Assembly: GCA_017458335.1 (NCBI GenBank)
Contig: JAFTFT010000009.1
Span: 1-64,000, forward strand
Length of the DNA: 64,000 bases
Direction of reading: 5' to 3'
DNA from: Oscillospiraceae bacterium
GTDB taxonomy: Bacteria > Bacillota > Clostridia > Oscillospirales > Oscillospiraceae
In this document: piece after piece, positions 1 to 64,000 of the stretch
Numbering within the stretch: position 1 is the stretch's first letter
Layout of the letters: each line of letters opens with the position of its first letter
Notes under the pieces: model-generated
Seen by the model: only the letters and a program-made list of their open reading frames with translations
What the model was told of the DNA's origin: nothing
Databases searched by the model: none
Made by a program: the position numbers and the translations under genes

Positions 1-246
1 GGAACGGTCTCCTGGGCGACAAGGACTTCATCGCAGACGGAGCAGTGTTTCCCCTCGGTCAGGCCGGTCTCAGTGCAGGTGGGGGCCACGGCCTCATCGA
101 TTGCTTCGGTGTGGCCGAGGGCCGGAACGGTCTCCTGGGCGACAAGGACTTCATCGCAGACGGAGCAGTGTTTCCCCTCGGTCAGGCCGGTCTCAGTGCA
201 GGTGGGGGCCACGGCCTCATCGATTGCTTCGGTGTGGCCGAGCGGT
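1..246. repeat. 123-bp perfect tandem repeat inside the lipoprotein gene
   Basis: Bases 1-123 and 124-246 are identical as far as I can read them, until divergence at about 239. The period is 123 bp, or 41 codons, so the repeat stays in frame. Absence of synonymous drift suggests recent duplication or gene conversion, and makes this a likely site of copy-number variation and short-read assembly error. Confidence 0.9.
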
Positions 247-383
247 TCCCCCTGGGTTTTGCCGCATTTTGAGCAGGTCGACGGTTCCGTGCAGGTCGCC
301 GGCTGCCAGTCGTGCCTGATACAGCATCCGCACAGGACGAATGCCAGAAGCAGCACCGGCAGGAGCGCGAAGAGTTTTTTCAT
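1..383 (-). CDS. Partial repeat-containing lipoprotein, 5' part only
   Basis: The gene starts at ATG 383 and runs off the left edge, leaving 127 codons. The N-terminus ([20 protein letters not shown]) is a lipoprotein signal peptide with a plausible lipobox LCGC, so the protein should be lipid-anchored outside the cell. After a CxxC-containing linker it enters a 41-residue repeat with the pattern [20 protein letters not shown] followed by [15 protein letters not shown]. Each unit has three cysteines (C, then C-S-V-C) and a closing Gly-His. Similar Cys/His repeats are frequent in surface proteins of gut Clostridia, with no established function. A good ribosome site (GAGGAGG) precedes the ATG. 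The number of repeats and the C-terminal domain lie outside the window. Confidence 0.8.
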
Positions 384-442
384 TTACTTTCATCCCTCCT
401 CATGAAATGATAGTTGTGTGTTTTTGATGGTTTCTGATTTAC

Positions 443-471
443 AGTATAAAGGATTTTCAGATGTTGTGCAA
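443..471 (-). promoter_or_regulatory. Sigma-70-type promoter of the lipoprotein gene
   Basis: On the minus strand, -35 TTGCAC (466-471) and -10 TATACT (443-448) are separated by 17 nt. Transcription would start near 436, about 50 nt before the ATG at 383. Confidence 0.65.
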
Positions 472-551
472 GAGAAACTCCTTTCACTTCCGGCGAATCC
501 AAATGAGAACAACAGACTTCCGGCCTGTTCACAATATCTGCGCTTTCTCCC

Positions 552-580
552 TTGTCAAGCGGCATAAAATTGAGTATAAT
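552..580 (+). promoter_or_regulatory. Promoter of glnS
   Basis: -35 TTGTCA (552-557), 17-nt spacer, perfect -10 TATAAT (575-580). It lies 33 nt upstream of the glnS ATG, next to the ribosome site AGGGAGG. The 384-613 gap otherwise holds only the divergent lipoprotein promoter. Confidence 0.75.
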
Positions 581-613
581 AACTTATTCACTCTACAGGG
601 AGGATTCTGAGGA

Positions 614-2299
614 ATGGAAGAAACCGGAAGAAACTTCATTGAAGACTTTATTATCGACGATCTGGCCAAGGGCGGACAGTTTGAAGGCATGCAGGTGCAT
701 ACCCGTTTCCCGCCGGAGCCGAACGGATATCTTCACATCGGCCACTGCAAGGCCCTGACCATCGATTTCAGCACCGCAGAGCACTTTGGCGGTCTCTGCA
801 ATCTGCGCTTTGACGACACGAACCCCGCAAAGGAAGACACGGAGTATGTGGAGGCCATTCAGCAGGATATCCACTGGCTGGGCTTTGACTGGGGCGACAG
901 ACTGTACTACGGCTCGGACTATTTTGAAAAGACCTATGAATACGCCCTGGAACTGATCAGAAAGGGCCTTGCCTATGTCTGCGAGCTGACGCCGGAGCAG
1001 TTCCGCGAGTACCGCGGCGACACGACCCATCCGGCCGTAAGCCCCTGGCGCGACCGCCCCGTGGAAGAGAACCTGGAGCTTTTCGAGCGGATGAAGAACG
1101 GCGAGTTCCCGGAAGGAAAGTACACTCTGCGCGCGAAGATTGACCTCGCCAGCGGCAACTTCAACATGCGTGACCCTGTTCTCTACCGCATCCGTTATAT
1201 CGAACACCACCGCCAGGGAACCAAGTGGTGCATCTTCCCGATGTACGATTTTGCCCACCCCATCCAGGACGCCCTTGAGGGAATTACCCACTCCCTCTGC
1301 TCGCTGGAATATGAGGCACACCGGCCGCTCTACGACTGGGTGGTCACCAATGTCAGCATCCCGTACCACAAGCCGCGCCAGATCGAGTTTGCGCGCCTGG
1401 GCATCAACTATACCGTCATGTCCAAGCGGAAGCTCCGCCGGCTGGTGGAAGAAGGCCGGGTCTCCGGCTGGGACGATCCCCGCATGCCGACCCTCTGCGG
1501 TCTGCGCCGCCGCGGTTATACCTCCCGCTCGATCCGGAACTTCTGTGAGCGCATCGGCGTCAGCAAGGTCGACTCCACGGTGGACTGGGCCCTGCTGGAG
1601 AGCTGTCTGCGCGACGACCTGAACGCTCACGCGAGGCGCGTGATGGCGGTTCTGCACCCGCTGAAGCTCATCATCACCAACTACCCCGAGGGGCAGACCG
1701 AGACCCTTCCGGTGGAGAACAATCCGCTGGATCCCGAGGCGGGCACCCGCGAGGTCAGCTTCTCCAGAGAGCTCTTTATCGAGCAGGACGACTTCATGGA
1801 GGTCCCGGCACCGAAGTACAAGCGCATGCATCCGGGCTTTGAAGTGCGCCTGAAGGGGGCGTACCTGGTGACCTGCACGGGTGTGGAGAAGGCCGCGGAC
1901 GGAACCGTCACGGCGGTCCTCGCAACCTATGACCCGGAGAGCCGCGGCGGAGACCCCGCGGACGGACGCAAGGTCAAGGGCGCAACCATCCACTGGGTGG
2001 ATGCAAACACGGCGGCGGACGCCGAGGTCCGGGTCTATGACTATCTCTTCACGGATCCCGATCCGGACGGCCCGGACAAGGACTTCCTGGACTTCCTGAA
2101 CCCGGAGAGCCTTGTGACGCTCACCGGCTGCAAAGTCGAGGCCTGCCTGAAGGATCTGACCATGCCGGAAGCCGGGAAGGATGCCGAGAGCTTCCAGTTC
2201 CTGCGCCAGGGCTACTTCTGCCTGGACAACCGCGACGCGAAACCGGGCCATCTGGTCTTCAACCGCGCGGTCGCACTGAAGGACAGCTTTAAGAAGTAA
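614..2299 (+). CDS. glnS: Glutaminyl-tRNA synthetase
   Basis: Cytoplasmic class I synthetase that charges tRNA-Gln with glutamine. The 561-aa length is normal. The nucleotide-binding signature PPEPNGYLHIGHCK lies at residues 33-46 (HIGH at 41-44) and the KMSKS equivalent VMSKRKL at about 268-274. The C-terminal third is the beta-barrel anticodon-binding region. ATG 614 follows AGGGAGG. Many Firmicutes lack this enzyme and make Gln-tRNA through GluRS plus GatCAB, so its presence is informative about lineage. The HIGH context and catalytic core place it with GlnRS rather than GluRS. It is followed 41 nt later by uvrB. Confidence 0.96.
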   Translation: MEETGRNFIEDFIIDDLAKGGQFEGMQVHTRFPPEPNGYLHIGHCKALTIDFSTAEHFGGLCNLRFDDTNPAKEDTEYVEAIQQDIHWLGFDWGDRLYYGSDYFEKTYEYALELIRKGLAYVCELTPEQFREYRGDTTHPAVSPWRDRPVEENLELFERMKNGEFPEGKYTLRAKIDLASGNFNMRDPVLYRIRYIEHHRQGTKWCIFPMYDFAHPIQDALEGITHSLCSLEYEAHRPLYDWVVTNVSIPYHKPRQIEFARLGINYTVMSKRKLRRLVEEGRVSGWDDPRMPTLCGLRRRGYTSRSIRNFCERIGVSKVDSTVDWALLESCLRDDLNAHARRVMAVLHPLKLIITNYPEGQTETLPVENNPLDPEAGTREVSFSRELFIEQDDFMEVPAPKYKRMHPGFEVRLKGAYLVTCTGVEKAADGTVTAVLATYDPESRGGDPADGRKVKGATIHWVDANTAADAEVRVYDYLFTDPDPDGPDKDFLDFLNPESLVTLTGCKVEACLKDLTMPEAGKDAESFQFLRQGYFCLDNRDAKPGHLVFNRAVALKDSFKK

Positions 2300-2340
2300 T
2301 GTTCAATTAGAAATGTTCAATGAGCAATTGTCAATAATGT

Positions 2341-4308
2341 ATGGATCATTTTAAGCTTCATTCCTCTTATCAGCCCATGGGCGACCAGCCGGCGGCAATC
2401 GACACGCTGGTCGCCGGTATTGAAAACGGAATCGATGAACAGGTTCTGCTCGGCGTCACCGGCTCGGGCAAGACCTTCACCATGGCAAACGTCATTGAGC
2501 GCCTGAACCGGCCGACGCTGGTTCTGGCGCACAACAAGACGCTGGCTGCTCAGCTCTGCAGCGAGTTCCGGGAGTTTTTCCCGGAAAACGCTGTGGAGTA
2601 TTTTGTGAGCTATTACGACTACTACCAGCCGGAGGCGTACATCCCGCATACGGATACCTTCATCGAAAAGGATGCCTCCATCAACGACGAGATCGAACGT
2701 CTGCGCCACAGCGCGACGGCGAGTCTTTTCGAACGCCGGGACGTGATCGTGGTGGCGTCCGTGAGCTGCATCTACGGTCTGGGCGACCCCATCGACTATG
2801 CCAACATGGTGATCTCGCTGCGGCCGGGCCAGACCCGTGACTTCGACGAGCTGCTGCGGAAACTGGTGGAGATCCGCTATGAGCGCAACGACCTGGCCTT
2901 TGAGCGCAACAAGTTCCGCGTCCGCGGAGACAGCGTCGAGATCTTCCCGGTCTATTCCCACGACAAGGCGATCCGGGTGGAATTTTTCGGCGATGAGATC
3001 GACCGCATCAGCGAGATCAACGTCGTCACGGGCAACGCGACCCGCGTGCTGAACCACGTCGCCATCTATCCCGCAAGCCACTATGTGACGACGAAGGAGA
3101 AGATGGAAGCCGCCATCGAGCGGATCCGGACCGAGTGCGACGAGCGGGTCCGGTATTTTGAAGAGAACAACAAGCTCATCGAAGCCCAGCGAATCCGCCA
3201 GCGTACGGACTATGACATTGAGATGATGCAGGAGCTGGGCTACTGCAGCGGCATCGAGAACTATTCCCGTGTGATCTCCAACCGCGCGCCCGGCTCGCCG
3301 CCGATGACCCTGCTGGACTATTTCCCGAAGGACTTCCTCCTGTTCGTGGACGAGAGCCATGTGACGCTTCCCCAGGTGCGGGCGATGTACCGGGGCGATC
3401 GGGCGCGGAAGGACGCGCTGGTGGAGTACGGCTTCCGCCTGCCCTCCGCTTACGACAACCGGCCGCTGATGTTCGACGAGTTTGAGCAGCGGATTCACCA
3501 GCGCGTCTATGTCTCGGCGACCCCGGGACAGTATGAGCGTGAACGCGCGGGACAGTTGGCCGAACAGATTATCCGGCCGACCGGCCTGCTGGATCCCGAG
3601 ATCTTCGTCCGGCCCATCGAGGGGCAGATCGACGACCTGATCGGGGAGATTAACGCGAAGATCGACCGGGGTCAGCGCTGCCTGGTCACGACCCTGACAA
3701 AGAAGATGGCGGAGGACCTTTCCGAGTACCTCTCCGCCGCCGGCATCAAGACCCGCTACATGCACCACGACATCGGAACCATTGAGCGTATGGAGATCAT
3801 CCGCGATCTGCGCGCAGGGGCTTTTGACGTGCTGGTGGGTATCAACCTCCTGCGCGAGGGCCTGGATATTCCGGAAGTGGGGCTTGTGGCGATCCTCGAC
3901 GCGGACAAGGAAGGCTTCCTGCGCAGCGAGACCAGTCTGATTCAAACGGTGGGCCGTGCCGCGCGCAATGCGGAGAGCAAGGTCCTGATGTACGCCGATA
4001 CCATCACCCCGTCGATGCGGGCCTGCATCGACGAGACCGAGCGGCGCCGGAAAAAGCAGATGGCCTACAATACCGAACACGGGATCGTGCCGAAGACCAT
4101 CGTCAAGGACATCCGCGACATCATCGAAATCTCCACTGCCGCCGACGCGGTCACGAAGGCCAACGGAGTCCGCATGACCTCGGCGGAGCGGAAGAAGCTC
4201 ATCGACGAGCTGGAAGCGAAGATGCGCAAGGCTGCGCAAATGCTCGAATACGAGATCGCCGCACAGCTGCGTGATGAGATCATCCGTCTGAGAGGCGAGA
4301 AGGATTAG
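2341..4308 (+). CDS. uvrB: UvrABC excinuclease subunit B
   Basis: Nucleotide-excision-repair helicase-like ATPase that receives damaged DNA from UvrA and recruits UvrC. The 655-aa product has Walker A GVTGSGKT at 38-45, the damage-probing beta-hairpin ([12 protein letters not shown], from about residue 91), a DESH Walker B near 336, helicase motifs in the C-terminal RecA fold, and a terminal UVR motif (about 620-650) that contacts UvrA/UvrC. No strong ribosome site precedes ATG 2341. The 41-nt gap after glnS carries two copies of ATGTTCAAT plus the related inverted ATTGTCAAT. The last ten codons and the stop are duplicated about 84 nt downstream (see the repeat entry). uvrA lies far away at 50210. 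Confidence 0.97.
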
Positions 4309-4392
4309 TTCTTTGTACCACCCCCTCCGGGGGGGGAGTACGGGTACGGAATCCCGTGTGAGATCATCCGTCTCAGAGGCGAAAAAGACTGA
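4275..4392. repeat. Duplicated uvrB 3' end flanking a GC palindrome
   Basis: Bases 4275-4308 (uvrB end: [10 protein letters not shown]-stop) recur at 4359-4392. In frame, the downstream copy encodes the same ten residues and a stop. All differences are synonymous (CTG/CTC, GAG/GAA, AAG/AAA, GAT/GAC, TAG/TGA). The 50-nt insert between them carries a C5-TCC-G5 palindrome around 4320-4337 and CGGG..CCCG around 4341-4355. The arrangement resembles gene-end displacement by an element inserting at a coding 3' end, or recombination with a divergent uvrB. Confidence 0.85.
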
Positions 4393-4410
4393 GAAAGAAG
4401 GGAACCGCCC

Positions 4411-7026
4411 ATGAAACTCATGCTCATCGACGGCAACAGTATTGTCAACCGCGCGTTCTTCGGGATTCGGGAGCTGAATGCCCCGGACGGGACGCCGACC
4501 AATGCCATCTACGGCTTCCTTGCCATTCTCCAGCATCTCTATGAGGATCAGAAGCCGGAGGCGGTCTGTGTCGCCTTTGACCGGAGAGAGCCGACTTTCC
4601 GGCACCGGAGCTATGACTTCTACAAAGCCCAGCGCAAGCCCATGCCGGAGGAACTGGCGGTTCAGATGCCGGTCCTGAAGGAACTGCTGGATGCGATGGG
4701 GGTCTCCCACCTGGAGCTGGCGGGCTATGAGGCGGACGACATTCTGGGCACCCTCTCCCGCATCGCCGAGGAGCAGGGAAACGACTGCGTCATCGTCACC
4801 GGGGACAAGGACAGCCTGCAGCTGGTCTCCGACCGTACCACCGTCTGCAACGTCAAGAGCCGGATGGGGAAGACAGAGACCATTCTCTACACCCCTGAGC
4901 GCTTTCGGGAGGAGTACGGTTTTGAGCCGCCCCTCATGGTGGACCTCAAGGCCTTGATGGGCGACAGCTCGGACAACATCCCGGGCGTGCCGGGCATCGG
5001 CGAAAAGACCGCCATGGACCTGGTGCGGCGCTACGGCTCCGTCGCGGAGATCTATAGAGATCTGGACGCGCTGGAGATCAAGGACGGCGTACGGAAAAAG
5101 CTCTCTGCCGGACAGGACAGTGCCAACAGCTCCTACTGGCTCGCGACGATTTTCCGTGAGGTGCCGCTGGACTGCGTGGACGCCGGGTGCTTCCGCTGGT
5201 CACTGAAGCGGACACCGGAACTGCTGGCCTTCATGAAGCGGCTGGGCTTCCGGCGGATGATCGAACAGTGGCGCCTGCAGGAGCTGGATGCGGGAAGCGG
5301 CGAAGCCGATTCCGTCGCCGAACCGGTGGAGGGGAAGCAGCCGGAGCGGGTTTCCGTCACGGCGGCCGAGCTTCCAGCCCTGACGGAGCGGATCAGGAAC
5401 GCGGCCTTTGTCGCGGTCCGGGCGGAGAGCGGCACGGAGGAACTGGAACTCTGCCTTGCTGAAGAACCAGACCGGGTCCGGCATCTGGGCCGGATGGAGA
5501 TCGGGGAGGAATACGACGCGTTCTGCAGGCTGCTCTTCTCCGGCGAAGTAAAAAAGTCCGCGCACAATGTGAAGGATCTGATGAACCTCCTGAACAGCGA
5601 GGCTCTCTCGAGAGACGGCTTCGTATTCGACACAGCGCTGGCGGCGTATCTGCTGCGTGCCACGGACAGCAGCTATGAGCTGCCGGATCTGGCAGAGCGC
5701 TATCTGAACCGGACCCTCGACGGCGCCGCGGCGGTGGCTGCGCTGACACCGGTCCTGCGGGAAAAACTGGAGGCCGACGGACAGACCCGGCTCTTTGAGG
5801 AGATCGAGCTGCCGCTATGCCGGGTGCTTTCCGAGATGGAGGAAGCCGGCTTCCTGATCGACCGGCAGGCGCTTGCCGCCTTCGGCGACAGCCTGACCGA
5901 AGGCATTGAAACACTGGAGGGGGAGATCTGGAACCTGGCCGGGCATGAGTTCAACATCCTCTCGACCAAACAGCTGGGGCAGGTTCTTTTTGAAGAGCTG
6001 ATGCTCCCCGCCGGGAAGAAGACCAAGACCGGCTGGAGCACCAACGTCGATGTGCTGGAGAAGCTGCAGGACAAGCACCCCATCGTCCGGAAGGTCCTGG
6101 ATTACCGGACCCTCACCAAGCTCAAGAGCACCTATGCCGACGGACTTCTGAAGGTGATCGGCCCCGACGGGCGGATCCATACCAGTTTCCAGATGACCGT
6201 GACGGCGACGGGCCGCCTCTCGTCCACCGAGCCGAACCTGCAGAATATCCCGGTGCGCAAGGAGCTCGGCGCCCAGATCCGCACGATGTTTGCCGCGCCG
6301 GCGGGAAAAGTCCTGGTGGATGCCGACTACAGCCAGATTGAGCTGCGGCTGCTGGCCCATATCTCCGGGGATACCAACATGCAGGAGGCTTTCCTCTCGG
6401 GAGAGGACTTCCACGCGGTGACCGCGTCCAAGGTCTTCAATGTCCCCCTGGAAGAGGTCAGTCACGAGCTGCGCGGCCGGGCCAAGGCGGTCAACTTCGG
6501 CATCGTCTACGGGATTTCGGCCTTTTCGCTGGCTCAGGATATCGGGGTACGCCCCGCCGAGGCCAAGGCCTATATGGAAGCCTATCTCGACCGCTACAGC
6601 GGTGTGAGGGAATACATGCACGACATCGTCGCCGTCGCGAAAGAGACCGGCTGTGTCCGGACGCTCTGGAACCGGCGCCGGGACCTGCCGGAGCTGAAGA
6701 GCTCCAATTTCAACATGCGCGCCTTCGGAGAACGGGTCGCCCTCAACATGCCGATCCAGGGGACGGCGGCCGACGTCATCAAGCTTGCCATGGTGCGGGT
6801 GCGGGACCGGCTGGCAGACGAGTGCCCGGAAGCCAGGCTGGTGCTTCAGGTCCATGACGAACTGATCGTCGAATGCCCGGAAGGGGACGCCGACCGGGTG
6901 CGGCAGCTTCTGAAGGAAGAGATGGAGCGGATCACCCCGCCGCCGGTCGCCGGCATTCCGGTGACCTTCTCGGTACCGCTGCTCGTGGAAGCGAACGCGG
7001 CCCGAACCTGGGCAGAAGCCCATTGA
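4411..7026 (+). CDS. polA: DNA polymerase I
   Basis: Family A polymerase for Okazaki-fragment processing and repair synthesis, 871 aa. Residues 1 to about 290 are the 5' nuclease (flap endonuclease) with its acidic metal-binding residues and helix-hairpin-helix. About 310-470 match the 3'-5' exonuclease fold, but the catalytic DxE motif is gone: the corresponding strand reads VAVRAESG. Proofreading is therefore probably absent, as in Bacillus stearothermophilus Pol I. The polymerase has motif A DADYSQIELR (about 635), motif B RGRAKAVNFGIVYG (about 688) and motif C QVHDELIVE (about 812), all intact. The start follows GAAAGAAGGGAACC. rimI begins 14 nt after the stop. Confidence 0.96.
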   Translation: MKLMLIDGNSIVNRAFFGIRELNAPDGTPTNAIYGFLAILQHLYEDQKPEAVCVAFDRREPTFRHRSYDFYKAQRKPMPEELAVQMPVLKELLDAMGVSHLELAGYEADDILGTLSRIAEEQGNDCVIVTGDKDSLQLVSDRTTVCNVKSRMGKTETILYTPERFREEYGFEPPLMVDLKALMGDSSDNIPGVPGIGEKTAMDLVRRYGSVAEIYRDLDALEIKDGVRKKLSAGQDSANSSYWLATIFREVPLDCVDAGCFRWSLKRTPELLAFMKRLGFRRMIEQWRLQELDAGSGEADSVAEPVEGKQPERVSVTAAELPALTERIRNAAFVAVRAESGTEELELCLAEEPDRVRHLGRMEIGEEYDAFCRLLFSGEVKKSAHNVKDLMNLLNSEALSRDGFVFDTALAAYLLRATDSSYELPDLAERYLNRTLDGAAAVAALTPVLREKLEADGQTRLFEEIELPLCRVLSEMEEAGFLIDRQALAAFGDSLTEGIETLEGEIWNLAGHEFNILSTKQLGQVLFEELMLPAGKKTKTGWSTNVDVLEKLQDKHPIVRKVLDYRTLTKLKSTYADGLLKVIGPDGRIHTSFQMTVTATGRLSSTEPNLQNIPVRKELGAQIRTMFAAPAGKVLVDADYSQIELRLLAHISGDTNMQEAFLSGEDFHAVTASKVFNVPLEEVSHELRGRAKAVNFGIVYGISAFSLAQDIGVRPAEAKAYMEAYLDRYSGVREYMHDIVAVAKETGCVRTLWNRRRDLPELKSSNFNMRAFGERVALNMPIQGTAADVIKLAMVRVRDRLADECPEARLVLQVHDELIVECPEGDADRVRQLLKEEMERITPPPVAGIPVTFSVPLLVEANAARTWAEAH

Positions 7027-7040
7027 TATCCGGCCAGGTT

Positions 7041-7499
7041 ATGGACTACAAAATCGAAGTTGTTACGTCGGAGGCGGAGGCCGGGCAGCTGGCCGAGATT
7101 GAGCGGGAATGCTTCGCCCATCCGCTGGAGGAGAAGCAGATCCGCTCCCTCCTCCATGACGGAAGAACCGTCTTCCTCGCTGCCCGGGAAGGCGAGATCC
7201 TGACCGGCTCCGTCTGGGTCCAGACCGTATTGGACGAGGGCTACATCGGCAATGTGGCCGTGCGCCCCGCATATCGCCGCCGCGGGCTCGCCGACGCGCT
7301 GCTGCATGCGCTGGAACGGCTTGGCCGGGAGAGGGGACTATCCTTTCTGACCCTGGAAGTGAGGGCCGGAAACTCCCCAGCCATTGCGCTTTACGAAAAG
7401 AACGGCTATGCCCGCGTCGGCAGACGGCCGGGCTACTACGACCATCCGAAAGAAGACGCCATTCTGATGACGTATGATATAGAGCAGGAGAAGCTATGA
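7041..7499 (+). CDS. rimI: RimI-type ribosomal protein N-acetyltransferase
   Basis: 152-aa GNAT-fold acetyltransferase. The acetyl-CoA loop RPAYRRRGLA (motif A, Q/RxxGxG/A type) lies in the middle. The region EVRAGNSPAIALYEKNGY is the typical RimI motif B for acetylating an N-terminal Ala of a ribosomal protein. A longer open frame exists upstream inside polA, but the ATG at 7041 just after the polA stop gives the family length. The stop overlaps the tsaD ATG (ATGA). rimI next to tsaD is a widespread arrangement. Confidence 0.9.
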   Translation: MDYKIEVVTSEAEAGQLAEIERECFAHPLEEKQIRSLLHDGRTVFLAAREGEILTGSVWVQTVLDEGYIGNVAVRPAYRRRGLADALLHALERLGRERGLSFLTLEVRAGNSPAIALYEKNGYARVGRRPGYYDHPKEDAILMTYDIEQEKL

Positions 7500-8521
7500 A
7501 CATTCTTTCCTTTGAATCCACCTGTGATGAAACCGCGGTTGCCGTGGTGCAGGACGGACGGAAGATCCTCACGGACCAGATTTTTTCCCAGGCAAAGCTT
7601 CACGCGGTCTACGGCGGCGTTGTCCCCGAGATTGCGTCCCGCAGCCATGTAGAAGCCATTTCGCTTCTGACCGAGCGGGCGCTGGAGACCGCGGGACTCA
7701 CCCGCGCGGACATCGACGCGGTCGCCGTTTCGTATGCGCCGGGGCTTATCGGCGCGGTGCTGGTCGGGGTGAACTTTGCCAAGGCGGTTGCCTCCGTGCT
7801 GAAGGTGCCGCTGATTCCGGTGCACCACATCCGCGGGCATATCGCGGCAAACTATCTGGCCTTCCCGGAACTGGAACCGCCCTTTGTCTGCCTTGCGATC
7901 TCGGGCGGAAACACGCTGATCATTGACGTACGGGACTATACGGACATGCACATCCTCGGCGCGACCCGGGACGACGCGGCAGGGGAGTGCTTTGACAAGA
8001 CCGCACGCGTCCTCGGCCTGCCCTATCCCGGAGGCAAACCCATCGACGACCTCGCGCAGGGCGGCGACGATACGATGTACGTCTTCCCGATCGCCCATGT
8101 GGAGGGGCGCCCCTATGACATGAGCTTTTCCGGGCTGAAGACCGCGGTGATCAACCTGGCCCACCATGCCGAGCAGACGGGGGAGGAACTGGACCGGGCC
8201 TCTTTGGCGGCGTCGTTTACCAAAGCGGTCAGCGACAGCCTGGTGCCCCGCACGATGCAGGCGGTTAAGGAACTGGGGTACAAAAGGCTCGCGGTGGCGG
8301 GAGGCGTCGCCGCCAACTCCCGCATCCGGAAGGACTTCCACGACGCAGCGGAACGGGAAAAGATCGACCTCTTCATCCCTCCGCTGAAGCTCTGCGGTGA
8401 CAACGGCGCCATGGTTGGGGCGCAGGGCTATTATGAGTATCTGGCCGGGACCCGCGCGGGAAGCGACCTCAACGCCTATGCCAGTATGGACGTGTCACAG
8501 AACTATACGCAGAGCGTTTAG
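7496..8521 (+). CDS. tsaD: tRNA N6-threonylcarbamoyladenosine transferase
   Basis: 341-aa Kae1/Qri7/TsaD family ASKHA-fold enzyme. With TsaB and TsaE it transfers threonylcarbamoyl-AMP to A37 of ANN-decoding tRNAs. It opens with MNILSFESTCDETAVAVV, and the metal-binding HIRGH gives His111 and His115, at the same positions as in E. coli. AISGGNT and GGVAANSRIR are the nucleotide-binding signatures. Translation is coupled to rimI by a 4-bp overlap. tsaB and tsaE are not in the window. Confidence 0.97.
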   Translation: MNILSFESTCDETAVAVVQDGRKILTDQIFSQAKLHAVYGGVVPEIASRSHVEAISLLTERALETAGLTRADIDAVAVSYAPGLIGAVLVGVNFAKAVASVLKVPLIPVHHIRGHIAANYLAFPELEPPFVCLAISGGNTLIIDVRDYTDMHILGATRDDAAGECFDKTARVLGLPYPGGKPIDDLAQGGDDTMYVFPIAHVEGRPYDMSFSGLKTAVINLAHHAEQTGEELDRASLAASFTKAVSDSLVPRTMQAVKELGYKRLAVAGGVAANSRIRKDFHDAAEREKIDLFIPPLKLCGDNGAMVGAQGYYEYLAGTRAGSDLNAYASMDVSQNYTQSV

Positions 8522-8579
8522 CCGACCGTCATAGATTCTTTCCATACCGTAAATCTACATCAAGTCTGAGGTGAGCAGC

Positions 8580-9320
8580 ATGGGACAGAAAAAAGAGGAG
8601 AAGAAAGCGGACGGACGCGTTACGGAGACGGATCCGGAAAAGAAAGAGCAGATGAAAAGGCACCGGGAACGCCTGCGCGGGCGCTATCTTGAACAGGGGC
8701 TGGACAGCCTTCAGGACTATGAGGTGCTGGAGCTTCTGCTGCAGTTTGCGATTCCCTACCGGGATACCAAGGATGAGGCCAAAAAGCTGATCGCGCATTT
8801 CGGAAGTCTTCCGGATGTGCTGGACGCAAGCTATGAAGAGATCCTGAATGCGAACGTGCCGCGGGTGAAGGAAACGGCGGCTACGCTGATCACGCTCATC
8901 AAAGGCACCGAGAACCGCTATCATAAGACGAAGGGCAGGGAGCGCAACTATATCCGAAGCACCCTGGACGCAGGGAAAACCTGCTGCTCGATGTACCGCA
9001 ATCAGGCGGACGAAAGCGTGCGCATTCTCTGCCTCAATGCGAGGGGGAAGATCGTAAAGCGCGAGGAGGTCGCGAAAGGGGATGTGAACGCGGTGCATTT
9101 CCCGGTACGGAAGATCGTGGAAACCGCGGTCCTCAGCAAGGCGGTGTCCGTGATCCTGACCCACAACCACCCCGGTGGGACCCTCTCACCCTCCCGGGAA
9201 GACCTTGACGCGACTGAAGCGGCGAAGGCAGCCCTCGGCACCATCGGCGTGCGGCTGCTGGACCACCTGATTGTGTCCGGCGAGGACTACTACTCCCTGC
9301 GCGAAAACGGATATCTCTAA
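8580..9320 (+). CDS. radC: RadC/JAB-domain protein
   Basis: 246-aa RadC family protein with N-terminal helix-hairpin-helix-like helices and a C-terminal JAMM/MPN domain. The zinc motif is HNHPGGTLSPSREDLD, with His195, His197 and Asp208 as candidate ligands. The biological role of RadC remains uncertain despite its DNA-repair name. The ATG at 8580 is preferred over GTG 8571 because GAGGTGAG sits just upstream of it. A Lys/Glu-rich tail of about 25 residues precedes the conserved part. A rho-independent terminator follows. Confidence 0.9.
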   Translation: MGQKKEEKKADGRVTETDPEKKEQMKRHRERLRGRYLEQGLDSLQDYEVLELLLQFAIPYRDTKDEAKKLIAHFGSLPDVLDASYEEILNANVPRVKETAATLITLIKGTENRYHKTKGRERNYIRSTLDAGKTCCSMYRNQADESVRILCLNARGKIVKREEVAKGDVNAVHFPVRKIVETAVLSKAVSVILTHNHPGGTLSPSREDLDATEAAKAALGTIGVRLLDHLIVSGEDYYSLRENGYL

Positions 9321-9377
9321 GTAAGACGGAAGTCCGCTTCCGCGAGATCCCGCATTCAAAACAGAAGCATGCGGAAA

Positions 9378-9430
9378 CAGGCTGCAAGTTGCATTTATGC
9401 AGATTTTATGCAATTTGCAGCCTGCTTTTT
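9378..9430 (+). terminator. Rho-independent terminator after radC
   Basis: A 17-bp stem (9378-9394 with 9408-9424, a single G-T wobble) closes a 13-nt loop and is followed by CTTTTT. It ends the glnS-radC block. Confidence 0.9.
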
Positions 9431-9463
9431 GAAAAAATACGAAAATATTGTCAGAATTCCCTA

Positions 9464-9492
9464 TTGCGCACAGCTGCGGTTCATGGTAAAGT
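9464..9492 (+). promoter_or_regulatory. Promoter of the peptide-importer operon
   Basis: -35 TTGCGC (9464-9469), 17-nt spacer, -10 TAAAGT (9487-9492). It lies 70 nt upstream of the binding-protein start and downstream of the radC terminator. Confidence 0.55.
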
Positions 9493-9562
9493 TTCCACGT
9501 AGCAGCCTGAACTGCTGCAACATACGTCAATATGCAGACAACATACAGAAAGAAGGATGACA

Positions 9563-11137
9563 ATGAAGAAGCTCATCTCCCTTGCGCTGGTCCTGGTTCT
9601 CGTGCTCGGCTTGGCGGCAGGCCTCGGCGGCAGCGCATTCGCGGCGGACAACAGGATTCTCTATCATATCCACAACTCCATGCCGTATGTCACGCTAGAT
9701 CCCAGCATCGAGTACTCCAACGGCATCATGGTGCTGCAGAACGTCTATGAGACGCTGACCCACTATGATCCGGAAACGGGAGAAGTTGTCCCCATGCTGG
9801 CGACCTCCTGGAGTTCCAACGAAGACGGTACGGTCTGGGTGTTCCAGCTCCGTGACGACGTGACCTTCCATGACGGCAGCAAGCTGACCGCCCAGCAGGT
9901 GGTCAACTCCTTCAGGCGCACCATGGACCTCGGACAGGGCGGCGCCTATATCTGGGACGCGGTTCTGGAAGAGAACGGCGGTTCCGTGGAAGCGACGGGC
10001 GAGTATGAAGTCACCATCACCTGCGGATATCCCTGCGCCATCGACCTGGTCACATCTGCGGCCTATGCGGCCTATGTCATGTCCGACAGCGTGATCGATC
10101 AGGATGTTGAGTACTTCAACCAGGGCCATGACGGCGGCTCCGGCCCCTACATGATTACCCAGGCCAACGGGGACAGCGTCGTGCTGCAGGCCTATCCGGA
10201 GTACCGCGGCGGCTGGAACGACAACCAGTATCAGTATGTCTATGTCCGCGAGGTCTCTGAATCCAGTGCGCGCCGCCAGATGCTGGAGACCGGCGAGGCG
10301 CAGATCTCCTGTGAGTTCTCCTCCACCGACCTTGAAGCGCTGGAGGCACAGCCCGACAAGGTCCACATCGTAAAGGCCGAGACCTTCAACAACGTCATCA
10401 TGTTCATCAACACCGCCGTGGAACCCGGCAGCAACGCCGACTTCCGCCGTGCTCTGGCCTACGCTTTCCCCTATGACGAGACAGTCAACCAGGTCATGAA
10501 CGGCAATGCCGAGCAGTCCGTCGGCACCGTGCCTGCCGGACTCTGGGGCCACAGCGACGAGGTGTTCCAGTACACACTGGACATGGACAAGGCAAAGGAA
10601 TATCTTGAGAAATCCGGCGTCGACACCAACGGCCTGAAGCTCACCGTCACCTATATGACCGGCGACGACACCTATGCCAGCGCCCTGCAGCTCTACCAGG
10701 TCAACCTCCGCCAGCTCGGCATCGATCTGGAGCTCAAGAGCATGGAGTGGGACCAGCAGTGGGCCCAGGCACAGAACACCGACCCGAAGAACCGTCAGGA
10801 CATGTTTCTGTTCATCTGGTGGCCGGACTATGCCGACCCGGTCAGCTGGTTCACGTCTCTGCTGCACAGCGAGGATGAGATTGTCTACAACCTCTCCTAC
10901 CTGCATGACGAGGCGCTCGACGCCCTCATCGACGAGGCGGTGGAGCTGACCGTTACAGACCGTGAAGCAGCCGAGGCGAATTACATCGAGGCTCAGAAGA
11001 TCGTCGCCGACCAGGCCTATTACCTCAACCTCTACGACCAGGTTCACACCTATGTCGTCAGCAACAGCGTGGACGGTGTCGCGGAGAATCCCGCCTATTC
11101 CTACACCATCGACTATTATCAGGTTACCGCAAAATAA
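9563..11137 (+). CDS. ABC importer substrate-binding protein, family 5 (oligopeptide/dipeptide type)
   Basis: 524-aa extracytoplasmic solute-binding protein of the DppA/OppA class. The signal peptide MKKLISLALVLVLVLGLA ends near GSAFA-AD. There is no lipobox cysteine, unusual for a monoderm binding protein. The mature part has the family-5 hallmarks YETLTHYDPETGEVVPMLA and FQLRDDVTFHDGSKLTAQQVV near its N-terminus, and a typical C-terminal lobe. ATG 9563 is preferred over ATG 9557 because AGAAGG then has normal spacing. Two permeases and a fused ATPase follow. The ligand is unknown; the downstream metabolic genes suggest a peptide or a small heterocyclic or amide compound. Confidence 0.92.
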   Translation: MKKLISLALVLVLVLGLAAGLGGSAFAADNRILYHIHNSMPYVTLDPSIEYSNGIMVLQNVYETLTHYDPETGEVVPMLATSWSSNEDGTVWVFQLRDDVTFHDGSKLTAQQVVNSFRRTMDLGQGGAYIWDAVLEENGGSVEATGEYEVTITCGYPCAIDLVTSAAYAAYVMSDSVIDQDVEYFNQGHDGGSGPYMITQANGDSVVLQAYPEYRGGWNDNQYQYVYVREVSESSARRQMLETGEAQISCEFSSTDLEALEAQPDKVHIVKAETFNNVIMFINTAVEPGSNADFRRALAYAFPYDETVNQVMNGNAEQSVGTVPAGLWGHSDEVFQYTLDMDKAKEYLEKSGVDTNGLKLTVTYMTGDDTYASALQLYQVNLRQLGIDLELKSMEWDQQWAQAQNTDPKNRQDMFLFIWWPDYADPVSWFTSLLHSEDEIVYNLSYLHDEALDALIDEAVELTVTDREAAEANYIEAQKIVADQAYYLNLYDQVHTYVVSNSVDGVAENPAYSYTIDYYQVTAK

Positions 11138-11155
11138 GTATCCGGAAAACCGCAC

Positions 11156-11199
11156 CGAAATGGCGGCTCCTGTCGGACCATGACAGGGGCGCCATTTCG
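11156..11199 (+). promoter_or_regulatory. Intercistronic hairpin after the binding-protein gene
   Basis: Imperfect 18-bp inverted repeat (CGAAATGGC arm at 11156, partner ending 11199) without a T-tract. Such structures usually stabilise or partly attenuate mRNA, so that binding protein is made in excess over membrane subunits. Confidence 0.7.
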
Positions 11200-11227
11200 G
11201 CGTATTTCGTGAAAGGCGAACTGGCCT

Positions 11228-12238
11228 ATGTTGAAGTATATTTTCAAACGCATTCTGAGCAGCATTGTCGTGCTGATCGGCGTGGTGACGATCACGTTTT
11301 TCATCGCGCGTGTGATCCCTTCCAATCCCGAAGTGAAGTGGGCGGGACAGCGCGCAACTGCGGAACAGCTGGAAGCCGCGCGCATTGAGCTCGGCCTGGA
11401 CAAATCCCTTCCGGAGCAGTATGTGATCTATCTGGGAGATCTTCTGCACGGCAATCTGGGCAAGAGTCTGCGCACCCACCAGCCGGTGGCGGCGGAGCTG
11501 AAGCGCTATATCCCCGCAACCCTGGAGCTGGTGCTGCTGGCCTTCCTGCTGGCGGTGCTGATCGGAATTCCACTGGGGATCTATTCCGCCAAGAAAAAAG
11601 ACCGGATGCTGGACCATATCAGCCGCTTTTTCTCCATCGGCGCGGTCTCGCTGCCGACCTTCTGGGTGGCGCTGTTCTTCCAGCTGATCTTCTATAAGAG
11701 CCTGAGCCTGCTGCCCATCGGGGGACGGCTGAGTGTGGAGGCGACGATTTTTCAGACCATGCCGAACATCACGGGCCTGCTGCTTCTGGACTGCCTGCTC
11801 ACGGGCAATTTCTCCCTGATGGGGGATGCCTTCCTGCATATCATCATGCCCTGCATCACCATCGCACTCTATCCCATCGGCCTGGTGGCGCGTATGACGC
11901 GGAGTGCCCTGCTGGAGATTCTGGGGGAGGACTACATCACGGCCGGACACAGCTACGGCCTGCGGGACGGCAAGATGCTCTGGAAATACGCGCTGAAGAA
12001 CAGCCTCGGCACCACGGCGACGGATGTGGCGCTCTCCATGGGCTATACCCTGACGGACACCTTCCTGGTGGAGGCCATCTTCTCCTGGCCCGGCATCGGC
12101 AGCTACATCTCCGGCGCGGTTACGACGCTGGACTATCCGGCCATTATCGGTGTGACCCTTTTCGGCGCCTGTTGCTACATCATCCTGAACCTGCTGGCGG
12201 ACATCATCATCGCATCCGACCCGCGGGTGCGTCTGTAA
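11228..12238 (+). CDS. ABC importer permease, DppB/OppB type
   Basis: 336-aa inner-membrane subunit with an N-terminal transmembrane helix (SSIVVLIGVVTITFFIARVI), a periplasmic loop, and five further helices carrying the BPD_transp_1 fold. The cytoplasmic EAA loop with a conserved glycine lies around GHSYGLRDGKMLWKYAL. It pairs with the DppC-type subunit 15 nt downstream. The ATG follows GAAAGGCG. Confidence 0.93.
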   Translation: MLKYIFKRILSSIVVLIGVVTITFFIARVIPSNPEVKWAGQRATAEQLEAARIELGLDKSLPEQYVIYLGDLLHGNLGKSLRTHQPVAAELKRYIPATLELVLLAFLLAVLIGIPLGIYSAKKKDRMLDHISRFFSIGAVSLPTFWVALFFQLIFYKSLSLLPIGGRLSVEATIFQTMPNITGLLLLDCLLTGNFSLMGDAFLHIIMPCITIALYPIGLVARMTRSALLEILGEDYITAGHSYGLRDGKMLWKYALKNSLGTTATDVALSMGYTLTDTFLVEAIFSWPGIGSYISGAVTTLDYPAIIGVTLFGACCYIILNLLADIIIASDPRVRL

Positions 12239-12253
12239 AGGAGGAGAGAGCGC

Positions 12254-13138
12254 ATGTCAAACTTCCTTCAGACCCTCCGTCCCCGCCTGAAAAGCTTCGG
12301 AGAGAGCATGTACCTCCTGGCGAGAAACAAGCTCAGCCTCCTGGCCCTGATCGTGCTGGTGCTGCTGGTGCTGTCGGCGGTCTTCGCCAACGTGATCATC
12401 CCGTATCCGCAGGATATCGCGGATGCCAGCCATATTGAGAACAAGCTCCAGCCGCCCAGCGCGGAGCACTGGATGGGAACGGATGAACTCGGCCGGGATA
12501 TCTTCAGCCGCGTCGTCTACGGCGCAAGGGTTTCCCTCCGCTCGGCACTGGGCGCGGTCGGCCTGTCGCTGCTTATCGGTGTGCCGCTCGGCGCCATTGC
12601 CGGCAGCTTCGGCGGCTGGGTGGACAACGTGATCATGCGGCTGACCGACGTGTTCCTGAGCTTTCCGCCGCTGCTGCTGGCGATCGCCATGGTGGCGGTG
12701 CTGGGAAGCAGCCTGAACAACGCCGTGCTTGCCATTTCGCTCTCCTGGTGGCCCTGGTACACGCGCCTGATCCGCGGTCAGGCGATCTCCGTCAAGGAGC
12801 GGAAGTTCGTCCAGGCGGCGGAAACCATCGGAACGAGCAAGCTCAAGATCATTTTCCGGCACATCATGCCCAACTGCATCAGTCCCGTCATCGTACAGGC
12901 CTCCATGGACATCGGCGGCGTCATCCTCACGGTGGCAAGCCTCTCCTTCCTCGGCCTCGGCGCCCAGCTGCCCACCCCGGAGTGGGGCCTGATGATCTCG
13001 ATGGGCCGGACCTACTTCCCGGACAAGTGGTGGTACTGCATCTTCCCGGGCGTCGCGATCTTCATCACCGTTCTGTGCTTCAACCTCATCGGGGACGCGA
13101 TCCGTGAGATCCTTGATCCCAAGACGCGGAAAAAGTGA
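12254..13138 (+). CDS. ABC importer permease, DppC/OppC type
   Basis: 294-aa second permease. It has the OppC N-terminal membrane segment, the conserved HWMGTDELGRDIFSRVVYGA motif, and an EAA-like loop around ETIGTSKLKIIFRHIMPN. The start is preceded by AAAGGAGGAGAG. The stop lies 11 nt upstream of the ATPase ATG, so the operon is compact. Confidence 0.93.
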   Translation: MSNFLQTLRPRLKSFGESMYLLARNKLSLLALIVLVLLVLSAVFANVIIPYPQDIADASHIENKLQPPSAEHWMGTDELGRDIFSRVVYGARVSLRSALGAVGLSLLIGVPLGAIAGSFGGWVDNVIMRLTDVFLSFPPLLLAIAMVAVLGSSLNNAVLAISLSWWPWYTRLIRGQAISVKERKFVQAAETIGTSKLKIIFRHIMPNCISPVIVQASMDIGGVILTVASLSFLGLGAQLPTPEWGLMISMGRTYFPDKWWYCIFPGVAIFITVLCFNLIGDAIREILDPKTRKK

Positions 13139-13149
13139 GGAGAGAAGCC

Positions 13150-14949
13150 ATGGCTTATTTTGAAATCAAAAACCTGCACATCACGCACAAGTCCTATGAG
13201 GGCGTCAAGGATGTGCTGAATATTGAGCACCTGGCCATTGAGCGGGGCGAAACCTACGGCCTCGTAGGCGAATCCGGCCAGGGCAAAACCGTGCTCGCCC
13301 TCGCCATCCAGCAGCTTCTGGCCTGCCCGCCGGGGAAAATCGAATCCGGCGAGGTCCTGCTGGAGGGTGAAAACCTCCTGAAGCTCTCGCCGCGGCAGAT
13401 GCAGCAGCGCGTCCGCGGCAGCAGGATCGCCATGATCTTTCAGGATCCCATGAGCTGTCTCAATCCGGTCTTCACGGTGGGCAGCATCATGACCGACGTG
13501 CTGCGCACGAGAAAAAAGGGCCTGAACAAAAAGAAAGCGACCGAGGAAGCCGCCGACCTGCTCCGGGAGGTCAAGCTCGCCGACGCGGAGAGCATCCTCT
13601 CCAAGTACCCGCATCAGCTCTCCGGCGGTCAGCGCCAGCGCGTCATCATCGCTCTGGCTCTCGCCTGCGGGGCGGAGCTGCTGATCGCGGACGAGCCCAC
13701 AAGAAACCTGGATGTTACCATCCAGGCGAGCATCCTGAAACTCCTGAAAGAGCTGCAGCAGAAGCGCGGCATGACCGTACTCTTCATCGCGAACAACCTG
13801 AGCCTGGTTTCGGCCTTCTGCGACCGCGTCGGTATCCTCTACGGCGGCAGAATCATCGAGGAGAACACCACGGCAAAGCTCATCACCGACCCGCAGCAGG
13901 AGTACACCAAAGTACTGCTGGAAGCGGTGAGGACCGAGAGCCGCAGCGCCGAACCCGTGGAAAGCAGGGAAGAGCTGCTCCGGGTCGAGCATCTGAAAAA
14001 GTATTTCGACATCAATGACGAGATCAAGCACCAGAAGCACCTCTGCCTCAAGGCGGTGGACGATGTGAGCTTCACCCTGAACAAAGGCGAGGTTCTGGGC
14101 ATCGTCGGGGAATCCGGCTGCGGCAAGTCCACCCTGGTCAACACCATCCTCAACCTCTTTGAACCCACCGAGGGCGAAGTCTGGTTCGAGGGGAAGCCGG
14201 CGCTCGGAGCGGGAAGAAAGGGCGGCAACTCTTTCAAGAAGAATGTCCAGATCGTCTTTCAGGATCCCTACTGGTCCCTCAACCCGCGCTGGCTCATCAA
14301 GGACATCGTCGCCGAACCCATCGAGGTCTATGAGCGCCTCGGCGAAACGGAAAAGCTCAATCGGGTCAAAGAACTGCTGGCCATGGTCGGAATTCCGGAG
14401 GACGCGTGCTACAAGTATCCCCATGAGTTCTCCGGCGGCCAGAGGCAGCGTATTGCCATCGCGCGCTCTCTGGCGTCCCGGCCGAAGCTGGTGGTACTGG
14501 ACGAGCCGACCAGCTCCATCGACGTCTTCAGCCAGGAGCAGATCCTCGCCCTGATCAAGGATCTGAAGAAGCGCTTCGGCCTGACCAACATCCTGATCAG
14601 CCACGACCTGGGCGTGGTGCACGAGCTGGCGAACAAGATCGCCGTCATGTATCTGGGGAAGATCGTGGAATTCGGCAGCGCCGAAGAGATCTTCCGCCAC
14701 CCGCGCCATCCCTATACCAAGGCGCTCTTCGACGCGATCCCGAGTCTGACAACTCAGGGGATGGAGGGCCTGAAGACCCTGGAAGGGCAGATCCCGAGCC
14801 CCATCAACCCGCCTCCCGGCTGCGCCTTCCATGAGCGCTGTGCCTATGCCTGCGAAAGATGCCGCAGCGAGACGCCGCCACAGCGGGATATGGGCGGCGG
14901 ACATATGGTGAGCTGCCTGCGGGCGGATGAACTGAAAGAACTGCAGTAA
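13150..14949 (+). CDS. Fused double ATPase of the peptide importer (DppD-DppF type)
   Basis: 599-aa protein with two OppD/OppF-like nucleotide-binding domains in one chain. NBD1 (about 1-265) has Walker A GESGQGKT (40-47), Q-loop FQDP and signature LSGGQ, but two deviations: the D-loop is DEPTRNLD instead of DEPTTALD, and the switch histidine of the usual THDL is replaced (ANNL, Asn215). NBD2 (about 280-599) has Walker A GESGCGKS (320-327), LSGGQ-like FSGGQRQR, a normal SHDLGVV switch, and the C-terminal oligopeptide-ATPase domain with four cysteines in the CAFHERCAYACERC region. Asymmetric ATP sites are likely. ATG 13150 follows GAGGAGAGAAG. Confidence 0.92.
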   Translation: MAYFEIKNLHITHKSYEGVKDVLNIEHLAIERGETYGLVGESGQGKTVLALAIQQLLACPPGKIESGEVLLEGENLLKLSPRQMQQRVRGSRIAMIFQDPMSCLNPVFTVGSIMTDVLRTRKKGLNKKKATEEAADLLREVKLADAESILSKYPHQLSGGQRQRVIIALALACGAELLIADEPTRNLDVTIQASILKLLKELQQKRGMTVLFIANNLSLVSAFCDRVGILYGGRIIEENTTAKLITDPQQEYTKVLLEAVRTESRSAEPVESREELLRVEHLKKYFDINDEIKHQKHLCLKAVDDVSFTLNKGEVLGIVGESGCGKSTLVNTILNLFEPTEGEVWFEGKPALGAGRKGGNSFKKNVQIVFQDPYWSLNPRWLIKDIVAEPIEVYERLGETEKLNRVKELLAMVGIPEDACYKYPHEFSGGQRQRIAIARSLASRPKLVVLDEPTSSIDVFSQEQILALIKDLKKRFGLTNILISHDLGVVHELANKIAVMYLGKIVEFGSAEEIFRHPRHPYTKALFDAIPSLTTQGMEGLKTLEGQIPSPINPPPGCAFHERCAYACERCRSETPPQRDMGGGHMVSCLRADELKELQ

Positions 14950-14964
14950 GGAGAAAAGAGTCCT

Positions 14965-16062
14965 ATGAGAGAACTGAACAGGGAAGACCTGATGAATATC
15001 CTGCTGGGCTGCACCATCCTCGGCACCGGGGGCGGCGGAAGCCTGGAGGAAGGAATCCGGAGCATCGATGAAGCGCTGGCAGCGGGAAAGATATTCCGGC
15101 TGGTGACCTTCGATGAAATGGATCCCGAGGCCGTGATCGGCACGCCCTATGCCTGCGGCGCCATCAGCCCGCTGACCGAGGAAGAGAAGAAAAAGTACGC
15201 CCGCCTCAAAGAAACGGACGAGAGCATGTATCTGCTCAACATGAAGCAGCTGGAGCGCTTCCTGGGCCGTGATGTGTCGGCGGTTATTTCGACGGAGCTG
15301 GGCGGCGGCAATACCGCGACGGCCTTCTATGTAGGGGCCATGACGGACCGTTTCATCGTCGACGGAGACCCGGCCGGCAGAAGCGTCCCCGCGCTGCAGC
15401 ACTCCACCTATTATCTCAAGGGCGTCCCCATGTGCCCGATGGCCGTGATGAACGAGTTTGGCGAGGGCGCGGTGTTCACCAACGTCTATGACGACGAGCG
15501 GGGTGAGGACCTGGTCCGGGCCCTGGCGGTGGTCAGCCGCAACACCATCGCGGTGATGGACCATGTGAACACGGCGGCGGTGCTGAAGGATGCGGTCATC
15601 CGGGGCGCCATCTCCTTTGCCGAGAAGATCGGCAAAGCCTTCCGCGAGACGAAGGCCGCGGGCGGCGATTACGTCGCGGCGGTGACGGAAGCCGGAAACG
15701 GAAAGCCCATGTTCCGGGGCGTTGTGACCGAGAGCCGCTTTGAGACGAGAGACGGCTACACCTTCGGCGACACGGTTCTGGAGGGAGAGGGCGGCTGCGC
15801 CGGACATACGCTGCATATCTGGTACCAGAATGAAAATATCATCAGCTGGCTGGACGGGGAACCCTATGTGACGGTTCCGGACCTGATCTGCTTCTTCAAC
15901 CTCGACGAGGCGATGCCGCAGCTGAACCCCTATGCAAAAGTCGGAGAGCATGCGGCGATCATCGCCCTGCCGGCGCCGGAAGAGTGGACCACGGAGCGCG
16001 GCCTGGAGGTCTTCGGCCCGAGAAGCTTTGGGTACGAGATCGACTATAAGCCGTTTTGCTGA
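14965..16062 (+). CDS. DUF917 family protein
   Basis: 365-aa protein of the DUF917 family, recognised from the N-terminus (LLGCTILGTGGGGSLEEG) and from AISPLTEEE and TELGGGNTATAFY. Family members often sit beside hydantoinase/oxoprolinase or peptide-transport genes, and a role in cyclic amide or amino-acid derivative metabolism is supposed but not proven. The Gly-rich GTGGGG near residues 19-24 could bind a phosphate or nucleotide. It begins 15 nt after the transporter ATPase and ends 10 nt before the next gene, so it is probably co-transcribed with the importer. Confidence 0.85.
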   Translation: MRELNREDLMNILLGCTILGTGGGGSLEEGIRSIDEALAAGKIFRLVTFDEMDPEAVIGTPYACGAISPLTEEEKKKYARLKETDESMYLLNMKQLERFLGRDVSAVISTELGGGNTATAFYVGAMTDRFIVDGDPAGRSVPALQHSTYYLKGVPMCPMAVMNEFGEGAVFTNVYDDERGEDLVRALAVVSRNTIAVMDHVNTAAVLKDAVIRGAISFAEKIGKAFRETKAAGGDYVAAVTEAGNGKPMFRGVVTESRFETRDGYTFGDTVLEGEGGCAGHTLHIWYQNENIISWLDGEPYVTVPDLICFFNLDEAMPQLNPYAKVGEHAAIIALPAPEEWTTERGLEVFGPRSFGYEIDYKPFC

Positions 16063-16072
16063 GGAGAGGGCC

Positions 16073-17098
16073 ATGACAGAACTGGAATCGGCGGCAAAAA
16101 AGCTGATCGAAGAAATCTTCGCCGTCCGGCCGGGGGAGACCGTTACGATCACCACGGACTATGACAGCAACATGACTGTCACCAGAGCGGTCGCCGACGC
16201 AGTGCAGAACGCCGGGGCACACCCCGTGATCATCCAGTGCCCGACACCCGGGAGTGTGGGCAAGGCCGCGGATCCGGACCTCCCGGTGGAGGTGCTCAGT
16301 GCCGCGCTCTCGGCGACGGATGTATGGATCGAGTTCAACCACCAGTGGCTGCTGTACTCCACGCCCTATGAGCGGGCTACGGCGGAAAACAAAAAGCTGC
16401 GCTACATGTGCCTCGTGGACTTCAATGAGGATCTGCTGATCCGTACGGTGGGCCGTGTGGACACCCCGCAGCTGCAGATCTTTATGCGCCGGGTGGCGGA
16501 ACTCACCCGGAACGCCGGAACCATGCACGTTACGACACCGGCCGGGACGGATGTCCGCTTTGAGATCGATCCGGTACACTATGTGGCCTGCGACTGCGGC
16601 GACGCCTCCCTCCCAGCGGTTCACATGCTGACGGGACAGATCAACGTCGTGCCGCGCTTCGGAAGCATTCAGGGGACGATCGTTTTTGACGGCTGCGTCA
16701 CGCCGCCTTTCGGCAGGATCCCGGATGAGCCGATCCGCCTGACCGTCAGAGACGGCATCATCACGGCCGTGGACGGCGGTGAGGACGCACGAACCTATGA
16801 AACCTATTTGAAGCAGTTTCACGACCCCGGCATGCTGAAGATGGCGCATATCTCTTACGGCTTCAACCCGGGAGCACAGCTCACGGGGAACATCGTGGAA
16901 GACGAGCGCGTCTGGGGCGCGACGGAGTGGGGCATCGGCTATGTCAGCGATGTGGACGCGCCGCCCTGCGGACAGGACGCGGTCAGCCACACAGACGGCA
17001 TCTGTCTGCGCTCGACGGTCTGGCTGGACGAGCGCTGCATCCTGCGTGAGGGGGTAGTGATCGACCCTGAACTGGCGGCGCTGTCACCGAAAAAATAG
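16073..17098 (+). CDS. M29 aminopeptidase / NicX-like metalloenzyme
   Basis: 341-aa protein resembling the aminopeptidase T (M29) superfamily, which also includes 2,5-dihydroxypyridine 5,6-dioxygenase (NicX). Candidate metal ligands are His259 (MAHISYGFNPGA), His306 and Asp308 (SHTDG). The spacing is similar to the His/His/Asp set I recall for NicX. An upstream extension of the frame overlaps the DUF917 gene. ATG 16073 is chosen because GAGGAGAGGG directly precedes it. The substrate is unknown. Both peptidase and ring-opening dioxygenase readings fit the context of an importer plus DUF917. Confidence 0.8.
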   Translation: MTELESAAKKLIEEIFAVRPGETVTITTDYDSNMTVTRAVADAVQNAGAHPVIIQCPTPGSVGKAADPDLPVEVLSAALSATDVWIEFNHQWLLYSTPYERATAENKKLRYMCLVDFNEDLLIRTVGRVDTPQLQIFMRRVAELTRNAGTMHVTTPAGTDVRFEIDPVHYVACDCGDASLPAVHMLTGQINVVPRFGSIQGTIVFDGCVTPPFGRIPDEPIRLTVRDGIITAVDGGEDARTYETYLKQFHDPGMLKMAHISYGFNPGAQLTGNIVEDERVWGATEWGIGYVSDVDAPPCGQDAVSHTDGICLRSTVWLDERCILREGVVIDPELAALSPKK

Positions 17099-17105
17099 AG
17101 AAGCC

Positions 17106-17762
17106 ATGAAAAACTATCGGGAATATATCTCCCGGCTGGTGATCCTGTTCATCGGTCTTACGATTGCGCATCTCGGCGTGACGCTGTTTCTGCTCTCGGA
17201 CCTTGGGGCCGATCCGTTCAACGTGCTGATCCAGGGCCTGCGGCAGCAGAGCGAGAACGCGGGATGGAACCTGACCCACGGAACCGTCCATATGGCGGTC
17301 AGCTTCCTGATCATTCTGATCCTCCTGATCGTGGACCGGCATTATGTCAAGGCCGGAACCCTGATCTGCATGTTCTGCGGCGGGCCGATCATCGACTTTT
17401 TCTCCTGGCTGCTGCAGAGCCTGAACATCGGCGGCGCGGGTCTGCCCGTTAAAATCCCGGTACTGGTCCTCGGCTGTGTGATTCTGGCCTTCGGCATGAC
17501 CGTTGTCATCCGATCGGAGGCGGGGACAGGGCCGAACGATCTGGTGGCCGTGGTGATCAGCGAGAAGAGCGGAATCCGCTTCGGCATCACCCGTGTCGCG
17601 ACGGACGCGCTGTTTGTTCTGATCGGCTTCCTCCTGGGCGGGAAAGTTGGCATCGGCACCATCATCTGTGCCTTCCTGGTGGGAGTTGTGGCGGACTTCT
17701 TCATGCCGCGGTCAGCCTCGCTGGTCCGGGGAATCCTGAGCAAACTGGCCGGAAAAGAATAA
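17106..17762 (+). CDS. YczE/YitT-like membrane protein
   Basis: 218-aa integral membrane protein with five or more hydrophobic segments. It shows the family motifs GADPFNVLIQG near the first loop and RSEAGTGPNDLVAVVISEKSG in the middle. The YczE/YyaS group has no firmly known function, and transport or regulation of export has been proposed. It starts 7 nt after the preceding stop and ends the importer operon, so it may handle a product or co-substrate of that pathway. Confidence 0.8.
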   Translation: MKNYREYISRLVILFIGLTIAHLGVTLFLLSDLGADPFNVLIQGLRQQSENAGWNLTHGTVHMAVSFLIILILLIVDRHYVKAGTLICMFCGGPIIDFFSWLLQSLNIGGAGLPVKIPVLVLGCVILAFGMTVVIRSEAGTGPNDLVAVVISEKSGIRFGITRVATDALFVLIGFLLGGKVGIGTIICAFLVGVVADFFMPRSASLVRGILSKLAGKE

Positions 17763-17773
17763 AGAAAAAAGAA

Positions 17774-17806
17774 CAGCCCCTGATTCGACAAGAATCAGGG
17801 GCTGTG
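17774..17806 (-). terminator. Terminator downstream of tRNA-Leu
   Basis: Perfect 14-bp stem (ACAGCCCCTGATTC with its complement) around a GACAA loop. On the minus strand it is followed by TCTTTTTTCTTTA. It starts at the CCA end of tRNA-Leu and lies tail-to-tail with the YczE-like gene. Confidence 0.9.
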
Positions 17807-17808
17807 GT

Positions 17809-17891
17809 GCCGGTGGTGGGACTCGAACCCACACGGGGGATTAGCCCAACGGATTTTGAGTCCGTCACGTCTACCATTCCATCACACCGGC
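17809..17891 (-). tRNA. tRNA-Leu (anticodon CAA)
   Basis: Class II tRNA. It has a 7-bp acceptor stem (GCCGGTG/CACCGGC), an anticodon stem ACGGA/TCCGT closing loop CTCAAAA, a long variable arm, and T-loop GGTTCGAGTCC. CCA is encoded at 17808-17806. It decodes UUG. Confidence 0.95.
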
Positions 17892-17895
17892 TTTT

Positions 17896-17923
17896 GAAAA
17901 ACGCCGCAGAAGAATCTGCGGCG
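17896..17923 (-). terminator. Terminator between tRNA-Thr and tRNA-Leu
   Basis: GCCGCAGA / TCTGCGGC hairpin with a 4-nt loop. On the minus strand it is followed by GTTTTTC. It sits just upstream of tRNA-Leu, which must then rely on read-through or an unseen promoter. Confidence 0.75.
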
Positions 17924-17930
17924 GCTTTGG

Positions 17931-18003
17931 AGCTGGATGCGAGATTCGAACTCGCGACCTCATGATTACGAATCAGGCGCTCTACCGGCTGAGCTAATCC
18001 AGC
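17931..18003 (-). tRNA. tRNA-Thr (anticodon CGT)
   Basis: 73-nt tRNA with acceptor GCTGGAT/ATCCAGC, D-loop AGCTCAGCCGGTAGAGC, anticodon loop TTCGTAA and T-arm GAGTTCGAATCTC. CCA is encoded at 17930-17928. The anticodon stem has one mismatch. It decodes ACG. Confidence 0.95.
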
Positions 18004-18024
18004 ATTTCCTCAGAAAGCTCAGTT

Positions 18025-18053
18025 ATATTACCACAAGAGTGCATTTTCGTCAA
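18025..18053 (-). promoter_or_regulatory. Promoter of tRNA-Thr(CGT)
   Basis: On the minus strand, -35 TTGACG (18048-18053), 17-nt spacer, -10 TAATAT (18025-18030). This is near consensus, as expected for stable RNA. Confidence 0.85.
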
Positions 18054-18400
18054 CTGTTTTCTTTTTCACTGAATATGCTGCGAAACAGGGAGAGGGGAGA
18101 AGCACGATATTGGCATTTTCGCTCAGCGAGACAGGGCGCAGGGTTACATAACTGACAGGATCATGGAAGCATGAAGAAAAGTTATTGACAGTTTCAACAG
18201 AGTTTTCGACAGGCGGCTTTCTCAAATTCAGCCAAATTGTCGCATTTTGCAGTTAAACTTTCCGAACAAAAGAGACGGCAGGTTACAAATTTGCGTCATT
18301 TTTCGGTTTCCATAACATTTTGGGAACGGAAATCGGCGCCCCTGAACAACAGAATAGAACAGCCCGGCCCGGGATCCGGGCAGCGGATGATAATTTCCGG
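18054..18400. other. Non-coding gap with little recognisable content
   Basis: This stretch is AT-richer than its surroundings and holds no convincing gene. A TTGACA at 18185 lacks a partner -10 element. A GCCCGG/CCGGGC hairpin lies near 18362-18382. The rest shows nothing I can name. Confidence 0.5.
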
Positions 18401-18429
18401 TTGCAAAACAGGCTATCTTCTATTAAAAT
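18401..18429 (+). promoter_or_regulatory. Promoter of the DUF362 gene
   Basis: -35 TTGCAA (18401-18406), 17-nt spacer, -10 TAAAAT (18424-18429), about 50 nt upstream of the ATG. Confidence 0.6.
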
Positions 18430-18481
18430 AAAAGCACAAGTCCGTTTAATCAATGAAAAGAATGCAAAAAGCAGGAGAGGA

Positions 18482-19387
18482 ATGACCAAAATGACCAAAG
18501 CAAAAGTATATTTCAGTAAAGAGATCAGTCCGGAAATCGTGGTGAAGATGTATGAGCGGCTTGGGATCGACCTTCCGGGAAAGGTGGCCGTGAAGGTGCA
18601 TTCCGGCGAGAAGGGAAATCAGAACTTCCTGCGCCCGGATTTCTGGAAGCCGATGGTGGAGAAGGTCAAGGGCACGATTGTGGAATGCAACACCGCTTAC
18701 GGCAGCAAGTTCAACAACGGTGTCCGCGACTATACCGAATCTCACCGCCAGCTGATCGAATACCACGGCTGGAACAAGTATTTTGACGTGGATCTGATGG
18801 ATGCGGAGGGACCGGACGTGATCTGGCAGATTCCGAACGGGAAAATCCTGAAGGAGAACCGCCTCGGCAAGGACATCGAGAACTATGACTCGATGCTGGT
18901 TCTGGCCCACTTCAAGGGACACCCGATGGGCGGTTACGGCGGCGCGCTCAAGCAGCTCTCCATCGGCTGCGCCAGCCGTGCAGGCAAGGCGCTGATCCAC
19001 TCCGGCGGAAAGAGCGACAGCAACTTTGACGCCTGGGACGTGCATGCGGACAAGGTCGTGTTCCCCGAGGCCATGGCGGACGCCGCGTCTTCGGTGGTGA
19101 AGCATTTTGAAGGAAAGATCGCTTTTATCAACGTGATGAAGAATCTCTCGGTGGACTGCGACTGCGTCAACGTGGCGGAGCCGCCCTGCATGAAGGACAT
19201 CGGCATTCTGGCGTCTCTGGATCCGGTGGCCATCGACCAGGCCTGCATCGACCTGGTCTACAGCTCCGACGATCCCGGCCGTGCCCATTTCACAGAGCGT
19301 GTCGAGAGCAGAAACGGCGTTCACACGATTGAGGCCGCGGCGGAACTGGGCTTCGGCACCAGAGAGTACGAACTGATCGAAGTCTGA
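18482..19387 (+). CDS. DUF362 domain protein
   Basis: 301-aa cytoplasmic protein of the DUF362 family, recognised by KVAVKVHSGEKGNQNFLRP, the LAHFKGHPMGGYGGALKQLSIG core and the DPVAIDQACIDLVY C-terminal signature. Many family members carry a ferredoxin-like 4Fe-4S region. Here I see no CxxCxxC cluster, only scattered cysteines (CASRAGK, CDCVN), so it is the short form. The function is unknown and is often guessed to be iron-sulfur or redox related. AGGAGAGGA precedes two in-frame ATGs (18482, 18491), and either could be the start. Confidence 0.85.
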   Translation: MTKMTKAKVYFSKEISPEIVVKMYERLGIDLPGKVAVKVHSGEKGNQNFLRPDFWKPMVEKVKGTIVECNTAYGSKFNNGVRDYTESHRQLIEYHGWNKYFDVDLMDAEGPDVIWQIPNGKILKENRLGKDIENYDSMLVLAHFKGHPMGGYGGALKQLSIGCASRAGKALIHSGGKSDSNFDAWDVHADKVVFPEAMADAASSVVKHFEGKIAFINVMKNLSVDCDCVNVAEPPCMKDIGILASLDPVAIDQACIDLVYSSDDPGRAHFTERVESRNGVHTIEAAAELGFGTREYELIEV

Positions 19388-19485
19388 AACTTGTTGACTG
19401 AATAAAAGAATCGGATTACGGCAGAGGGACGGGGAGAAACCGGAAACGGCATCTACCCCGTCCTGAAAGCGGAGAGGAGCAGAAA

Positions 19486-20520
19486 ATGGCAGGGAGATGG
19501 TTCCAACACAGAGGTGTGGTCAGGGCACTGAGCGGCCTGACGGCTTTGGCCTGCCTTCTTACGCCCGGTGTATCCGCGCGAGCCGAAGTTCTGTACCGTG
19601 TTGCCTACATCTTCGACTGCCGCTATGAGCCGAAGACGGGGGAAGGGTACGCCGGATACGCGGTTCATGTACACAATTCCGACTGCTTTGACGGCTATTA
19701 TGAGCGGAGATGTAATCTGCCGGTGATTCCGCCGCATGTTCATGACGAGAGCTGCTTCGATGCCGACGGGAAACTGATCTGCGGGCAGCTGGAGCTCCAC
19801 ACCCATACTCCGTCGTGCTACGACAGCGACGGAAAGCTGATCTGCGGGCAGCTGGAGCTGGAAGAACATGTACACGGGCCGGAATGCTTCCAAAGGGTCA
19901 TTGTCGAAGTGGATGAGGAGACAGGGGACGAGACGATCGTCAGTGTGCCGGACACCGATCTGGAGACTACGGCGGACTGGGAGGCCTCTCTCCGCGATGT
20001 CAGACTGAGCGGAGATCCCCGTGAGGATCTGGTTGCGGTGGCCAGGAGCCAGCTCGGATACACCGAGAGCAGCACCAACATCGCCATCGGAGGGGATTTC
20101 CACGGCGGCCACTACAATCGCTACGGAGAATGGTACGGCTTCCCCTTCGGGGCCTGGTGCGCGATGTTTGTCTCCTTCTGCCTGTACTACGCCGGAATCC
20201 CGGACGAGGTCTTCCCCTACGACAGCGGAACGGTCAACTGGGTGGATACGCTCAAACACAGGGGGCTGTTTGAGGATGTGCAGAGCCATACGCCGGTACC
20301 GGGAGACATCATCTTTTTCGACTGGGATGACGGCAGAGCGGACCATGTGGGCATCGTCACGGAAGTGGAGGGCAGCACGATCCGCACCATCGAGGGGAAC
20401 CGTGAACCGGTCGTCAAGGAATATGAATATGACTATATCGCGGATCAGCTCAGGATCCTCGGCTACGGCATTCTGCCGGAGAAGGCAGAGGAAGCGGAGG
20501 CGCAGACCTTGAAAAAGTGA
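19486..20520 (+). CDS. Secreted CHAP/NlpC-like amidase with Cys/His repeats
   Basis: 344-aa exported protein. A signal peptide (about 1-33, ending VSARA) is followed by a Cys/His-rich zone (about 60-130) with repeats HVHDESCFDADGKLICGQLE and HTHTPSCYDSDGKLICGQLE. These suggest metal binding or disulfide cross-linking. The C-terminal half (about 180-335) is a papain-fold amidase: catalytic Cys225 in AWCAMFVSFC, His287 in ADHVGIV, then an acidic residue in TIEGN. Cell-wall peptide hydrolysis is the likely role. GGAGAGGAGC precedes the ATG. It is not obviously linked to DUF362 beyond adjacency. Confidence 0.85.
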   Translation: MAGRWFQHRGVVRALSGLTALACLLTPGVSARAEVLYRVAYIFDCRYEPKTGEGYAGYAVHVHNSDCFDGYYERRCNLPVIPPHVHDESCFDADGKLICGQLELHTHTPSCYDSDGKLICGQLELEEHVHGPECFQRVIVEVDEETGDETIVSVPDTDLETTADWEASLRDVRLSGDPREDLVAVARSQLGYTESSTNIAIGGDFHGGHYNRYGEWYGFPFGAWCAMFVSFCLYYAGIPDEVFPYDSGTVNWVDTLKHRGLFEDVQSHTPVPGDIIFFDWDDGRADHVGIVTEVEGSTIRTIEGNREPVVKEYEYDYIADQLRILGYGILPEKAEEAEAQTLKK

Positions 20521-20532
20521 AGAAAAAAACTG

Positions 20533-20561
20533 TTGACAAACGAGGGGGTTTCTGCTATTAT
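20533..20561 (+). promoter_or_regulatory. Promoter of the tRNA-Thr/tRNA-Tyr unit
   Basis: Consensus -35 TTGACA (20533-20538), 17-nt spacer, -10 TATTAT (20556-20561). It starts 13 nt after the amidase stop. Confidence 0.88.
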
Positions 20562-20599
20562 AACCGGGCGGCTGGATGATGGCTGCTGACCTTGCAGAT

Positions 20600-20675
20600 G
20601 CTGGTGTAGCTCAGTCGGTAGAGCAGCTGATTTGTAATCAGCAGGTCGGGGGTTCGAGTCCGTCCACCAGCTCCA
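20600..20675 (+). tRNA. tRNA-Thr (anticodon TGT)
   Basis: Acceptor GCTGGTG/CACCAGC, anticodon stem CTGAT-type around loop TTTGTAA, T-loop GGTTCGAGTCC, encoded CCA at 20673-20675. It decodes ACA/ACG. It is the second Thr isoacceptor in 3 kb. Confidence 0.95.
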
Positions 20676-20684
20676 ATTGAACAT

Positions 20685-20769
20685 GGGGGAATTCCCGAGT
20701 GGCCAAAGGGGACAGACTGTAAATCTGCTGGCGATGCCTTCGGTGGTTCGAATCCACCTTCCCCCACCA
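20685..20769 (+). tRNA. tRNA-Tyr (anticodon GTA)
   Basis: Class II tRNA with acceptor GGGGGAA/TTCCCCC, anticodon loop ACTGTAAAT (GTA), a long variable arm (GCTGGCGATGCCTTC) and encoded CCA at 20767-20769. Confidence 0.95.
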
Positions 20770-20807
20770 AGCTCTGCCGAAAGGCAGAGCTTATTTATTA
20801 TGTTTTT
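20769..20807 (+). terminator. Terminator after tRNA-Tyr
   Basis: 10-bp stem AAGCTCTGCC/GGCAGAGCTT with GAAA loop, then an AT-rich tail with TTTTTT at 20803-20808. Confidence 0.88.
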
Positions 20808-20876
20808 TCACAGTCTTGCTTGCCATCTGCGGTATTGGCCCCGCCGGAGACGGGGGTAATACCGGAAAAGCACATC

Positions 20877-21968
20877 GTGGATGAACAGATCAGACAGGAG
20901 ATGAGGAAACTGACCATTCAGGGCGGATACCGTAAATATAAAGAAGTATCGTTTCTGCGCGGCTTTGCGATTACAACGGTTGTGCTGATGCACGTCATTC
21001 AGGTTTACTGGCACGAAGGGCAGATTCCGGCCTGGCTGCGTGCGGCGTCCGCGATGGGAGGGACCGGAGGACATGTGTTCATCTTCTGTTCCGGCTTCGG
21101 GCTGTATCTGAGCTATCTGCACAGACCGATGGGCTTCAGGGAATTTATCAGGAAGCGTTTCCTGAAGATTTATATCCCGTATCTGATCTTCCTGCTGGTT
21201 CACTTCTTCCTCCCGCATTGGGGCGTAGATGACAGAACACAGCTGGAATACCTGCTGAGTCATGTCTTCCTTTATAAAATGTTCTTTGAAAAGTATATCC
21301 TTTCCTACGGACTGCAATTGTGGTTCATCTCGACGATCATCCAGCTCTATCTGCTGTTTCTCCCGATCTGCAGGCTGAGGGAGAAGACCTCGATGCGCGC
21401 GGTCCTTCTGACCGGCTGCGCGGTGAGCGTGGCGTGGTGGGTTACGATGCACGCAACCGGCCTGGAGAACCTGCGGGTCTGGGGCAGTTTCTGCTTCCAG
21501 TACCTTTGGGAGTTTGTCCTTGGTATGGCGGCCGCGGATTATCTTATGACGCATGACACCCTGACCATCCCGATCGGGGGGCTGATCCTTGCGGCGGCCT
21601 GCGGGCTTGGACTGGCGGCCCTGATGGTGAAGCGCGGCGGATACTGGCAGGCCTTCAACGATGTCCCGGCGCTGATCGGATATACGGCAACGGTACTGCT
21701 GCTTTATGCCGGTGGAAAGCATGTGCTCCGACCGCTGTTCCTCTGGATCGACGGCTTCTCCTATGAGTGGTTCCTGGTCCATGTGGACGGTGTCAAATTC
21801 GGATACCACTATATTGATCACTGGCTTCCCTATGAATCGCCGGAGTTGATCCGCACCGGCGGTGCCTTCCTCTTCAGCCTGGCGGCGGCCCTGTTGCTCC
21901 GGCTCCTGGTGCGTCTGGTGAACCGGCTGCCGGGTCTCAACGGAGAACAGAACCGGCTCCCGGACTGA
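20877..21968 (+). CDS. Acyltransferase-3 family membrane protein
   Basis: About 363 aa with roughly ten membrane helices. The N-terminal RKYKEVSFLRGFAITTVVLMHV is the usual start of acyltransferase-3 proteins, with the catalytic-type His in VLMH. FIFCSGFGLYLSY and the FIRKRFLKIYIPYL amphipathic stretch are also typical. Such proteins O-acylate surface polysaccharides or lipids. The start is uncertain: TTG 20820, GTG 20877 and ATG 20901 are all in frame, none with a good ribosome site. I chose GTG 20877. It stands alone between the tRNA unit and the ribosomal promoter. Confidence 0.82.
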   Translation: MDEQIRQEMRKLTIQGGYRKYKEVSFLRGFAITTVVLMHVIQVYWHEGQIPAWLRAASAMGGTGGHVFIFCSGFGLYLSYLHRPMGFREFIRKRFLKIYIPYLIFLLVHFFLPHWGVDDRTQLEYLLSHVFLYKMFFEKYILSYGLQLWFISTIIQLYLLFLPICRLREKTSMRAVLLTGCAVSVAWWVTMHATGLENLRVWGSFCFQYLWEFVLGMAAADYLMTHDTLTIPIGGLILAAACGLGLAALMVKRGGYWQAFNDVPALIGYTATVLLLYAGGKHVLRPLFLWIDGFSYEWFLVHVDGVKFGYHYIDHWLPYESPELIRTGGAFLFSLAAALLLRLLVRLVNRLPGLNGEQNRLPD

Positions 21969-22037
21969 TTCAGAACAAACCATACAAACTGCACAAAAAG
22001 TCAGGTGAAATTTCTACGTTTTGCACGAAATTTTTGC

Positions 22038-22066
22038 TTGACTTTTTTCTGTACTGCTGGTATATT
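22038..22066 (+). promoter_or_regulatory. Promoter of the ribosomal protein locus
   Basis: -35 TTGACT (22038-22043), 17-nt spacer, -10 TATATT (22061-22066), preceded by a T-rich stretch. It leaves a leader of about 295 nt before rpsJ. Confidence 0.85.
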
Positions 22067-22074
22067 AGTTGAGC

Positions 22075-22366
22075 CTGCGTGAAGAGCACAGGTATGCGTT
22101 GAAGCGGGAGATTGCTCACAAAGTGAGGTAACTTCCGTGGAGTATGTCCGGTACCGGTTCGCCGGTACGCAATCGGGCGGCTGAAGCCTTTCGTTCCACG
22201 CGTATATCGCGCGGGCGGGGAGCAGACCGGCTGGAATGCCGGTTTGTTTTTCGGACACGGTCTGATACGCACGGATGTGTGTACGAGACGGCTTCATCCG
22301 TACGCATCCTTTAATAAGGCGGTGCCCAATGCCGCCGGAAAGAACGTACGAAAAGGAGAAAACCCA
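22075..22366 (+). promoter_or_regulatory. Structured S10-operon leader with putative attenuator
   Basis: The leader carries a perfect GTACCGG-TTCG-CCGGTAC tetraloop hairpin (22151-22168) and a second hairpin ACCGGC/GCCGGT (22226-22243) followed by TTGTTTTT, which looks like a short intrinsic terminator. A longer ACGGATG/CATCCGT pairing lies near 22273-22305. By analogy with L4 feedback on the E. coli S10 leader, this may autoregulate the operon. The element is not one I recognise by sequence. Confidence 0.6.
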
Positions 22367-22684
22367 ATGGCAAGCAACAGCAAGAACATGATCCGCATTC
22401 GCCTCAAGGCCTATGATCATCAGCTGATCGACAAGGCTGCGGAAACCATCGTTGAGGCCGCCAAGCGCACGGATGCAAAGGTCTCCGGACCCATCCCCCT
22501 GCCCACCAAGACCGAGATCGTCACGATCCTGCGCGCCGTCCACAAGTACAAGGACAGCCGTGAGCAGTTCGAGCGCCGCACCCACAAGCGCCTCATCGAC
22601 ATCATGAGCCCCACCCAGAAGACGGTGGAAGCCCTGATGAGCGTTGAAGTTCCCGCCGGTGTCGAGATCGAGATCAAGCTCTGA
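22367..22684 (+). CDS. rpsJ: 30S ribosomal protein S10
   Basis: 105 aa, first gene of the locus. It binds 16S rRNA in the 30S head and also serves as NusE in antitermination. [14 protein letters not shown] and [15 protein letters not shown] are diagnostic. ATG 22367 follows AAAAGGAG. Upstream in-frame codons belong to the leader. Confidence 0.98.
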
Positions 22685-22735
22685 TCGGATCAAAAAGCAA
22701 ATTCCCCCCCAGTTAAGTCAACCCCAGTTAAGCAA

Positions 22736-22770
22736 ACCCACTGCCCGCAGCTTGCGAGTGCGGGCGGGTT
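22736..22770 (+). promoter_or_regulatory. Hairpin in the rpsJ-rplC spacer
   Basis: The 157-nt spacer between rpsJ and rplC is long for this locus. It holds short direct repeats of CCAGTTAAG (about 22710-22730) and an AACCC-GCCCGCA / TGCGGGC-GGGTT stem (22736-22770) without a T-tract. It may be a processing or translational control site. Confidence 0.5.
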
Positions 22771-22841
22771 AAGTTGCCAGCCTCCGGACGGGAACTCTCC
22801 CGGGCCATGCGGGGCAACCAATAACCGATAGGAGGAAAAAC

Positions 22842-23570
22842 ATGAAGAAAGCCATTATTGGCAAGAAGGTCGGCATGACGCAGATCTTCGACGAGATGGG
22901 GAAGGTCATCCCCGTCACCGTCATCGAAGCGGGCCCCTGTGTGGTCGTGCAGAAGATGACCAAGGAAAAGGAAGGCTACAACGCCGTTCAGCTCGGTTTT
23001 GAAGAAGTCGGCGAGAAGAAGCTTTCCAAGCCGGAGCAGGGCCACCTGAAGAAGGCGGGCGTGAATCCGGTCAAGCATCTGAAAGAATTCCGTCTTGAGG
23101 ATGACAGCAAGCTGGAAGTCGGCGATGTCGTCAAGGCTGACCTCTTCGCAGAGGGCGACAAGGTCGACGTCACCGGAATCAGCAAGGGCCACGGCTACGC
23201 CGGCGTTGTCAAGCGCTTCGGCCAGGGCCGCACCCCGACCAGCCACGGCGGCGGCCCGGTTCACCGGCACGCCGGCTCCATGGGCTCGAGCACCGATCCT
23301 TCCCGTATTTTCCCGGGAAAGAAGCAGGCCGGCCACATGGGCGTGGATCAGGTCACTGTCCAGAACCTCGACATCGTGAAGGTTGACGCGGAGCTGAACC
23401 TCATCGCCATCCGCGGCGCCGTTCCCGGCCCGAAGGGTAGCATCGTTTATCTGAAGGATACCGTCAAGACCCAGCCCGTCAAGAAGGGTGCGGCCGCCGG
23501 TGTCAGCGTCAACCCGCAGAAGGCTTCTGCCCGTGTCAACCCGCAGAAGGCTTCCGCCCGTACAAAGTAA
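22842..23570 (+). CDS. rplC: 50S ribosomal protein L3
   Basis: 242 aa. It organises 23S domain VI near the peptidyl-transferase entrance. [17 protein letters not shown] is the standard start, and [15 protein letters not shown] is the central extension that reaches toward the catalytic centre. The C-terminus is extended beyond the family norm and ends in a tandem VNPQKASAR repeat followed by TK. GGAGGAAAAAC precedes the ATG. Confidence 0.98.
23508..23561. repeat. 27-bp tandem repeat at the 3' end of rplC
   Basis: 23508-23534 and 23535-23561 encode the same nine residues, VNPQKASAR, and differ only by a synonymous TCT/TCC. It lengthens the L3 tail by nine residues. Confidence 0.92.
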
Positions 23571-23589
23571 GGAAAGGAGAGCAGCATAA

Positions 23590-24213
23590 ATGCCTAAAGC
23601 AAATGTTTTTAACATGGCAGGCGAGAAGATCGGCGAGATCGAGCTCTCCGAAGCCATCTTCGGCATTCAGCCGAATGAGAGCGTGCTGCATGATTCCGTG
23701 AAGAATCACCTGGCCAACTGCCGTCAGGGTACGCAGAGCGCGCTGACCAAGGGCGAGGTGTCCTACACCACGAAGAAGCCCTGGCGCCAGAAGGGAACCG
23801 GCCGTGCCCGCGCCGGCTACGCAGGATCCCCGGTGTGGTATCACGGCGGTGTGGCCTTTGCGCCGAAGCCCCGCGATTACAGCTACACCCTGAACAAGAA
23901 GGTCAAGCGCCTGGCGCTCAAGAGCGCACTGAGCGCGAAGGCCGCGGAGAATGAGATCGTCGTGATCGACGGCCTGACCGTGAGTGAAATCAAGACCAAG
24001 CCCTTCCAGAGCTTCCTCGCGAAGGTGGGAGCCGAGAACAAGGCCCTGGTCGTCACCGAGACCGTCGATGAGAAGGTCGTCAAGTCCGCCCGCAACCTGC
24101 CCGGTGTGACCACCACCACCGCCACGATCCTCAGCCCCTACATGATTCTCACCAGCGGCAAGCTCGTTCTCGACAAGGCCGCGCTCGCCAAGATTGAGGA
24201 GGTGTTCGCCTGA
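23590..24213 (+). CDS. rplD: 50S ribosomal protein L4
   Basis: 207 aa. It binds 23S domain I and lines the exit tunnel through its long loop ([20 protein letters not shown] region, macrolide-sensitive in other species). In E. coli L4 also represses the S10 operon through the leader. It overlaps rplW by one base. Confidence 0.98.
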
Positions 24214-24509
24214 TGAAAACCGCATATGATGTGATCATTCGCCCGATTATCACCGAACAGTCCATGGAAGATCTTGACATTAAGAAGTATGCCTTTGAAG
24301 TTGCCAAGGACGCCAACAAGATCGAGATCAAGAAGGCGATCGAGGAAATCTTCGACGTGACGGTCATCAAGGTCACCACCGAGAACGTCACCGGCAAGAT
24401 GAAGCGCAACGGGGCCTATCCCATGGGCCGTCAGGCTTCCTGGAAGAAAGCTGTTGTAAAGCTCAGCGCGGATTCGAAGAACATTGAGCTCTTCGAAGGC
24501 ATGGCATAA
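24213..24509 (+). CDS. rplW: 50S ribosomal protein L23
   Basis: 98 aa. It lies at the tunnel exit and is the docking site for trigger factor and [16 protein letters not shown] is the family N-terminus. The ATG shares its A with the rplD stop TGA, so translation is coupled. Confidence 0.97.
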
Positions 24510-24521
24510 GGGGGTACAGAC

Positions 24522-25358
24522 ATGTCGATTAAAACCTACAGACCTACTACCCCGGCCAGGAGACAGATGACCGTCTCCGGATTCGACGGCGTTGACAAGC
24601 ATGCCAAGCCCGAGAAATCCCTGCTTGAGGTACTGAAGAAGCACTCCGGCCGCAACAGCTACGGCCGCATCACCGTCCGCCATCAGGGCGGCGGCAACCG
24701 GCAGAAGTACCGCGTGATCGACTTCAAGCGCAACAAGCTCGATGTCGCCGCGAAGGTTCTCCGCCTTGAGTACGACCCGAACCGCAGCGCGTTCATCGCG
24801 CTCTGCGAGTATGAAGACGGCGAGCGCCGCTACATCCTCGCGCCTGTCGGCCTGAACCCGGGCGACACCATCGTGTCCTCCGCCAACGCCGACATCAAGG
24901 CCGGCAACACCCTGCCTCTGGCCAACATCCCCGTGGGTACCGTGATCCACAACATCGAGCTCTATCCCGGCAAGGGTGCCCAGCTTGTCCGCAGCGCCGG
25001 CGTCGCCGCGCAGCTGATGGCAAAGGAAGGCGGCATGGCGACCGTCCGTCTGCCCTCCGGTGAGATGCGCAAGGTCCGCCTTGAGTGCGTGGCGACCATC
25101 GGCCAGGTCGGCAACATCGACCACGCCAACGTCCACATCGGCAAGGCCGGACGCAAACGTCACATGGGCGTACGCCCGACGGTCCGCGGTTCTGTCATGA
25201 ACCCGGTTGACCACCCCCACGGCGGTGGCGAAGGCAAGTCCCCGGTCGGCCGTCCCGGCCCTGTAACTCCCTGGGGCAAGCCCGCGCTCGGTTACAAGAC
25301 CCGCAAGACGAAGAACCGCACCGATAAGTTCATCGTCAAGCGCCGCAACGCGAAGTAA
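24522..25358 (+). CDS. rplB: 50S ribosomal protein L2
   Basis: 278 aa. It is needed for subunit association and peptidyl-transferase assembly. [16 protein letters not shown] at the start and [13 protein letters not shown] (with the conserved functional His) near residue 230 are diagnostic. GGGGGTACAG precedes the ATG. Confidence 0.98.
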
Positions 25359-25372
25359 GGAGGGAAAACGAA

Positions 25373-25645
25373 ATGAGCAGAAGTATCAAGAAAGGCCCCT
25401 TTGCCGCTCCCGAGCTGCTGAAGAAGGTCGACCAGATGAACCAGAGCGGAAACAAGCAGGTCATCAAGACCTGGTCCCGCGCCTCTACCATTTTCCCGTC
25501 CTTCGTCGGACACACGATCGCCGTTCACGACGGCCGCCGTCATGTTCCTGTGTATGTCACCGAGGATATGGTCGGACACAAGCTTGGTGAGTTTGCCCCG
25601 ACCCGTACTTTCCGCGGACACGCCGGAAGCAAGACCGGCAAGTAA
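25373..25645 (+). CDS. rpsS: 30S ribosomal protein S19
   Basis: 90 aa, a 30S head protein forming a dimer with S13 near the A site. SRSIKKGPF and [19 protein letters not shown] are diagnostic. AAGGAGGG precedes the ATG. Confidence 0.98.
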
Positions 25646-25657
25646 GGAGGAGAAGCA

Positions 25658-26005
25658 ATGGACGAGAAAAAGATTGCCCGTGCGGAGCACAAATACGCAC
25701 GCATTTCTCCCCGTAAGGTCGAGATCGTCTGCAACATGATTCGCGGCAAGGACGCGAAGGTTGCGATGGCTATGATGCAGAACACGCCGAAAGCCGGCTG
25801 CGAGCTGATGGTCAAGGTTCTGAAGAGTGCGATGGCCAACGCCGAGAACAACTTCGAGATGGATCCTGAAAAGCTCTACGTCGCCGAGACCTATGTCGGC
25901 GCCGGCCCGATCCTGAAGCGCGGCATGCCCCGTGCCCAGGGCCGTATGTACCGTATCAACAAACGCACCAGCCACATCATGATCGCCGTGGCTGAGAGAG
26001 ACTGA
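25658..26005 (+). CDS. rplV: 50S ribosomal protein L22
   Basis: 115 aa. Its beta-hairpin reaches the exit-tunnel constriction ([17 protein letters not shown], the region where macrolide-resistance changes occur). AAGGAGGAG precedes the ATG. Confidence 0.97.
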
Positions 26006-26022
26006 GGGAAGGAGGCAGAATT

Positions 26023-26886
26023 ATGGGACAGAAAGTAAATCCGCACGGCCTGCGCGTCGGCGTTATTAAAGACTGGGATTCCAGATGGTACGCCAGAGAA
26101 GAAAAGGTCGGCGATCTGATCGTTGAAGACTACAAGATTCGTGAGTATCTCAAGAAGGCCCTCTATTCCGCCGGTGTCCCCACCATTGAGATCGAGCGCG
26201 ATTCCTCCAAGGTCCGCGTCTACATTCACTGCGCCAGACCCGGCGTCGTGATCGGCAAGGGCGGCGAAGCGATCGAGAAGTATCGCCAGGAAGTGGAAAA
26301 GCTCATCGGCAAGCCGGTGGCTCTCTCCATCGTCGAGGTTCGCACGCCCGACACGAACGCTCAGCTGGTTGCCGAGAACATCGCGCAGCAGCTCGAGAAG
26401 CGCATCGGCTTCCGCCGTGCGATGAAGAACGCCATGGGCCGCGCCATGAGAATGGGCGCCCGCGGCATCAAGGTCAAGTGCGGCGGCCGTCTGGGCGGCG
26501 CCGAGATCGCCAGAAGCGAGTGCTACCATGAGGGTACCATTCCTCTGCAGACCATCCGTGCCGACATCGACTACGGCTTTGCCGAGGCGAACACGACCTA
26601 CGGACGCATCGGCGTCAAGGTCTGGATCTACAAAGGCGAGGTCCTTTCCCAGACCCTTCGCACCACTCCGCGCACGATGGATCTTTCCAAGCCGCAGGGT
26701 GAGCGCAGACGCCGTGACGACCGCCGCGGCGGTGACCGCCGTCAGGGCGGGTACAACCGTGACAACCGCGGTCAGGGCCAGGGCGGCGAGCGCCGTCAGG
26801 GCTACGGCAGCAGACCTGCAGGCCAGGGCGGTTACAACCGCGGGCCGCGCCCGGCTGCCCCGGCTAAGGAAGGAGGCAACAACTAA
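26023..26886 (+). CDS. rpsC: 30S ribosomal protein S3 with Arg/Gly-rich tail
   Basis: 287 aa. It has the KH domain ([18 protein letters not shown]) and the C-terminal domain that forms the mRNA entry channel. The family core ends near residue 220. About 65 extra residues follow, rich in Arg, Gly, Gln, Asp and Tyr ([20 protein letters not shown] at the start), resembling eukaryotic RGG boxes, and end in EGGNN. Such tails occur in some Clostridia and Bacteroidetes S3 proteins and may bind RNA. The stop TAA overlaps the rplP ATG by one base. Confidence 0.96.
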
Positions 26887-27329
26887 TGTTAATGCCTAAG
26901 AGAGTAAAATACCGCAGAGTGCAGCGCGGCCGTATGAAGGGCAAAGCCTCCCGCGGCAACAAGGTCACCTACGGTGAGTTCGGCCTCTCCGCTCAGGAGC
27001 CCGGCTGGATTACCTCCAACCAGATCGAAGCCGCCCGTATCGCCATGACGCGTTACACCAAGCGCGGCGGTCAGGTCTGGATCAAGATCTTCCCGGATAA
27101 GCCGGTCACTGCGAAGCCCGCAGAGACCCGTATGGGTTCCGGTAAGGGCGCACCCGAGTACTGGGTCGCCGTTGTGAAGCCTGGCAGAGTCATGTTCGAG
27201 ATCGCGGGTGTTCCCGAAGAGATCGCGCGCGAGGCACTGCGTCTGGCCAGCCACAAGCTGCCCATCAAGACGAAGATCGTCGCCAAAGAGGCAGAGACTG
27301 AGAATGGTGGTGAAGATGATGAAGGTTAA
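26886..27329 (+). CDS. rplP: 50S ribosomal protein L16
   Basis: 147 aa. It helps position A-site t[22 protein letters not shown] is the conserved start, and [19 protein letters not shown] is the central signature. A short acidic tail (ENGGEDDEG) extends the C-terminus. Its 3' end overlaps rpmC. Confidence 0.97.
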
Positions 27330-27507
27330 TGAAATCCGTTCCAAGTCCGTGGAAGAGCTCGAAAAGACGCTCGTCGACCTGAAGAAGGATCTGTTCATGC
27401 TCCGCATGCAGCACGCCACCAATCATCTTGACAATCCCACACGGATTTCCGCTACCCGCCGCGACATCGCGCGTGTGAAGACCGTGCTGCGCGAGAAGCA
27501 GAACTGA
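27319..27507 (+). CDS. rpmC: 50S ribosomal protein L29
   Basis: 62 aa if started at ATG 27319 ([16 protein letters not shown]), which gives the family length and a GGTGG site six nt upstream. ATG 27316 and 27304 are also in frame. It overlaps the end of rplP by 11 nt. It forms part of the tunnel-exit ring with L23. Confidence 0.94.
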
Positions 27508-27521
27508 GGAGGTAAGGAATT

Positions 27522-27785
27522 ATGAATACTGAAAGAACTACTTCCCGTAAGACCCGCGTCGGTAAGGTCGTTTCTGACAAGATGGATAAGACGGTCGTTG
27601 TGATCGTGGAAGACCGCGTTGCTCACAAGACCTATAAGAAGATTATCGGCCGGACCTACCGTCTGAAGGCGCACGACGAGAACAACGAGTGCGGCGTCGG
27701 CGATATCGTCCGCGTGATGGAGACCCGTCCTCTGTCCCATGACAAGAGATGGCGCGTGGTCGAAATCGTAGAGAAGGCTAAGTAA
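27522..27785 (+). CDS. rpsQ: 30S ribosomal protein S17
   Basis: 87 aa, OB-fold primary 16S-binding protein. [19 protein letters not shown] and the closing [14 protein letters not shown] are diagnostic. GAGGAGGTAAGG precedes the ATG. Confidence 0.97.
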
Positions 27786-27797
27786 GGAGGCGCCAGA

Positions 27798-28169
27798 ATG
27801 GTACAGCAGGAAACTTATCTGAAGGTCGCCGACAATACCGGCGCCAAAGAACTCAAGTGCATCCGCGTTCTGGGTGGCTCCAAGCGTAAGTACGCGAGCA
27901 TCGGCGATGTCATCGTCTGCTCCGTGCGCAAGGCTGCACCGGGCGGCTCGGTGAAGAAGGGCGACGTCGTGAAGGCGGTTGTCGTCCGCACCGTGAAGCC
28001 GGTCCGCCGCGCAGACGGAACCTATGTCCGCTTTGATGAAAACGCTGCCGTTCTCATCAACACCGGTGATAAGAACCCCCGCGGAACCCGTATCTTTGGA
28101 CCCGTTGCCCGTGAGCTGCGTGACAAGGAATACATGAAGATCCTGTCCCTGGCTCCCGAAGTGATCTGA
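27798..28169 (+). CDS. rplN: 50S ribosomal protein L14
   Basis: 123 aa. It forms an intersubunit bridge and is the RsfS docking site. [20 protein letters not shown] is the family start. The central VKAVVVRT and [16 protein letters not shown] segments complete it. Confidence 0.97.
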
Positions 28170-28184
28170 TGGAGGGCATAGAGA

Positions 28185-28490
28185 ATGAAGATTAAGAAAG
28201 ACGATAAGGTAGTCGTTCTGTCCGGTAAGGACAAGGGCAAGCAGGGAAAAGTCCTCATTGCCGATCCGAAGGGCGCGAAGGTCGTTGTGGAAGGCGTGAA
28301 CGTTGCCACCAAGCATCAGAAGCCCCGCAAGCAGGGTGAAGAGGGCGGCATCATCAAGGTCGAGACTCCGATCTATGTCTCCAAGGTTCAGCTGGTCTGC
28401 CCGAAATGCGGCAAGGCCACCCGTGTCGGCTTCAAGGTCGAGAACGGAAAGAAGACCCGCGTCTGCAAGAAGTGCGGCGCAGAAATCTGA
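28185..28490 (+). CDS. rplX: 50S ribosomal protein L24
   Basis: 101 aa, assembly initiator with an N-terminal KOW motif ([20 protein letters not shown]). The C-terminal part keeps two CxxC pairs (CPKCGK and CKKCGAEI), a zinc-ribbon form of L24 common in Firmicutes. Confidence 0.96.
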
Positions 28491-28510
28491 GAGAAAGGAG
28501 AAACTGAATT

Positions 28511-29050
28511 ATGACCAGAATGAAAGAAAAGTATCTTAATGAAGTTGCTCCTGCTCTGATGGAGAAATTTCAGTACAAGTCCGTGATGCAGATCCCCAAG
28601 ATCGACAAGATCGTTGTCTCTGTCGGCTGCGGCGACTGCAAGGACAACGCCAAGGCGCTCGACGCGGTCATCAAGGACATCTCCGCGATCACCGGTCAGC
28701 ATGCGGTTGCCACCACGGCGAAGAAGTCCGTTGCAAACTTCAAGCTGCGTGAAGGCATGAAGGTCGGCGTCAAGGTCACCCTGCGCCAGGACCGCATGTG
28801 GGAGTTCCTGGACCGTCTGCTCAACGTGGCGCTGCCCCGTGTGCGTGACTTCCGCGGCATCTCCGCCGACGCGTTTGACGGACGCGGCAACTACAGCCTC
28901 GGCCTCAAGGAACAGATCATCTTCCCCGAGATCGAGTACGACAAGATCGAGAAGCTGCGCGGTATGAACATTGCAATCACCACCACCGCTCAGACCGACG
29001 AAGAGGCACGTGAGCTTCTGCGGCTCATGGGCGCCCCGTTTGTGAGCTAA
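28511..29050 (+). CDS. rplE: 50S ribosomal protein L5
   Basis: 179 aa, binds 5S rRNA and contacts P-site t[22 protein letters not shown] and [19 protein letters not shown] are diagnostic. GAAAGGAG precedes the ATG. Confidence 0.97.
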
Positions 29051-29063
29051 GGAGGAAGCGACA

Positions 29064-29249
29064 ATGGCAAAGAAATCGATGATTCTCAAGCAGCAGCGCG
29101 AGGCCAAGTTCTCGACCCGCAAGTACAACCGCTGCAAGATCTGCGGCCGTCCGCACGCTTACCTGCGCAACTACGGCATCTGCCGTATCTGCTTCCGTGA
29201 ACTGGCTTACAAGGGCCAGATCCCCGGAGTCCGCAAGGCCAGCTTCTAA
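29064..29249 (+). CDS. rpsZ: 30S ribosomal protein S14, zinc type
   Basis: 61 aa, short C+ form with four zinc-ligand cysteines (CKICG and CRICFR), as in most Gram-positives. It assembles into the 30S head. The position between L5 and S8 is standard. Confidence 0.96.
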
Positions 29250-29262
29250 TTGTTGTTTTATC

Positions 29263-29287
29263 CGGTGGGAGCTGATCCCTCCCACCG
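29263..29287 (+). promoter_or_regulatory. Hairpin in the rpsZ-rpsH spacer
   Basis: 9-bp stem CGGTGGGAG/CTCCCACCG with 7-nt loop, no T-tract, in a 147-nt spacer. Probably an mRNA processing or stability element marking the spc sub-operon boundary. Confidence 0.5.
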
Positions 29288-29396
29288 AATAAATAAAGGA
29301 TGTTGAAAGGCCGTGACCAATCAAGCATTGGCTCGGAACCTCAACGCCGAAACCGATCGGCAAAGCCGACGGTAACTCTAAACAGGAGGATAAACC

Positions 29397-29795
29397 ATGC
29401 AAATCACAGATCCCATTGCAGACATGCTGACCCGTATCCGCAACGCCGGTACCGCGAAGCATGAAACCGTCGACGTCCCGGCTTCGAAGATGAAGAAGTC
29501 CATTGCGGAGATTCTTCTGAACGAAGGCTACATCAAGAGCTATCAGGTTCTCGATGATGGCACCCAGGGCGTCATTCGCATTACTCTCAAGTATCTCCCC
29601 GGTAAGGAAAAGGCCATCCAGGGTCTCCGCCGCGTCTCCAAGCCCGGCCTGCGCGTGTATGCCGGCGCCGACGAGCTGCCCAGAGTCCTCAAGGGTCTCG
29701 GAATTGCCATCATTTCAACATCCAAGGGCGTCATGACCGACAAGGAAGCTCGCAAGCAGCATGTCGGCGGCGAAGTCCTTGCGTTCGTATGGTAA
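29397..29795 (+). CDS. rpsH: 30S ribosomal protein S8
   Basis: 132 aa, central 16S-binding protein. In E. coli it is the translational repressor of the spc operon. [16 protein letters not shown] and [20 protein letters not shown] are diagnostic. ACAGGAGG precedes the ATG. Confidence 0.98.
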
Positions 29796-29807
29796 GGAGG
29801 TAGCAGA

Positions 29808-30350
29808 ATGTCCAGAATCGGTAGAGCACCCATTACCGTACCGGCCGGTGTTGAAGTCAAGGTTGACGAGCACAACCACATTACGGTCAAGGGACCGAAA
29901 GGCACCCTCGAGCGCGACCTCGTTCCCCAGATGAAGGTTGAAATCGACGCAGGCGTCCTCCATGTGAAGCGCCCCGACGATTCGAAGGAAAACCGTTCCC
30001 TCCACGGTCTGACCAGAACGCTGATCGACAACATGGTTGTCGGCGTGACCCACGGCTTCGAGAAGAAGCTCGAGATCAACGGCGTCGGTTACCGTGCGGC
30101 GAAGGAAGGCAAGAATCTGGTCATGAACCTGGGTTATTCCCATCAGGTCACTGTTCCGGAGACGGACGACATCCAGATCGATGTTCCCGATGCCAACCAC
30201 ATCACCATCAAGGGAATCGACAAGCAGAAGGTCGGCCAGTTTGCAGCAGAAGTTCGTGGTAAGAGACCTCCCGAGCCTTATAAGGGCAAGGGCATCAAGT
30301 ACGACTACGAAGTTGTCCGCCGCAAAGAAGGCAAGACCGGTGCGAAGTAA
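29808..30350 (+). CDS. rplF: 50S ribosomal protein L6
   Basis: 180 aa, duplicated-domain protein near the factor-binding site. [16 protein letters not shown] starts it, and [15 protein letters not shown] is the C-terminal signature. Confidence 0.98.
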
Positions 30351-30366
30351 AGAGAGGTGTGCCTGA

Positions 30367-30726
30367 ATGATTAAGAGACCCAATACGCGCGCACAGCGCA
30401 TGAAGCGTCACGCGAGAGTACGCGGCAAGATCTCCGGCACCGCCGAGAGACCCCGTCTCAGCGTATTCCGCAGCGAGAACCACATCTACGCCCAGGTGAT
30501 CGACGACGTCGCCGGCAACACCCTGGTCTCCGCCTCCACGGTGGAAAAGGGCTTTGAAGGCAACGGCAGCAACATCGAGGCGGCAAAGAAGATCGGCGCA
30601 ACGGTCGCAGAGCGTGCCCTGCAGAAGGGTATCGAAGAGGTCGTGTTTGACCGCGGCGGCTACATCTATCACGGTCGTGTCCAGGCTCTGGCCGAGGGCG
30701 CGCGTGAAGCCGGTCTGAAGTTCTGA
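30367..30726 (+). CDS. rplR: 50S ribosomal protein L18
   Basis: 119 aa, 5S rRNA-binding protein of the central protuberance. [18 protein letters not shown] and the C-terminal [20 protein letters not shown] are diagnostic. Confidence 0.97.
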
Positions 30727-30743
30727 GGAAGGGGGAAAAAAGA

Positions 30744-31271
30744 ATGGCTTACAACAATGACAGAAGAGAGCGCCGCAACAGAGAAGAGGCTCCCTCCGAA
30801 TTTATTGAAAAGGTAGTTTCCCTCAACCGCGTCAGCAAGACCGTCAAGGGCGGCCGTGTCGCGAAGTTCTCAGCCCTCTGCGTTGTCGGCGACGGCAAGG
30901 GCCGTGTCGGCTTCGGCATGGGCAAGGCGAGTGAAGTCTCCGAGGCAATCCGCAAGGGCCTCGAGGATGCCAAGAAGAACATCGTCACCATCACGCTCAG
31001 CGGAACCACCATTCCTCACGAAGTGCTCGGCTGCTTCGGCGCCGGCCGCGTGCTGCTCAAGCCCGCACCCGAAGGCACCGGCGTGATCGCCGGCGGCGCG
31101 GTCCGTGCGGTTGTGGAAGCAGCCGGAATCAAAAACATCCGTACCAAGTGCCTGCGTACCAACAACCCCGCGAACGTTGTCGCAGCCACGATGGAGGGTC
31201 TGAAGTCCCTGCGCGACGCGACCCAGGTCGCCGCCGTCAGAGGCAAGAACCCGGAAGAAGTTCAGGGTTAA
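30744..31271 (+). CDS. rpsE: 30S ribosomal protein S5
   Basis: 175 aa, decoding-fidelity protein at the mRNA entry. [20 protein letters not shown] and [15 protein letters not shown] are diagnostic. GGAAGGGGG precedes the ATG. Confidence 0.98.
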
Positions 31272-31284
31272 GGGGGACAGGAGA

Positions 31285-31464
31285 ATGGCGAATCTGAGAA
31301 TCAAGCTGGTCAAGAGCCTCAACGGACGCCTTGACAGCCATGTCGCAACGGCACAGTCCCTCGGTCTGCACAAGATCGGCAATGAGACCGTTCAGCCCGA
31401 CAATCCCCAGACCCGCGGCAAGATTGCCAAGATCGGCTATCTGCTGAAGGTTACCGAAGAATAA
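31285..31464 (+). CDS. rpmD: 50S ribosomal protein L30
   Basis: 59 aa, found by reading the gap between rpsE and rplO. It starts [19 protein letters not shown] and has the [20 protein letters not shown] core and a VTEE end, so it is the standard bacterial L30. GGGGGACAGGAG precedes ATG 31285. Confidence 0.96.
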
Positions 31465-31477
31465 GGAGGGCGCAGAT

Positions 31478-31918
31478 ATGCAAATTCATGAACTTTCTCC
31501 CATGCCCGGCTCCACCCATGTGGACAAGCGCAAGGGCAGAGGTCACGCCACCGGTAACGGCAAGACCGCAGGCCGCGGCCACAAGGGTCAGAAGGCCCGC
31601 AGCGGCGGCGGAGTCCGTGTCGGATTCGAAGGCGGCCAGATGCCTCTGGCACGCCGCATCCCGAAGCGCGGCTTCAACAATATCTTTGCAAAGCCCCTGG
31701 AGGCGGTAAACGTCTCCGTTCTGGAGCAGTTTGCAGACGGCGACGTCGTCGATGCACAGGCTCTCCTCACCAAGGGGATCCTTTCCAAGTGCAGATACGG
31801 TGTCAAGTTCCTGGGCGAGGGTGAACTCACCAGGAAGCTCACGGTAAAGGCTGCTGCTTTCTCCGCAACCGCGAAAGAAAAGATCGAAGCGGCCGGCGGA
31901 AAGGCAGAGGTGGTCTAA
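31478..31918 (+). CDS. rplO: 50S ribosomal protein L15
   Basis: 146 aa. The Gly/Lys-rich N-terminus ([19 protein letters not shown]) and [18 protein letters not shown] are diagnostic. The secY GTG follows its stop directly. Confidence 0.97.
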
Positions 31919-33208
31919 GTGCTTGAGACGCTGAAAAATGCGTGGAAGATCGAGGAACTGCGTAAGAAGATTCTCTTCACAATCCTGATCATCCTTCTGT
32001 ACAGACTCGGCAACGCGGTCCCGGTACCGTTTGTCAATGTTACGGCACTTCAGTACTACTTCCAGCAGCTGCAGAACACGGTCCTGGGCCTGTATAACGT
32101 CATGTCCGGCGGCGCGTTCTCCACTGCGACCATCTTCGCACTGAGCATTCAGCCCTACATCAACGCGAGCATCATTATTCAGCTTCTCTGCATTGCCATC
32201 CCCGCTCTCGAGCGGATGAGCAAGGAAGAGGGCGAAGAAGGACGCAAGAAAATTGCTTCCATTACCCGCTATGCCACCGTCGGCATCGGACTTCTCATGG
32301 GCTTTGCCTACTACATGCTGATGCGCAACAACGGCCTCCTGGCCGCCGGCACGGAAAAGAATGTCTGGGTCGCCATCGTCGTGATCCTGACCTTCACCTC
32401 CGGCTCCGCGCTGATCATGTGGCTCGGTGAGCAGATTACCGAGTTCGGTATCGGAAACGGAATCTCCATGATCCTGTTTGCGAGCATTGTCTCCCGCCTC
32501 CCGCGGAGCATTGTGACTTCCATCCAGAACGTCATGAACGGCTCCCTGAAGTGGTGGGCAGCGCTTCTGGTCTTCCTCGGCGCCCTGGCTCTGATCGTCC
32601 TGATCGTGTTTGTCAACGATGCCGAGCGCCGCATCCCGGTCCAGTACGCCAAGCGCGTTGTCGGCCGGAAGATGTACGGCGGCCAGAGCACCTATCTCCC
32701 GATGAAGGTCAACATGTCCGGCGTTATGCCCATCATCTTTGCGCAGAGCATCGCGATGCTCCCCGCGACGATCGCGGCCATGACCGGCGCAAAGTCCGAC
32801 GGCTGGTTTATGAAGCTGTTCGACTCGACCTCCATCACCTATGCAGTGATCTACTTCCTGTTGATCCTGTTCTTCGCATATTTCTATTCCACCATTCAGT
32901 TCAATCCCATTGAGGTTGCCAACAACCTGAAGAAGAACGGCGGTTACATTCCGGGCTTCCGTCCCGGCAAGCCGACCAGCGAGTTCATCCAGCGTGTTCT
33001 GAACAAGATCACCCTGTTCGGCGCGATCTATCTGGGCATCATCGCCTGCGTGCCGATTCTGGTCTCGCACTTCTCCAACGCGGAAGCCCTCACCGGGCTG
33101 AGCCTCGGCGGAACCTCCATTATCATCGCGGTCGGCGTTGCACTGGAAACCGTGCGTGCGCTGGAAGCTCAGATGATGATGCGCAACTACAAGGGCTTCC
33201 TGGATTAA
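31919..33208 (+). CDS. secY: Protein translocase subunit SecY
   Basis: 429 aa, ten-helix core of the Sec channel in the cytoplasmic membrane, working with SecE, SecG and SecA. The second-helix plug region (GGAFSTATIFALSIQPYINA) and cytoplasmic loops with YAKRVVGRKMYGGQSTYLPMK are diagnostic. The start is GTG 31919, immediately after the rplO stop with no gap, which implies translational coupling. Confidence 0.97.
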   Translation: MLETLKNAWKIEELRKKILFTILIILLYRLGNAVPVPFVNVTALQYYFQQLQNTVLGLYNVMSGGAFSTATIFALSIQPYINASIIIQLLCIAIPALERMSKEEGEEGRKKIASITRYATVGIGLLMGFAYYMLMRNNGLLAAGTEKNVWVAIVVILTFTSGSALIMWLGEQITEFGIGNGISMILFASIVSRLPRSIVTSIQNVMNGSLKWWAALLVFLGALALIVLIVFVNDAERRIPVQYAKRVVGRKMYGGQSTYLPMKVNMSGVMPIIFAQSIAMLPATIAAMTGAKSDGWFMKLFDSTSITYAVIYFLLILFFAYFYSTIQFNPIEVANNLKKNGGYIPGFRPGKPTSEFIQRVLNKITLFGAIYLGIIACVPILVSHFSNAEALTGLSLGGTSIIIAVGVALETVRALEAQMMMRNYKGFLD

Positions 33209-33226
33209 TCCACGGAGGATGAAGTC

Positions 33227-33859
33227 ATGAAACTGATTCTTCTCGGAGCGCCGGGCGCCGGCAAGGGCACCCAGGCGGAGATCCTTTCGAAGCTTCTGAA
33301 CATCCCGACGATCTCCACCGGAAACATCCTGCGGGCAGCCATGAAAAACGGCACGCCCGTGGGCCTCGAGGCCAAGTCCTATGTCGAAGCCGGAAAGCTG
33401 GTTCCGGACGCCGTCATCATCGGCATCATCCGGGAACGCCTGGCCGAACCCGACTGCGCAAACGGATACATCCTTGACGGCGTGCCCCGGACGATCCCCC
33501 AGGCGGAAGCCATGGAGAGCATGGGCATCGATGTGGATACGTCACTCTCCATTGAAGTGGACGACGACGTGATCGTCGAACGCATGTCCGGACGCCGGAC
33601 CTGCCCCGCCTGCGGCGGCACCTATCATGTGGTAAACAACCCGCCGAAGACGGAAGGGATCTGCGACAACTGCGGCGCAGCGCTGACCGTTCGGAAAGAC
33701 GATGCACCGGAAACCGTAAAGGCGCGTCTTGTGACCTATCACAAGGAAACCGAGCCGCTGAAGGCCTTCTATGAAGCCCGTCAGAAGCTCGTCAAGGTTG
33801 ACAACCGTCCCTCCATCGAAGCGACCACGGAAGCCATCCGGGAAGCTCTTGGAATCTGA
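33227..33859 (+). CDS. adk: Adenylate kinase, zinc-LID type
   Basis: 210 aa, interconverts ATP + AMP with 2 ADP. P-loop GAPGAGKGT lies at residues 7-15. The LID carries CPACGG and CDNCG, the four-cysteine zinc site of Gram-positive enzymes. GGAGGATGAAGTC precedes the ATG. Confidence 0.97.
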
Positions 33860-33860
33860 A

Positions 33861-34631
33861 ATGTCTGAAAGTATTACAATCAAATCCCCCCGGGAAATCG
33901 AGATCATGCGTCAGGCCGCAAAAATCGCGGCCGGCGCAAGATCCGCGGGGAGACAGGCGATCCGGGACGGCCTGACAACCAGGCAGATCAACAAGGCCGT
34001 ACACGAGTATATTGTGAAGAACGGCGCGAAACCGAGCTGCCTCGGCTATGAAGGATTTCCTGCGGCGGCCTGTGTCTCGGTGAACGACGAGGTGATCCAC
34101 GGGATTCCCGGGAGACGGATCGTTCGAAACGGCGATATTGTTTCCGTCGATCTCTGCGCGACTTACCGCGGCTTCGTCGGCGACTGCGCCGGGACCTGGG
34201 CGGTCGGAGAGGTCAGCGAGGAAGCAAAGAGACTGATCGAAGCGACACGGCAGGCCTTCTTTGAAGGAATCAAGTTCGCCAAGGTCGGTTACCGCATCAA
34301 CGACATCAGCGCCGCGGTACAGGACTATGTCGAGAGCCACGGATTTTCCGTGGTCCGGGATTTTGTCGGTCACGGCATCGGACGGGGCATGCACGAGGCG
34401 CCCGAGGTGCCAAACTACCGTCCGGAACGGGGACACCCGAACCCGCGTCTGGTCAAGGGCATGACGATCTGCGTCGAGCCGATGGTCTGTGCCGGCGACT
34501 GGCATGTGGAGATCCTGAAGGACGGCTGGACCGTGGTTTCGGCGGATCACTCGCTCACGGCGCATTATGAGAACACGATTCTCATCACGGACGGAGAGCC
34601 TGAGATTCTGACAATGGCAGACGACATCTGA
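33861..34631 (+). CDS. map: Methionine aminopeptidase, type I
   Basis: 256 aa, removes initiator Met from nascent proteins. The metal ligands are in the standard places: Asp of SVDLCATY, Asp of GDCAGTW, His of [12 protein letters not shown], Glu of CVEPMV and Glu of YENTI. ATG 33861 lies one base after the adk stop. An in-frame upstream extension is inside adk. Confidence 0.96.
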
Positions 34632-34657
34632 CATACCGGTTTTGGAGGTTAATCACT

Positions 34658-34876
34658 TTGGCAAAAGACGATGTAATTGAGCTCGAGGGCACGGTGGTAG
34701 AGTCCCTGCCCAACACGATGTTCCAGGTGGATATCGGAAACGGACACATCATCCTCGCGCATATTTCCGGTAAGCTCCGGATGAATTTTATCCGCATTCT
34801 TCCCGGCGACAAAGTCACGGTTCAGATGTCACCCTATGACCTGACCCGCGGCCGCATCACCTGGAGAAGCAAGTAA
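34658..34876 (+). CDS. infA: Translation initiation factor IF-1
   Basis: 72 aa, S1-like OB-fold protein that occupies the A site during initiation. [18 protein letters not shown] and [20 protein letters not shown] are diagnostic. GGAGG lies 10 nt upstream of the ATG. Confidence 0.97.
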
Positions 34877-34899
34877 AGAAGCATTTCAAGGAGGCAGAA

Positions 34900-35013
34900 A
34901 TGAAAGTAAGACCTTCCGTCAAGCCCATGTGCGAAAAGTGCAAGATCATCAAGCGCAAGGGCAAAGTTATGGTAATCTGCGAAAACCCCAAGCACAAGCA
35001 GAGACAAGGCTAA
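34900..35013 (+). CDS. rpmJ: 50S ribosomal protein L36
   Basis: 37 aa, identified by reading the gap after inf[21 protein letters not shown] and the closing NPKHKQRQG give the zinc (C-C-C-H) form. AAGGAGG precedes the ATG. Confidence 0.96.
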
Positions 35014-35024
35014 ATAAAACTATT

Positions 35025-35041
35025 GCGCCGTGAAGCGGCGC
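35025..35041 (+). promoter_or_regulatory. Small hairpin between rpmJ and rpsM
   Basis: GCGCCG/CGGCGC stem with 5-nt loop, no T-tract, in an 83-nt spacer. Likely an mRNA stability or processing site. Confidence 0.4.
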
Positions 35042-35096
35042 GGCTCCCCTCCGGCGGGAATAAGCTAAAAATCAAATCTGAAAGGAAGAAACACCT

Positions 35097-35465
35097 ATGG
35101 CACGTATAGCCGGCGTTGACCTGCCGAAAGACAAGAGAATCGAAATCGGTCTCACCTATGTCTACGGTATCGGCAGAACCAGCGCACTGAAAATCCTGGA
35201 AGCGACCGGGATCAACCCCGACACCCGCGTCAAAGATCTGACCGACGAAGAAGAATCCAAGCTGCGTGAGTGCATCGACCACGGTTACATCGTGGAAGGC
35301 GACCTCCGCCGTCAGACCGCGCTCGACATCAAGCGCCTGACTGAGATCGGATGCTATCGCGGACTGCGCCATCGCCGCGGCCTCCCGGTGCGCGGTCAGA
35401 GAAGCAAGACCAACGCCCGTACCCGCAAGGGTCCGAAACGCACCATCGCGAACAAGAAAAAGTAA
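35097..35465 (+). CDS. rpsM: 30S ribosomal protein S13
   Basis: 122 aa, 30S head protein contacting P-site tRNA and bridge B1. [20 protein letters not shown] and the C-terminal [18 protein letters not shown] are diagnostic. GAAAGGAAG precedes the ATG. Confidence 0.98.
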
Positions 35466-35481
35466 AGGAGGGATATGAAAC

Positions 35482-35883
35482 ATGGCAGCTCAAAACAATA
35501 AGAAGAAAGTTCGTACACGCCGCAGAGAGCGTAAGAATATTGAAAAGGGCCAGGTTCATATCAGCTCTTCTTTCAATAACACCATGGTCACCTGCACCGA
35601 CACGGCCGGAAACGCCATTTCCTGGGCTTCCGCCGGCGGCCTCGGTTTCCGTGGCAGCAAGAAATCCACTCCTTTCGCCGCGCAGACTGCGGCAGAGACG
35701 GCCGCCAAGGCAGCCATGGAGCATGGTCTGAAGACGGTTGAAGTTTTCGTCAAGGGACCCGGCTCCGGCCGTGAAGCCGCCATCCGCGCCCTGCAGACGG
35801 CAGGACTTGAAGTGACGATGATCAAGGATGTTACGCCCATCCCCCACAACGGATGCCGTCCTCCGAAACGTCGCCGCGTATAA
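35482..35883 (+). CDS. rpsK: 30S ribosomal protein S11
   Basis: 133 aa, platform protein at the E site. [20 protein letters not shown] and [18 protein letters not shown] are diagnostic. Confidence 0.98.
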
Positions 35884-35901
35884 GAGAAGGAGGGAAATCT
35901 T

Positions 35902-36501
35902 ATGGCAAAGAATACCCAGCCGATTGCCAAGCGCTGCAAGGCACTCGGAATCAGCCCCGCAGTGATGGGCTACAATAAGAAGGTTACAACCCGCAACTCC
36001 CAGCAGCAGAACAGACGCAAAAAGTCTGAGTACGCGACCCAGCTGCAGGAAAAGCAGAAGGTCAAGTTCATCTACGGTGTCCTGGAGAAGCAGTTCCTCG
36101 GCTACTATGAGAAGGCCGTCCGTATGCCCGGCAAGGCCGGCGACAACCTGCTCATTCAGCTTGAGAGCCGTCTGGACAACGTAGTCTTCCGCCTCGGTTA
36201 TGCCGCCACCCGTCGTGAAGCCCGCCAGCTGGTCAACCACGGCCACTTCACCGTCAACGGCAAAAAGGTCAACATCCCCAGCTATCAGGTCAAGCCCGGC
36301 ATGGTCATCGAACTGAGAGAAGCCAGCCGCAAGATCGAGCGCTTCAAAGAGAACGTTGAGGCCAACAGCTCCGTCGTCCTCCCGAAGTGGCTGGAATTTG
36401 ACGCAGCCAACCTGGTCGGCAAGGTTGTTGCCGCCCCGACCAGAGAGGATATTGAATTCCCGGTCGAAGAGCACCTCATCATCGAGTTGTATTCCAAGTA
36501 A
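35902..36501 (+). CDS. rpsD: 30S ribosomal protein S4
   Basis: 199 aa, primary assembly protein; in E. coli it is the alpha-operon repressor. The C-terminal S4 RNA-binding domain (RLDNVVFRLGYAATRREARQ) is intact. The N-terminal zinc cysteines of some S4 proteins are absent, so this is the cysteine-free form. AAGGAGGG precedes the ATG. Confidence 0.97.
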   Translation: MAKNTQPIAKRCKALGISPAVMGYNKKVTTRNSQQQNRRKKSEYATQLQEKQKVKFIYGVLEKQFLGYYEKAVRMPGKAGDNLLIQLESRLDNVVFRLGYAATRREARQLVNHGHFTVNGKKVNIPSYQVKPGMVIELREASRKIERFKENVEANSSVVLPKWLEFDAANLVGKVVAAPTREDIEFPVEEHLIIELYSK

Positions 36502-36540
36502 TTCATAAACCCTCGTTAACGCACAGAAAGCCAAAGCGAT

Positions 36541-36558
36541 CGCCCGCTGTCACGGGCG
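36541..36558 (+). promoter_or_regulatory. Hairpin between rpsD and rpoA
   Basis: CGCCCG/CGGGCG stem around CTGTCA, just upstream of the rpoA ribosome site AAGGAGGG. It may modulate rpoA translation or processing. Confidence 0.4.
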
Positions 36559-36588
36559 CAAAGATAATAAGGAGGGTAACGGTACCAT

Positions 36589-37545
36589 ATGATTGAAATA
36601 AAGAAGCCGCGTATCGAATGCATAGAGACCCCGACTGATCCTGCTTACGGCAAGTATATCGTGGAACCTCTGGAGCGCGGCTACGGCACGACGCTTGGAA
36701 ACTCTCTTCGCAGAGTTCTGCTCTCATCCCTCCCCGGCATCGCGGTCACCAGCATCAAAATTGCTGGTGTGCAGCACGAATTTTCGACAATTCCCGGTGT
36801 GAAGGAAGACGTGACGGAAATTGTCCTGAATGTAAAGAGCATCATCGCAAAGCTCCACTCCAACGGTCCCAAGACGATCTATCTGGACGCCTCGGGGGAA
36901 GGTGTGGTGACTGCGGGTGACATCAAGCCCGATGCAGAGGTTGAGATTCTCAATCCCGACCAGGTCATCGCGACGCTGGGCCCGGAAGGCGCCCTGAACA
37001 TGGAGCTCGTTGTCGATCATGGCCGTGGCTATGTCCCGGCGGACCGCAACAAGAATCCCGCAATGCCGATCGGCACAATCCCTGTGGATTCGATCTTCAC
37101 CCCGGTGGTAAAGGTCAACTACAGTGTTGAGAACACCCGTGTCGGCAACCAGACGGACTTCGACAAGCTCACGCTGGAAGTCTGGACGGATAAGACGATG
37201 TCTTCCCGCGACGCCGTATCGCTGGCCGCGAAGATCCTGCTGGATCACTTCACGCTCTTCACCGATCTGTCCGAGAATCTCACGGACGAGTCGGTGGTCG
37301 TGGAGAAGGAAGAGCAGGAGACCAACGACCTCATGAGCATCACGATCGAAGAGCTGGATCTCTCCGTACGCAGCTTCAACTGCCTGAAGCGTGCGAACAT
37401 CAACACGGTGGAAGATCTGGTCAGCAAGACTCAGGAAGAGATGATCAAGGTTCGCAACCTTGGCCGCAAGTCTCTGGAAGAGGTCGAGCACAAGCTCAAC
37501 CAGATGGGACTCCATCTGGCTGACGACAGCGAAAGCAACACCTGA
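36589..37545 (+). CDS. rpoA: RNA polymerase subunit alpha
   Basis: 318 aa. The N-terminal assembly domain (about 1-230) includes [20 protein letters not shown]. The C-terminal DNA- and activator-binding domain (about 250-310) includes [20 protein letters not shown] and [21 protein letters not shown] 36589 follows AAGGAGGG. Confidence 0.98.
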
Positions 37546-37593
37546 TATCCATCACAGGGAACAATGACCGAACCTTAAGGAGGAAATAGTACA

Positions 37594-37935
37594 ATGCCTG
37601 GAACCAGAAAGCTCGGCAAGACGACTGCCCAGCGCATGGCGATGCTCCGTCAGCAGGTTACCGATCTGCTTGACAAGGGAAGAATGGAGACCACCGTCAC
37701 ACGCGCCAAGGAGATCGCTCCCATGGCCGAGAAGATGATTACCCTTGGCAAGGCGAAGGATCTGGCATCCTATCGTCAGGCTCTGAGCTTTATCACCAGA
37801 GAAGACGTTGCCAAGAAGGTTTTTGATGAGGTCGCTCCGAAGTATGCCGACCGCAACGGCGGCTACACCCGCATCACCCGCATCGGCGCCCGCCGCGGCG
37901 ACGCTGCCGAGATGGCGGTTATCGAACTCGTCTGA
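37594..37935 (+). CDS. rplQ: 50S ribosomal protein L17
   Basis: 113 aa, tunnel-exit protein and last gene of the locus. [20 protein letters not shown] and [19 protein letters not shown] are diagnostic. A terminator-like hairpin follows. Confidence 0.97.
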
Positions 37936-37955
37936 TCTGAAACACAAATGACAAG

Positions 37956-37985
37956 CCCCCCGACCGAAACCGGCCGGGGGTACTT
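37956..37985 (+). terminator. Terminator-like hairpin after rplQ
   Basis: 10-bp GC-rich stem (CCCCCGACCG with CGGCCGGGGG, one mismatch) and a tight AAAC loop. The T-tract is poor, so read-through into the next gene is possible. Confidence 0.6.
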
Positions 37986-38003
37986 GCTATATGGAGGTTA
38001 AGG

Positions 38004-38666
38004 ATGAATCAAACGATCACGACTGTGCTCTTCGACTTCGACGGAACGGTTTTCGACACCGTGGAGGGGATCACAAAGAGCATCCAATACGCGCTGCGCA
38101 AGCACGGGAGAGATGCCACGCTCGAGGATCTGCGCTGTTTTGCGGGGCCGCCGCTGGTGGACAAGTTCATGGAGGTCTACGGCGTCACCAGGGAAGAAGC
38201 CGAGCAGCTTGTGACCGACTTCCGGGAGCGCTATGTCCCGATCGGCGTGTATGAGTCCAGCCCCTTCCCGGGAATCCGGGAGCTTCTGGAGGCTCTGCGC
38301 AGGGCGGGGAAGAAGGTCGCGGTTGCTACCTCCAAGCCGCAGACAATGGCGGAGCTTCTTCTGGAACGCGCCGGCCTGCGGGAACTCTTTGATGTCGTCG
38401 TCGGAAGCGGAGGCGGCGTCAACAACGACGCCAAGTGGCAGATTGTCACCCGGGCGATGGAACTCTGCAGCGCAAAGCCGGAGAACTGTGTCCTTGTCGG
38501 AGACACCAAATATGATGTCGAGGGGGCCCGGAAGTGCGGCATCCCGTGCATCGGTGTCCGCTGGGGCTACGCCGCCGAAGGCGAGCTGGAAGCCGCCGGC
38601 GCGCTGGCGGTTGCGGAGACGCCGGAGGACGTGAAAACCATGATCAAGGCAGGGGACTCAACATAA
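38004..38666 (+). CDS. HAD-family phosphatase (phosphoglycolate phosphatase/PpaX-like)
   Basis: 220-aa cytoplasmic haloacid-dehalogenase-fold hydrolase. Motif I DFDGTVFDT has the nucleophile and acid/base aspartates. Motif II is VATSK, and motifs III/IV cover KPENCVLVGDTKYDVEGA. The helical cap between motifs I and II is the class C1 type seen in phosphoglycolate phosphatase and PpaX. The substrate cannot be fixed from sequence. GGAGG precedes the ATG. Confidence 0.87.
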   Translation: MNQTITTVLFDFDGTVFDTVEGITKSIQYALRKHGRDATLEDLRCFAGPPLVDKFMEVYGVTREEAEQLVTDFRERYVPIGVYESSPFPGIRELLEALRRAGKKVAVATSKPQTMAELLLERAGLRELFDVVVGSGGGVNNDAKWQIVTRAMELCSAKPENCVLVGDTKYDVEGARKCGIPCIGVRWGYAAEGELEAAGALAVAETPEDVKTMIKAGDST

Positions 38667-38765
38667 ATGGCCGATAACCTATTGGTAAAGGGATAAAACC
38701 CTTTGATAAGATCCAAGCACGAAAATAAGTTGAAGAAAACCTACGCTATAATTTGATAAGATAAG

Positions 38766-39128
38766 TTAATTAGTCCAATCGATCCTGTTGTAAGTATAGT
38801 AGGTTTTCTTAAAGCCATCTGTATGCCATCCATCATTATACCAGGCATATACCCATGTATCCTCTACATTTTGGATGTTGTATTTTAAAGATGTTTGTTT
38901 ATCATATTCAAAGACATCAGTTTTGGCAGTAGGAGTGAATTTATAAAAGTAAGATTTGTTAGCGCTTTTCCCTGCATCATTTAATTCTCGTCCTAAAGTG
39001 AAGTAAGTATCAGGCGGTGCAAAGACAGCCGTTGTTTGAGTTAGTTGTCCAGTCCCGCTTGTCACGATGACGTCTTCTGTGGTGAAACGAATTACTTCCA
39101 TATTTGGAGCAGCCATCTTTTTCATCAT
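38766..39128 (-). CDS. Small AT-rich protein with leader-like N-terminus, possible substrate of the adjacent cluster
   Basis: 120 aa, family not firmly recognised. The N-terminus (KKMAAPNMEVIRFTTEDVIV, then TSG) resembles the start of many short, poorly characterised proteins of gut Clostridia, where a basic stretch, Pro, and an E-D-V-I-x-T-S motif recur (from memory). The rest is Thr/Lys rich and ends in an aromatic-rich zone with about ten Trp and Tyr in the last 36 residues. No cysteine, signal peptide or membrane segment is seen. Base composition is clearly more AT-rich than neighbours, suggesting transfer. It has its own promoter and a strong ribosome site (GGAGGAAAAGC). It lies 204 nt downstream of the HprK-like gene on the same strand. 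A role as modified or exported substrate is inference. Confidence 0.7.
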   Translation of the reverse strand: MMKKMAAPNMEVIRFTTEDVIVTSGTGQLTQTTAVFAPPDTYFTLGRELNDAGKSANKSYFYKFTPTAKTDVFEYDKQTSLKYNIQNVEDTWVYAWYNDGWHTDGFKKTYYTYNRIDWTN

Positions 39129-39163
39129 GCTTTTCCTCCGGACAATCTTATTCTTATGCCCCT

Positions 39164-39192
39164 AGTATAATGGAAAAGACTCTAAAACGCAA
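39164..39192 (-). promoter_or_regulatory. Promoter of the 120-aa small protein
   Basis: On the minus strand, -35 TTGCGT (39187-39192), 17-nt spacer, -10 TATACT (39164-39169). The transcript would start about 30 nt before the ATG. Confidence 0.75.
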
Positions 39193-39255
39193 TAATTTTG
39201 TTACCGTTTTGAAATAAACTGTCATTTTGTATAATTATCATATTTAGAATTGTTG

Positions 39256-39303
39256 AAAATGCCGAAAGGGCGGCGCTTCATATGAGCGCAGCCCTTTTGG
39301 CAT
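39256..39303 (-). terminator. Terminator of the export/modification operon
   Basis: 13-bp stem ATGCCGAAAGGGC/GCCCTTTTGGCAT with a partly paired 19-nt apex. On the minus strand it is followed by TTTTC. It separates the HprK-like gene from the small-protein gene. Confidence 0.7.
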
Positions 39304-39332
39304 ATTTGTGTATAGCAGAAAAATGATGAGAA

Positions 39333-40073
39333 TCAGGCGGAATTACGCATTCCCTTCCAGGAGACCAGAGCGGCTTCCGGCTCCATGTTGCAGAAGAGCC
39401 GATAAAAGCGGACGCAGTCTCCGAGCGATTTCACCAGAGCCATTGTCTTTTGCATGGCAAAGGAGTCATTGGAACGGTAGCTCTGCTGCAACAGAAGAGG
39501 AGCGGCTTCCCGGAAAGAAATCTCTTCGATCCTGTTCTCTGCTCCGCGGTTGAGAAAACAGATGGCACGCAGAGGAACGATCACATTCCGGTTCATGTTC
39601 TCCTTCCCGGACCAAGGGGTACCGCAGACTTCGCAGAATCCGTTCCGCAGACGCAGAAGGGGCTTGTCTCCATTTACAACATAGGCCCCCGGAATCTGTT
39701 CCAGCCAGAGGCGTGTATGGGTGGTCTTGCCGGTGCCGGAAGCAGCGGTGAAGAGAAATGCCTCGTCTCCGACCGCAACGGCCGAGCCGTGCATCAGCCA
39801 GGTGTCGTATTCCGGCATCCTTGCCGCGATCTTCCGATAAACGGCCAGCGTCTCAAGATAGGGCTCCGGGTAGAAACCGGCAGGCTTTCCTTCCAGCGCT
39901 GCCTCGCGAAGAGACTTTTCCTGCTCAAAGCGGATATCTTCCGGTGCAGTCTCTATGCGAAAGGACAGTTCCGGCGCGTCAGAGAGATAGTCCCGGCAGA
40001 GATGAAAGACCTCATCATACAGGCTGCGGATACCGATCTGCCGGCCGGCCAGGGTGATCTGAAACTCCCTCAT
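39333..40073 (-). CDS. HPr-kinase-like ATPase
   Basis: 246 aa, resembling the C-terminal kinase half of HprK without its N-terminal sensor domain. The P-loop ASGTGKTTH lies at 111-119, preceded by LMHGSAVAV (His95). NGDKPLLR (Asp136) and GTPWSGKE (151-158) follow, as in HprK-like stand-alone proteins. True HprK phosphorylates Ser46 of HPr. Short homologues found in RiPP clusters phosphorylate a precursor peptide, for example the lasso peptide paeninodin. The ATG overlaps the PqqD-like stop by 4 bp, so the two are made together. The target is unknown here; a Ser/Thr of the 120-aa protein is a possibility. Confidence 0.82.
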   Translation of the reverse strand: MREFQITLAGRQIGIRSLYDEVFHLCRDYLSDAPELSFRIETAPEDIRFEQEKSLREAALEGKPAGFYPEPYLETLAVYRKIAARMPEYDTWLMHGSAVAVGDEAFLFTAASGTGKTTHTRLWLEQIPGAYVVNGDKPLLRLRNGFCEVCGTPWSGKENMNRNVIVPLRAICFLNRGAENRIEEISFREAAPLLLQQSYRSNDSFAMQKTMALVKSLGDCVRFYRLFCNMEPEAALVSWKGMRNSA

Positions 40074-40342
40074 GGAGCGATCAGAAGGCCTTCGCGGATC
40101 AGCTGATTCAGAAATGCCGTGAGCGCTTCACCGATCTCCCGATCGTCAGAATCGGGATAACGCTCCCGGAGAATCCGATGTACCGCTTCGGGAGTAGTAT
40201 CTTCCATCAGCAGATCCAGAATCTCGGCAGAGACCTCGTTCATCCGAAGCATGCCGTTGAAGCTCCCCGCATTTTCACCGACCGGAACGGCCATGTATTC
40301 GCCATCCATCTCCATGACCGAAAATTCGTATCGTAATTTCAT
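40070..40342 (-). CDS. PqqD-like RRE-fold protein
   Basis: 90 aa with the PqqD pattern: N-terminal strands (YEFSVMEMDGEYMAVPV), FNGMLRMNEVSAEILDLLME, then helices ending in FLNQLIREGLLIAP. PqqD folds bind leader peptides in PQQ, lasso and other RiPP pathways and present them to modifying enzymes. As a stand-alone protein next to a kinase and an exporter, it suggests that a leader-bearing substrate exists. It lies 27 nt after the acyltransferase-like gene and overlaps the kinase start. Confidence 0.85.
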   Translation of the reverse strand: MKLRYEFSVMEMDGEYMAVPVGENAGSFNGMLRMNEVSAEILDLLMEDTTPEAVHRILRERYPDSDDREIGEALTAFLNQLIREGLLIAP

Positions 40343-40369
40343 CGTTCAGACCTCACTTTACCAGAAGAA

Positions 40370-41413
40370 TCAAAGAATATCCACAATGCGGCGAAAGCCG
40401 TATTCGCAGACTCCCACCAGAAGTGCAGGAAGCAGGGTAAAGACGAACACCGCGATTCCGCCGAAGCTCAGGACAACGGAGGCAACTTTCTCTCCAAAGA
40501 CTGAAAGCAGCAAGGGAAGAAAGAATCCCACCGGCTGGTGGAAGGCATAAATCCAGCGGGAGAGGCAGCGCGCATGCCGGAACATGCCGCCCAGCTCCTC
40601 CTCAGGATGGACCAGGGCAATGCAGCAGAGGGCAAAGGCCGTGACACCATATCCGATGGTATGGCCGACATAGACCAGCTTTCCGGTATAGGAGAGAAGC
40701 AGAATTTCCACAAGCCCGAGAATCATACCAAGGATCAGAAGTCCGCCCCAGATCAGGGGATTGGTCAGAAAGAGACGCTCGGAACGCCGGCGGAGCAGAG
40801 CACCCAGAAGCAGATAGGGAAGTGCCCGGGTGACGGCATTGGCCGGAATATAGGTATAACCGAGAACGATCAGATGGATCAGACCGGCGAATTCCCCGGA
40901 GAACAGCATCAGGATCGTCGTAACGAGGAAAAGCGGAAGAATGAGAACCGGAAGGTGCCCTCTCAGATCCAGCAGCCGGAGAAGTACCCAGGCATAAAAC
41001 AAAGACTGAATAAACCAGAGACACTCTCCGGTCTGGAAAGGCCAGACACAGAGAACAACAAAGTTGAAGAGTACGCGTTTTCTCAGGACGCTTCCGACCC
41101 AGTCGACGCCCTGCAGGGTAAAGATCAAGGCATTCAGACCAAGATAGAAAAGCGTAAGAACAAGAAAAAAGATTCCTGTGGAACGGATTGCCCGTTGAAG
41201 CTTTTTACGGCGCTCTTCCTCCTCTTCCGTCAGGACAAAAAAGCCGCAGAGAATATAGAAGGCGAGGGGAGCCGCACGGCAGAGATCCCGTACAGCGCTC
41301 CCGACTGTTCCCGGGAGACCGAAGGACAGCACGCAGACCGCGGGCATCAGAAGGAGTTTCAAGCGGTCTGCGCCATAGCCGTAAGAGACCGTGTTATTCA
41401 TAATACCAGTCAT
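40370..41413 (-). CDS. Acyltransferase-3-like multipass membrane protein
   Basis: 347 aa with about ten predicted membrane helices. ECLWFIQSLFYAWVLLRLL and the later WIYAFHQPVGFFLPLLLSVF resemble acyltransferase-3 proteins, though the N-terminal R-x10-H catalytic pattern is not clear (YGYGADRLKLLLMPAVCVL occupies that place). It could acylate a lipid or exported product, or be a catalytically dead relative. ATG 41413 overlaps the exporter stop (ATGA); an in-frame extension upstream to 41425 lies within the exporter gene. Confidence 0.72.
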   Translation of the reverse strand: MTGIMNNTVSYGYGADRLKLLLMPAVCVLSFGLPGTVGSAVRDLCRAAPLAFYILCGFFVLTEEEEERRKKLQRAIRSTGIFFLVLTLFYLGLNALIFTLQGVDWVGSVLRKRVLFNFVVLCVWPFQTGECLWFIQSLFYAWVLLRLLDLRGHLPVLILPLFLVTTILMLFSGEFAGLIHLIVLGYTYIPANAVTRALPYLLLGALLRRRSERLFLTNPLIWGGLLILGMILGLVEILLLSYTGKLVYVGHTIGYGVTAFALCCIALVHPEEELGGMFRHARCLSRWIYAFHQPVGFFLPLLLSVFGEKVASVVLSFGGIAVFVFTLLPALLVGVCEYGFRRIVDIL

Positions 41414-43416
41414 AGCGTCCACCAATCACTTTCGTTTTCCGGCCCAGGCAGCTCCTGCGGAGCGGGAATGACCTGAGCGGTCTGTTTCCGAAGATATGCT
41501 TCCTGTTCCATGGCTCGATTTCGCAGAGCGTCCATTGCCGGCTCGCTGTCGTCAGAGCGGGGAATCAGAGCGTCCGCTTCGGACGGAGCCGCTTCTTCGA
41601 TCCTGCCGTCGTGAATCCGGTAGACCCGTTGGCAGAGCTTCAGAGCACCGGGCCGGTGTGTGGAAATGATGATCGCTTTATTTGGATGGAAGCGGATGAT
41701 ATTGCGGAGCACAGCTTCCTCCGTTTCCGTATCCAGGGCACTGGTGGCTTCATCGAGCAGGAGAATCGGCGCGTCGCGCAGCAGGGCGCGCGCAATCGCG
41801 AGCCGCTGGGCCTGCCCTTCCGAGATGCCCCGTGCGCGCTCCCCAAGCGCCGAGTCAATCCCATCCGGCAGTACCGAGACAAAGTCCCAGGCACAGGCGG
41901 TCCGGAGCGCGGACACGATCTCCTCGTCGGTGATATCTTCCCGGACATTGCGCATATTTTCCGCTATGGTACCGGAGAGAATGGTGTTCCCCTGCGGTAC
42001 ATAGGCAAAAAAGCGCCGCAGGTCCGCGTTCACCGGCACAGCCTGCCCGTCGCAGCCGGAGAGCGTGACGCTGCCCTCCTGAGGACGGAGCATCCCCAGC
42101 ATCAGGCGCATGAAGGTCGTTTTCCCGCCGCCGGAAGGGGAGAGGACGGCAACGATTTCCCCCGGGCCGACGGAGAGGTTCAGATCCTGATAGATTTCCT
42201 TTTCTTCGGAATAGGCGAAGCGCACATGATCGAGCTTTACGGTGAGACCGTCGTCGGCGATGCGGCGCATCATCTCGTAGCTTTGCGCATCATGCTCTTC
42301 CCGCGGCAGATCCACGAGCTCCCGGATGCGATGAGCGGAGACGGCGGAGTTCAGCATGCCGGGGATGGTCCCGATGAGGCTGTTGAAGCGCCCGCTGAGA
42401 CTACCGCGCTGCTGAAGAAAGAAGGTCATGTCACCGTAGAGAATCTGACCGTTCCAGAGCCGGAACAGACAGTAGCCGAAAGCGGCCATGGAGACGGCGG
42501 TGGAAACCAGCGTCAGAAGAATGCGGGAGCGGATCTCAAAGCGGTTATACTCGAGGCTGTAATCCTTGTAGCGTTGCTGCCAGGAGCGGAGCTTTCCGGA
42601 ATAAGTACCGAAAACACCGAAGGACTTGATCATGTCAAGGTTGAAAAAGGTCTCAACCTCAAAGGACATCATGCCGGAATTGAGCTCCAGAATACGCTTT
42701 CGGTATTCCTTCATACGGCGCATGATCCAACGGCTCATCACCAGCAGAAAGGGCGCGGACAGAATGGCGATCCAGGCCATGACGGAGTCCAGGCGGAAGA
42801 GCACCACAAAGGTGACGACGAAGGTATAGATGTTGATGATGAGATTCGGGATCCAGTTGATGGCATTGGAGGCAATGGTACCCACATCGCCGTTGAAGCG
42901 GTTCAGCAGGTCTCCGCTGGGGTACCGGCTGAGTTCCTCCCAGCGGGCGTCGATGATCCGGTCGAAGATCTCCGCCTGGATGTCATTGCCCACATAGATG
43001 GAAATCCGCGTAAAAATCCGACTGTTCAGACTTGAAAGCAGAAGCGAGAAAGCCGTCATTCCCAGCATGGCGCCCAGCAGCAGCCAGAGCTTGTCACGCT
43101 GCTGGCCAACGACGATGTTGATGAGCGTGCGGCTCAGCCAGGCCGAGCCCAGCGAGAGGGTGGAACCGAAAATCCCCACCAAAGTGTAAAACACAATGAT
43201 CCACTTGTACTTCCGGGAGAAAGAAAAGATCCACTTCCAGTCGTCAAAAAACTCGGACAAGGTACCGTCGTCAATATGACGGAGAATGGCCTGCAGGGCG
43301 TCGCTGTGAAACAGGCGATTCAGCCCGGTATAGACCTCTGCTTCTTCAGCTTCCGTGGCACAAGACCGTTTACGGGAGTCGGAAGTATGATGTTGTCTCT
43401 CCTGCCCATTCATCAT
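41410..43416 (-). CDS. ABC exporter with fused membrane and ATPase domains
   Basis: 668 aa, type IV (MsbA-like) exporter half-transporter. An N-terminal cytoplasmic extension (about 1-70) precedes six membrane helices (about 72-350). The ATPase (about 370-600) has Walker A SPSGGGKTT, Q-loop YVPQGN, signature ISEGQ, Walker B ILLLDEATSALD and switch ISTHR. The first Walker A glycine is Ser and the signature is the variant seen in peptide and lasso exporters. No C39 peptidase domain is present, so leader removal, if any, needs another enzyme. A roughly 75-residue charged tail ends the protein. It is first in the four-gene operon. A 5-codon upstream frame (MDDAI) ends on the start ATG. Confidence 0.88.
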   Translation of the reverse strand: MMNGQERQHHTSDSRKRSCATEAEEAEVYTGLNRLFHSDALQAILRHIDDGTLSEFFDDWKWIFSFSRKYKWIIVFYTLVGIFGSTLSLGSAWLSRTLINIVVGQQRDKLWLLLGAMLGMTAFSLLLSSLNSRIFTRISIYVGNDIQAEIFDRIIDARWEELSRYPSGDLLNRFNGDVGTIASNAINWIPNLIINIYTFVVTFVVLFRLDSVMAWIAILSAPFLLVMSRWIMRRMKEYRKRILELNSGMMSFEVETFFNLDMIKSFGVFGTYSGKLRSWQQRYKDYSLEYNRFEIRSRILLTLVSTAVSMAAFGYCLFRLWNGQILYGDMTFFLQQRGSLSGRFNSLIGTIPGMLNSAVSAHRIRELVDLPREEHDAQSYEMMRRIADDGLTVKLDHVRFAYSEEKEIYQDLNLSVGPGEIVAVLSPSGGGKTTFMRLMLGMLRPQEGSVTLSGCDGQAVPVNADLRRFFAYVPQGNTILSGTIAENMRNVREDITDEEIVSALRTACAWDFVSVLPDGIDSALGERARGISEGQAQRLAIARALLRDAPILLLDEATSALDTETEEAVLRNIIRFHPNKAIIISTHRPGALKLCQRVYRIHDGRIEEAAPSEADALIPRSDDSEPAMDALRNRAMEQEAYLRKQTAQVIPAPQELPGPENESDWWTL

Positions 43417-43460
43417 ATTGCATCGTCCATACCTAAATAGAACTGAGTGTACCTGTCTGT

Positions 43461-43488
43461 ATTATAAGCCGATGTTTTTCTGCGTCAA
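43461..43488 (-). promoter_or_regulatory. Promoter of the export/modification operon
   Basis: On the minus strand, -35 TTGACG (43483-43488), 16-nt spacer, perfect -10 TATAAT (43461-43466), about 40 nt upstream of the exporter ATG. Confidence 0.8.
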
Positions 43489-43511
43489 GGAACAAAGCGG
43501 TAAAAAACGGA

Positions 43512-43561
43512 CACAAAAAGAAGCATCCCCGGACGAAACAGTCTTTTCGTTCGGGGATGCT
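43512..43561 (-). terminator. Terminator of the cysteine desulfidase family gene
   Basis: Long stem AGCATCCCCG..CGGGGATGCT extended by AACGAAA/TTTCGT pairs. On the minus strand it is followed by TCTTTTTGTG. Confidence 0.88.
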
Positions 43562-43583
43562 CTGATGCGAAGCAATAGAACGC

Positions 43584-44858
43584 TCAGCTTGTGGACATCA
43601 TGAGCTTGATGACTTCTTTGTCGGTGCCGCGCATGCCCTCGCGGGCAATGTCGCTGACCGCGCGGATGGTGTTTTCCACGCCGTGAACGACGATGCCGTC
43701 GCCGCCGTAGAACTGGCTGTCATGCATATACATGCGCATCCCGAGCATGCCGGATTCCACGGCCGAGGCGATTTTGGCGGCACAGCTTGCCTTGGCCCCG
43801 TCACAGATCATGCCGGAGTTGATGGCAAGCACGTTCACAATGGTATGCGAGATTTCGTCACATCCTCCGCCGTAAAGGTAGCAGATTCCGGCACCGGCAC
43901 CGGCCCCGGCAGAGGTGGCCCCGCAGTAGGCGGAGAGACTGCCGATGCCGGTCTTGAGGTGGATGGTGACAAGGTTGGAGATCACGAGCGCGCGCAGGAG
44001 CATCTCATGTGAAACGCCGAGCTCCAGCGCATAGACGATCACGGGAACGGAAGTCGTAATGCCCTGGTTTCCGCTGCCGGAATTGATGATCACGGGAAGT
44101 TCACATCCATCCATGCGTGCGTCAGACCCCGCCGCCGCCCAGGCTTTGGCCCGGTTGAAAACCGTGTTCCCGTAGCTGAGCAGCAGAATCTTTCCGATCC
44201 CGGCGCCGTAAGTCCCCTTGAGCCCCTCTTTGGCAATGGCAATGTTGTAGTCAATCTGCCGTTGGAGGATGGGGCGCACATCTTCAATATCTACGCAGCC
44301 GGCAAACTCCACAATCCGCTCTACCGTGAGCAGCGACCGGTTTTCGGGCGCCTGAATGGTCTCATGGCTGAAAGGCTTCTCCAGGAGAATCTCATCATTC
44401 CTCCGGATGCAGACGACATTGGTGTGGTGGCTGACGATATGCACATAGGCGGTATCGGAGCCGGCGGACAGAGAAACGGCGAGATCGAAGGGCTGGTCGG
44501 AGTCCGCCTCCTGAAGGCGGATGTCTGCGGTTTCGAGATAAATGTCCAGAGCCTTGAGATCGGCGTCGGTTGCTTCGGAGATGACCTCCAACTCTTTCTC
44601 CGATTTCCCGAAACAGAGCCCAGCCGCGACCGCGGTGCGCAGCCCCTTGCGCCCGCCGGTGTTCGGTACCACGACGCTCTTGACGTTCTTGATGATGTTG
44701 CCGCTGACGATCAGGGTGGTCTTCTCGGGCATACGGCCAAGGGTATCCCGCGCCAGAGCCGCCGCATAGGCGACCGCGATCGGCTCCGTGCAGCCCATGG
44801 CGGGGACAAGTTCTTCTCTCAGAATATCCAGAAAACTGTTATAGATATACTTCTCCAT
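43584..44858 (-). CDS. L-cysteine desulfidase family protein (UPF0597/CyuA-like)
   Basis: 424 aa, cytoplasmic. Recognised by PAMGCTEPIAVAYAAALAR at the N-terminus and NSGSGNQGITTSVPVIVYA, GAGICYLYGGG and NSGMICDGAKASCAAKIASAV in the second half. The cysteines in GCTEP, GGGC, MICDG and ASCAAK fit the 4Fe-4S serine-dehydratase-like centre of the family. E. coli CyuA (YhaM) degrades cysteine to pyruvate, ammonia and sulfide. Family members may also act on other amino acids. It is divergent from the lysine transporter. Confidence 0.87.
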   Translation of the reverse strand: MEKYIYNSFLDILREELVPAMGCTEPIAVAYAAALARDTLGRMPEKTTLIVSGNIIKNVKSVVVPNTGGRKGLRTAVAAGLCFGKSEKELEVISEATDADLKALDIYLETADIRLQEADSDQPFDLAVSLSAGSDTAYVHIVSHHTNVVCIRRNDEILLEKPFSHETIQAPENRSLLTVERIVEFAGCVDIEDVRPILQRQIDYNIAIAKEGLKGTYGAGIGKILLLSYGNTVFNRAKAWAAAGSDARMDGCELPVIINSGSGNQGITTSVPVIVYALELGVSHEMLLRALVISNLVTIHLKTGIGSLSAYCGATSAGAGAGAGICYLYGGGCDEISHTIVNVLAINSGMICDGAKASCAAKIASAVESGMLGMRMYMHDSQFYGGDGIVVHGVENTIRAVSDIAREGMRGTDKEVIKLMMSTS

Positions 44859-44993
44859 GAGTACACCTCACATCATGATCATTATTGACGATTTTCAGAC
44901 TTCCCTGAAGAAGATTATATTACTGTTTTCACAAAAATGTCAATGAAAGATTTCTTATATTTGTTGGTTTTTATAAAAATAATACTTTAGTGA
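44859..44993. other. AT-rich divergent intergenic region
   Basis: AT-rich gap upstream of the cysteine desulfidase gene. It contains AT-rich candidate -10 elements on the minus strand around 44917-44932 but no pair I would assign, and no gene. Confidence 0.4.
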
Positions 44994-45022
44994 TTGACAT
45001 CGGTGAAGCGCGGTGCTATGAT
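44994..45022 (+). promoter_or_regulatory. Promoter of the lysine riboswitch and transporter operon
   Basis: Consensus -35 TTGACA (44994-44999), 17-nt spacer, -10 TATGAT (45017-45022), ending 22 nt before the riboswitch P1 stem. Confidence 0.88.
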
Positions 45023-45041
45023 ACAGCCAAATTGAATCGCT

Positions 45042-45206
45042 TTAGATAGAGGCGCGGTGATCATCAGTACCGACCGGCAAGGCCAGGCAGCCGTCGGACG
45101 GGAAAGGGTTCATCGCCGAAGATCCGCGGGAGGCCTGCTCCGTCGGTTCTGGGCTGTGCGAGAAGATCGTACGGACTGTCACAATACTTTGTGGAGCGCT
45201 ATCGAT
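45042..45206 (+). ncRNA. Lysine riboswitch (L box) aptamer
   Basis: All conserved L-box blocks appear in order: GATAGAGGCGCG (45045), CATCAGTA (about 45062-45069), GGGAAAGGG then CGCCGAAG (about 45099-45122), CTGGGCTGTGC, GGACTGTCA (about 45173-45181) and TGGAGCGCTATC (45192-45203). The first and last blocks pair to form P1. The family binds L-lysine and represses lysine biosynthesis or uptake genes. Here it precedes an intrinsic terminator, so lysine should switch transcription off. Confidence 0.97.
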
Positions 45207-45241
45207 GATGACCGGAATGCACGTTCTGTATCCGATTTTCC

Positions 45242-45271
45242 ATGGACCGCTTACAAAGCGGTTCATTTTTA
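45242..45271 (+). terminator. Riboswitch expression-platform terminator
   Basis: 11-bp stem ATGGACCGCTT/AAGCGGTTCAT with an ACA loop and TTTTTATT tail, 38 nt after the aptamer P1. It gives premature termination when lysine is bound. Confidence 0.9.
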
Positions 45272-45331
45272 TTCATCCCCACCGGCGGGGAGGAACAGCC
45301 GGAGAGTCATCCGACTCAGAAAGGAAAAACC

Positions 45332-46201
45332 ATGAGAAGAACGATTGCAATGCTGCTGGCCGTGATGATGCTGTTTGCGCTGGGCGCTGCCCAGGCTTTT
45401 GCGGCCGATGCCGAAGTCCCCAGCGGCGTGGAGGACGGCGTCCTCACCATCGCCATGGAATGTGCCTATGCCCCGTACAACTGGACTCAGACCGACGACT
45501 CGAACGGCGCCGTCCCCATCGCGAATGTCCCCGGCTCCTATGCCAATGGCTATGACGTCATGATCGGCAAGAAGATCTGTGAAGCCAACGGCTGGGAACT
45601 CGAGGTCATCCAGTCCGACTGGGATTCGCTGGTTCCCGGTGTCCAGACCGGCACCTTTGACGCCGTCATCGCCGGCCAGTCCATGACTGCCGAGCGCGCC
45701 GAGCAGGTCGACTTTGCCGGCCCCTACTTCTATGCCACCATTGTCTGCCTGACCAAGGCGGACAGCCCCCTGGCCTCTGCCACCGGAATCGCGGATCTCG
45801 CCGGACACAGCTGCACCGCGCAGATCGCCACCATCTGGTATGACACCTGCCTGCCCCAGATCGAAGGCGCCAAGATCATGACCGCCGCCGAGACCGCCCC
45901 GGCCATGCTGATGGCGCTGGAGACCGACACGGTTGAGTTCGTCTGCACCGACATGCCCACAGCCCAGGGCGCCGTGGCCGCCTATCCCGACATGGCGATT
46001 CTGGACTTCTCCGGCACGGACGGCGACTTCCAGTTCACCGAGCAGGAGCGCGCCGAGAACGTCAACATCGGCGTCTCCATGATGAAGGGCAACACCGTTC
46101 TGAAGGAAGCCATCGACGAGGTGCTCTCTACCATGACGGCAGACGACTTCAACGACCTGATGGCCGAGGCCATCTCCATCCAGCCCCTGAGCGAGGACTA
46201 A
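45332..46201 (+). CDS. Lysine-type amino-acid ABC binding protein
   Basis: 289 aa, family-3 (HisJ/GlnH-like) extracytoplasmic binding protein. The signal peptide MRRTIAMLLAVMMLFALGAA ends AQAFA-AD with no lipobox cysteine. LTIAMECAYAPYNWTQ opens the ligand fold, and GYDVMIGKKICEANGWELEV and TGTFDAVIAGQSMTAERAEQ follow the family pattern. The upstream L box makes lysine the expected ligand. ATG 45332 follows AAAGGAAAAACC. The gene end is repeated downstream (see repeat entry). Confidence 0.93.
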   Translation: MRRTIAMLLAVMMLFALGAAQAFAADAEVPSGVEDGVLTIAMECAYAPYNWTQTDDSNGAVPIANVPGSYANGYDVMIGKKICEANGWELEVIQSDWDSLVPGVQTGTFDAVIAGQSMTAERAEQVDFAGPYFYATIVCLTKADSPLASATGIADLAGHSCTAQIATIWYDTCLPQIEGAKIMTAAETAPAMLMALETDTVEFVCTDMPTAQGAVAAYPDMAILDFSGTDGDFQFTEQERAENVNIGVSMMKGNTVLKEAIDEVLSTMTADDFNDLMAEAISIQPLSED

Positions 46202-46342
46202 GAGTCAGAGAACGGATTCTTCCCCGCCCCCCGGCGGGGAAGATGCACTGTGCCGACCGACAGACCAGCCCCTGAGCGAGGATTAAGCTTCGAGGAAGCT
46301 GCGGTTTGCCGACCGACAGACCGGCCCCTGAGCGAGGATTAA
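46181..46342. repeat. Triplicated gene-end sequence of the lysine-binding protein
   Basis: The last codons and stop (Q-P-L-S-E-D-stop, 46181-46201) recur at 46266-46286 (same peptide, GAC to GAT) and 46322-46342 (Arg for Gln). Copies 2 and 3 each carry the same 15-nt preceding block (TGCCGACCGACAGAC), so the unit is 36 nt long at a 56-nt period. A GC palindrome (TTCCCCG..CGGGGAA, about 46220-46241) lies between copies 1 and 2. The uvrB end shows the same plan. Confidence 0.9.
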
Positions 46343-46378
46343 TCTTCAGGGCAGAAAAAACCATCCCAGAGCACAGAC

Positions 46379-46405
46379 GGGCGGGAGCTGAACTCCCGCC
46401 CTTTT
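46379..46405 (+). terminator. Attenuating terminator between binding protein and permease
   Basis: Perfect 9-bp stem GGGCGGGAG/CTCCCGCCC with CTGAA loop and TTTT. It should lower permease and ATPase expression relative to the binding protein. Confidence 0.85.
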
Positions 46406-46436
46406 GACGACAGAACGGACAGTAAGGAGCAGACGC

Positions 46437-47285
46437 ATGAACAAGTTTGCACAGCTCGCGGCAGACATTACCAAGCTTTGGACCAAATACCACACGGCCT
46501 ATTTAAGCGGGATTGAAAACACCCTGATTCTCGCCCTGGTGGGTACGGTGATCGGATGCCTGATCGGCTTTATCTGCGGCATTCTCAATACCATCCCGCG
46601 GCGGCCCAACGACCACCCGTTGAAGAAAGCTATCCTGGCTCTGGTCCGGGTGATCATCCGGATCTATGTGGAGGTCTTCCGCGGCACGCCGATGGTGCTG
46701 CAGGCGGTGTTCCTGTTCTACGGCCTGCCGTACTTTACGGACAACGCCGTGAAGTTCACGTCAGTCTGGGCGGCGGCCATCGTGGTTGTTTCCATCAACA
46801 CGGGCGCATACATGGCCGAATCGGTCCGCGGCGGCATCATCTCCGTCGATCCCGGACAGACCGAGGGCGCCATGGCCATCGGCATGACCCACGTGCAGAC
46901 CATGACAAGCGTGATTCTACCCCAGGCGCTGCGCAACATCATGCCGCAGATCGGAAATAACTTCATCATCAACGTGAAGGACACTTCCGTCATGTTCATC
47001 ATCGGCTTCCCGGATTTCTTCGCCGCACACCGGGCTACGGTGGGCGCGAGCTACCTCTACTTCCCCTCGGCTACGGTGGAGATGGTGGGCTATCTCACCA
47101 TGACGCTGATCGCCTCCTTCCTGCTGCGCTGGGTGGAGAAGAAGATGGACGGCTCCGGCAACTACGAACTGGTCCAGGAGGATCAGCTGACCATGACCGC
47201 CGGGACCTATCGCCATCCCGATAAAGGTACGCCCTTTGATGAGCGCAGCAAAGAGTACGAGAACAGAGAAAAGGAGGCGGAATAA
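46437..47285 (+). CDS. Polar amino-acid ABC permease
   Basis: 282 aa, HisM/GlnP-type membrane subunit. [20 protein letters not shown] begins the first helix. [18 protein letters not shown] and [20 protein letters not shown] (EAA loop) are diagnostic. A hydrophilic C-terminal tail of about 40 residues is longer than usual. ATG 46437 follows AAGGAGC. It is co-transcribed with the ATPase (1-nt gap). Confidence 0.94.
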
Positions 47286-47286
47286 G

Positions 47287-48024
47287 ATGCAGGACTTAAT
47301 TCTGCAGATCAATCATCTGTCCAAATCCTTCGGCTCCCATGAGGTTCTCAAGGACATCGACTTTACCGTCAGCCACGGCGATGTCATCAGCATCATCGGC
47401 GCCTCCGGCTCCGGAAAATCCACCCTGCTGCGCTGCGTTAATCTCCTGGAGACCCCCACGTCCGGAGAGATTCTCTATCACGGGAAAAACGTCCTGCAGC
47501 GAGGAACGAACCCGGCGGAATACCGGGCCCATGTGGGCATGGTGTTCCAGTCCTTCAATCTCTTCAACAACATGACCGTCCTGGAAAACTGCATGGTGGG
47601 CCAGATCAAGGTCCTGAAGCGGGATAAAACCGAGGCCAGGGAGCACGCCATGCACTATCTGGAAAAGGTTGGCATGACCCCGTATATCAACGCCCGCCCG
47701 CGGCAGATTTCAGGCGGCCAGAAGCAGCGCGTCGCCATTGCCCGCGCCATGGCGATGGACCCGGAGGTGCTGCTGTTTGACGAGCCGACCTCGGCCCTGG
47801 ACCCGGAGATGGTCGGGGAAGTTCTGACCGTCATGAAGGATCTCGCGGAGAGCGGCATGACGATGCTGGTCGTCACCCACGAGATGGCCTTTGCACGGGA
47901 CGTGAGCAGACGGGTTGTCTACATGAACGGCGGCGTGATCTGTGAGCAGGGGAGCCCGGAGGAAATCTTTGGAAACCCCAGAAAGCAGGAGACCATCGAC
48001 TTTCTCTCCCGGTTCAGAGGCTGA
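47287..48024 (+). CDS. Polar amino-acid ABC ATPase
   Basis: 245 aa, GlnQ/HisP type. Walker [10 protein letters not shown] (39-47), Q-loop VFQSFNLF, signature ISGGQKQR, Walker [12 protein letters not shown] and switch VTHE are all canonical. It energises the lysine importer. AAGGAGG lies upstream, overlapping the permease end. Confidence 0.96.
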
Positions 48025-48044
48025 ACTGCGTCAGAGACAAAGGC

Positions 48045-48084
48045 TGCGGAGCCGGCGGATGTTATTGATTCCGCCGGCTTCGCA
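48045..48084 (+). terminator. Hairpin ending the lysine transporter operon
   Basis: 15-bp stem (TGCGGAGCCGGCGGA with its partner, one G-T pair) and 10-nt loop. The T-tract is weak. The following gene's -35 lies in its loop and descending arm. Confidence 0.6.
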
Positions 48085-48093
48085 TGTTATACT
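48065..48093 (+). promoter_or_regulatory. Promoter of the TrkA-RyR membrane protein
   Basis: -35 TTGATT (48065-48070), 17-nt spacer, -10 TATACT (48088-48093), embedded in the terminator hairpin. Confidence 0.6.
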
Positions 48094-48187
48094 GCTTAAC
48101 GGAAACGATTGTCCGGCGAGGTAAATCTCCCCGCACTTCACTAAAGGGTATTTCATCAAATTCATCAATCTGAACGGAGGCATGCGG

Positions 48188-50062
48188 ATGCTCCCAATTC
48201 TGAGTCTGATTCTGTCGGCGCTGGTGTTCTTCGCCATGATCCTCGGCCTGGTGCTCAAACCGGCTGCCGCCCGGCGGCTGAGCGCGGTATTTATGACGAT
48301 TGCCGTGGTCGGCGGACTGATCATCTACGGCATCGGGTACGCAGAGGCGCTGGAAGGCAGCCTGGCCCTGACCGTGATCCGTACGCCGATGACCGTCATT
48401 CGCATGTTCATCGGCGTCAACGACCTGGATACCATCAAAAACACAACACCGGTATCGACCCAGGCAGGTCTGATTGTCTTCTGGGTGGTACACCTGATGG
48501 CCTTCTATTCCATGGCCAGCGCCGCCATGTACACCATCGGCGCGGGACTGCTGCGTTATCTGCGCTTTGTGCTGGCCCGCCACGGGGACCTTACGCTGAT
48601 CTACGGCATCAATGAAAAAAGCGTCACGCTTGGACGCGAATGTGTTTCTGCCGGAAAGACTTCGGTGGTTTTTATCGCGGAGAGCGCGGACGAAGCGGCG
48701 GTGAATGATCTGAACACGGCGGGCATGTCCGTCCTGACCGGAAGCGCGGCGGTACGGTCCGAAAAGCCCGTGATCCGGAAATTGCGGATCCGGAAACGGA
48801 AGCTCACGGTCTATGCGCTCGATCAGGCGGAAGATGAGAATCTGTTCTATGCGCTGCGCCTGAAGGACGCGCTGGAGAAGGCCGGGGTTCCGGCGAAAAA
48901 CACCCAGATCACGCTGCCCGGCGCGGAGGATATTCTGGCGCCGATGCTGCAGGTCTCGGAAGAGCGCTACGGCTTCGGATATGTCAATGTGTTCGATTCG
49001 GCCGATCTGGCGGCGCGGGCACTGATTCGCACCTGCCCGCCCTGGAACTTCATGCACTTTGACACGGAGGGAAGGGCGACAGAAGACTTCGACTGTGTGG
49101 TGGCGGGCTTCGGCCGGCACGGACAGGCGGCGCTGAAGAAACTTGTCATGAACGGGCAGTTTGCCGGAAGCACGTTTCACGCGGCAGTGTTCTCGCCGAA
49201 CGTGGAGAATGAATCGGGCTTCCTGGAGGCGGACAGCCCGGAACTGCTGCGGCAGTATGACATCCGGCGCATTGCGGCGGATGCCCGGAGCAGTATGTTT
49301 TACGACCATATCCGCTCTCATTTGGGGAGCCTCAAGATGATCGTGATCTGCACCGGAGATGAAGTGATGAACCGGGAGATTTCAGACAATCTGATGCTGT
49401 TCCTCCGGCGGAATCACGCGGAACGGATCTGTGTCGTACAGTGTGACAACAGCGGCGTCCGCTATCAGGAGACGGTGGGCAAGCCGGTTGTCCGGACGGA
49501 GATCTGTTCGCTGGACTATCTCTCCGCGAAAGAGGCGGACCGGCTGGCAATCCTGCTCAACAGCACCTATGACAACTCGGACCGGAGCGACTGGGAGAAA
49601 TGGATGGCCTGCGACAGCTTCGGGAAGATGTCCTCCAGGGCCTCGGCGGACTTCCTCCCGGCCTTCATTCGCATCTCCGGCAGCAGCAGGGAAGATATCC
49701 TGGCCGGAACCTGGAATCCGGACAGCGCGCTTCAGCAGGTGCTGGGGCAGACGGAGCATCTCCGCTGGTGTGCATTCCATTATGCGATGGGCTATGTCCC
49801 GATGAGCCGGATGGAGTTTGAAGCCAACGCCGAGGCCTTCTCCCGGCTGCAGGCGGAGGGGAAGCACCCAGGATTCCGGATTTCAAAGAATCCGCAGGAG
49901 AGAAAACATGCCTGCCTCATCCCCTGGGAGGAGCTGGACAGGCTTTCGGAGGAGGAAAACCGCGCAACCGGGCGGAATGTGGACTACAAACAGATCGACA
50001 TCAACAATGTCCTGGCCCTGCCGAAACTCCTGCGCGCGGAAGAGGATGCCGCCAAAAAGTAA
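48188..50062 (+). CDS. Membrane protein with tandem TrkA-like Rossmann domains and RyR-like C-terminus
   Basis: 624 aa. Three or four N-terminal membrane helices (about 1-125) lead into a first nucleotide-binding fold starting LTLIYGINEKSVTLGREC and a second starting FDCVVAGFGRHGQAALKKL (GxGxxG type). The last 120 residues (EHLRWCAFHYAMGYVP, then HACLIPWEELDRLSEEENR) resemble the RyR domain, which in bacteria is proposed to bind nucleotide-derived ligands. There is no P-loop of a potassium channel in a usable place. A ligand-gated membrane sensor is a reasonable guess. ATG 48182 is also possible, but CGGAGG is better spaced from 48188. The gene is monocistronic. Confidence 0.7.
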   Translation: MLPILSLILSALVFFAMILGLVLKPAAARRLSAVFMTIAVVGGLIIYGIGYAEALEGSLALTVIRTPMTVIRMFIGVNDLDTIKNTTPVSTQAGLIVFWVVHLMAFYSMASAAMYTIGAGLLRYLRFVLARHGDLTLIYGINEKSVTLGRECVSAGKTSVVFIAESADEAAVNDLNTAGMSVLTGSAAVRSEKPVIRKLRIRKRKLTVYALDQAEDENLFYALRLKDALEKAGVPAKNTQITLPGAEDILAPMLQVSEERYGFGYVNVFDSADLAARALIRTCPPWNFMHFDTEGRATEDFDCVVAGFGRHGQAALKKLVMNGQFAGSTFHAAVFSPNVENESGFLEADSPELLRQYDIRRIAADARSSMFYDHIRSHLGSLKMIVICTGDEVMNREISDNLMLFLRRNHAERICVVQCDNSGVRYQETVGKPVVRTEICSLDYLSAKEADRLAILLNSTYDNSDRSDWEKWMACDSFGKMSSRASADFLPAFIRISGSSREDILAGTWNPDSALQQVLGQTEHLRWCAFHYAMGYVPMSRMEFEANAEAFSRLQAEGKHPGFRISKNPQERKHACLIPWEELDRLSEEENRATGRNVDYKQIDINNVLALPKLLRAEEDAAKK

Positions 50063-50083
50063 AGAAGCGGATGCCGCAACCGG

Positions 50084-50109
50084 AAAACACCGACGGGATC
50101 GGTGTTTTT
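50084..50109 (+). terminator. Terminator after the TrkA-RyR gene
   Basis: 10-bp stem AAAACACCGA/TCGGTGTTTT with 5-nt loop and T-tract. Confidence 0.88.
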
Positions 50110-50141
50110 CGCATTTTCGACATGAATTCACAGACTCTTTA

Positions 50142-50170
50142 TTGCAACGGGAGGAAAAAGAGCGTATAAT
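50142..50170 (+). promoter_or_regulatory. Promoter of uvrA
   Basis: -35 TTGCAA (50142-50147), 17-nt spacer, perfect -10 TATAAT (50165-50170). I see no clear LexA box nearby. Confidence 0.78.
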
Positions 50171-50209
50171 AAAACAGTTACAGAATAAGCAGGTAAGGAA
50201 CCGAAACCC

Positions 50210-53044
50210 ATGCAGGAAAACATCGTTATCAAAGGCGCGAGAGAGAACAACCTCAAAAACATCAATGTGGAGATTCCGCGGGACAGGCTGACGGTCGTCA
50301 CAGGCCTCTCCGGGAGCGGAAAATCCAGCCTGGCGTTTGATACCATCTATGCCGAAGGGCAGCGCCGTTATGTGGAGAGCCTCAGCTCCTATGCAAGAAT
50401 GTTCCTCGGACAGATGGACAAGCCCGATGTGGACTCCATCGACGGACTCTCGCCGGCCATTTCCATTGATCAGAAAACCACGTCAAAGAATCCCCGTTCC
50501 ACCGTGGGCACGGTGACGGAGATCTATGACTATCTGCGTTTGCTGTATGCGCGCATCGGGATTCCGCACTGCCCGAAGTGCGGGCGTGAGATCCGCCAGC
50601 AGACCGTGGACCAGATCGTCGACCGTCTGATGCAGCTTCCCGAGGGAACCCGGTTCTCTCTGCTGGCGCCGGTGGTGCGCGGCAAGAAGGGCGAGCATAA
50701 AAAGATCCTGGAGGACGCGAAGCGCTCCGGCTATGTCCGCGCCCGGGTGGACGGACTGGTCTATGACCTGGCGGAAGAGATCCCGCTGGACAAAAACAAA
50801 AAGCACACCATCGAGGTCATCGTGGACCGGATCGCCGTCAAGGACAGCATCCGGCGCCGCCTTACGGACTCCGCCGAAACGGCGCTGAGCCTCTCCGGCG
50901 GCCTGTTGACGGCAGAACTGAAGGACACGGAAGAGGAACTCAGCTTTTCCCAGAATTACGCATGTCCGGACTGCGGAATCTCGCTGGAAGAGATTACGCC
51001 GCGGCTGTTTTCCTTCAACAACCCCCACGGGGCCTGCCCGACCTGCTCGGGCCTTGGAATTCAAATGCTGATTGACCCGGAGCTCATCATGCCAAACCGC
51101 AAGCTCAGCATCGAAAACGGCGGCATCAACGCCTCGGGCTGGGGGAATGTCAAGTCGGACGGCATCTCCAAGATGTACTTTGACGCGATGGCGAAAAAAT
51201 ACCATTTCAAGCTCTCCGACCCCATCGAGACCCTTTCTCCGGAGGCAATCGACGCGATCCTCTACGGGACGAAGGGAGAGCCGCTGCAGCTTCGCTATGA
51301 AAAGGCAGACGGCCACGGCGTGATTAAGAGAGAATTCGAGGGCATTGTCCCGAACCTGGAACGGCGCTACCGCGAGACCCAGAGCCCCGGAATGCGGGCG
51401 GAGATCGAATCCTGCATGTCCGAGACACCCTGCCCCGCCTGCGGAGGGCAGCGCCTGAAGCAGACGGCCCTGGCCGTGACGGTGGGAGGTAAAAACATCG
51501 CCGAACTTACAAGGCTCTCGGTGGTGAACGCGGCGGAATTCCTGAACGGCCTGACCCTCACGCCGAAGGAGCAGCTGATCGCGGCCCAGATCATCAAGGA
51601 AATCCGCAGCCGGCTGGAGTTTTTAAGCAGCGTGGGCCTCGGCTATCTGACGCTCTCCCGCGCTTCCGGAACGCTCTCGGGCGGCGAGAGCCAGCGGATC
51701 CGCCTGGCGACCCAGATCGGATCCAGCCTGATGGGCGTGCTGTATATCCTGGACGAACCCAGCATCGGCCTGCACCAGCGTGACAACGCCAAGCTCCTGA
51801 AGACCCTGTACCGGCTGCGCGACCTGGGAAATACCCTGGTTGTGGTGGAGCATGACGAAGAGACCATGCGCGCGGCGGACCATGTCATCGACATCGGCCC
51901 GGGCGCCGGCATCAACGGCGGAAAGGTGGTCTGCGCGGGAACGGTGGACGATCTCTGCGCCTGCCCCGAGTCGGTCACCGGCCAGTATCTCAGCGGTAGA
52001 AAGAAGATCCCCGTTCCCACGGCGCGCCGGCAGGGGAACGGACATGAGCTCGTCATCCGCGGCGCGGCGGAGCACAACCTGAAGGGAATCGACGTGCGCT
52101 TCCCCCTGGGCGAACTGATCTGTGTCACCGGCGTGTCCGGGAGCGGGAAGTCCTCCCTGATTCAGGAGATTCTCTACAAGGTCCTGGCCTCGGAAAAGAA
52201 CCGGGCCAAGGTACATCCGGGAAAGTACGACAGCATCGAGGGCCTGGACTTTGTCGACAAGGTGATCGCGCTGGACCAGAGTCCCATCGGACGGACGCCC
52301 CGGTCCAACCCCGCGACCTATACGGGCCTGTTTGACGACATCCGGAACCTCTTCGCCTCCACCCAGGACGCGCGGCTGCGCGGCTACAGCCAGGGGCGGT
52401 TCTCCTTCAACACGAAGGGCGGACGCTGTGAGGCCTGCTCCGGCGACGGCCTTGTGAAGATCGAGATGCATTTTCTTCCGGATGTGTATGTCCCCTGCGA
52501 GGTCTGCGGCGGACGCCGCTACAACCGGGAGACGCTGGAAGTGCGCTATAAGGGGAAAAATATCTCCGAAGTCCTGGATATGACCGTGGAGGAAGCCCTC
52601 GGCTTCTTTACCAACCAGGAAAAGATCCGCGACCGGCTCCAGACACTCTATGATGTGGGCCTCGGCTACATCAAGCTGGGCCAGTCCAGTACGACGCTCT
52701 CCGGCGGCGAGGCCCAGCGGGTCAAGCTCGCGACGGAGCTTTCGAAGCGGGCCACGGGGCGAACGGTCTATATCCTGGACGAGCCGACCACGGGCCTGCA
52801 TGTGGCGGATGTCCACCGTCTGACGGACATCCTGTCGCGCCTGACCGACGCGGGGAACACCGTCATCGTGATTGAACACAACCTGGACGTCATCAAGGTC
52901 GCCGACCATATTATCGATCTGGGCCCCGAGGGCGGCGACGAGGGCGGCGAGCTGGTCTTTGCCGGCACGCCGGAAGACTGTGCCCGCTGTGAGGCAAGTT
53001 ACACCGGTCAGTACCTGAAACAGGTGCTTGACCCGGAAGAATAA
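50210..53044 (+). CDS. uvrA: UvrABC excinuclease subunit A
   Basis: 944 aa, damage-recognition ABC-type ATPase dimer. Walker A sites are GLSGSGKS (32-39) and GVSGSGKS (about 641-648). Zinc-binding cysteines occur near 120 (CPKCG), in CPDCG..CPTCSG (about 253-280) and in CEACSG..CEVCGG (about 743-770). Signatures LSGGESQR and LSGGEAQR are intact. AGGTAAGG precedes the ATG. Confidence 0.98.
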
Positions 53045-53080
53045 AAAAACCAGTGAAAATGGGGAGTCAGGAAATCTGCC

Positions 53081-55321
53081 GTGGATACGAGGATCAACCA
53101 GGAAGCGAATCACGAAGATGAGATCGACGTACTCAGCTGTACGGTCCGGAGCGTCATCTACTGCAACGAGGAAAACGGTTATGCCGTGCTGAGCGTGACC
53201 GATACCGACGGCGCGGAGCAGAAGATGACGGGGACCTTCCCCTATGCGTGGCCGGGAGAGACCATCACGGCCTACGGGCACTGGGGCATGCACGGAACCT
53301 ACGGGCGGCAGTTCGAGGCCGAGTCTTCGGAGCGCAGCACGCCGGAGGACGAGCGCTCCATGTTCTCGTATCTGGCATCCGGCGCGGTCAAGGGAATCGG
53401 CCCGGTGATGGCGGGACAGATCGTTGAGCGTTTCGGAAAGAGCGCGCTGCGCGTTCTGGAAGAGGAACCCATGCTGCTGACCGAAATCCGCGGGATCAGC
53501 CTGAACAAAGCGGAGAAAATTGCGAAGGAATTCAGACGGCAGGCCGGCCTGAAGAAGCTGGTGCTTCTGCTGAGCGCTTCCGGGATTGCCCCGGAATACG
53601 CGGTCCGGCTGTATCGGTTCTTCGGCGAGAACGCGCTGGAGCTGCTGAAGGAAAATCCCTATCTGCTGACCGTCGACGGGATCGGCGCCCCCTTTGCGGC
53701 GGCGGACCGTCTGGCCGAGGAACTGGGGATCGAGGATGCGGATCCGAACCGGATCCGTGCCGGCGTCACCTTTGTCCTGCGCCACAACGAACACAACGGA
53801 CACTGCTTCATCCCCTGGGCGAAGCTTTGTACCGCGGCGGCTCAGCAGCTGCAGCTGGAGCAGGGGGACATCGCCTCGGTGATGGAAGACATGGCGGAAC
53901 AGGGAGACCTGGTCCGTGACCCGATCGCCGGACAGGACGCCTGTTACCTGCCTGACATGTACCGGGCGGAGAAGGAGACCGCCGAGCGGATCTCGGCCAT
54001 GGTCCGGAAGCTGCCCGAAACGACACTCGACCTGGATCAGCTGATTGAGGAGTGCGAAGCGGAACAGGGGATGCATTTTGCCGAGCAGCAGAAACAGATT
54101 CTGCGCTACGCGCTGCAAAACCGCATTCTCGCCGTGACGGGCGGCCCCGGCACGGGGAAGACCACCTCGCTGCGCGCGGTGCTGAAGCTCTATGACCGGC
54201 TGGGACTCAGAACCCTGCTGGCCGCCCCCACGGGACGCGCCGCAAAGCGCATGACGGAGCTTACGGGAGCGGAAGCGGCCACCATCCACCGGATGCTGGG
54301 CGCGAAGCTTTCCGAGGACAGTCTGGAGCTTATCTTTACGAAAAACGCCGAGGATCCTCTGCAATGCGACGCGTTGATCATCGATGAATGTTCCATGGTG
54401 GACATCCGGCTGATGCACGCTCTGCTGAAAGCCTTACCGGCCTCTGCCCGCCTGATGCTGGTGGGAGACGCGGCGCAGCTGCCCGCGGTAGGCCCGGGCG
54501 ATGTGTTCTCGGCCATCCTGCGCAGCGAGGCGGTGCCTTCGGTGATGCTGACGGAGATCTTCCGCCAGCGGGAGAGCAGCCGCATCGTACGCAACGCACA
54601 CTTGATCAACCGCGGTGAGCACCCGAATCTCTCGGAGAACGCGGGCGATTTCTTCCGGCTGCAGCGCATGCAGGCCGGCTCCGTTGCGGAGACGGTGGTG
54701 GAACTGTGCAGTACCCGCCTCCCGAAAAAGATGCAGATTCCGCCGGAGGAGATTCAGGTCCTGGCCCCCACCAGAAAAGGGGACTGCGGCACGGCGGCTC
54801 TGAACAGGCTCCTGCAGGCGGCCCTGAATCCTCCCGCGCCGGAGAAAAAGGAGCGTCCCGTCGGGGATGTGATTTTCCGGGAAGGAGACCGCCTGATCCA
54901 GAACCGCAACGACTATAACGTGCTCTGGAAAAGCGCGGACGGGAGCAGCGGGCTCGGCGTGTTCAACGGAGACATCGGACTTCTGAAGGAGATCAATGTC
55001 GAGGACCAGACGATGACGGTGGACTTCGACGGCCGCGAGGCAACGTATGATTTTGAGTCGCTGGGCGATCTGGAGCATGCCTGGGCACTCACGGTGCACA
55101 AGTCTCAGGGCTCGGAATACCGGGCGGTGATTCTGGCGCTGACGGATTCCTCCCGGCGGTTGCTGACGCGTACGGTCCTGTACACCGCGGTAACCCGGGC
55201 GAGGGAGCTGCTCATCATGGTAGGAAATGAGAACATTGCCTTTCGCATGATTGACAACGTCGCCCCGAGCCGCCGCTATAATGCCCTGCGCATCCGCATC
55301 CGCGAGGCCTGCGGAAAATGA
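53081..55321 (+). CDS. recD2: RecD2 family ATP-dependent DNA helicase
   Basis: 746 aa, 5'-3' SF1B helicase of the RecBC-independent RecD2 class. The N-terminal OB-like part (about 10-90) precedes helix-hairpin-helix modules (about 95-200). The motor has Walker A GGPGTGKT (354-361), DE-box IIDECSMVD and GDAAQLP, and the C-terminal VHKSQGSEY and YTAVTRARE motifs. GTG 53081 with AGGAAA upstream is the start. comFC overlaps its end by 4 bp. Confidence 0.95.
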   Translation: MDTRINQEANHEDEIDVLSCTVRSVIYCNEENGYAVLSVTDTDGAEQKMTGTFPYAWPGETITAYGHWGMHGTYGRQFEAESSERSTPEDERSMFSYLASGAVKGIGPVMAGQIVERFGKSALRVLEEEPMLLTEIRGISLNKAEKIAKEFRRQAGLKKLVLLLSASGIAPEYAVRLYRFFGENALELLKENPYLLTVDGIGAPFAAADRLAEELGIEDADPNRIRAGVTFVLRHNEHNGHCFIPWAKLCTAAAQQLQLEQGDIASVMEDMAEQGDLVRDPIAGQDACYLPDMYRAEKETAERISAMVRKLPETTLDLDQLIEECEAEQGMHFAEQQKQILRYALQNRILAVTGGPGTGKTTSLRAVLKLYDRLGLRTLLAAPTGRAAKRMTELTGAEAATIHRMLGAKLSEDSLELIFTKNAEDPLQCDALIIDECSMVDIRLMHALLKALPASARLMLVGDAAQLPAVGPGDVFSAILRSEAVPSVMLTEIFRQRESSRIVRNAHLINRGEHPNLSENAGDFFRLQRMQAGSVAETVVELCSTRLPKKMQIPPEEIQVLAPTRKGDCGTAALNRLLQAALNPPAPEKKERPVGDVIFREGDRLIQNRNDYNVLWKSADGSSGLGVFNGDIGLLKEINVEDQTMTVDFDGREATYDFESLGDLEHAWALTVHKSQGSEYRAVILALTDSSRRLLTRTVLYTAVTRARELLIMVGNENIAFRMIDNVAPSRRYNALRIRIREACGK

Positions 55322-56019
55322 GCAGACTCGGAGAGCGGCTGCTGGATCTGCTGTACCCGCCGAAATGCGCCTTCTGCCGGAAACTGGTTTCAGACGGCAG
55401 GATGCTCTGCCCGGACTGTGAAGGGCGGCTTCCGGCACCGGAGAAAGAAATGCAGCGCCAGAAGATTTCCGGTCTTGCGGTTTGCCTCTCACCGCTGTAT
55501 TATACAGGGGATGTGCGCCAGTCCCTGCACCGGTACAAGTTCCAGGGCGCGGCGGCGTATTACCGCGTCTATGCGGAACTCATGAGCGCCTGCATGAAGG
55601 AACACGGGCTGACGGCGGATCTGGTGACCTGGGTCCCGCTCAGCCGGAAGCGGCTCCGCAGCCGCGGCTATGACCAGGCGCGGCTGCTGGCAGAGGAAGT
55701 GGCCAGACTGCAGGGCCTGCTCTGCGAGCGGACATTGGAGAAGATCCGGAACAACCGCGCACAGTCCGGAACCTCCGGGGTGGAGCAGCGGCGCAAAAAC
55801 GTCCTGGGCGTCTATCGCCCGGTGACCTCTTTTACGGGGGAGCATGTCCTGCTCATCGACGACATCGTGACGACAGGTTCCACCCTGGGCGAGGCGGCGA
55901 AGGTGCTCCTGGATGCCGGAGCCGGAGAGGTTTCCGCCCTGACGCTTGCCCGAACCGACAGAGAAGACAGAGGCTTCAGAACAGAATCGAACGGAGAAAT
56001 CGATTATGCAGATATTTGA
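55318..56019 (+). CDS. comFC: ComFC-type phosphoribosyltransferase-fold protein
   Basis: 233 aa. An N-terminal zinc finger (CAFCRK..CPDC) is followed by a PRTase fold with WVPLSRKRLRSRGYDQARLL and the PRPP loop VLLIDDIVTTGSTLGEA. Family members are needed for DNA uptake in competent bacteria; the substrate is unclear. The start is coupled to recD2 (ATGA). The 3' end overlaps the mreB start by 14 nt. comEC begins at 63561, so competence genes recur in the window. Confidence 0.92.
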   Translation: MSRLGERLLDLLYPPKCAFCRKLVSDGRMLCPDCEGRLPAPEKEMQRQKISGLAVCLSPLYYTGDVRQSLHRYKFQGAAAYYRVYAELMSACMKEHGLTADLVTWVPLSRKRLRSRGYDQARLLAEEVARLQGLLCERTLEKIRNNRAQSGTSGVEQRRKNVLGVYRPVTSFTGEHVLLIDDIVTTGSTLGEAAKVLLDAGAGEVSALTLARTDREDRGFRTESNGEIDYADI

Positions 56020-57034
56020 AAAAGACATCGCCATCGATATGGGGACATCCACCACCCTCCTTTTTGAGCAGGGAAAGGGAATCGTTGCCCGTGAACCGAC
56101 GGTGGTGGCGGTGGATCGTTTCAGCGGAAAGATCCAGAAGGTCGGTCAGGATGCCCAGAGAATGCTGGGCCGGACCCCGGCAAATATTGTCGCGATCCAT
56201 CCCATCAGCGCGGGGGTCATCTCGGACTATGAGATGGCGGCGCAGATGCAGCGTGAACTGGTCAGCCGCATCACCTCCTTCAGTCTCTTCAAGCCCTGTG
56301 TGCTCTGCTGCGTGCCGAGCAGCATCAGCGGTGTGGAAGAGCGTGCGGTGATCGACGCGGCCATCGAAGCCGGCGCGAGAAAGGTCTATCTGCTGGAGCA
56401 GGGGGTCGCGACCGCGCTGGGCGCCGGCGTCGACATCAGCAAGCCGGACGGACACATGGTCGTGGACATCGGCGGCGGTACGACGGAGATCGCCATGATC
56501 TCGGCCGGCGGCGTGGTGGAGTGCGAATCCATCAAGACGGCCGGCGGCAGCTTTGACGAATCGATCGTGAAGTATGTGAGAAAGAAATACAACATGCTCA
56601 TCGGCCTGACCGCGGCGGAAGAGCTGAAGAAAAACATCGGCTGCGTGATGCAGCGCCCCGATATGGGAATCGAGGAAGTCAAGGGCCGCAATCTGGCAAA
56701 CGGACTGCCGAAGACCGTCCGCATCAGCTCCAACGAACTGATCGAGGCCTTCGTGGAGCCGATGAACGACATTCTCGAAGCGATCCACGCCGTGCTGGAG
56801 CGCACGCCGCCCCAGCTGGTCGGGGATCTGGATCAGAACGGCATCATCATCTCCGGCGGCGGCAGTCTGGTGTACGGCATGGACCGCCTGATCGAACGCA
56901 GCACCGGCATCCGTACCCTGCCGGTGGACGACCCGGTTTCCTGCGCCACCTACGGAGCGGGAAAGATGCTGAAGCATCTGGATGAGATGAAGGACGGCAT
57001 GATGAATTTTTACCGGATGCGTCAGCTCAGATGA
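56006..57034 (+). CDS. mreB: Rod-shape actin homologue MreB/Mbl
   Basis: 342 aa, cytoplasmic actin-like filament protein that guides lateral wall synthesis. The phosphate-1 loop (IAIDMGTSTTLLF), phosphate-2 VVDIGGGTTEIA and adenosine motif ISGGGSLVYG are intact. ATG 56006 lies within the end of comFC; GGAGAAATCG precedes it. mreC and mreD do not follow, so this may be a second MreB paralogue. Confidence 0.92.
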   Translation: MQIFEKDIAIDMGTSTTLLFEQGKGIVAREPTVVAVDRFSGKIQKVGQDAQRMLGRTPANIVAIHPISAGVISDYEMAAQMQRELVSRITSFSLFKPCVLCCVPSSISGVEERAVIDAAIEAGARKVYLLEQGVATALGAGVDISKPDGHMVVDIGGGTTEIAMISAGGVVECESIKTAGGSFDESIVKYVRKKYNMLIGLTAAEELKKNIGCVMQRPDMGIEEVKGRNLANGLPKTVRISSNELIEAFVEPMNDILEAIHAVLERTPPQLVGDLDQNGIIISGGGSLVYGMDRLIERSTGIRTLPVDDPVSCATYGAGKMLKHLDEMKDGMMNFYRMRQLR

Positions 57035-57064
57035 TCCGGAAAACAGCAGGATGGAGAACAGAAC

Positions 57065-57805
57065 ATGGACCTGATCGCTGCATATAAACACATGAAGAAA
57101 GAAGAAAAACCCCTGACCTGCGCGGCGGTGATCCTCGGCGCGGGCAGCGCCCAGCGCATGGGTTTTGACAAGATGACGGTCATGCTGGACGGACAGCCGG
57201 TCCTGGTCAGAGCGGTGAACGCCTTTGAGCAGTCCCCGCTGGTGCAGGAGATCGTCGTGGTGACGAAGGCTGACCGAATTGAGGAGATCGCCGCCCTCTG
57301 TGATCAGTATAACCTGCGCAAGGTTTCCGCGGTGGTATGCGGCGGCAAAACCCGGACGGAATCCGCTCTCGCGGGCGTGATGGCCCTGAAGCAGGACTGC
57401 CGCCTGACGGCGATCCACGACGGGGCCCGTCCTCTGGTTTCCGGGCAGCTGATCGAGGCCTGTATCCGGAAAGCCGGCGTTCAGTTTGCGGCGATCCCGG
57501 TGGTGAAGAGCACCGACACCCTGCGCGGTGTGGACGAGAAGGGCACGCTGACGGAGGTTTTTGACCGGGAGCATGTGGTCCGGGTTCAGACGCCGCAGGT
57601 TTTTCTGACGGAGATTGTCAAAGCGGCCCTCACCGACGCGGTGACAAGAGGCCTGACTTTTACCGATGACGCGACGGCGGTGGAGCGGCTCGGCATGACG
57701 GTCCGTGCGGTGGAAGGCGAGGAGGAAAATCTCAAGCTCACCACACCGCAGGATCTGGTGATCGCGCAGGGCATTCTTGAGCGCAGAAGAGGAGCGGCGG
57801 AATGA
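57065..57805 (+). CDS. ispD: 2-C-methyl-D-erythritol 4-phosphate cytidylyltransferase
   Basis: 246 aa, MEP isoprenoid pathway. [20 protein letters not shown] is the CTP-binding loop, although the first residues of the usual GxGxRM are [17 protein letters not shown] and VQTPQVFL are diagnostic. About 18 residues precede the usual start. It overlaps ispF by 4 bp. Confidence 0.95.
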
Positions 57806-58269
57806 GAATCGGACACGGATATGACGTGCACCGTCTGGTCGAGGGCAGAAAACTGATCCTCGGCGGGGTGGAGATCCCCTGGGAGAAGGGCCTGCTTGGC
57901 CACTCGGATGCGGATGTGCTCACGCATGCGCTGATGGACGCGCTGCTGGGGGCGGCCGGCCTCGGCGACATCGGGCACCTCTTCCCGGACAATGACGACC
58001 GCTTCCTGGGCGCGGACAGCATTGAACTCCTGAAGGAGGTCTGCCGGCTCCTGGCGGAAAAGAACTATCGTGTCGGCAATGTCGATGTGACCGTGATTGC
58101 CCAGCGGCCGAAGCTCGCACCGTACATTGCACAGATGCGCAGCTGCCTGGCAGCGGCGATGCAGGTCGATGAGAGTGCCGTGAATGTCAAGGCGACTACG
58201 GAAGAAAAGCTCGGCTTTACCGGCGAGGGACTCGGCATTGCCGCCCACGCGGTAGCGCTGATTGAGTGA
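57802..58269 (+). CDS. ispF: 2-C-methyl-D-erythritol 2,4-cyclodiphosphate synthase
   Basis: 155 aa, trimeric zinc enzyme of the MEP pathway. [11 protein letters not shown] supplies the Asp/His zinc ligands, and [20 protein letters not shown] completes the site. [16 protein letters not shown] is the family C-terminus. The ispD-ispF order with coupled translation is common. Confidence 0.97.
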
Positions 58270-58322
58270 TTCCGGCACGGAGTATACTGCCGGACCGCAG
58301 AATCGGAGAAAGGGGAACAACG

Positions 58323-59048
58323 TTGGATATTCAGGGAATCAAGACACTGAACGACTGGGTTCGGGAAAGCGATAACATCGTGTTTTTCGGCGGCGCGGGC
58401 GTCAGCACGGAAAGCGGCATCCCGGATTTCAGAAGCGTGGACGGCCTGTACCATCAGCAGTGGAAGTACCCGCCCGAAGAGATCCTCAGCCACAGTTTCT
58501 TTGAGCGGAATCCCGAGGAGTATTACCGCTTCCACCGGGAAAAGCTGGTGATCGACGGTGTGAAGCCGAACCGGGCCCACCTCAAGCTGGCCGAGCTGGA
58601 GCGGGCGGGGAAGCTGCGCGCGGTGATCACCCAGAACATCGACGGGCTGCACCAGGAAGCGGGGAGCAAAAACGTGCTGGAGCTGCACGGCAGCATCCTG
58701 AGAGCATACTGTTCCCGCTGTCGGAAACCCTGGCCCCAGGAAGTGATCAATCACGGAACGGGTGTGCCGAAATGCGACTGCGGCGGCGTGATCCGGCCGG
58801 ATATCGTGCTCTACGAGGAACCGCTGGATCAGACCGTGATGGAAGACGCGGTGCGTTATATCCGCAACGCCGAGATCCTGATCATCGGCGGGACCAGCCT
58901 GAACGTCTATCCTGCCGCGGGACTGATCCGCTATTACCGCGGGAACAAACTGGTTCTGGTGAATCTGAGCGAGACGCCGTATGATTCCTATGCCAATCTT
59001 GTGATCCACGAGAAGATCGGAGAGGTGTTTTCCCAGATCACGGGATAA
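58323..59048 (+). CDS. Sirtuin, NAD-dependent protein deacylase
   Basis: 241 aa, Sir2/CobB type. GAGVSTESGIPDFRS binds NAD, TQNIDGLHQEAG and the catalytic His of ELHGS follow, and four cysteines (CSRC, then CDCGG) form the zinc site. GGTSLNVYPAAGLI closes the Rossmann fold. A TTG start at 58323 is chosen because AGAAAGGGGA precedes it and the length fits; the frame is open back to 58266. Confidence 0.92.
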   Translation: MDIQGIKTLNDWVRESDNIVFFGGAGVSTESGIPDFRSVDGLYHQQWKYPPEEILSHSFFERNPEEYYRFHREKLVIDGVKPNRAHLKLAELERAGKLRAVITQNIDGLHQEAGSKNVLELHGSILRAYCSRCRKPWPQEVINHGTGVPKCDCGGVIRPDIVLYEEPLDQTVMEDAVRYIRNAEILIIGGTSLNVYPAAGLIRYYRGNKLVLVNLSETPYDSYANLVIHEKIGEVFSQITG

Positions 59049-59090
59049 GACTGAAAGCAAAGCCACGCATTGGAAAGGGGAGATGGAGAC

Positions 59091-60410
59091 ATGTCGAAAG
59101 AGAGCGACGCCATCGACCAGGTATTTAAAATCCATGAGGATGCGAAGAAGGAACGTACCCAATCCCAGAAACTGGATCAGATTCGGGTCGGGACCAGCCA
59201 TCTGACCCGTGAGGAGATGGTCTGGGCCGATGAGGCGGAAGCCGAGGCGCAGGACGGTCCGACAGAGCCCTATCATCCGATCCAGCACCGGGAGGATACC
59301 CGCAGCGGCTGCCTCGGCGGGGTGCTGTATGCGGTGTTCATCCTCTGCGTCAGCATTATTCTGGCCTGTCTCGGGTGGATGGCGGCCAGCGACATGCTCG
59401 CGCTCAACAAAGAGAGCTTTACCGCCACGGTGGTCCTGCCGGACAGCATTTTCGAGACCGAGGTTGTGGAAACCACGGACGAGGACGGAAACGTGACCGG
59501 CCGCAAGACGATCCGGCACGCGGACATCGATTATCTCAGCAATACTCTGAAGCAGGCCGGCCTGATCGAATACCGCTGGCTCTTTGAGTTCTACTGCCGC
59601 ATGGCACACGCGGACGAGAAGGTGCGTCCGGGGGAGTACCAGCTCCAGTCCACCTTTGACTACCGCGCTCTGATCCAGAACATGCGCCCGAACGCGGGTT
59701 CTGCCTCGACGGTAAATGTGACCCTGATCGAAGGTATGACCATGCGCGAGATTTTTGTGCGGTTGGAGCGCAGCGGCGTGGCAAGCTTTGAAGACCTGAT
59801 GGAGGCGGCGGAGACCGCCCGCTTCAACTACAGCTTCATCGAGAACGCAGAGGACGACGAGACCATTGAAGCGGAACGCCTCGAGGGCTTCCTCTTCCCG
59901 GAGACATATAACTTCTACGCCAACATGCAGGCCTCCAGCGCGATCAACAAGTTCCTGGAACAGTTCAACAGCAAGCTCACGGACGAGGTGCTGGCGCAGA
60001 TCCAGGACAGCGGCCGAAGCCTGCGGGACATCGTGACCATCGCCTCCATGATCGAGAAGGAAGCGGCGGACGATGACGAGCGGGCGGATATCGCCTCGGT
60101 CATCTATAACCGCCTGCGGGCGGATATGCAGCTGGGCATTGACGCCTCCATCCTCTATGTCCATCAGGACCACGACGGAGCGCCCACGGCCGAGATGCTG
60201 AAGGAGAAGAGCCCCTACAACACCCGTGTCTATAAGGGCCTGCCGCCCACCCCGATCTGCAATCCGGGCCTGATGAGCATCATTGCCGCGCTGAACCCAA
60301 GCCAGACGGATTATTATTACTACGCCCTGGATACCGAGACCGGGCGGCACCGGTTCTTCAACGACGAGAACGAATTCAACGCCTTTGTCGCGACACAGGA
60401 CTATGAATGA
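59091..60410 (+). CDS. mltG: Endolytic murein transglycosylase MltG
   Basis: 439 aa. A cytoplasmic N-terminus of about 80 residues is followed by one membrane helix (VLYAVFILCVSIILACLGWM) and an external YceG/MltG domain with LysM-like part (VTLIEGMTMREIFVRLERSG) and the catalytic Glu in LEGFLFPETYNFY. ASMIEKEAADDDERADIASV is a family signature. It cleaves nascent glycan strands to end elongation. ATG 59091 follows AAAGGGGAG. Confidence 0.95.
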   Translation: MSKESDAIDQVFKIHEDAKKERTQSQKLDQIRVGTSHLTREEMVWADEAEAEAQDGPTEPYHPIQHREDTRSGCLGGVLYAVFILCVSIILACLGWMAASDMLALNKESFTATVVLPDSIFETEVVETTDEDGNVTGRKTIRHADIDYLSNTLKQAGLIEYRWLFEFYCRMAHADEKVRPGEYQLQSTFDYRALIQNMRPNAGSASTVNVTLIEGMTMREIFVRLERSGVASFEDLMEAAETARFNYSFIENAEDDETIEAERLEGFLFPETYNFYANMQASSAINKFLEQFNSKLTDEVLAQIQDSGRSLRDIVTIASMIEKEAADDDERADIASVIYNRLRADMQLGIDASILYVHQDHDGAPTAEMLKEKSPYNTRVYKGLPPTPICNPGLMSIIAALNPSQTDYYYYALDTETGRHRFFNDENEFNAFVATQDYE

Positions 60411-60535
60411 AACCCGCTCCGGTATCGTGACTCAGTTGTACCGTGTCTCCTTCCGCGAGGCAGGAGATACCGCAGAAATACAGTTCGCTGACGGGAATAA
60501 CCCAGCCAATCTTTGACGGAAAACGAGGAAAAAAC

Positions 60536-63175
60536 ATGAAAAACTACGGACTGAACGAATTGAGAGAGATGTTTCTCAGCTTCTTTGAAACCAAGGGCCA
60601 CCTGCGCCTGCCGAGCTTCTCTCTGATTCCCCAGAATGACGCAAGCCTGCTGCTCATCAACTCCGGCATGGCGCCGATGAAGCCCTGGTTCAAGGGAGAA
60701 CAGGAGCCGCCGCGGCACCGGGTCTGCACCTGCCAGAAGTGCATCCGCACCGGCGACATCGAAAACATCGGCAAGACGGCCCGCCACGGCACCTTCTTTG
60801 AGATGCTGGGCAATTTCTCCTTCGGTGATTATTTCAAGAAGGAAGCCATCGCCTGGAGCTGGGAATTCCTGACTTCCCCGGAGTGGGTGGGCCTGGATCC
60901 GGATCGCCTGTACCCTTCGGTCTACGTGGACGACGATGAGGCCGCCTCCATCTGGGAGCACGACATCGGCATCGCGCCCGAGCGCATCTTCCGTTTCGGC
61001 AAGGAGGACAACTTCTGGGAGCACGGCGCCGGCCCCTGCGGCCCCTGTTCGGAGATCTACTATGACCGCGGCGAGAAGTACGGCTGCGGCAAGCCGACCT
61101 GCACTGTGGGCTGCGACTGCGACCGCTACATCGAGGTCTGGAACAATGTGTTCAGTCAGTTTGACAACGACGGCCACAACAACTACACCGAACTCAAGCA
61201 GAAGAACATCGATACCGGCATGGGCCTGGAGCGCCTCGCGGTGGTCTGCCAGGGCGTCGACTCGCTCTTCGACGTGGACACCGTCATGCACGTCACCCAT
61301 AAGGTCAGCGAACTCACTGGCGCCTACTACGGCGAGAGCCATAAGAAGGACGTTTCCCTTCGTGTCATCACGGACCACATCCGCAGCTCCGTCTTCATGA
61401 TCTGCGACGGCGTGCTTCCGTCGAACGAAGGCCGCGGCTACGTGCTTCGCCGCCTGCTGCGCCGGGCAGCCCGCCACGGCAAGCTCCTCGGCGTGAACGA
61501 GCCCTTCCTCCATGAGATCGTCGATACCGTCGTCGAAGTCAGTGGCGGCCAGTATCCCGAGCTGAAGGAAAAGCAGAAGTACATCACGACCGTCATCCGC
61601 AGCGAGGAAGAGAAGTTCGGCAGAACCATCGACGCCGGCCTGCGCATCTTCTCCGAGCTTCTGGAGAGCCATCGCGCCAAGGGCGAGACGGTGTTTTCCG
61701 GCGCGGACGCGTTCAAGCTCTACGACACCTACGGTTTCCCCCTCGACCTCACCGTCGAGATGTGCGGGGATGCCGGATACACCGTGGACGAGGAAGGCTT
61801 CCGCAGCCTGATGCAGGAGCAGCGCGTGCGTGCCCGTGAGGCCCGCAAGGCGCTGGGCGATCTCGGCTGGGCCGGCATCAGCTTCGGCAAGGATATTCCG
61901 GATACGGAGTTTATCGGCTATGACCAGGACAGCTGCGAGGCGACCCTTCTCGCGGCCGTCCGTGAGGGCGAGACCAGCGGTTTTGTCTCGGAAGGCGATG
62001 AGGCCATCCTCGTGCTGGACCGCAGCGTTCTCTACGCTGAGATGGGCGGCCAGCTCTCCGACACCGGCATCATCCGCAAGGACGGCTTTGTCTTTGAGGT
62101 TCAGAGCGTCCAGAAGAACAAGGGCGGAAAGTTCATGCACAGCGGCGTCGTCCGGTCCGGCCAGGCCATGGTGGGGGACTCCGTCACCGTGACGAGAGAC
62201 GCCGAGCGCCGTGCGGCCCTCTGCCGCGCCCACAGCGCGACCCATCTGCTGCATAAAGCCCTGCGCGAGGTACTGGGTGAGCATGTACATCAGGCCGGCT
62301 CCCTCGTGGATACGGATCTGCTCCGCTTTGACTTTACCCACTTCTCCGCCCCCACGGCGGAAGAGCTTGACGCGGTGCGTGAGGCGGTGAACCGTGCAAT
62401 TCTTGCCGATTACCCGGTGGTCACGAAGGAAATGAGCCTCGAAGAGGCGAAAAAGACCCACGCCGCGGCTCTGTTCGGTGAGAAGTACGGCGAAGTCGTG
62501 CGCGTGGTGGATATGGGCGGCTGGAGCCTGGAACTCTGCGGCGGCACCCATGTTTCAAACACCGCGAAGATCGGAAGCTTCGTCCTGGTTTCCGAAGGCT
62601 CCGTGGCCTCCGGCGTGCGCCGGATCGAGGCCCTGACCGGACTGCGCGCGCTGCAGTACGGCCGGGAGCAGGAAAAGCTTCTGCAGGAAGCCGCAGCCCG
62701 CTTCAAGACTGTGCCGGCAGAGCTCACGAAGAAGCTGGATCAGCAGGCCGCGGAGCTGAAGGAACTTCGCCGCAGCCTGGAGCAGCTGCGTGATCAGGCA
62801 AATGCCCGCGGCGCGGACAGCGTTCTGGAGAAGGCCGAACAGGTCGGCCCCGTAAAGGTGGTGGCCTTCAAGACAGAGGGTGATCCGAACGCGCTGCGGA
62901 AGCAGGGCGACTCCCTGCGGGATAAGGATCCGGCCATCGTGGCGCTGATGGCGGCGGTGAACGGAGAGAAACTGAGCTTCCTCTGCGTTTGCGGCAAGGA
63001 AGCCGTCGCGGCCGGCGTCAAAGCCGGAGACCTGATCCGTCAGATTTCCGCCATCGCCGGAGGAAAGGGCGGCGGCAAGCCCGATTCCGCTATGGGCGGC
63101 GGCACCGACGTCGCCAAACTGGACGCGGCTCTGGCCAGCCTGAAACCGTTTGTAGAAGAAATCGTATCAAAATAA
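60536..63175 (+). CDS. alaS: Alanyl-tRNA synthetase
   Basis: 879 aa. The class II catalytic core occupies the N-terminus (LRLPSFSLIPQNDASLLLIN, RHGTFFEMLGNFSFGDYF). The editing domain carries HSATHLLHKAL and CGGTH zinc ligands. The C-terminal DHHA1-type domain includes GGKGGGKPDSAMGGG. ATG 60536 follows AAACGAGGAAA. I see no T-box in the 125-nt upstream gap. Confidence 0.97.
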   Translation: MKNYGLNELREMFLSFFETKGHLRLPSFSLIPQNDASLLLINSGMAPMKPWFKGEQEPPRHRVCTCQKCIRTGDIENIGKTARHGTFFEMLGNFSFGDYFKKEAIAWSWEFLTSPEWVGLDPDRLYPSVYVDDDEAASIWEHDIGIAPERIFRFGKEDNFWEHGAGPCGPCSEIYYDRGEKYGCGKPTCTVGCDCDRYIEVWNNVFSQFDNDGHNNYTELKQKNIDTGMGLERLAVVCQGVDSLFDVDTVMHVTHKVSELTGAYYGESHKKDVSLRVITDHIRSSVFMICDGVLPSNEGRGYVLRRLLRRAARHGKLLGVNEPFLHEIVDTVVEVSGGQYPELKEKQKYITTVIRSEEEKFGRTIDAGLRIFSELLESHRAKGETVFSGADAFKLYDTYGFPLDLTVEMCGDAGYTVDEEGFRSLMQEQRVRAREARKALGDLGWAGISFGKDIPDTEFIGYDQDSCEATLLAAVREGETSGFVSEGDEAILVLDRSVLYAEMGGQLSDTGIIRKDGFVFEVQSVQKNKGGKFMHSGVVRSGQAMVGDSVTVTRDAERRAALCRAHSATHLLHKALREVLGEHVHQAGSLVDTDLLRFDFTHFSAPTAEELDAVREAVNRAILADYPVVTKEMSLEEAKKTHAAALFGEKYGEVVRVVDMGGWSLELCGGTHVSNTAKIGSFVLVSEGSVASGVRRIEALTGLRALQYGREQEKLLQEAAARFKTVPAELTKKLDQQAAELKELRRSLEQLRDQANARGADSVLEKAEQVGPVKVVAFKTEGDPNALRKQGDSLRDKDPAIVALMAAVNGEKLSFLCVCGKEAVAAGVKAGDLIRQISAIAGGKGGGKPDSAMGGGTDVAKLDAALASLKPFVEEIVSK

Positions 63176-63194
63176 GATAAAAGGAGCGGTTATC

Positions 63195-63536
63195 ATGAAC
63201 GATTGTCTGTTTTGCAAAATCATTGCCGGGGAGATCCCCAGCACGAAGGTCTATGAGGACGACAAAGTCTATGCCTTCCGGGACATCAATCCCCAGGCGC
63301 CGGTCCACGTGCTGGTCCTGCCGAAGGAGCATATGGACTCCGCCAACGCCATTACCGCGGAAAACGTGGGGAATGTAGCGGCCGTTTTTGAAGCCATCCC
63401 CAAAATCGCGGCGGCGGAAGGACTTTCCGACGGCTACCGCGTGATCAACAACTGCGGCGCCGACGCCGGTCAGAGCGTGATGCACATTCACTTCCACCTC
63501 ATCGGCGGACGGAAACTGGGAGAGAAGATCGTCTGA
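63195..63536 (+). CDS. HIT family nucleotide hydrolase (HINT-like)
   Basis: 113 aa, histidine-triad protein hydrolysing AMP-lysine-type or nucleoside phosphoramidate bonds. CLFCKIIAGEIPS is the N-terminus, and the catalytic triad motif SVMHIHFHLIGG is intact. AAGGAG precedes the ATG. Confidence 0.95.
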   Translation: MNDCLFCKIIAGEIPSTKVYEDDKVYAFRDINPQAPVHVLVLPKEHMDSANAITAENVGNVAAVFEAIPKIAAAEGLSDGYRVINNCGADAGQSVMHIHFHLIGGRKLGEKIV

Positions 63537-63560
63537 TCAAAAATAAAGGGAGAGGGAAAG

Positions 63561-64000
63561 ATGCGTAAGCTTGCCATTGCCTGTGCTTCAGCAGCTGCCG
63601 CCATCTTTCTCTCTTTTTATCTATTGCCGCGAAGTGTCGTCCTGGTGCTCGCGGCCGTCTGTGTGCCGTCCGGCGCGGTCCTGCTCTGGAAGGGAAACGG
63701 GGCGCCGCGCAGAGTGCGTGCGGTCTTCCTTGCACTGCTGGGGGCCGGGCTCGGCTTTGCATCCTATGCCCTTCATTGGAATGCGACCATCGGCCGCGCC
63801 GTTGACTGGGACGAGACGGAACAGCGCATGTCCGTGTGCCTCCTGGAGTCTCCCGAGGTTTTTGAGCGCTATACCCGCCTGTTGGTTCAGCGGACCGAAG
63901 CGCCGAAGCTGAATCTCATGCTCTATGCCTATGACGGTGAACTTCCGGAACTCCGTCCGGGCGACCTGCTGGAAGTAAGCGCCCGTTTTCGCCGGGCCGA
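63561..64000 (+). CDS. comEC: Partial ComEC/Rec2-type DNA uptake channel, N-terminus
   Basis: 146 codons before the window ends. Two hydrophobic segments (about 5-30 and 35-75) are followed by a DUF4131-like soluble region with LLESPEVFERYTRLLVQ and RPGDLLEVSARFR, typical of the start of ComEC. The competence domain and metallo-beta-lactamase domain lie beyond the edge, so the call rests on the N-terminus alone. GGGAGAGGGAAAG precedes the ATG. Confidence 0.7.
   Translation, partial: MRKLAIACASAAAAIFLSFYLLPRSVVLVLAAVCVPSGAVLLWKGNGAPRRVRAVFLALLGAGLGFASYALHWNATIGRAVDWDETEQRMSVCLLESPEVFERYTRLLVQRTEAPKLNLMLYAYDGELPELRPGDLLEVSARFRRA

Follow-up and report, generated by a model that had tools for sequence, protein, structure and literature searches.

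Organization of the locus

The window, a stretch of 64,000 nucleotides from the genome of an Oscillospiraceae bacterium (contig JAFTFT010000009.1, positions 1 to 64,000), carries a four-gene operon on the minus strand encoding an ABC exporter, an acyltransferase-3 (AT3)-like membrane protein, a PqqD-type protein, and an HprK-like protein, with the ORFs lying where the first-pass annotation had placed them. The locus comprises the following features.

43461..43488, minus strand: promoter-like site of the operon (TTGACG-16-TATAAT, 11 of 12 consensus matches)
41410..43416, minus strand: MsbA-like ABC exporter, fused permease and ATPase, without a peptidase domain (PF00664 and PF00005)
40370..41413, minus strand: membrane protein of predicted AT3/TmAT fold without the R-x10-H histidine (PF01757, AlphaFold2, Foldseek, and alignment)
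40070..40342, minus strand: stand-alone PqqD-type RiPP recognition element, or RRE (PF05402, 46.2 bits)
39333..40073, minus strand: putative HprK-like P-loop kinase with no recognizable HPr-sensing domain (alignment of Walker A and DKP)
39259..39303, minus strand: terminator-like hairpin 3' of the kinase gene (folding energy, followed by UUUUC)
38766..39128, minus strand: putative substrate ORF of 120 residues (leader profile, homologous leader ORFs, and sequence)

The ATG of the AT3-like gene overlaps the stop codon of the exporter gene as ATGA, and this ATG at 41413 is most likely the start; the mechanical ORF list has a TTG at 41425. The AT3-like and PqqD genes are separated by 27 nucleotides, and the PqqD and HprK-like genes again overlap as ATGA. 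The promoter-like site, TTGACG-16-TATAAT at 43488-43461, is the best among seven such sites in 38600-43700, a region for which shuffled sequences give 3.5 (standard deviation, 1.7). The hairpin at 39303-39259 has a folding energy of -27.9 kcal/mol (z, -5.72), and none of 200 shuffles was as stable; it was not among the sites reported by a simple terminator scan. The layout proposed earlier, with one promoter for four genes, two ATGA overlaps, a third junction of 27 nucleotides, and a terminator at the end, agrees with these coordinates and folding results. The putative substrate gene lies beyond the hairpin and is therefore not in the same transcript unit as the operon, and its G+C content is 37.5%, versus 53 to 58% in the operon. 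The operon contains neither a SpI/SipW-like peptidase gene nor an NTP-transferase gene, and no radical SAM gene. PHROGs and PADLOC searches returned nothing useful.

Exporter, PqqD-type protein, and putative kinase and peptidase

In Pfam, the exporter matches only ABC_membrane and ABC_tran, and no peptidase domain was found, as the first-pass annotation had stated. Its best NCBIfam match is MsbA_lipidA (E, 1.5e-72), yet the score is far below the cutoff of that model. Orthologues (E <= 1e-80) occur in 19 of 102 genomes of the genus, its own included. They adjoin an AT3-like gene in three genomes (its own, G389, and G382), radical-SAM genes accompany them in three more (G012, G033, and G376), and some others have NTP-transferase and capsule-type genes nearby. 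Three loci of sister genomes (L050, L088, and L089) represent a radical-SAM version whose exporter is of the same lineage.

The PqqD-type protein scores 46.2 bits against PF05402, for which the cutoff is 23.4. Its family profile matches the lasso RREs TfuB1 (E, 8.7e-5), TbiB1, and PbaB1 (E, 5.8e-4) better than LppB (9x8z), to which the match is weak (E, 0.019). Together with the recurring leader-bearing ORFs described below, the domain match supports the view that the protein is a leader recognizer. The kinase-like protein has no HPr-kinase match in Pfam, only PEPCK at an E value of 0.054, and solved-structure sequence searches found no relative. The SGxGKxTH Walker A motif and DKP are invariant in 14 aligned relatives, in line with the earlier description of a kinase-like ATPase without the HPr-sensing domain. 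ScmC (TIGR04249) was matched by 3 of these 14 relatives and HprK_rel_A by 1, and the window protein matched neither.

The signal-peptidase-like proteins encoded at many related loci have a family profile that matches Sec11 (E, 0.0023), and their Ser and His are invariant in all 14 relatives; none has a Pfam match above the cutoff. The window genome has one homologue of this peptidase at another locus (contig C28; E, 2.2e-21), where a further PqqD gene and a fragment of a truncated kinase gene lie next to it; the peptidase may thus be supplied in trans.

Recurrence of the gene set in related genomes

Matches to the kinase-like protein were found in 26 of 60 related genomes, and at 20 loci around such matches a PqqD gene is present in 18 and a signal-peptidase-like gene in 17. 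These loci were considered as lasso clusters and rejected as such, the gene beside PqqD being signal-peptidase-like and not B2. The AT3-like protein is rarer, occurring in 5 of 300 genomes of the family (two of them barely significant) and 4 of 394 of the order, and at 20 loci in a scan of the GTDB collection. Record titles assign most of the latter to metagenome genomes of rumen, deer, goat, or horse-gut origin.

The neighborhood comparison suggested in the first-pass annotation covered 22 related loci plus the window. An AT3 relative lacking the cassette (L131) was dropped from an initial 23 rows, L086/L087/L103, which are genome copies of the contigs of L116/L125/L118, were not counted a second time, and L104 (genome G295), in which the ABC/AT3 region is broken, stands outside the table. 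Across the resulting 23 loci, many of which lie on contigs that end nearby, a leader ORF is present in 19, PqqD in 18, ABC in 17, the kinase in 13, the peptidase in 13, and the NTP-transferase in 6, and the leader ORF adjoins the operon in 18 of the 22 other loci. The set is thus found repeatedly in the company of a small ORF that bears the leader, and the four-gene grouping is more than chance. The grouping as first drawn was incomplete, however: most relatives (13/22) carry a SipW/Sec11-like peptidase gene, which had been overlooked and is absent here, and 6/22 carry an NTP-transferase gene. Four long contigs (L120, L121, L123, and L126) lack some of the parts, so the gene set is not fixed.

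The putative substrate and its leader family

The 38766-39128 ORF has its own ribosome-binding site (GGAGG) and encodes a 24-residue leader (39128-39057) followed by a 96-residue Cys-free core. It belongs to a group of 21 small ORFs with a common leader of 19 to 24 residues (consensus PExEVVRFxxEDVIATS) and cores of 64 to 119 residues that are composed of 12% Gly, 10% Tyr, and 0.1% Cys. Mean identity within the group is 56% in the leader and 18% in the core. The leader profile matches the window product with an E value of 4.2e-13, the sequence itself being part of the profile. At E <= 0.1, matches were found in 12 of 26 genomes, corresponding to 12 of the 16 that bear the cassette and none of the 10 that are kinase-free. 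At E <= 1e-5, 9 of the 16 cassette-bearing genomes were matched, of which 7 had contributed their own sequence to the profile and 2 (G004 and G036) had not. G295, which has an AT3-like gene, gave no leader profile match. The profile and the homologous leader ORFs beside the operon elsewhere make the 38766-39128 product a likely substrate of the operon, as had been suggested. The AlphaFold2 model of this product was uninformative (pLDDT, 56).

Additional leader ORFs outside the profile were found in G382 (four), G389 (one), G286 (one), and G027 (one). In three genomes, leader ORFs lie on other contigs (four in G382 and one each in G389 and G286), which brings the totals to five leader ORFs in G382, each on its own contig, and two in G389. 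Those on G382 C102 and G389 C38 have unrelated genes on both sides, and that of G286, of 45 residues, is near a contig end.

The window leader carries MAAP in place of YxxP. In a selection of 31 leaders, the motif position is M, I, or L in all 27 from AT3-like-bearing genomes and Y in all 4 from G027, a genome without the AT3-like gene; the list was chosen by hand, so these invariances partly reflect selection, and the M of some leaders is encoded by the start codon. Weaker matches were omitted from it, for example, G648 C151 and G004 C36 (both with Tyr) and G021. Since G648 has an AT3-like gene, the split between M/I/L and Y is a tendency. When the leaders are aligned on the Pro, the invariant Ser of (A/V)TS falls within one residue of the core Ser3 of the Linear Polyphosphorylated Peptides (LPP). 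This Ser may be a phospho-acceptor, as the Pro-anchored LPP register suggests, or cleavage may follow it in accordance with the -3/-1 rule, and the former is rather favored.

The AT3-like membrane protein

The window protein scores 29.4 to 29.6 bits against Acyl_transf_3 (PF01757), just below the cutoff of 31. Its AlphaFold2 model, built from 21 sequences, has a pLDDT of 89.8 and a pTM of 0.89. The five best Foldseek matches are all HGSNAT chains (8vli, 8vkj, 8vlu twice, and 8jkv; probability, 0.75 to 0.99; E, 0.07 to 0.48), and none of the solved structures matched at E <= 0.001; the solved-structure sequence search found no relative. The R-x10-H motif of TMH1 has been described as absolutely conserved and essential in AT3 proteins (PMC9833829 and PMC12423673). 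Its catalytic His is absent in 23 of the 23 sequences that cover the position, being replaced by L (10), S (9), I (2), C (1), or A (1), and the Arg position is Lys or Arg in all 23. The window protein has Lys23 and Ser34 at these positions (TTG numbering). TMH2 FxxxxG and the TMH9 Tyr are each kept in 24 of 24 sequences, and His255 (TTG numbering) is present in 20 of 24. L131, the relative outside the cassette and a single control, retains K-x10-H.

The similarity of the substrate core follows that of the AT3-like protein when PqqD is controlled for (r, 0.42; P = 0.001; 17 loci) and likewise when ABC is (r, 0.33; P = 0.013; 15 loci), and no residual link of the core to PqqD or ABC remained after control. 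Covariation with the AT3-like protein is no weaker for the leader than for the core (r, 0.55 given PqqD [P = 0.0005] and 0.45 given ABC), and it may therefore mean only that both genes are inherited together. As it extends to leader and core alike, the AT3-like protein probably travels or works with the substrate. By these sequence comparisons it appears tied to the substrate; an action on the core itself does not follow from covariation.

Comparison with the LPP family and other known systems

The first-pass annotation had called the operon undescribed. That description does not hold for the core idea, since a kinase, PqqD, peptidase, NTP-transferase, and MsbA-like exporter make up the gene set of the LPP family (lppAKBSDN), published in May 2026, which comprises an HprK-like kinase, an RRE, an SpI-like peptidase, an NTP-transferase, and an MsbA-like transporter (PMC13381572). 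According to that report, LPP precursor leaders carry YxxP; gene deletions and assays showed that leader removal by the SpI-like peptidase, which cuts after T-1, requires the RRE and that Ser3 of the core is phosphorylated by LppK; and the residue that opens the motif, Tyr or Trp, determines the choice of RRE, LPP or lasso (PMC13381572). The words acyl, Clostridi, and rumen are absent from its main text (PMC13381572). No paper on an AT3-like version of the gene set was found in the open-access literature, outside of which most subscription journals lie.

As far as the LPP report describes that family, the window operon shares with it the stand-alone RRE and the MsbA-like exporter, along with a putative HprK-like kinase; its relatives mostly have a SipW-type peptidase and in some cases an NTP-transferase; and the precursors, with a conserved N terminus and a variable C terminus, are within the published range of 35 to 200 residues. 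It differs in that the peptidase and NTP-transferase genes are missing from the operon, the leader is [M/I/L]xxP and ends in EDVIATS instead of YxxP ... FETxxS, an AT3-like protein is added, and substrate genes also lie on other contigs. LPP occurs in Bacilli, and the window variant is found in Clostridia. With no peptidase gene, NTP-transferase gene, or YxxP in the operon, it is classed as an LPP variant and not as a strict member.

Paeninodin-like lasso clusters also have an RRE, an HprK-like kinase, an ABC exporter, and sometimes an NTP-transferase, but the present operon has no B2 protease, no linked cyclase, and long cores. With the AT3/TmAT acyltransferases (PF01757; OafB, OatA, and HGSNAT), the AT3-like protein shares a predicted ten-helix-type fold, the TMH1 Lys/Arg, TMH2 FxxxxG, and the TMH9 Tyr; in contrast to them, it has neither the TMH1 His nor the Asn of HGSNAT, and the window protein is below the Pfam cutoff. 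The SynChlorMet cassette (ScmC and ScmE/F; NCBIfam) likewise combines HprK-like and PqqD-like proteins, but no ScmC/E/F match comes near the curated cutoffs and the window operon lacks a radical SAM gene.

Alternative explanations

Two other roles for the AT3-like protein were weighed. It might sit in the membrane to give immunity against, or to escort, a secreted peptide with antagonistic activity, the loss of the His then marking a noncatalytic role. The contrast between the 23 sequences without the His and L131, which lies outside the cassette and has K-x10-H, fits this idea, as do two AT3-like/substrate pairs in tandem at L112, the covariation with the substrate, and a membrane escort protein known for TMcin, another family (PMC13252029). 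Against it, many acyl-CoA-site residues are still conserved, and each of seven AT3-like-bearing genomes has a single copy of the gene, yet leader ORFs number five in G382 and two in G389, leaving extra substrates without a partner of their own, although the genomes are incomplete. A strict one-to-one immunity pairing is weakened by G382 in particular, and an immunity or escort role is regarded as rather unlikely. The protein could instead be a genuine acyltransferase whose O-acylation target is the exported core and in which a different residue, such as His255, replaces the TMH1 His. The confident predicted fold with HGSNAT as the nearest solved folds and the retained TMH1 Lys/Arg, TMH2 FxxxxG, and TMH9 Tyr speak for such an activity, and in HGSNAT itself the position of the His is occupied by Asn (PMC12423673). 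The His that is described as absolutely conserved and essential (PMC9833829) is nevertheless L, S, I, C, or A here, and 4 of 24 sequences lack His255. The acylation chemistry raised in the first-pass annotation is thus doubtful because the R-x10-H His is missing throughout, and we consider a true acyltransferase unlikely.

The operon as a whole could be a disguised lasso-peptide cluster whose cyclase and B2 protease are encoded elsewhere in the genome, given that lasso RREs are the best matches of the PqqD profile and that rumen lasso clusters also have HprK, PqqD, and NTP-transferase (PMC7533575). PF13471, however, has no match in the window genome, which is about 84% complete, and cores of about 100 residues are unlike lasso cores. 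The claimed absence of both lasso genes stands for the protease; for the cyclase it stands only as absence of linkage, as PF00733 genes exist on other contigs (C35 and C25 only). PF13471 was above the cutoff in only 1 of 20 genomes searched (G044, which does not bear the AT3-like gene) and below it in G295. A lasso cluster with distant genes was rejected on these grounds and is extremely improbable. An operon for export or decoration of a cell surface polysaccharide, with the small ORF as a bystander, would be in keeping with the capsule-type genes that adjoin several ABC orthologues of the genus (e.g., at L092) and with the frequent location of LPP clusters in capsule loci (PMC13381572), but no capsule genes flank the window operon and 18 of the 22 other loci retain the leader ORF next to the operon, which makes this explanation very unlikely.

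Proposed pathway and its implications

The operon probably represents a Clostridial variant of the LPP kind, in which small proteins would be bound through their leader, phosphorylated, and exported, with an AT3-fold partner. From the gene content, shared leader, and residue loss present in the sequences, a pathway of five steps can be proposed by drawing on LPP biochemistry and on the covariation. The PqqD-type protein would bind the N-terminal leader, with M5-A-A-P8 in the register of LppB-bound YxxP. The HprK-like kinase would then phosphorylate a serine where leader and core meet, the likeliest candidate being the invariant Ser of (A/V)TS, which is Ser24 here. A SipW/Sec11-like peptidase, acting in trans in this genome and encoded within the cluster in most relatives, would remove the leader, and the MsbA-like transporter would export the core of roughly 100 residues. 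The AT3-fold protein, which retains several acyl-CoA-site residues without the catalytic His, would act with the substrate, through altered chemistry or as a noncatalytic partner. Leader-guided modification and export, as read in the first-pass annotation, is supported by the recurrence of PqqD, the kinase-like ATPase, and the exporter with a leader-bearing ORF. As for the chemistry, phosphorylation of the exported substrate is probably right, and the acylation alternative is the doubtful part. More tentatively, these loci may form a Clostridial LPP branch. A single RRE-kinase-exporter machine, reading a leader code of its own ([M/I/L]xxP), would there mature and secrete a dispersed set of phosphoproteins of about 100 residues, and an AT3-fold protein that has lost the canonical His would have evolved a new chemistry or a recognition role dedicated to those substrates.

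If this is true, the phosphopeptide pathway reported in 2026 would reach Clostridia, many of the relatives being rumen genomes by record titles, and its substrates there would be long and encoded in part at a distance from the machinery, where routine cluster mining would overlook them. The published Tyr/Trp leader code that separates the LPP and lasso pathways would gain a third letter. The conservation of an AT3-fold protein without the catalytic His beside the operon raises the prospect of AT3 roles beyond classical acyl transfer.

Base composition of the putative substrate genes

The G+C content of the putative substrate gene in the window (38766-39128, minus strand) and of 20 related small ORFs was compared, in each case, with that of the neighboring cassette genes. 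The substrate gene had the lower G+C content in 14 of the 20 relatives, with a mean difference of -5.8 points (Wilcoxon P = 0.007), and the low G+C content was most marked in and near the window's lineage.

Related cassettes and their arrangements

The following loci carry cassette-type genes or short leader-bearing ORFs:

L133 8668-10868 (contig C28 of the window's genome): another PqqD gene besides that of the window, with a signal-peptidase-like gene, a glycosyltransferase and a kinase fragment
L092 6835-14239: HprK-like, PqqD-like, NTP_transf_5 and capsule-type genes around an orthologue of the exporter
L112 8291-11460: two AT3-like (acyltransferase-3-like) genes arranged in tandem with their leader ORFs
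L104 9136-10365 (genome G295): exporter and AT3-like sequence in a single frame
L062 1474-1824, genome G027: short ORF, YxxP leader
L065 1465-1614, genome G027: short ORF, YxxP leader
L066 1453-1575, genome G027: short ORF, YxxP leader
L050 6855-12641: radical SAM type
L089 1647-8725: radical SAM type
L088 3278-10618: radical SAM type

The L133 fragment comprises 85 residues of the kinase N terminus. In L092, the HprK-like, PqqD-like and NTP_transf_5 genes lie upstream of the exporter, and capsule-type phosphatase and chain-length genes lie downstream. Each AT3-like gene of L112 has its own leader ORF on its 3' side. The joined frame of L104, which has a gap in both its exporter and AT3-like parts, may reflect a deletion or an assembly fault.

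The three G027 leaders end in DVIITS or DLIITS and precede short, Cys-containing cores, and each ORF adjoins a gene encoding a protein of ~480 residues.

L050, L089 and L088, the exporters of which belong to the same lineage as that of the window, combine radical SAM/SPASM enzymes with genes for PqqD and HprK-like proteins. They also contain small ORFs, the leaders of which carry FxxNEYxxxC or a similar motif. These three loci represent a distinct, radical SAM version of the cassette.
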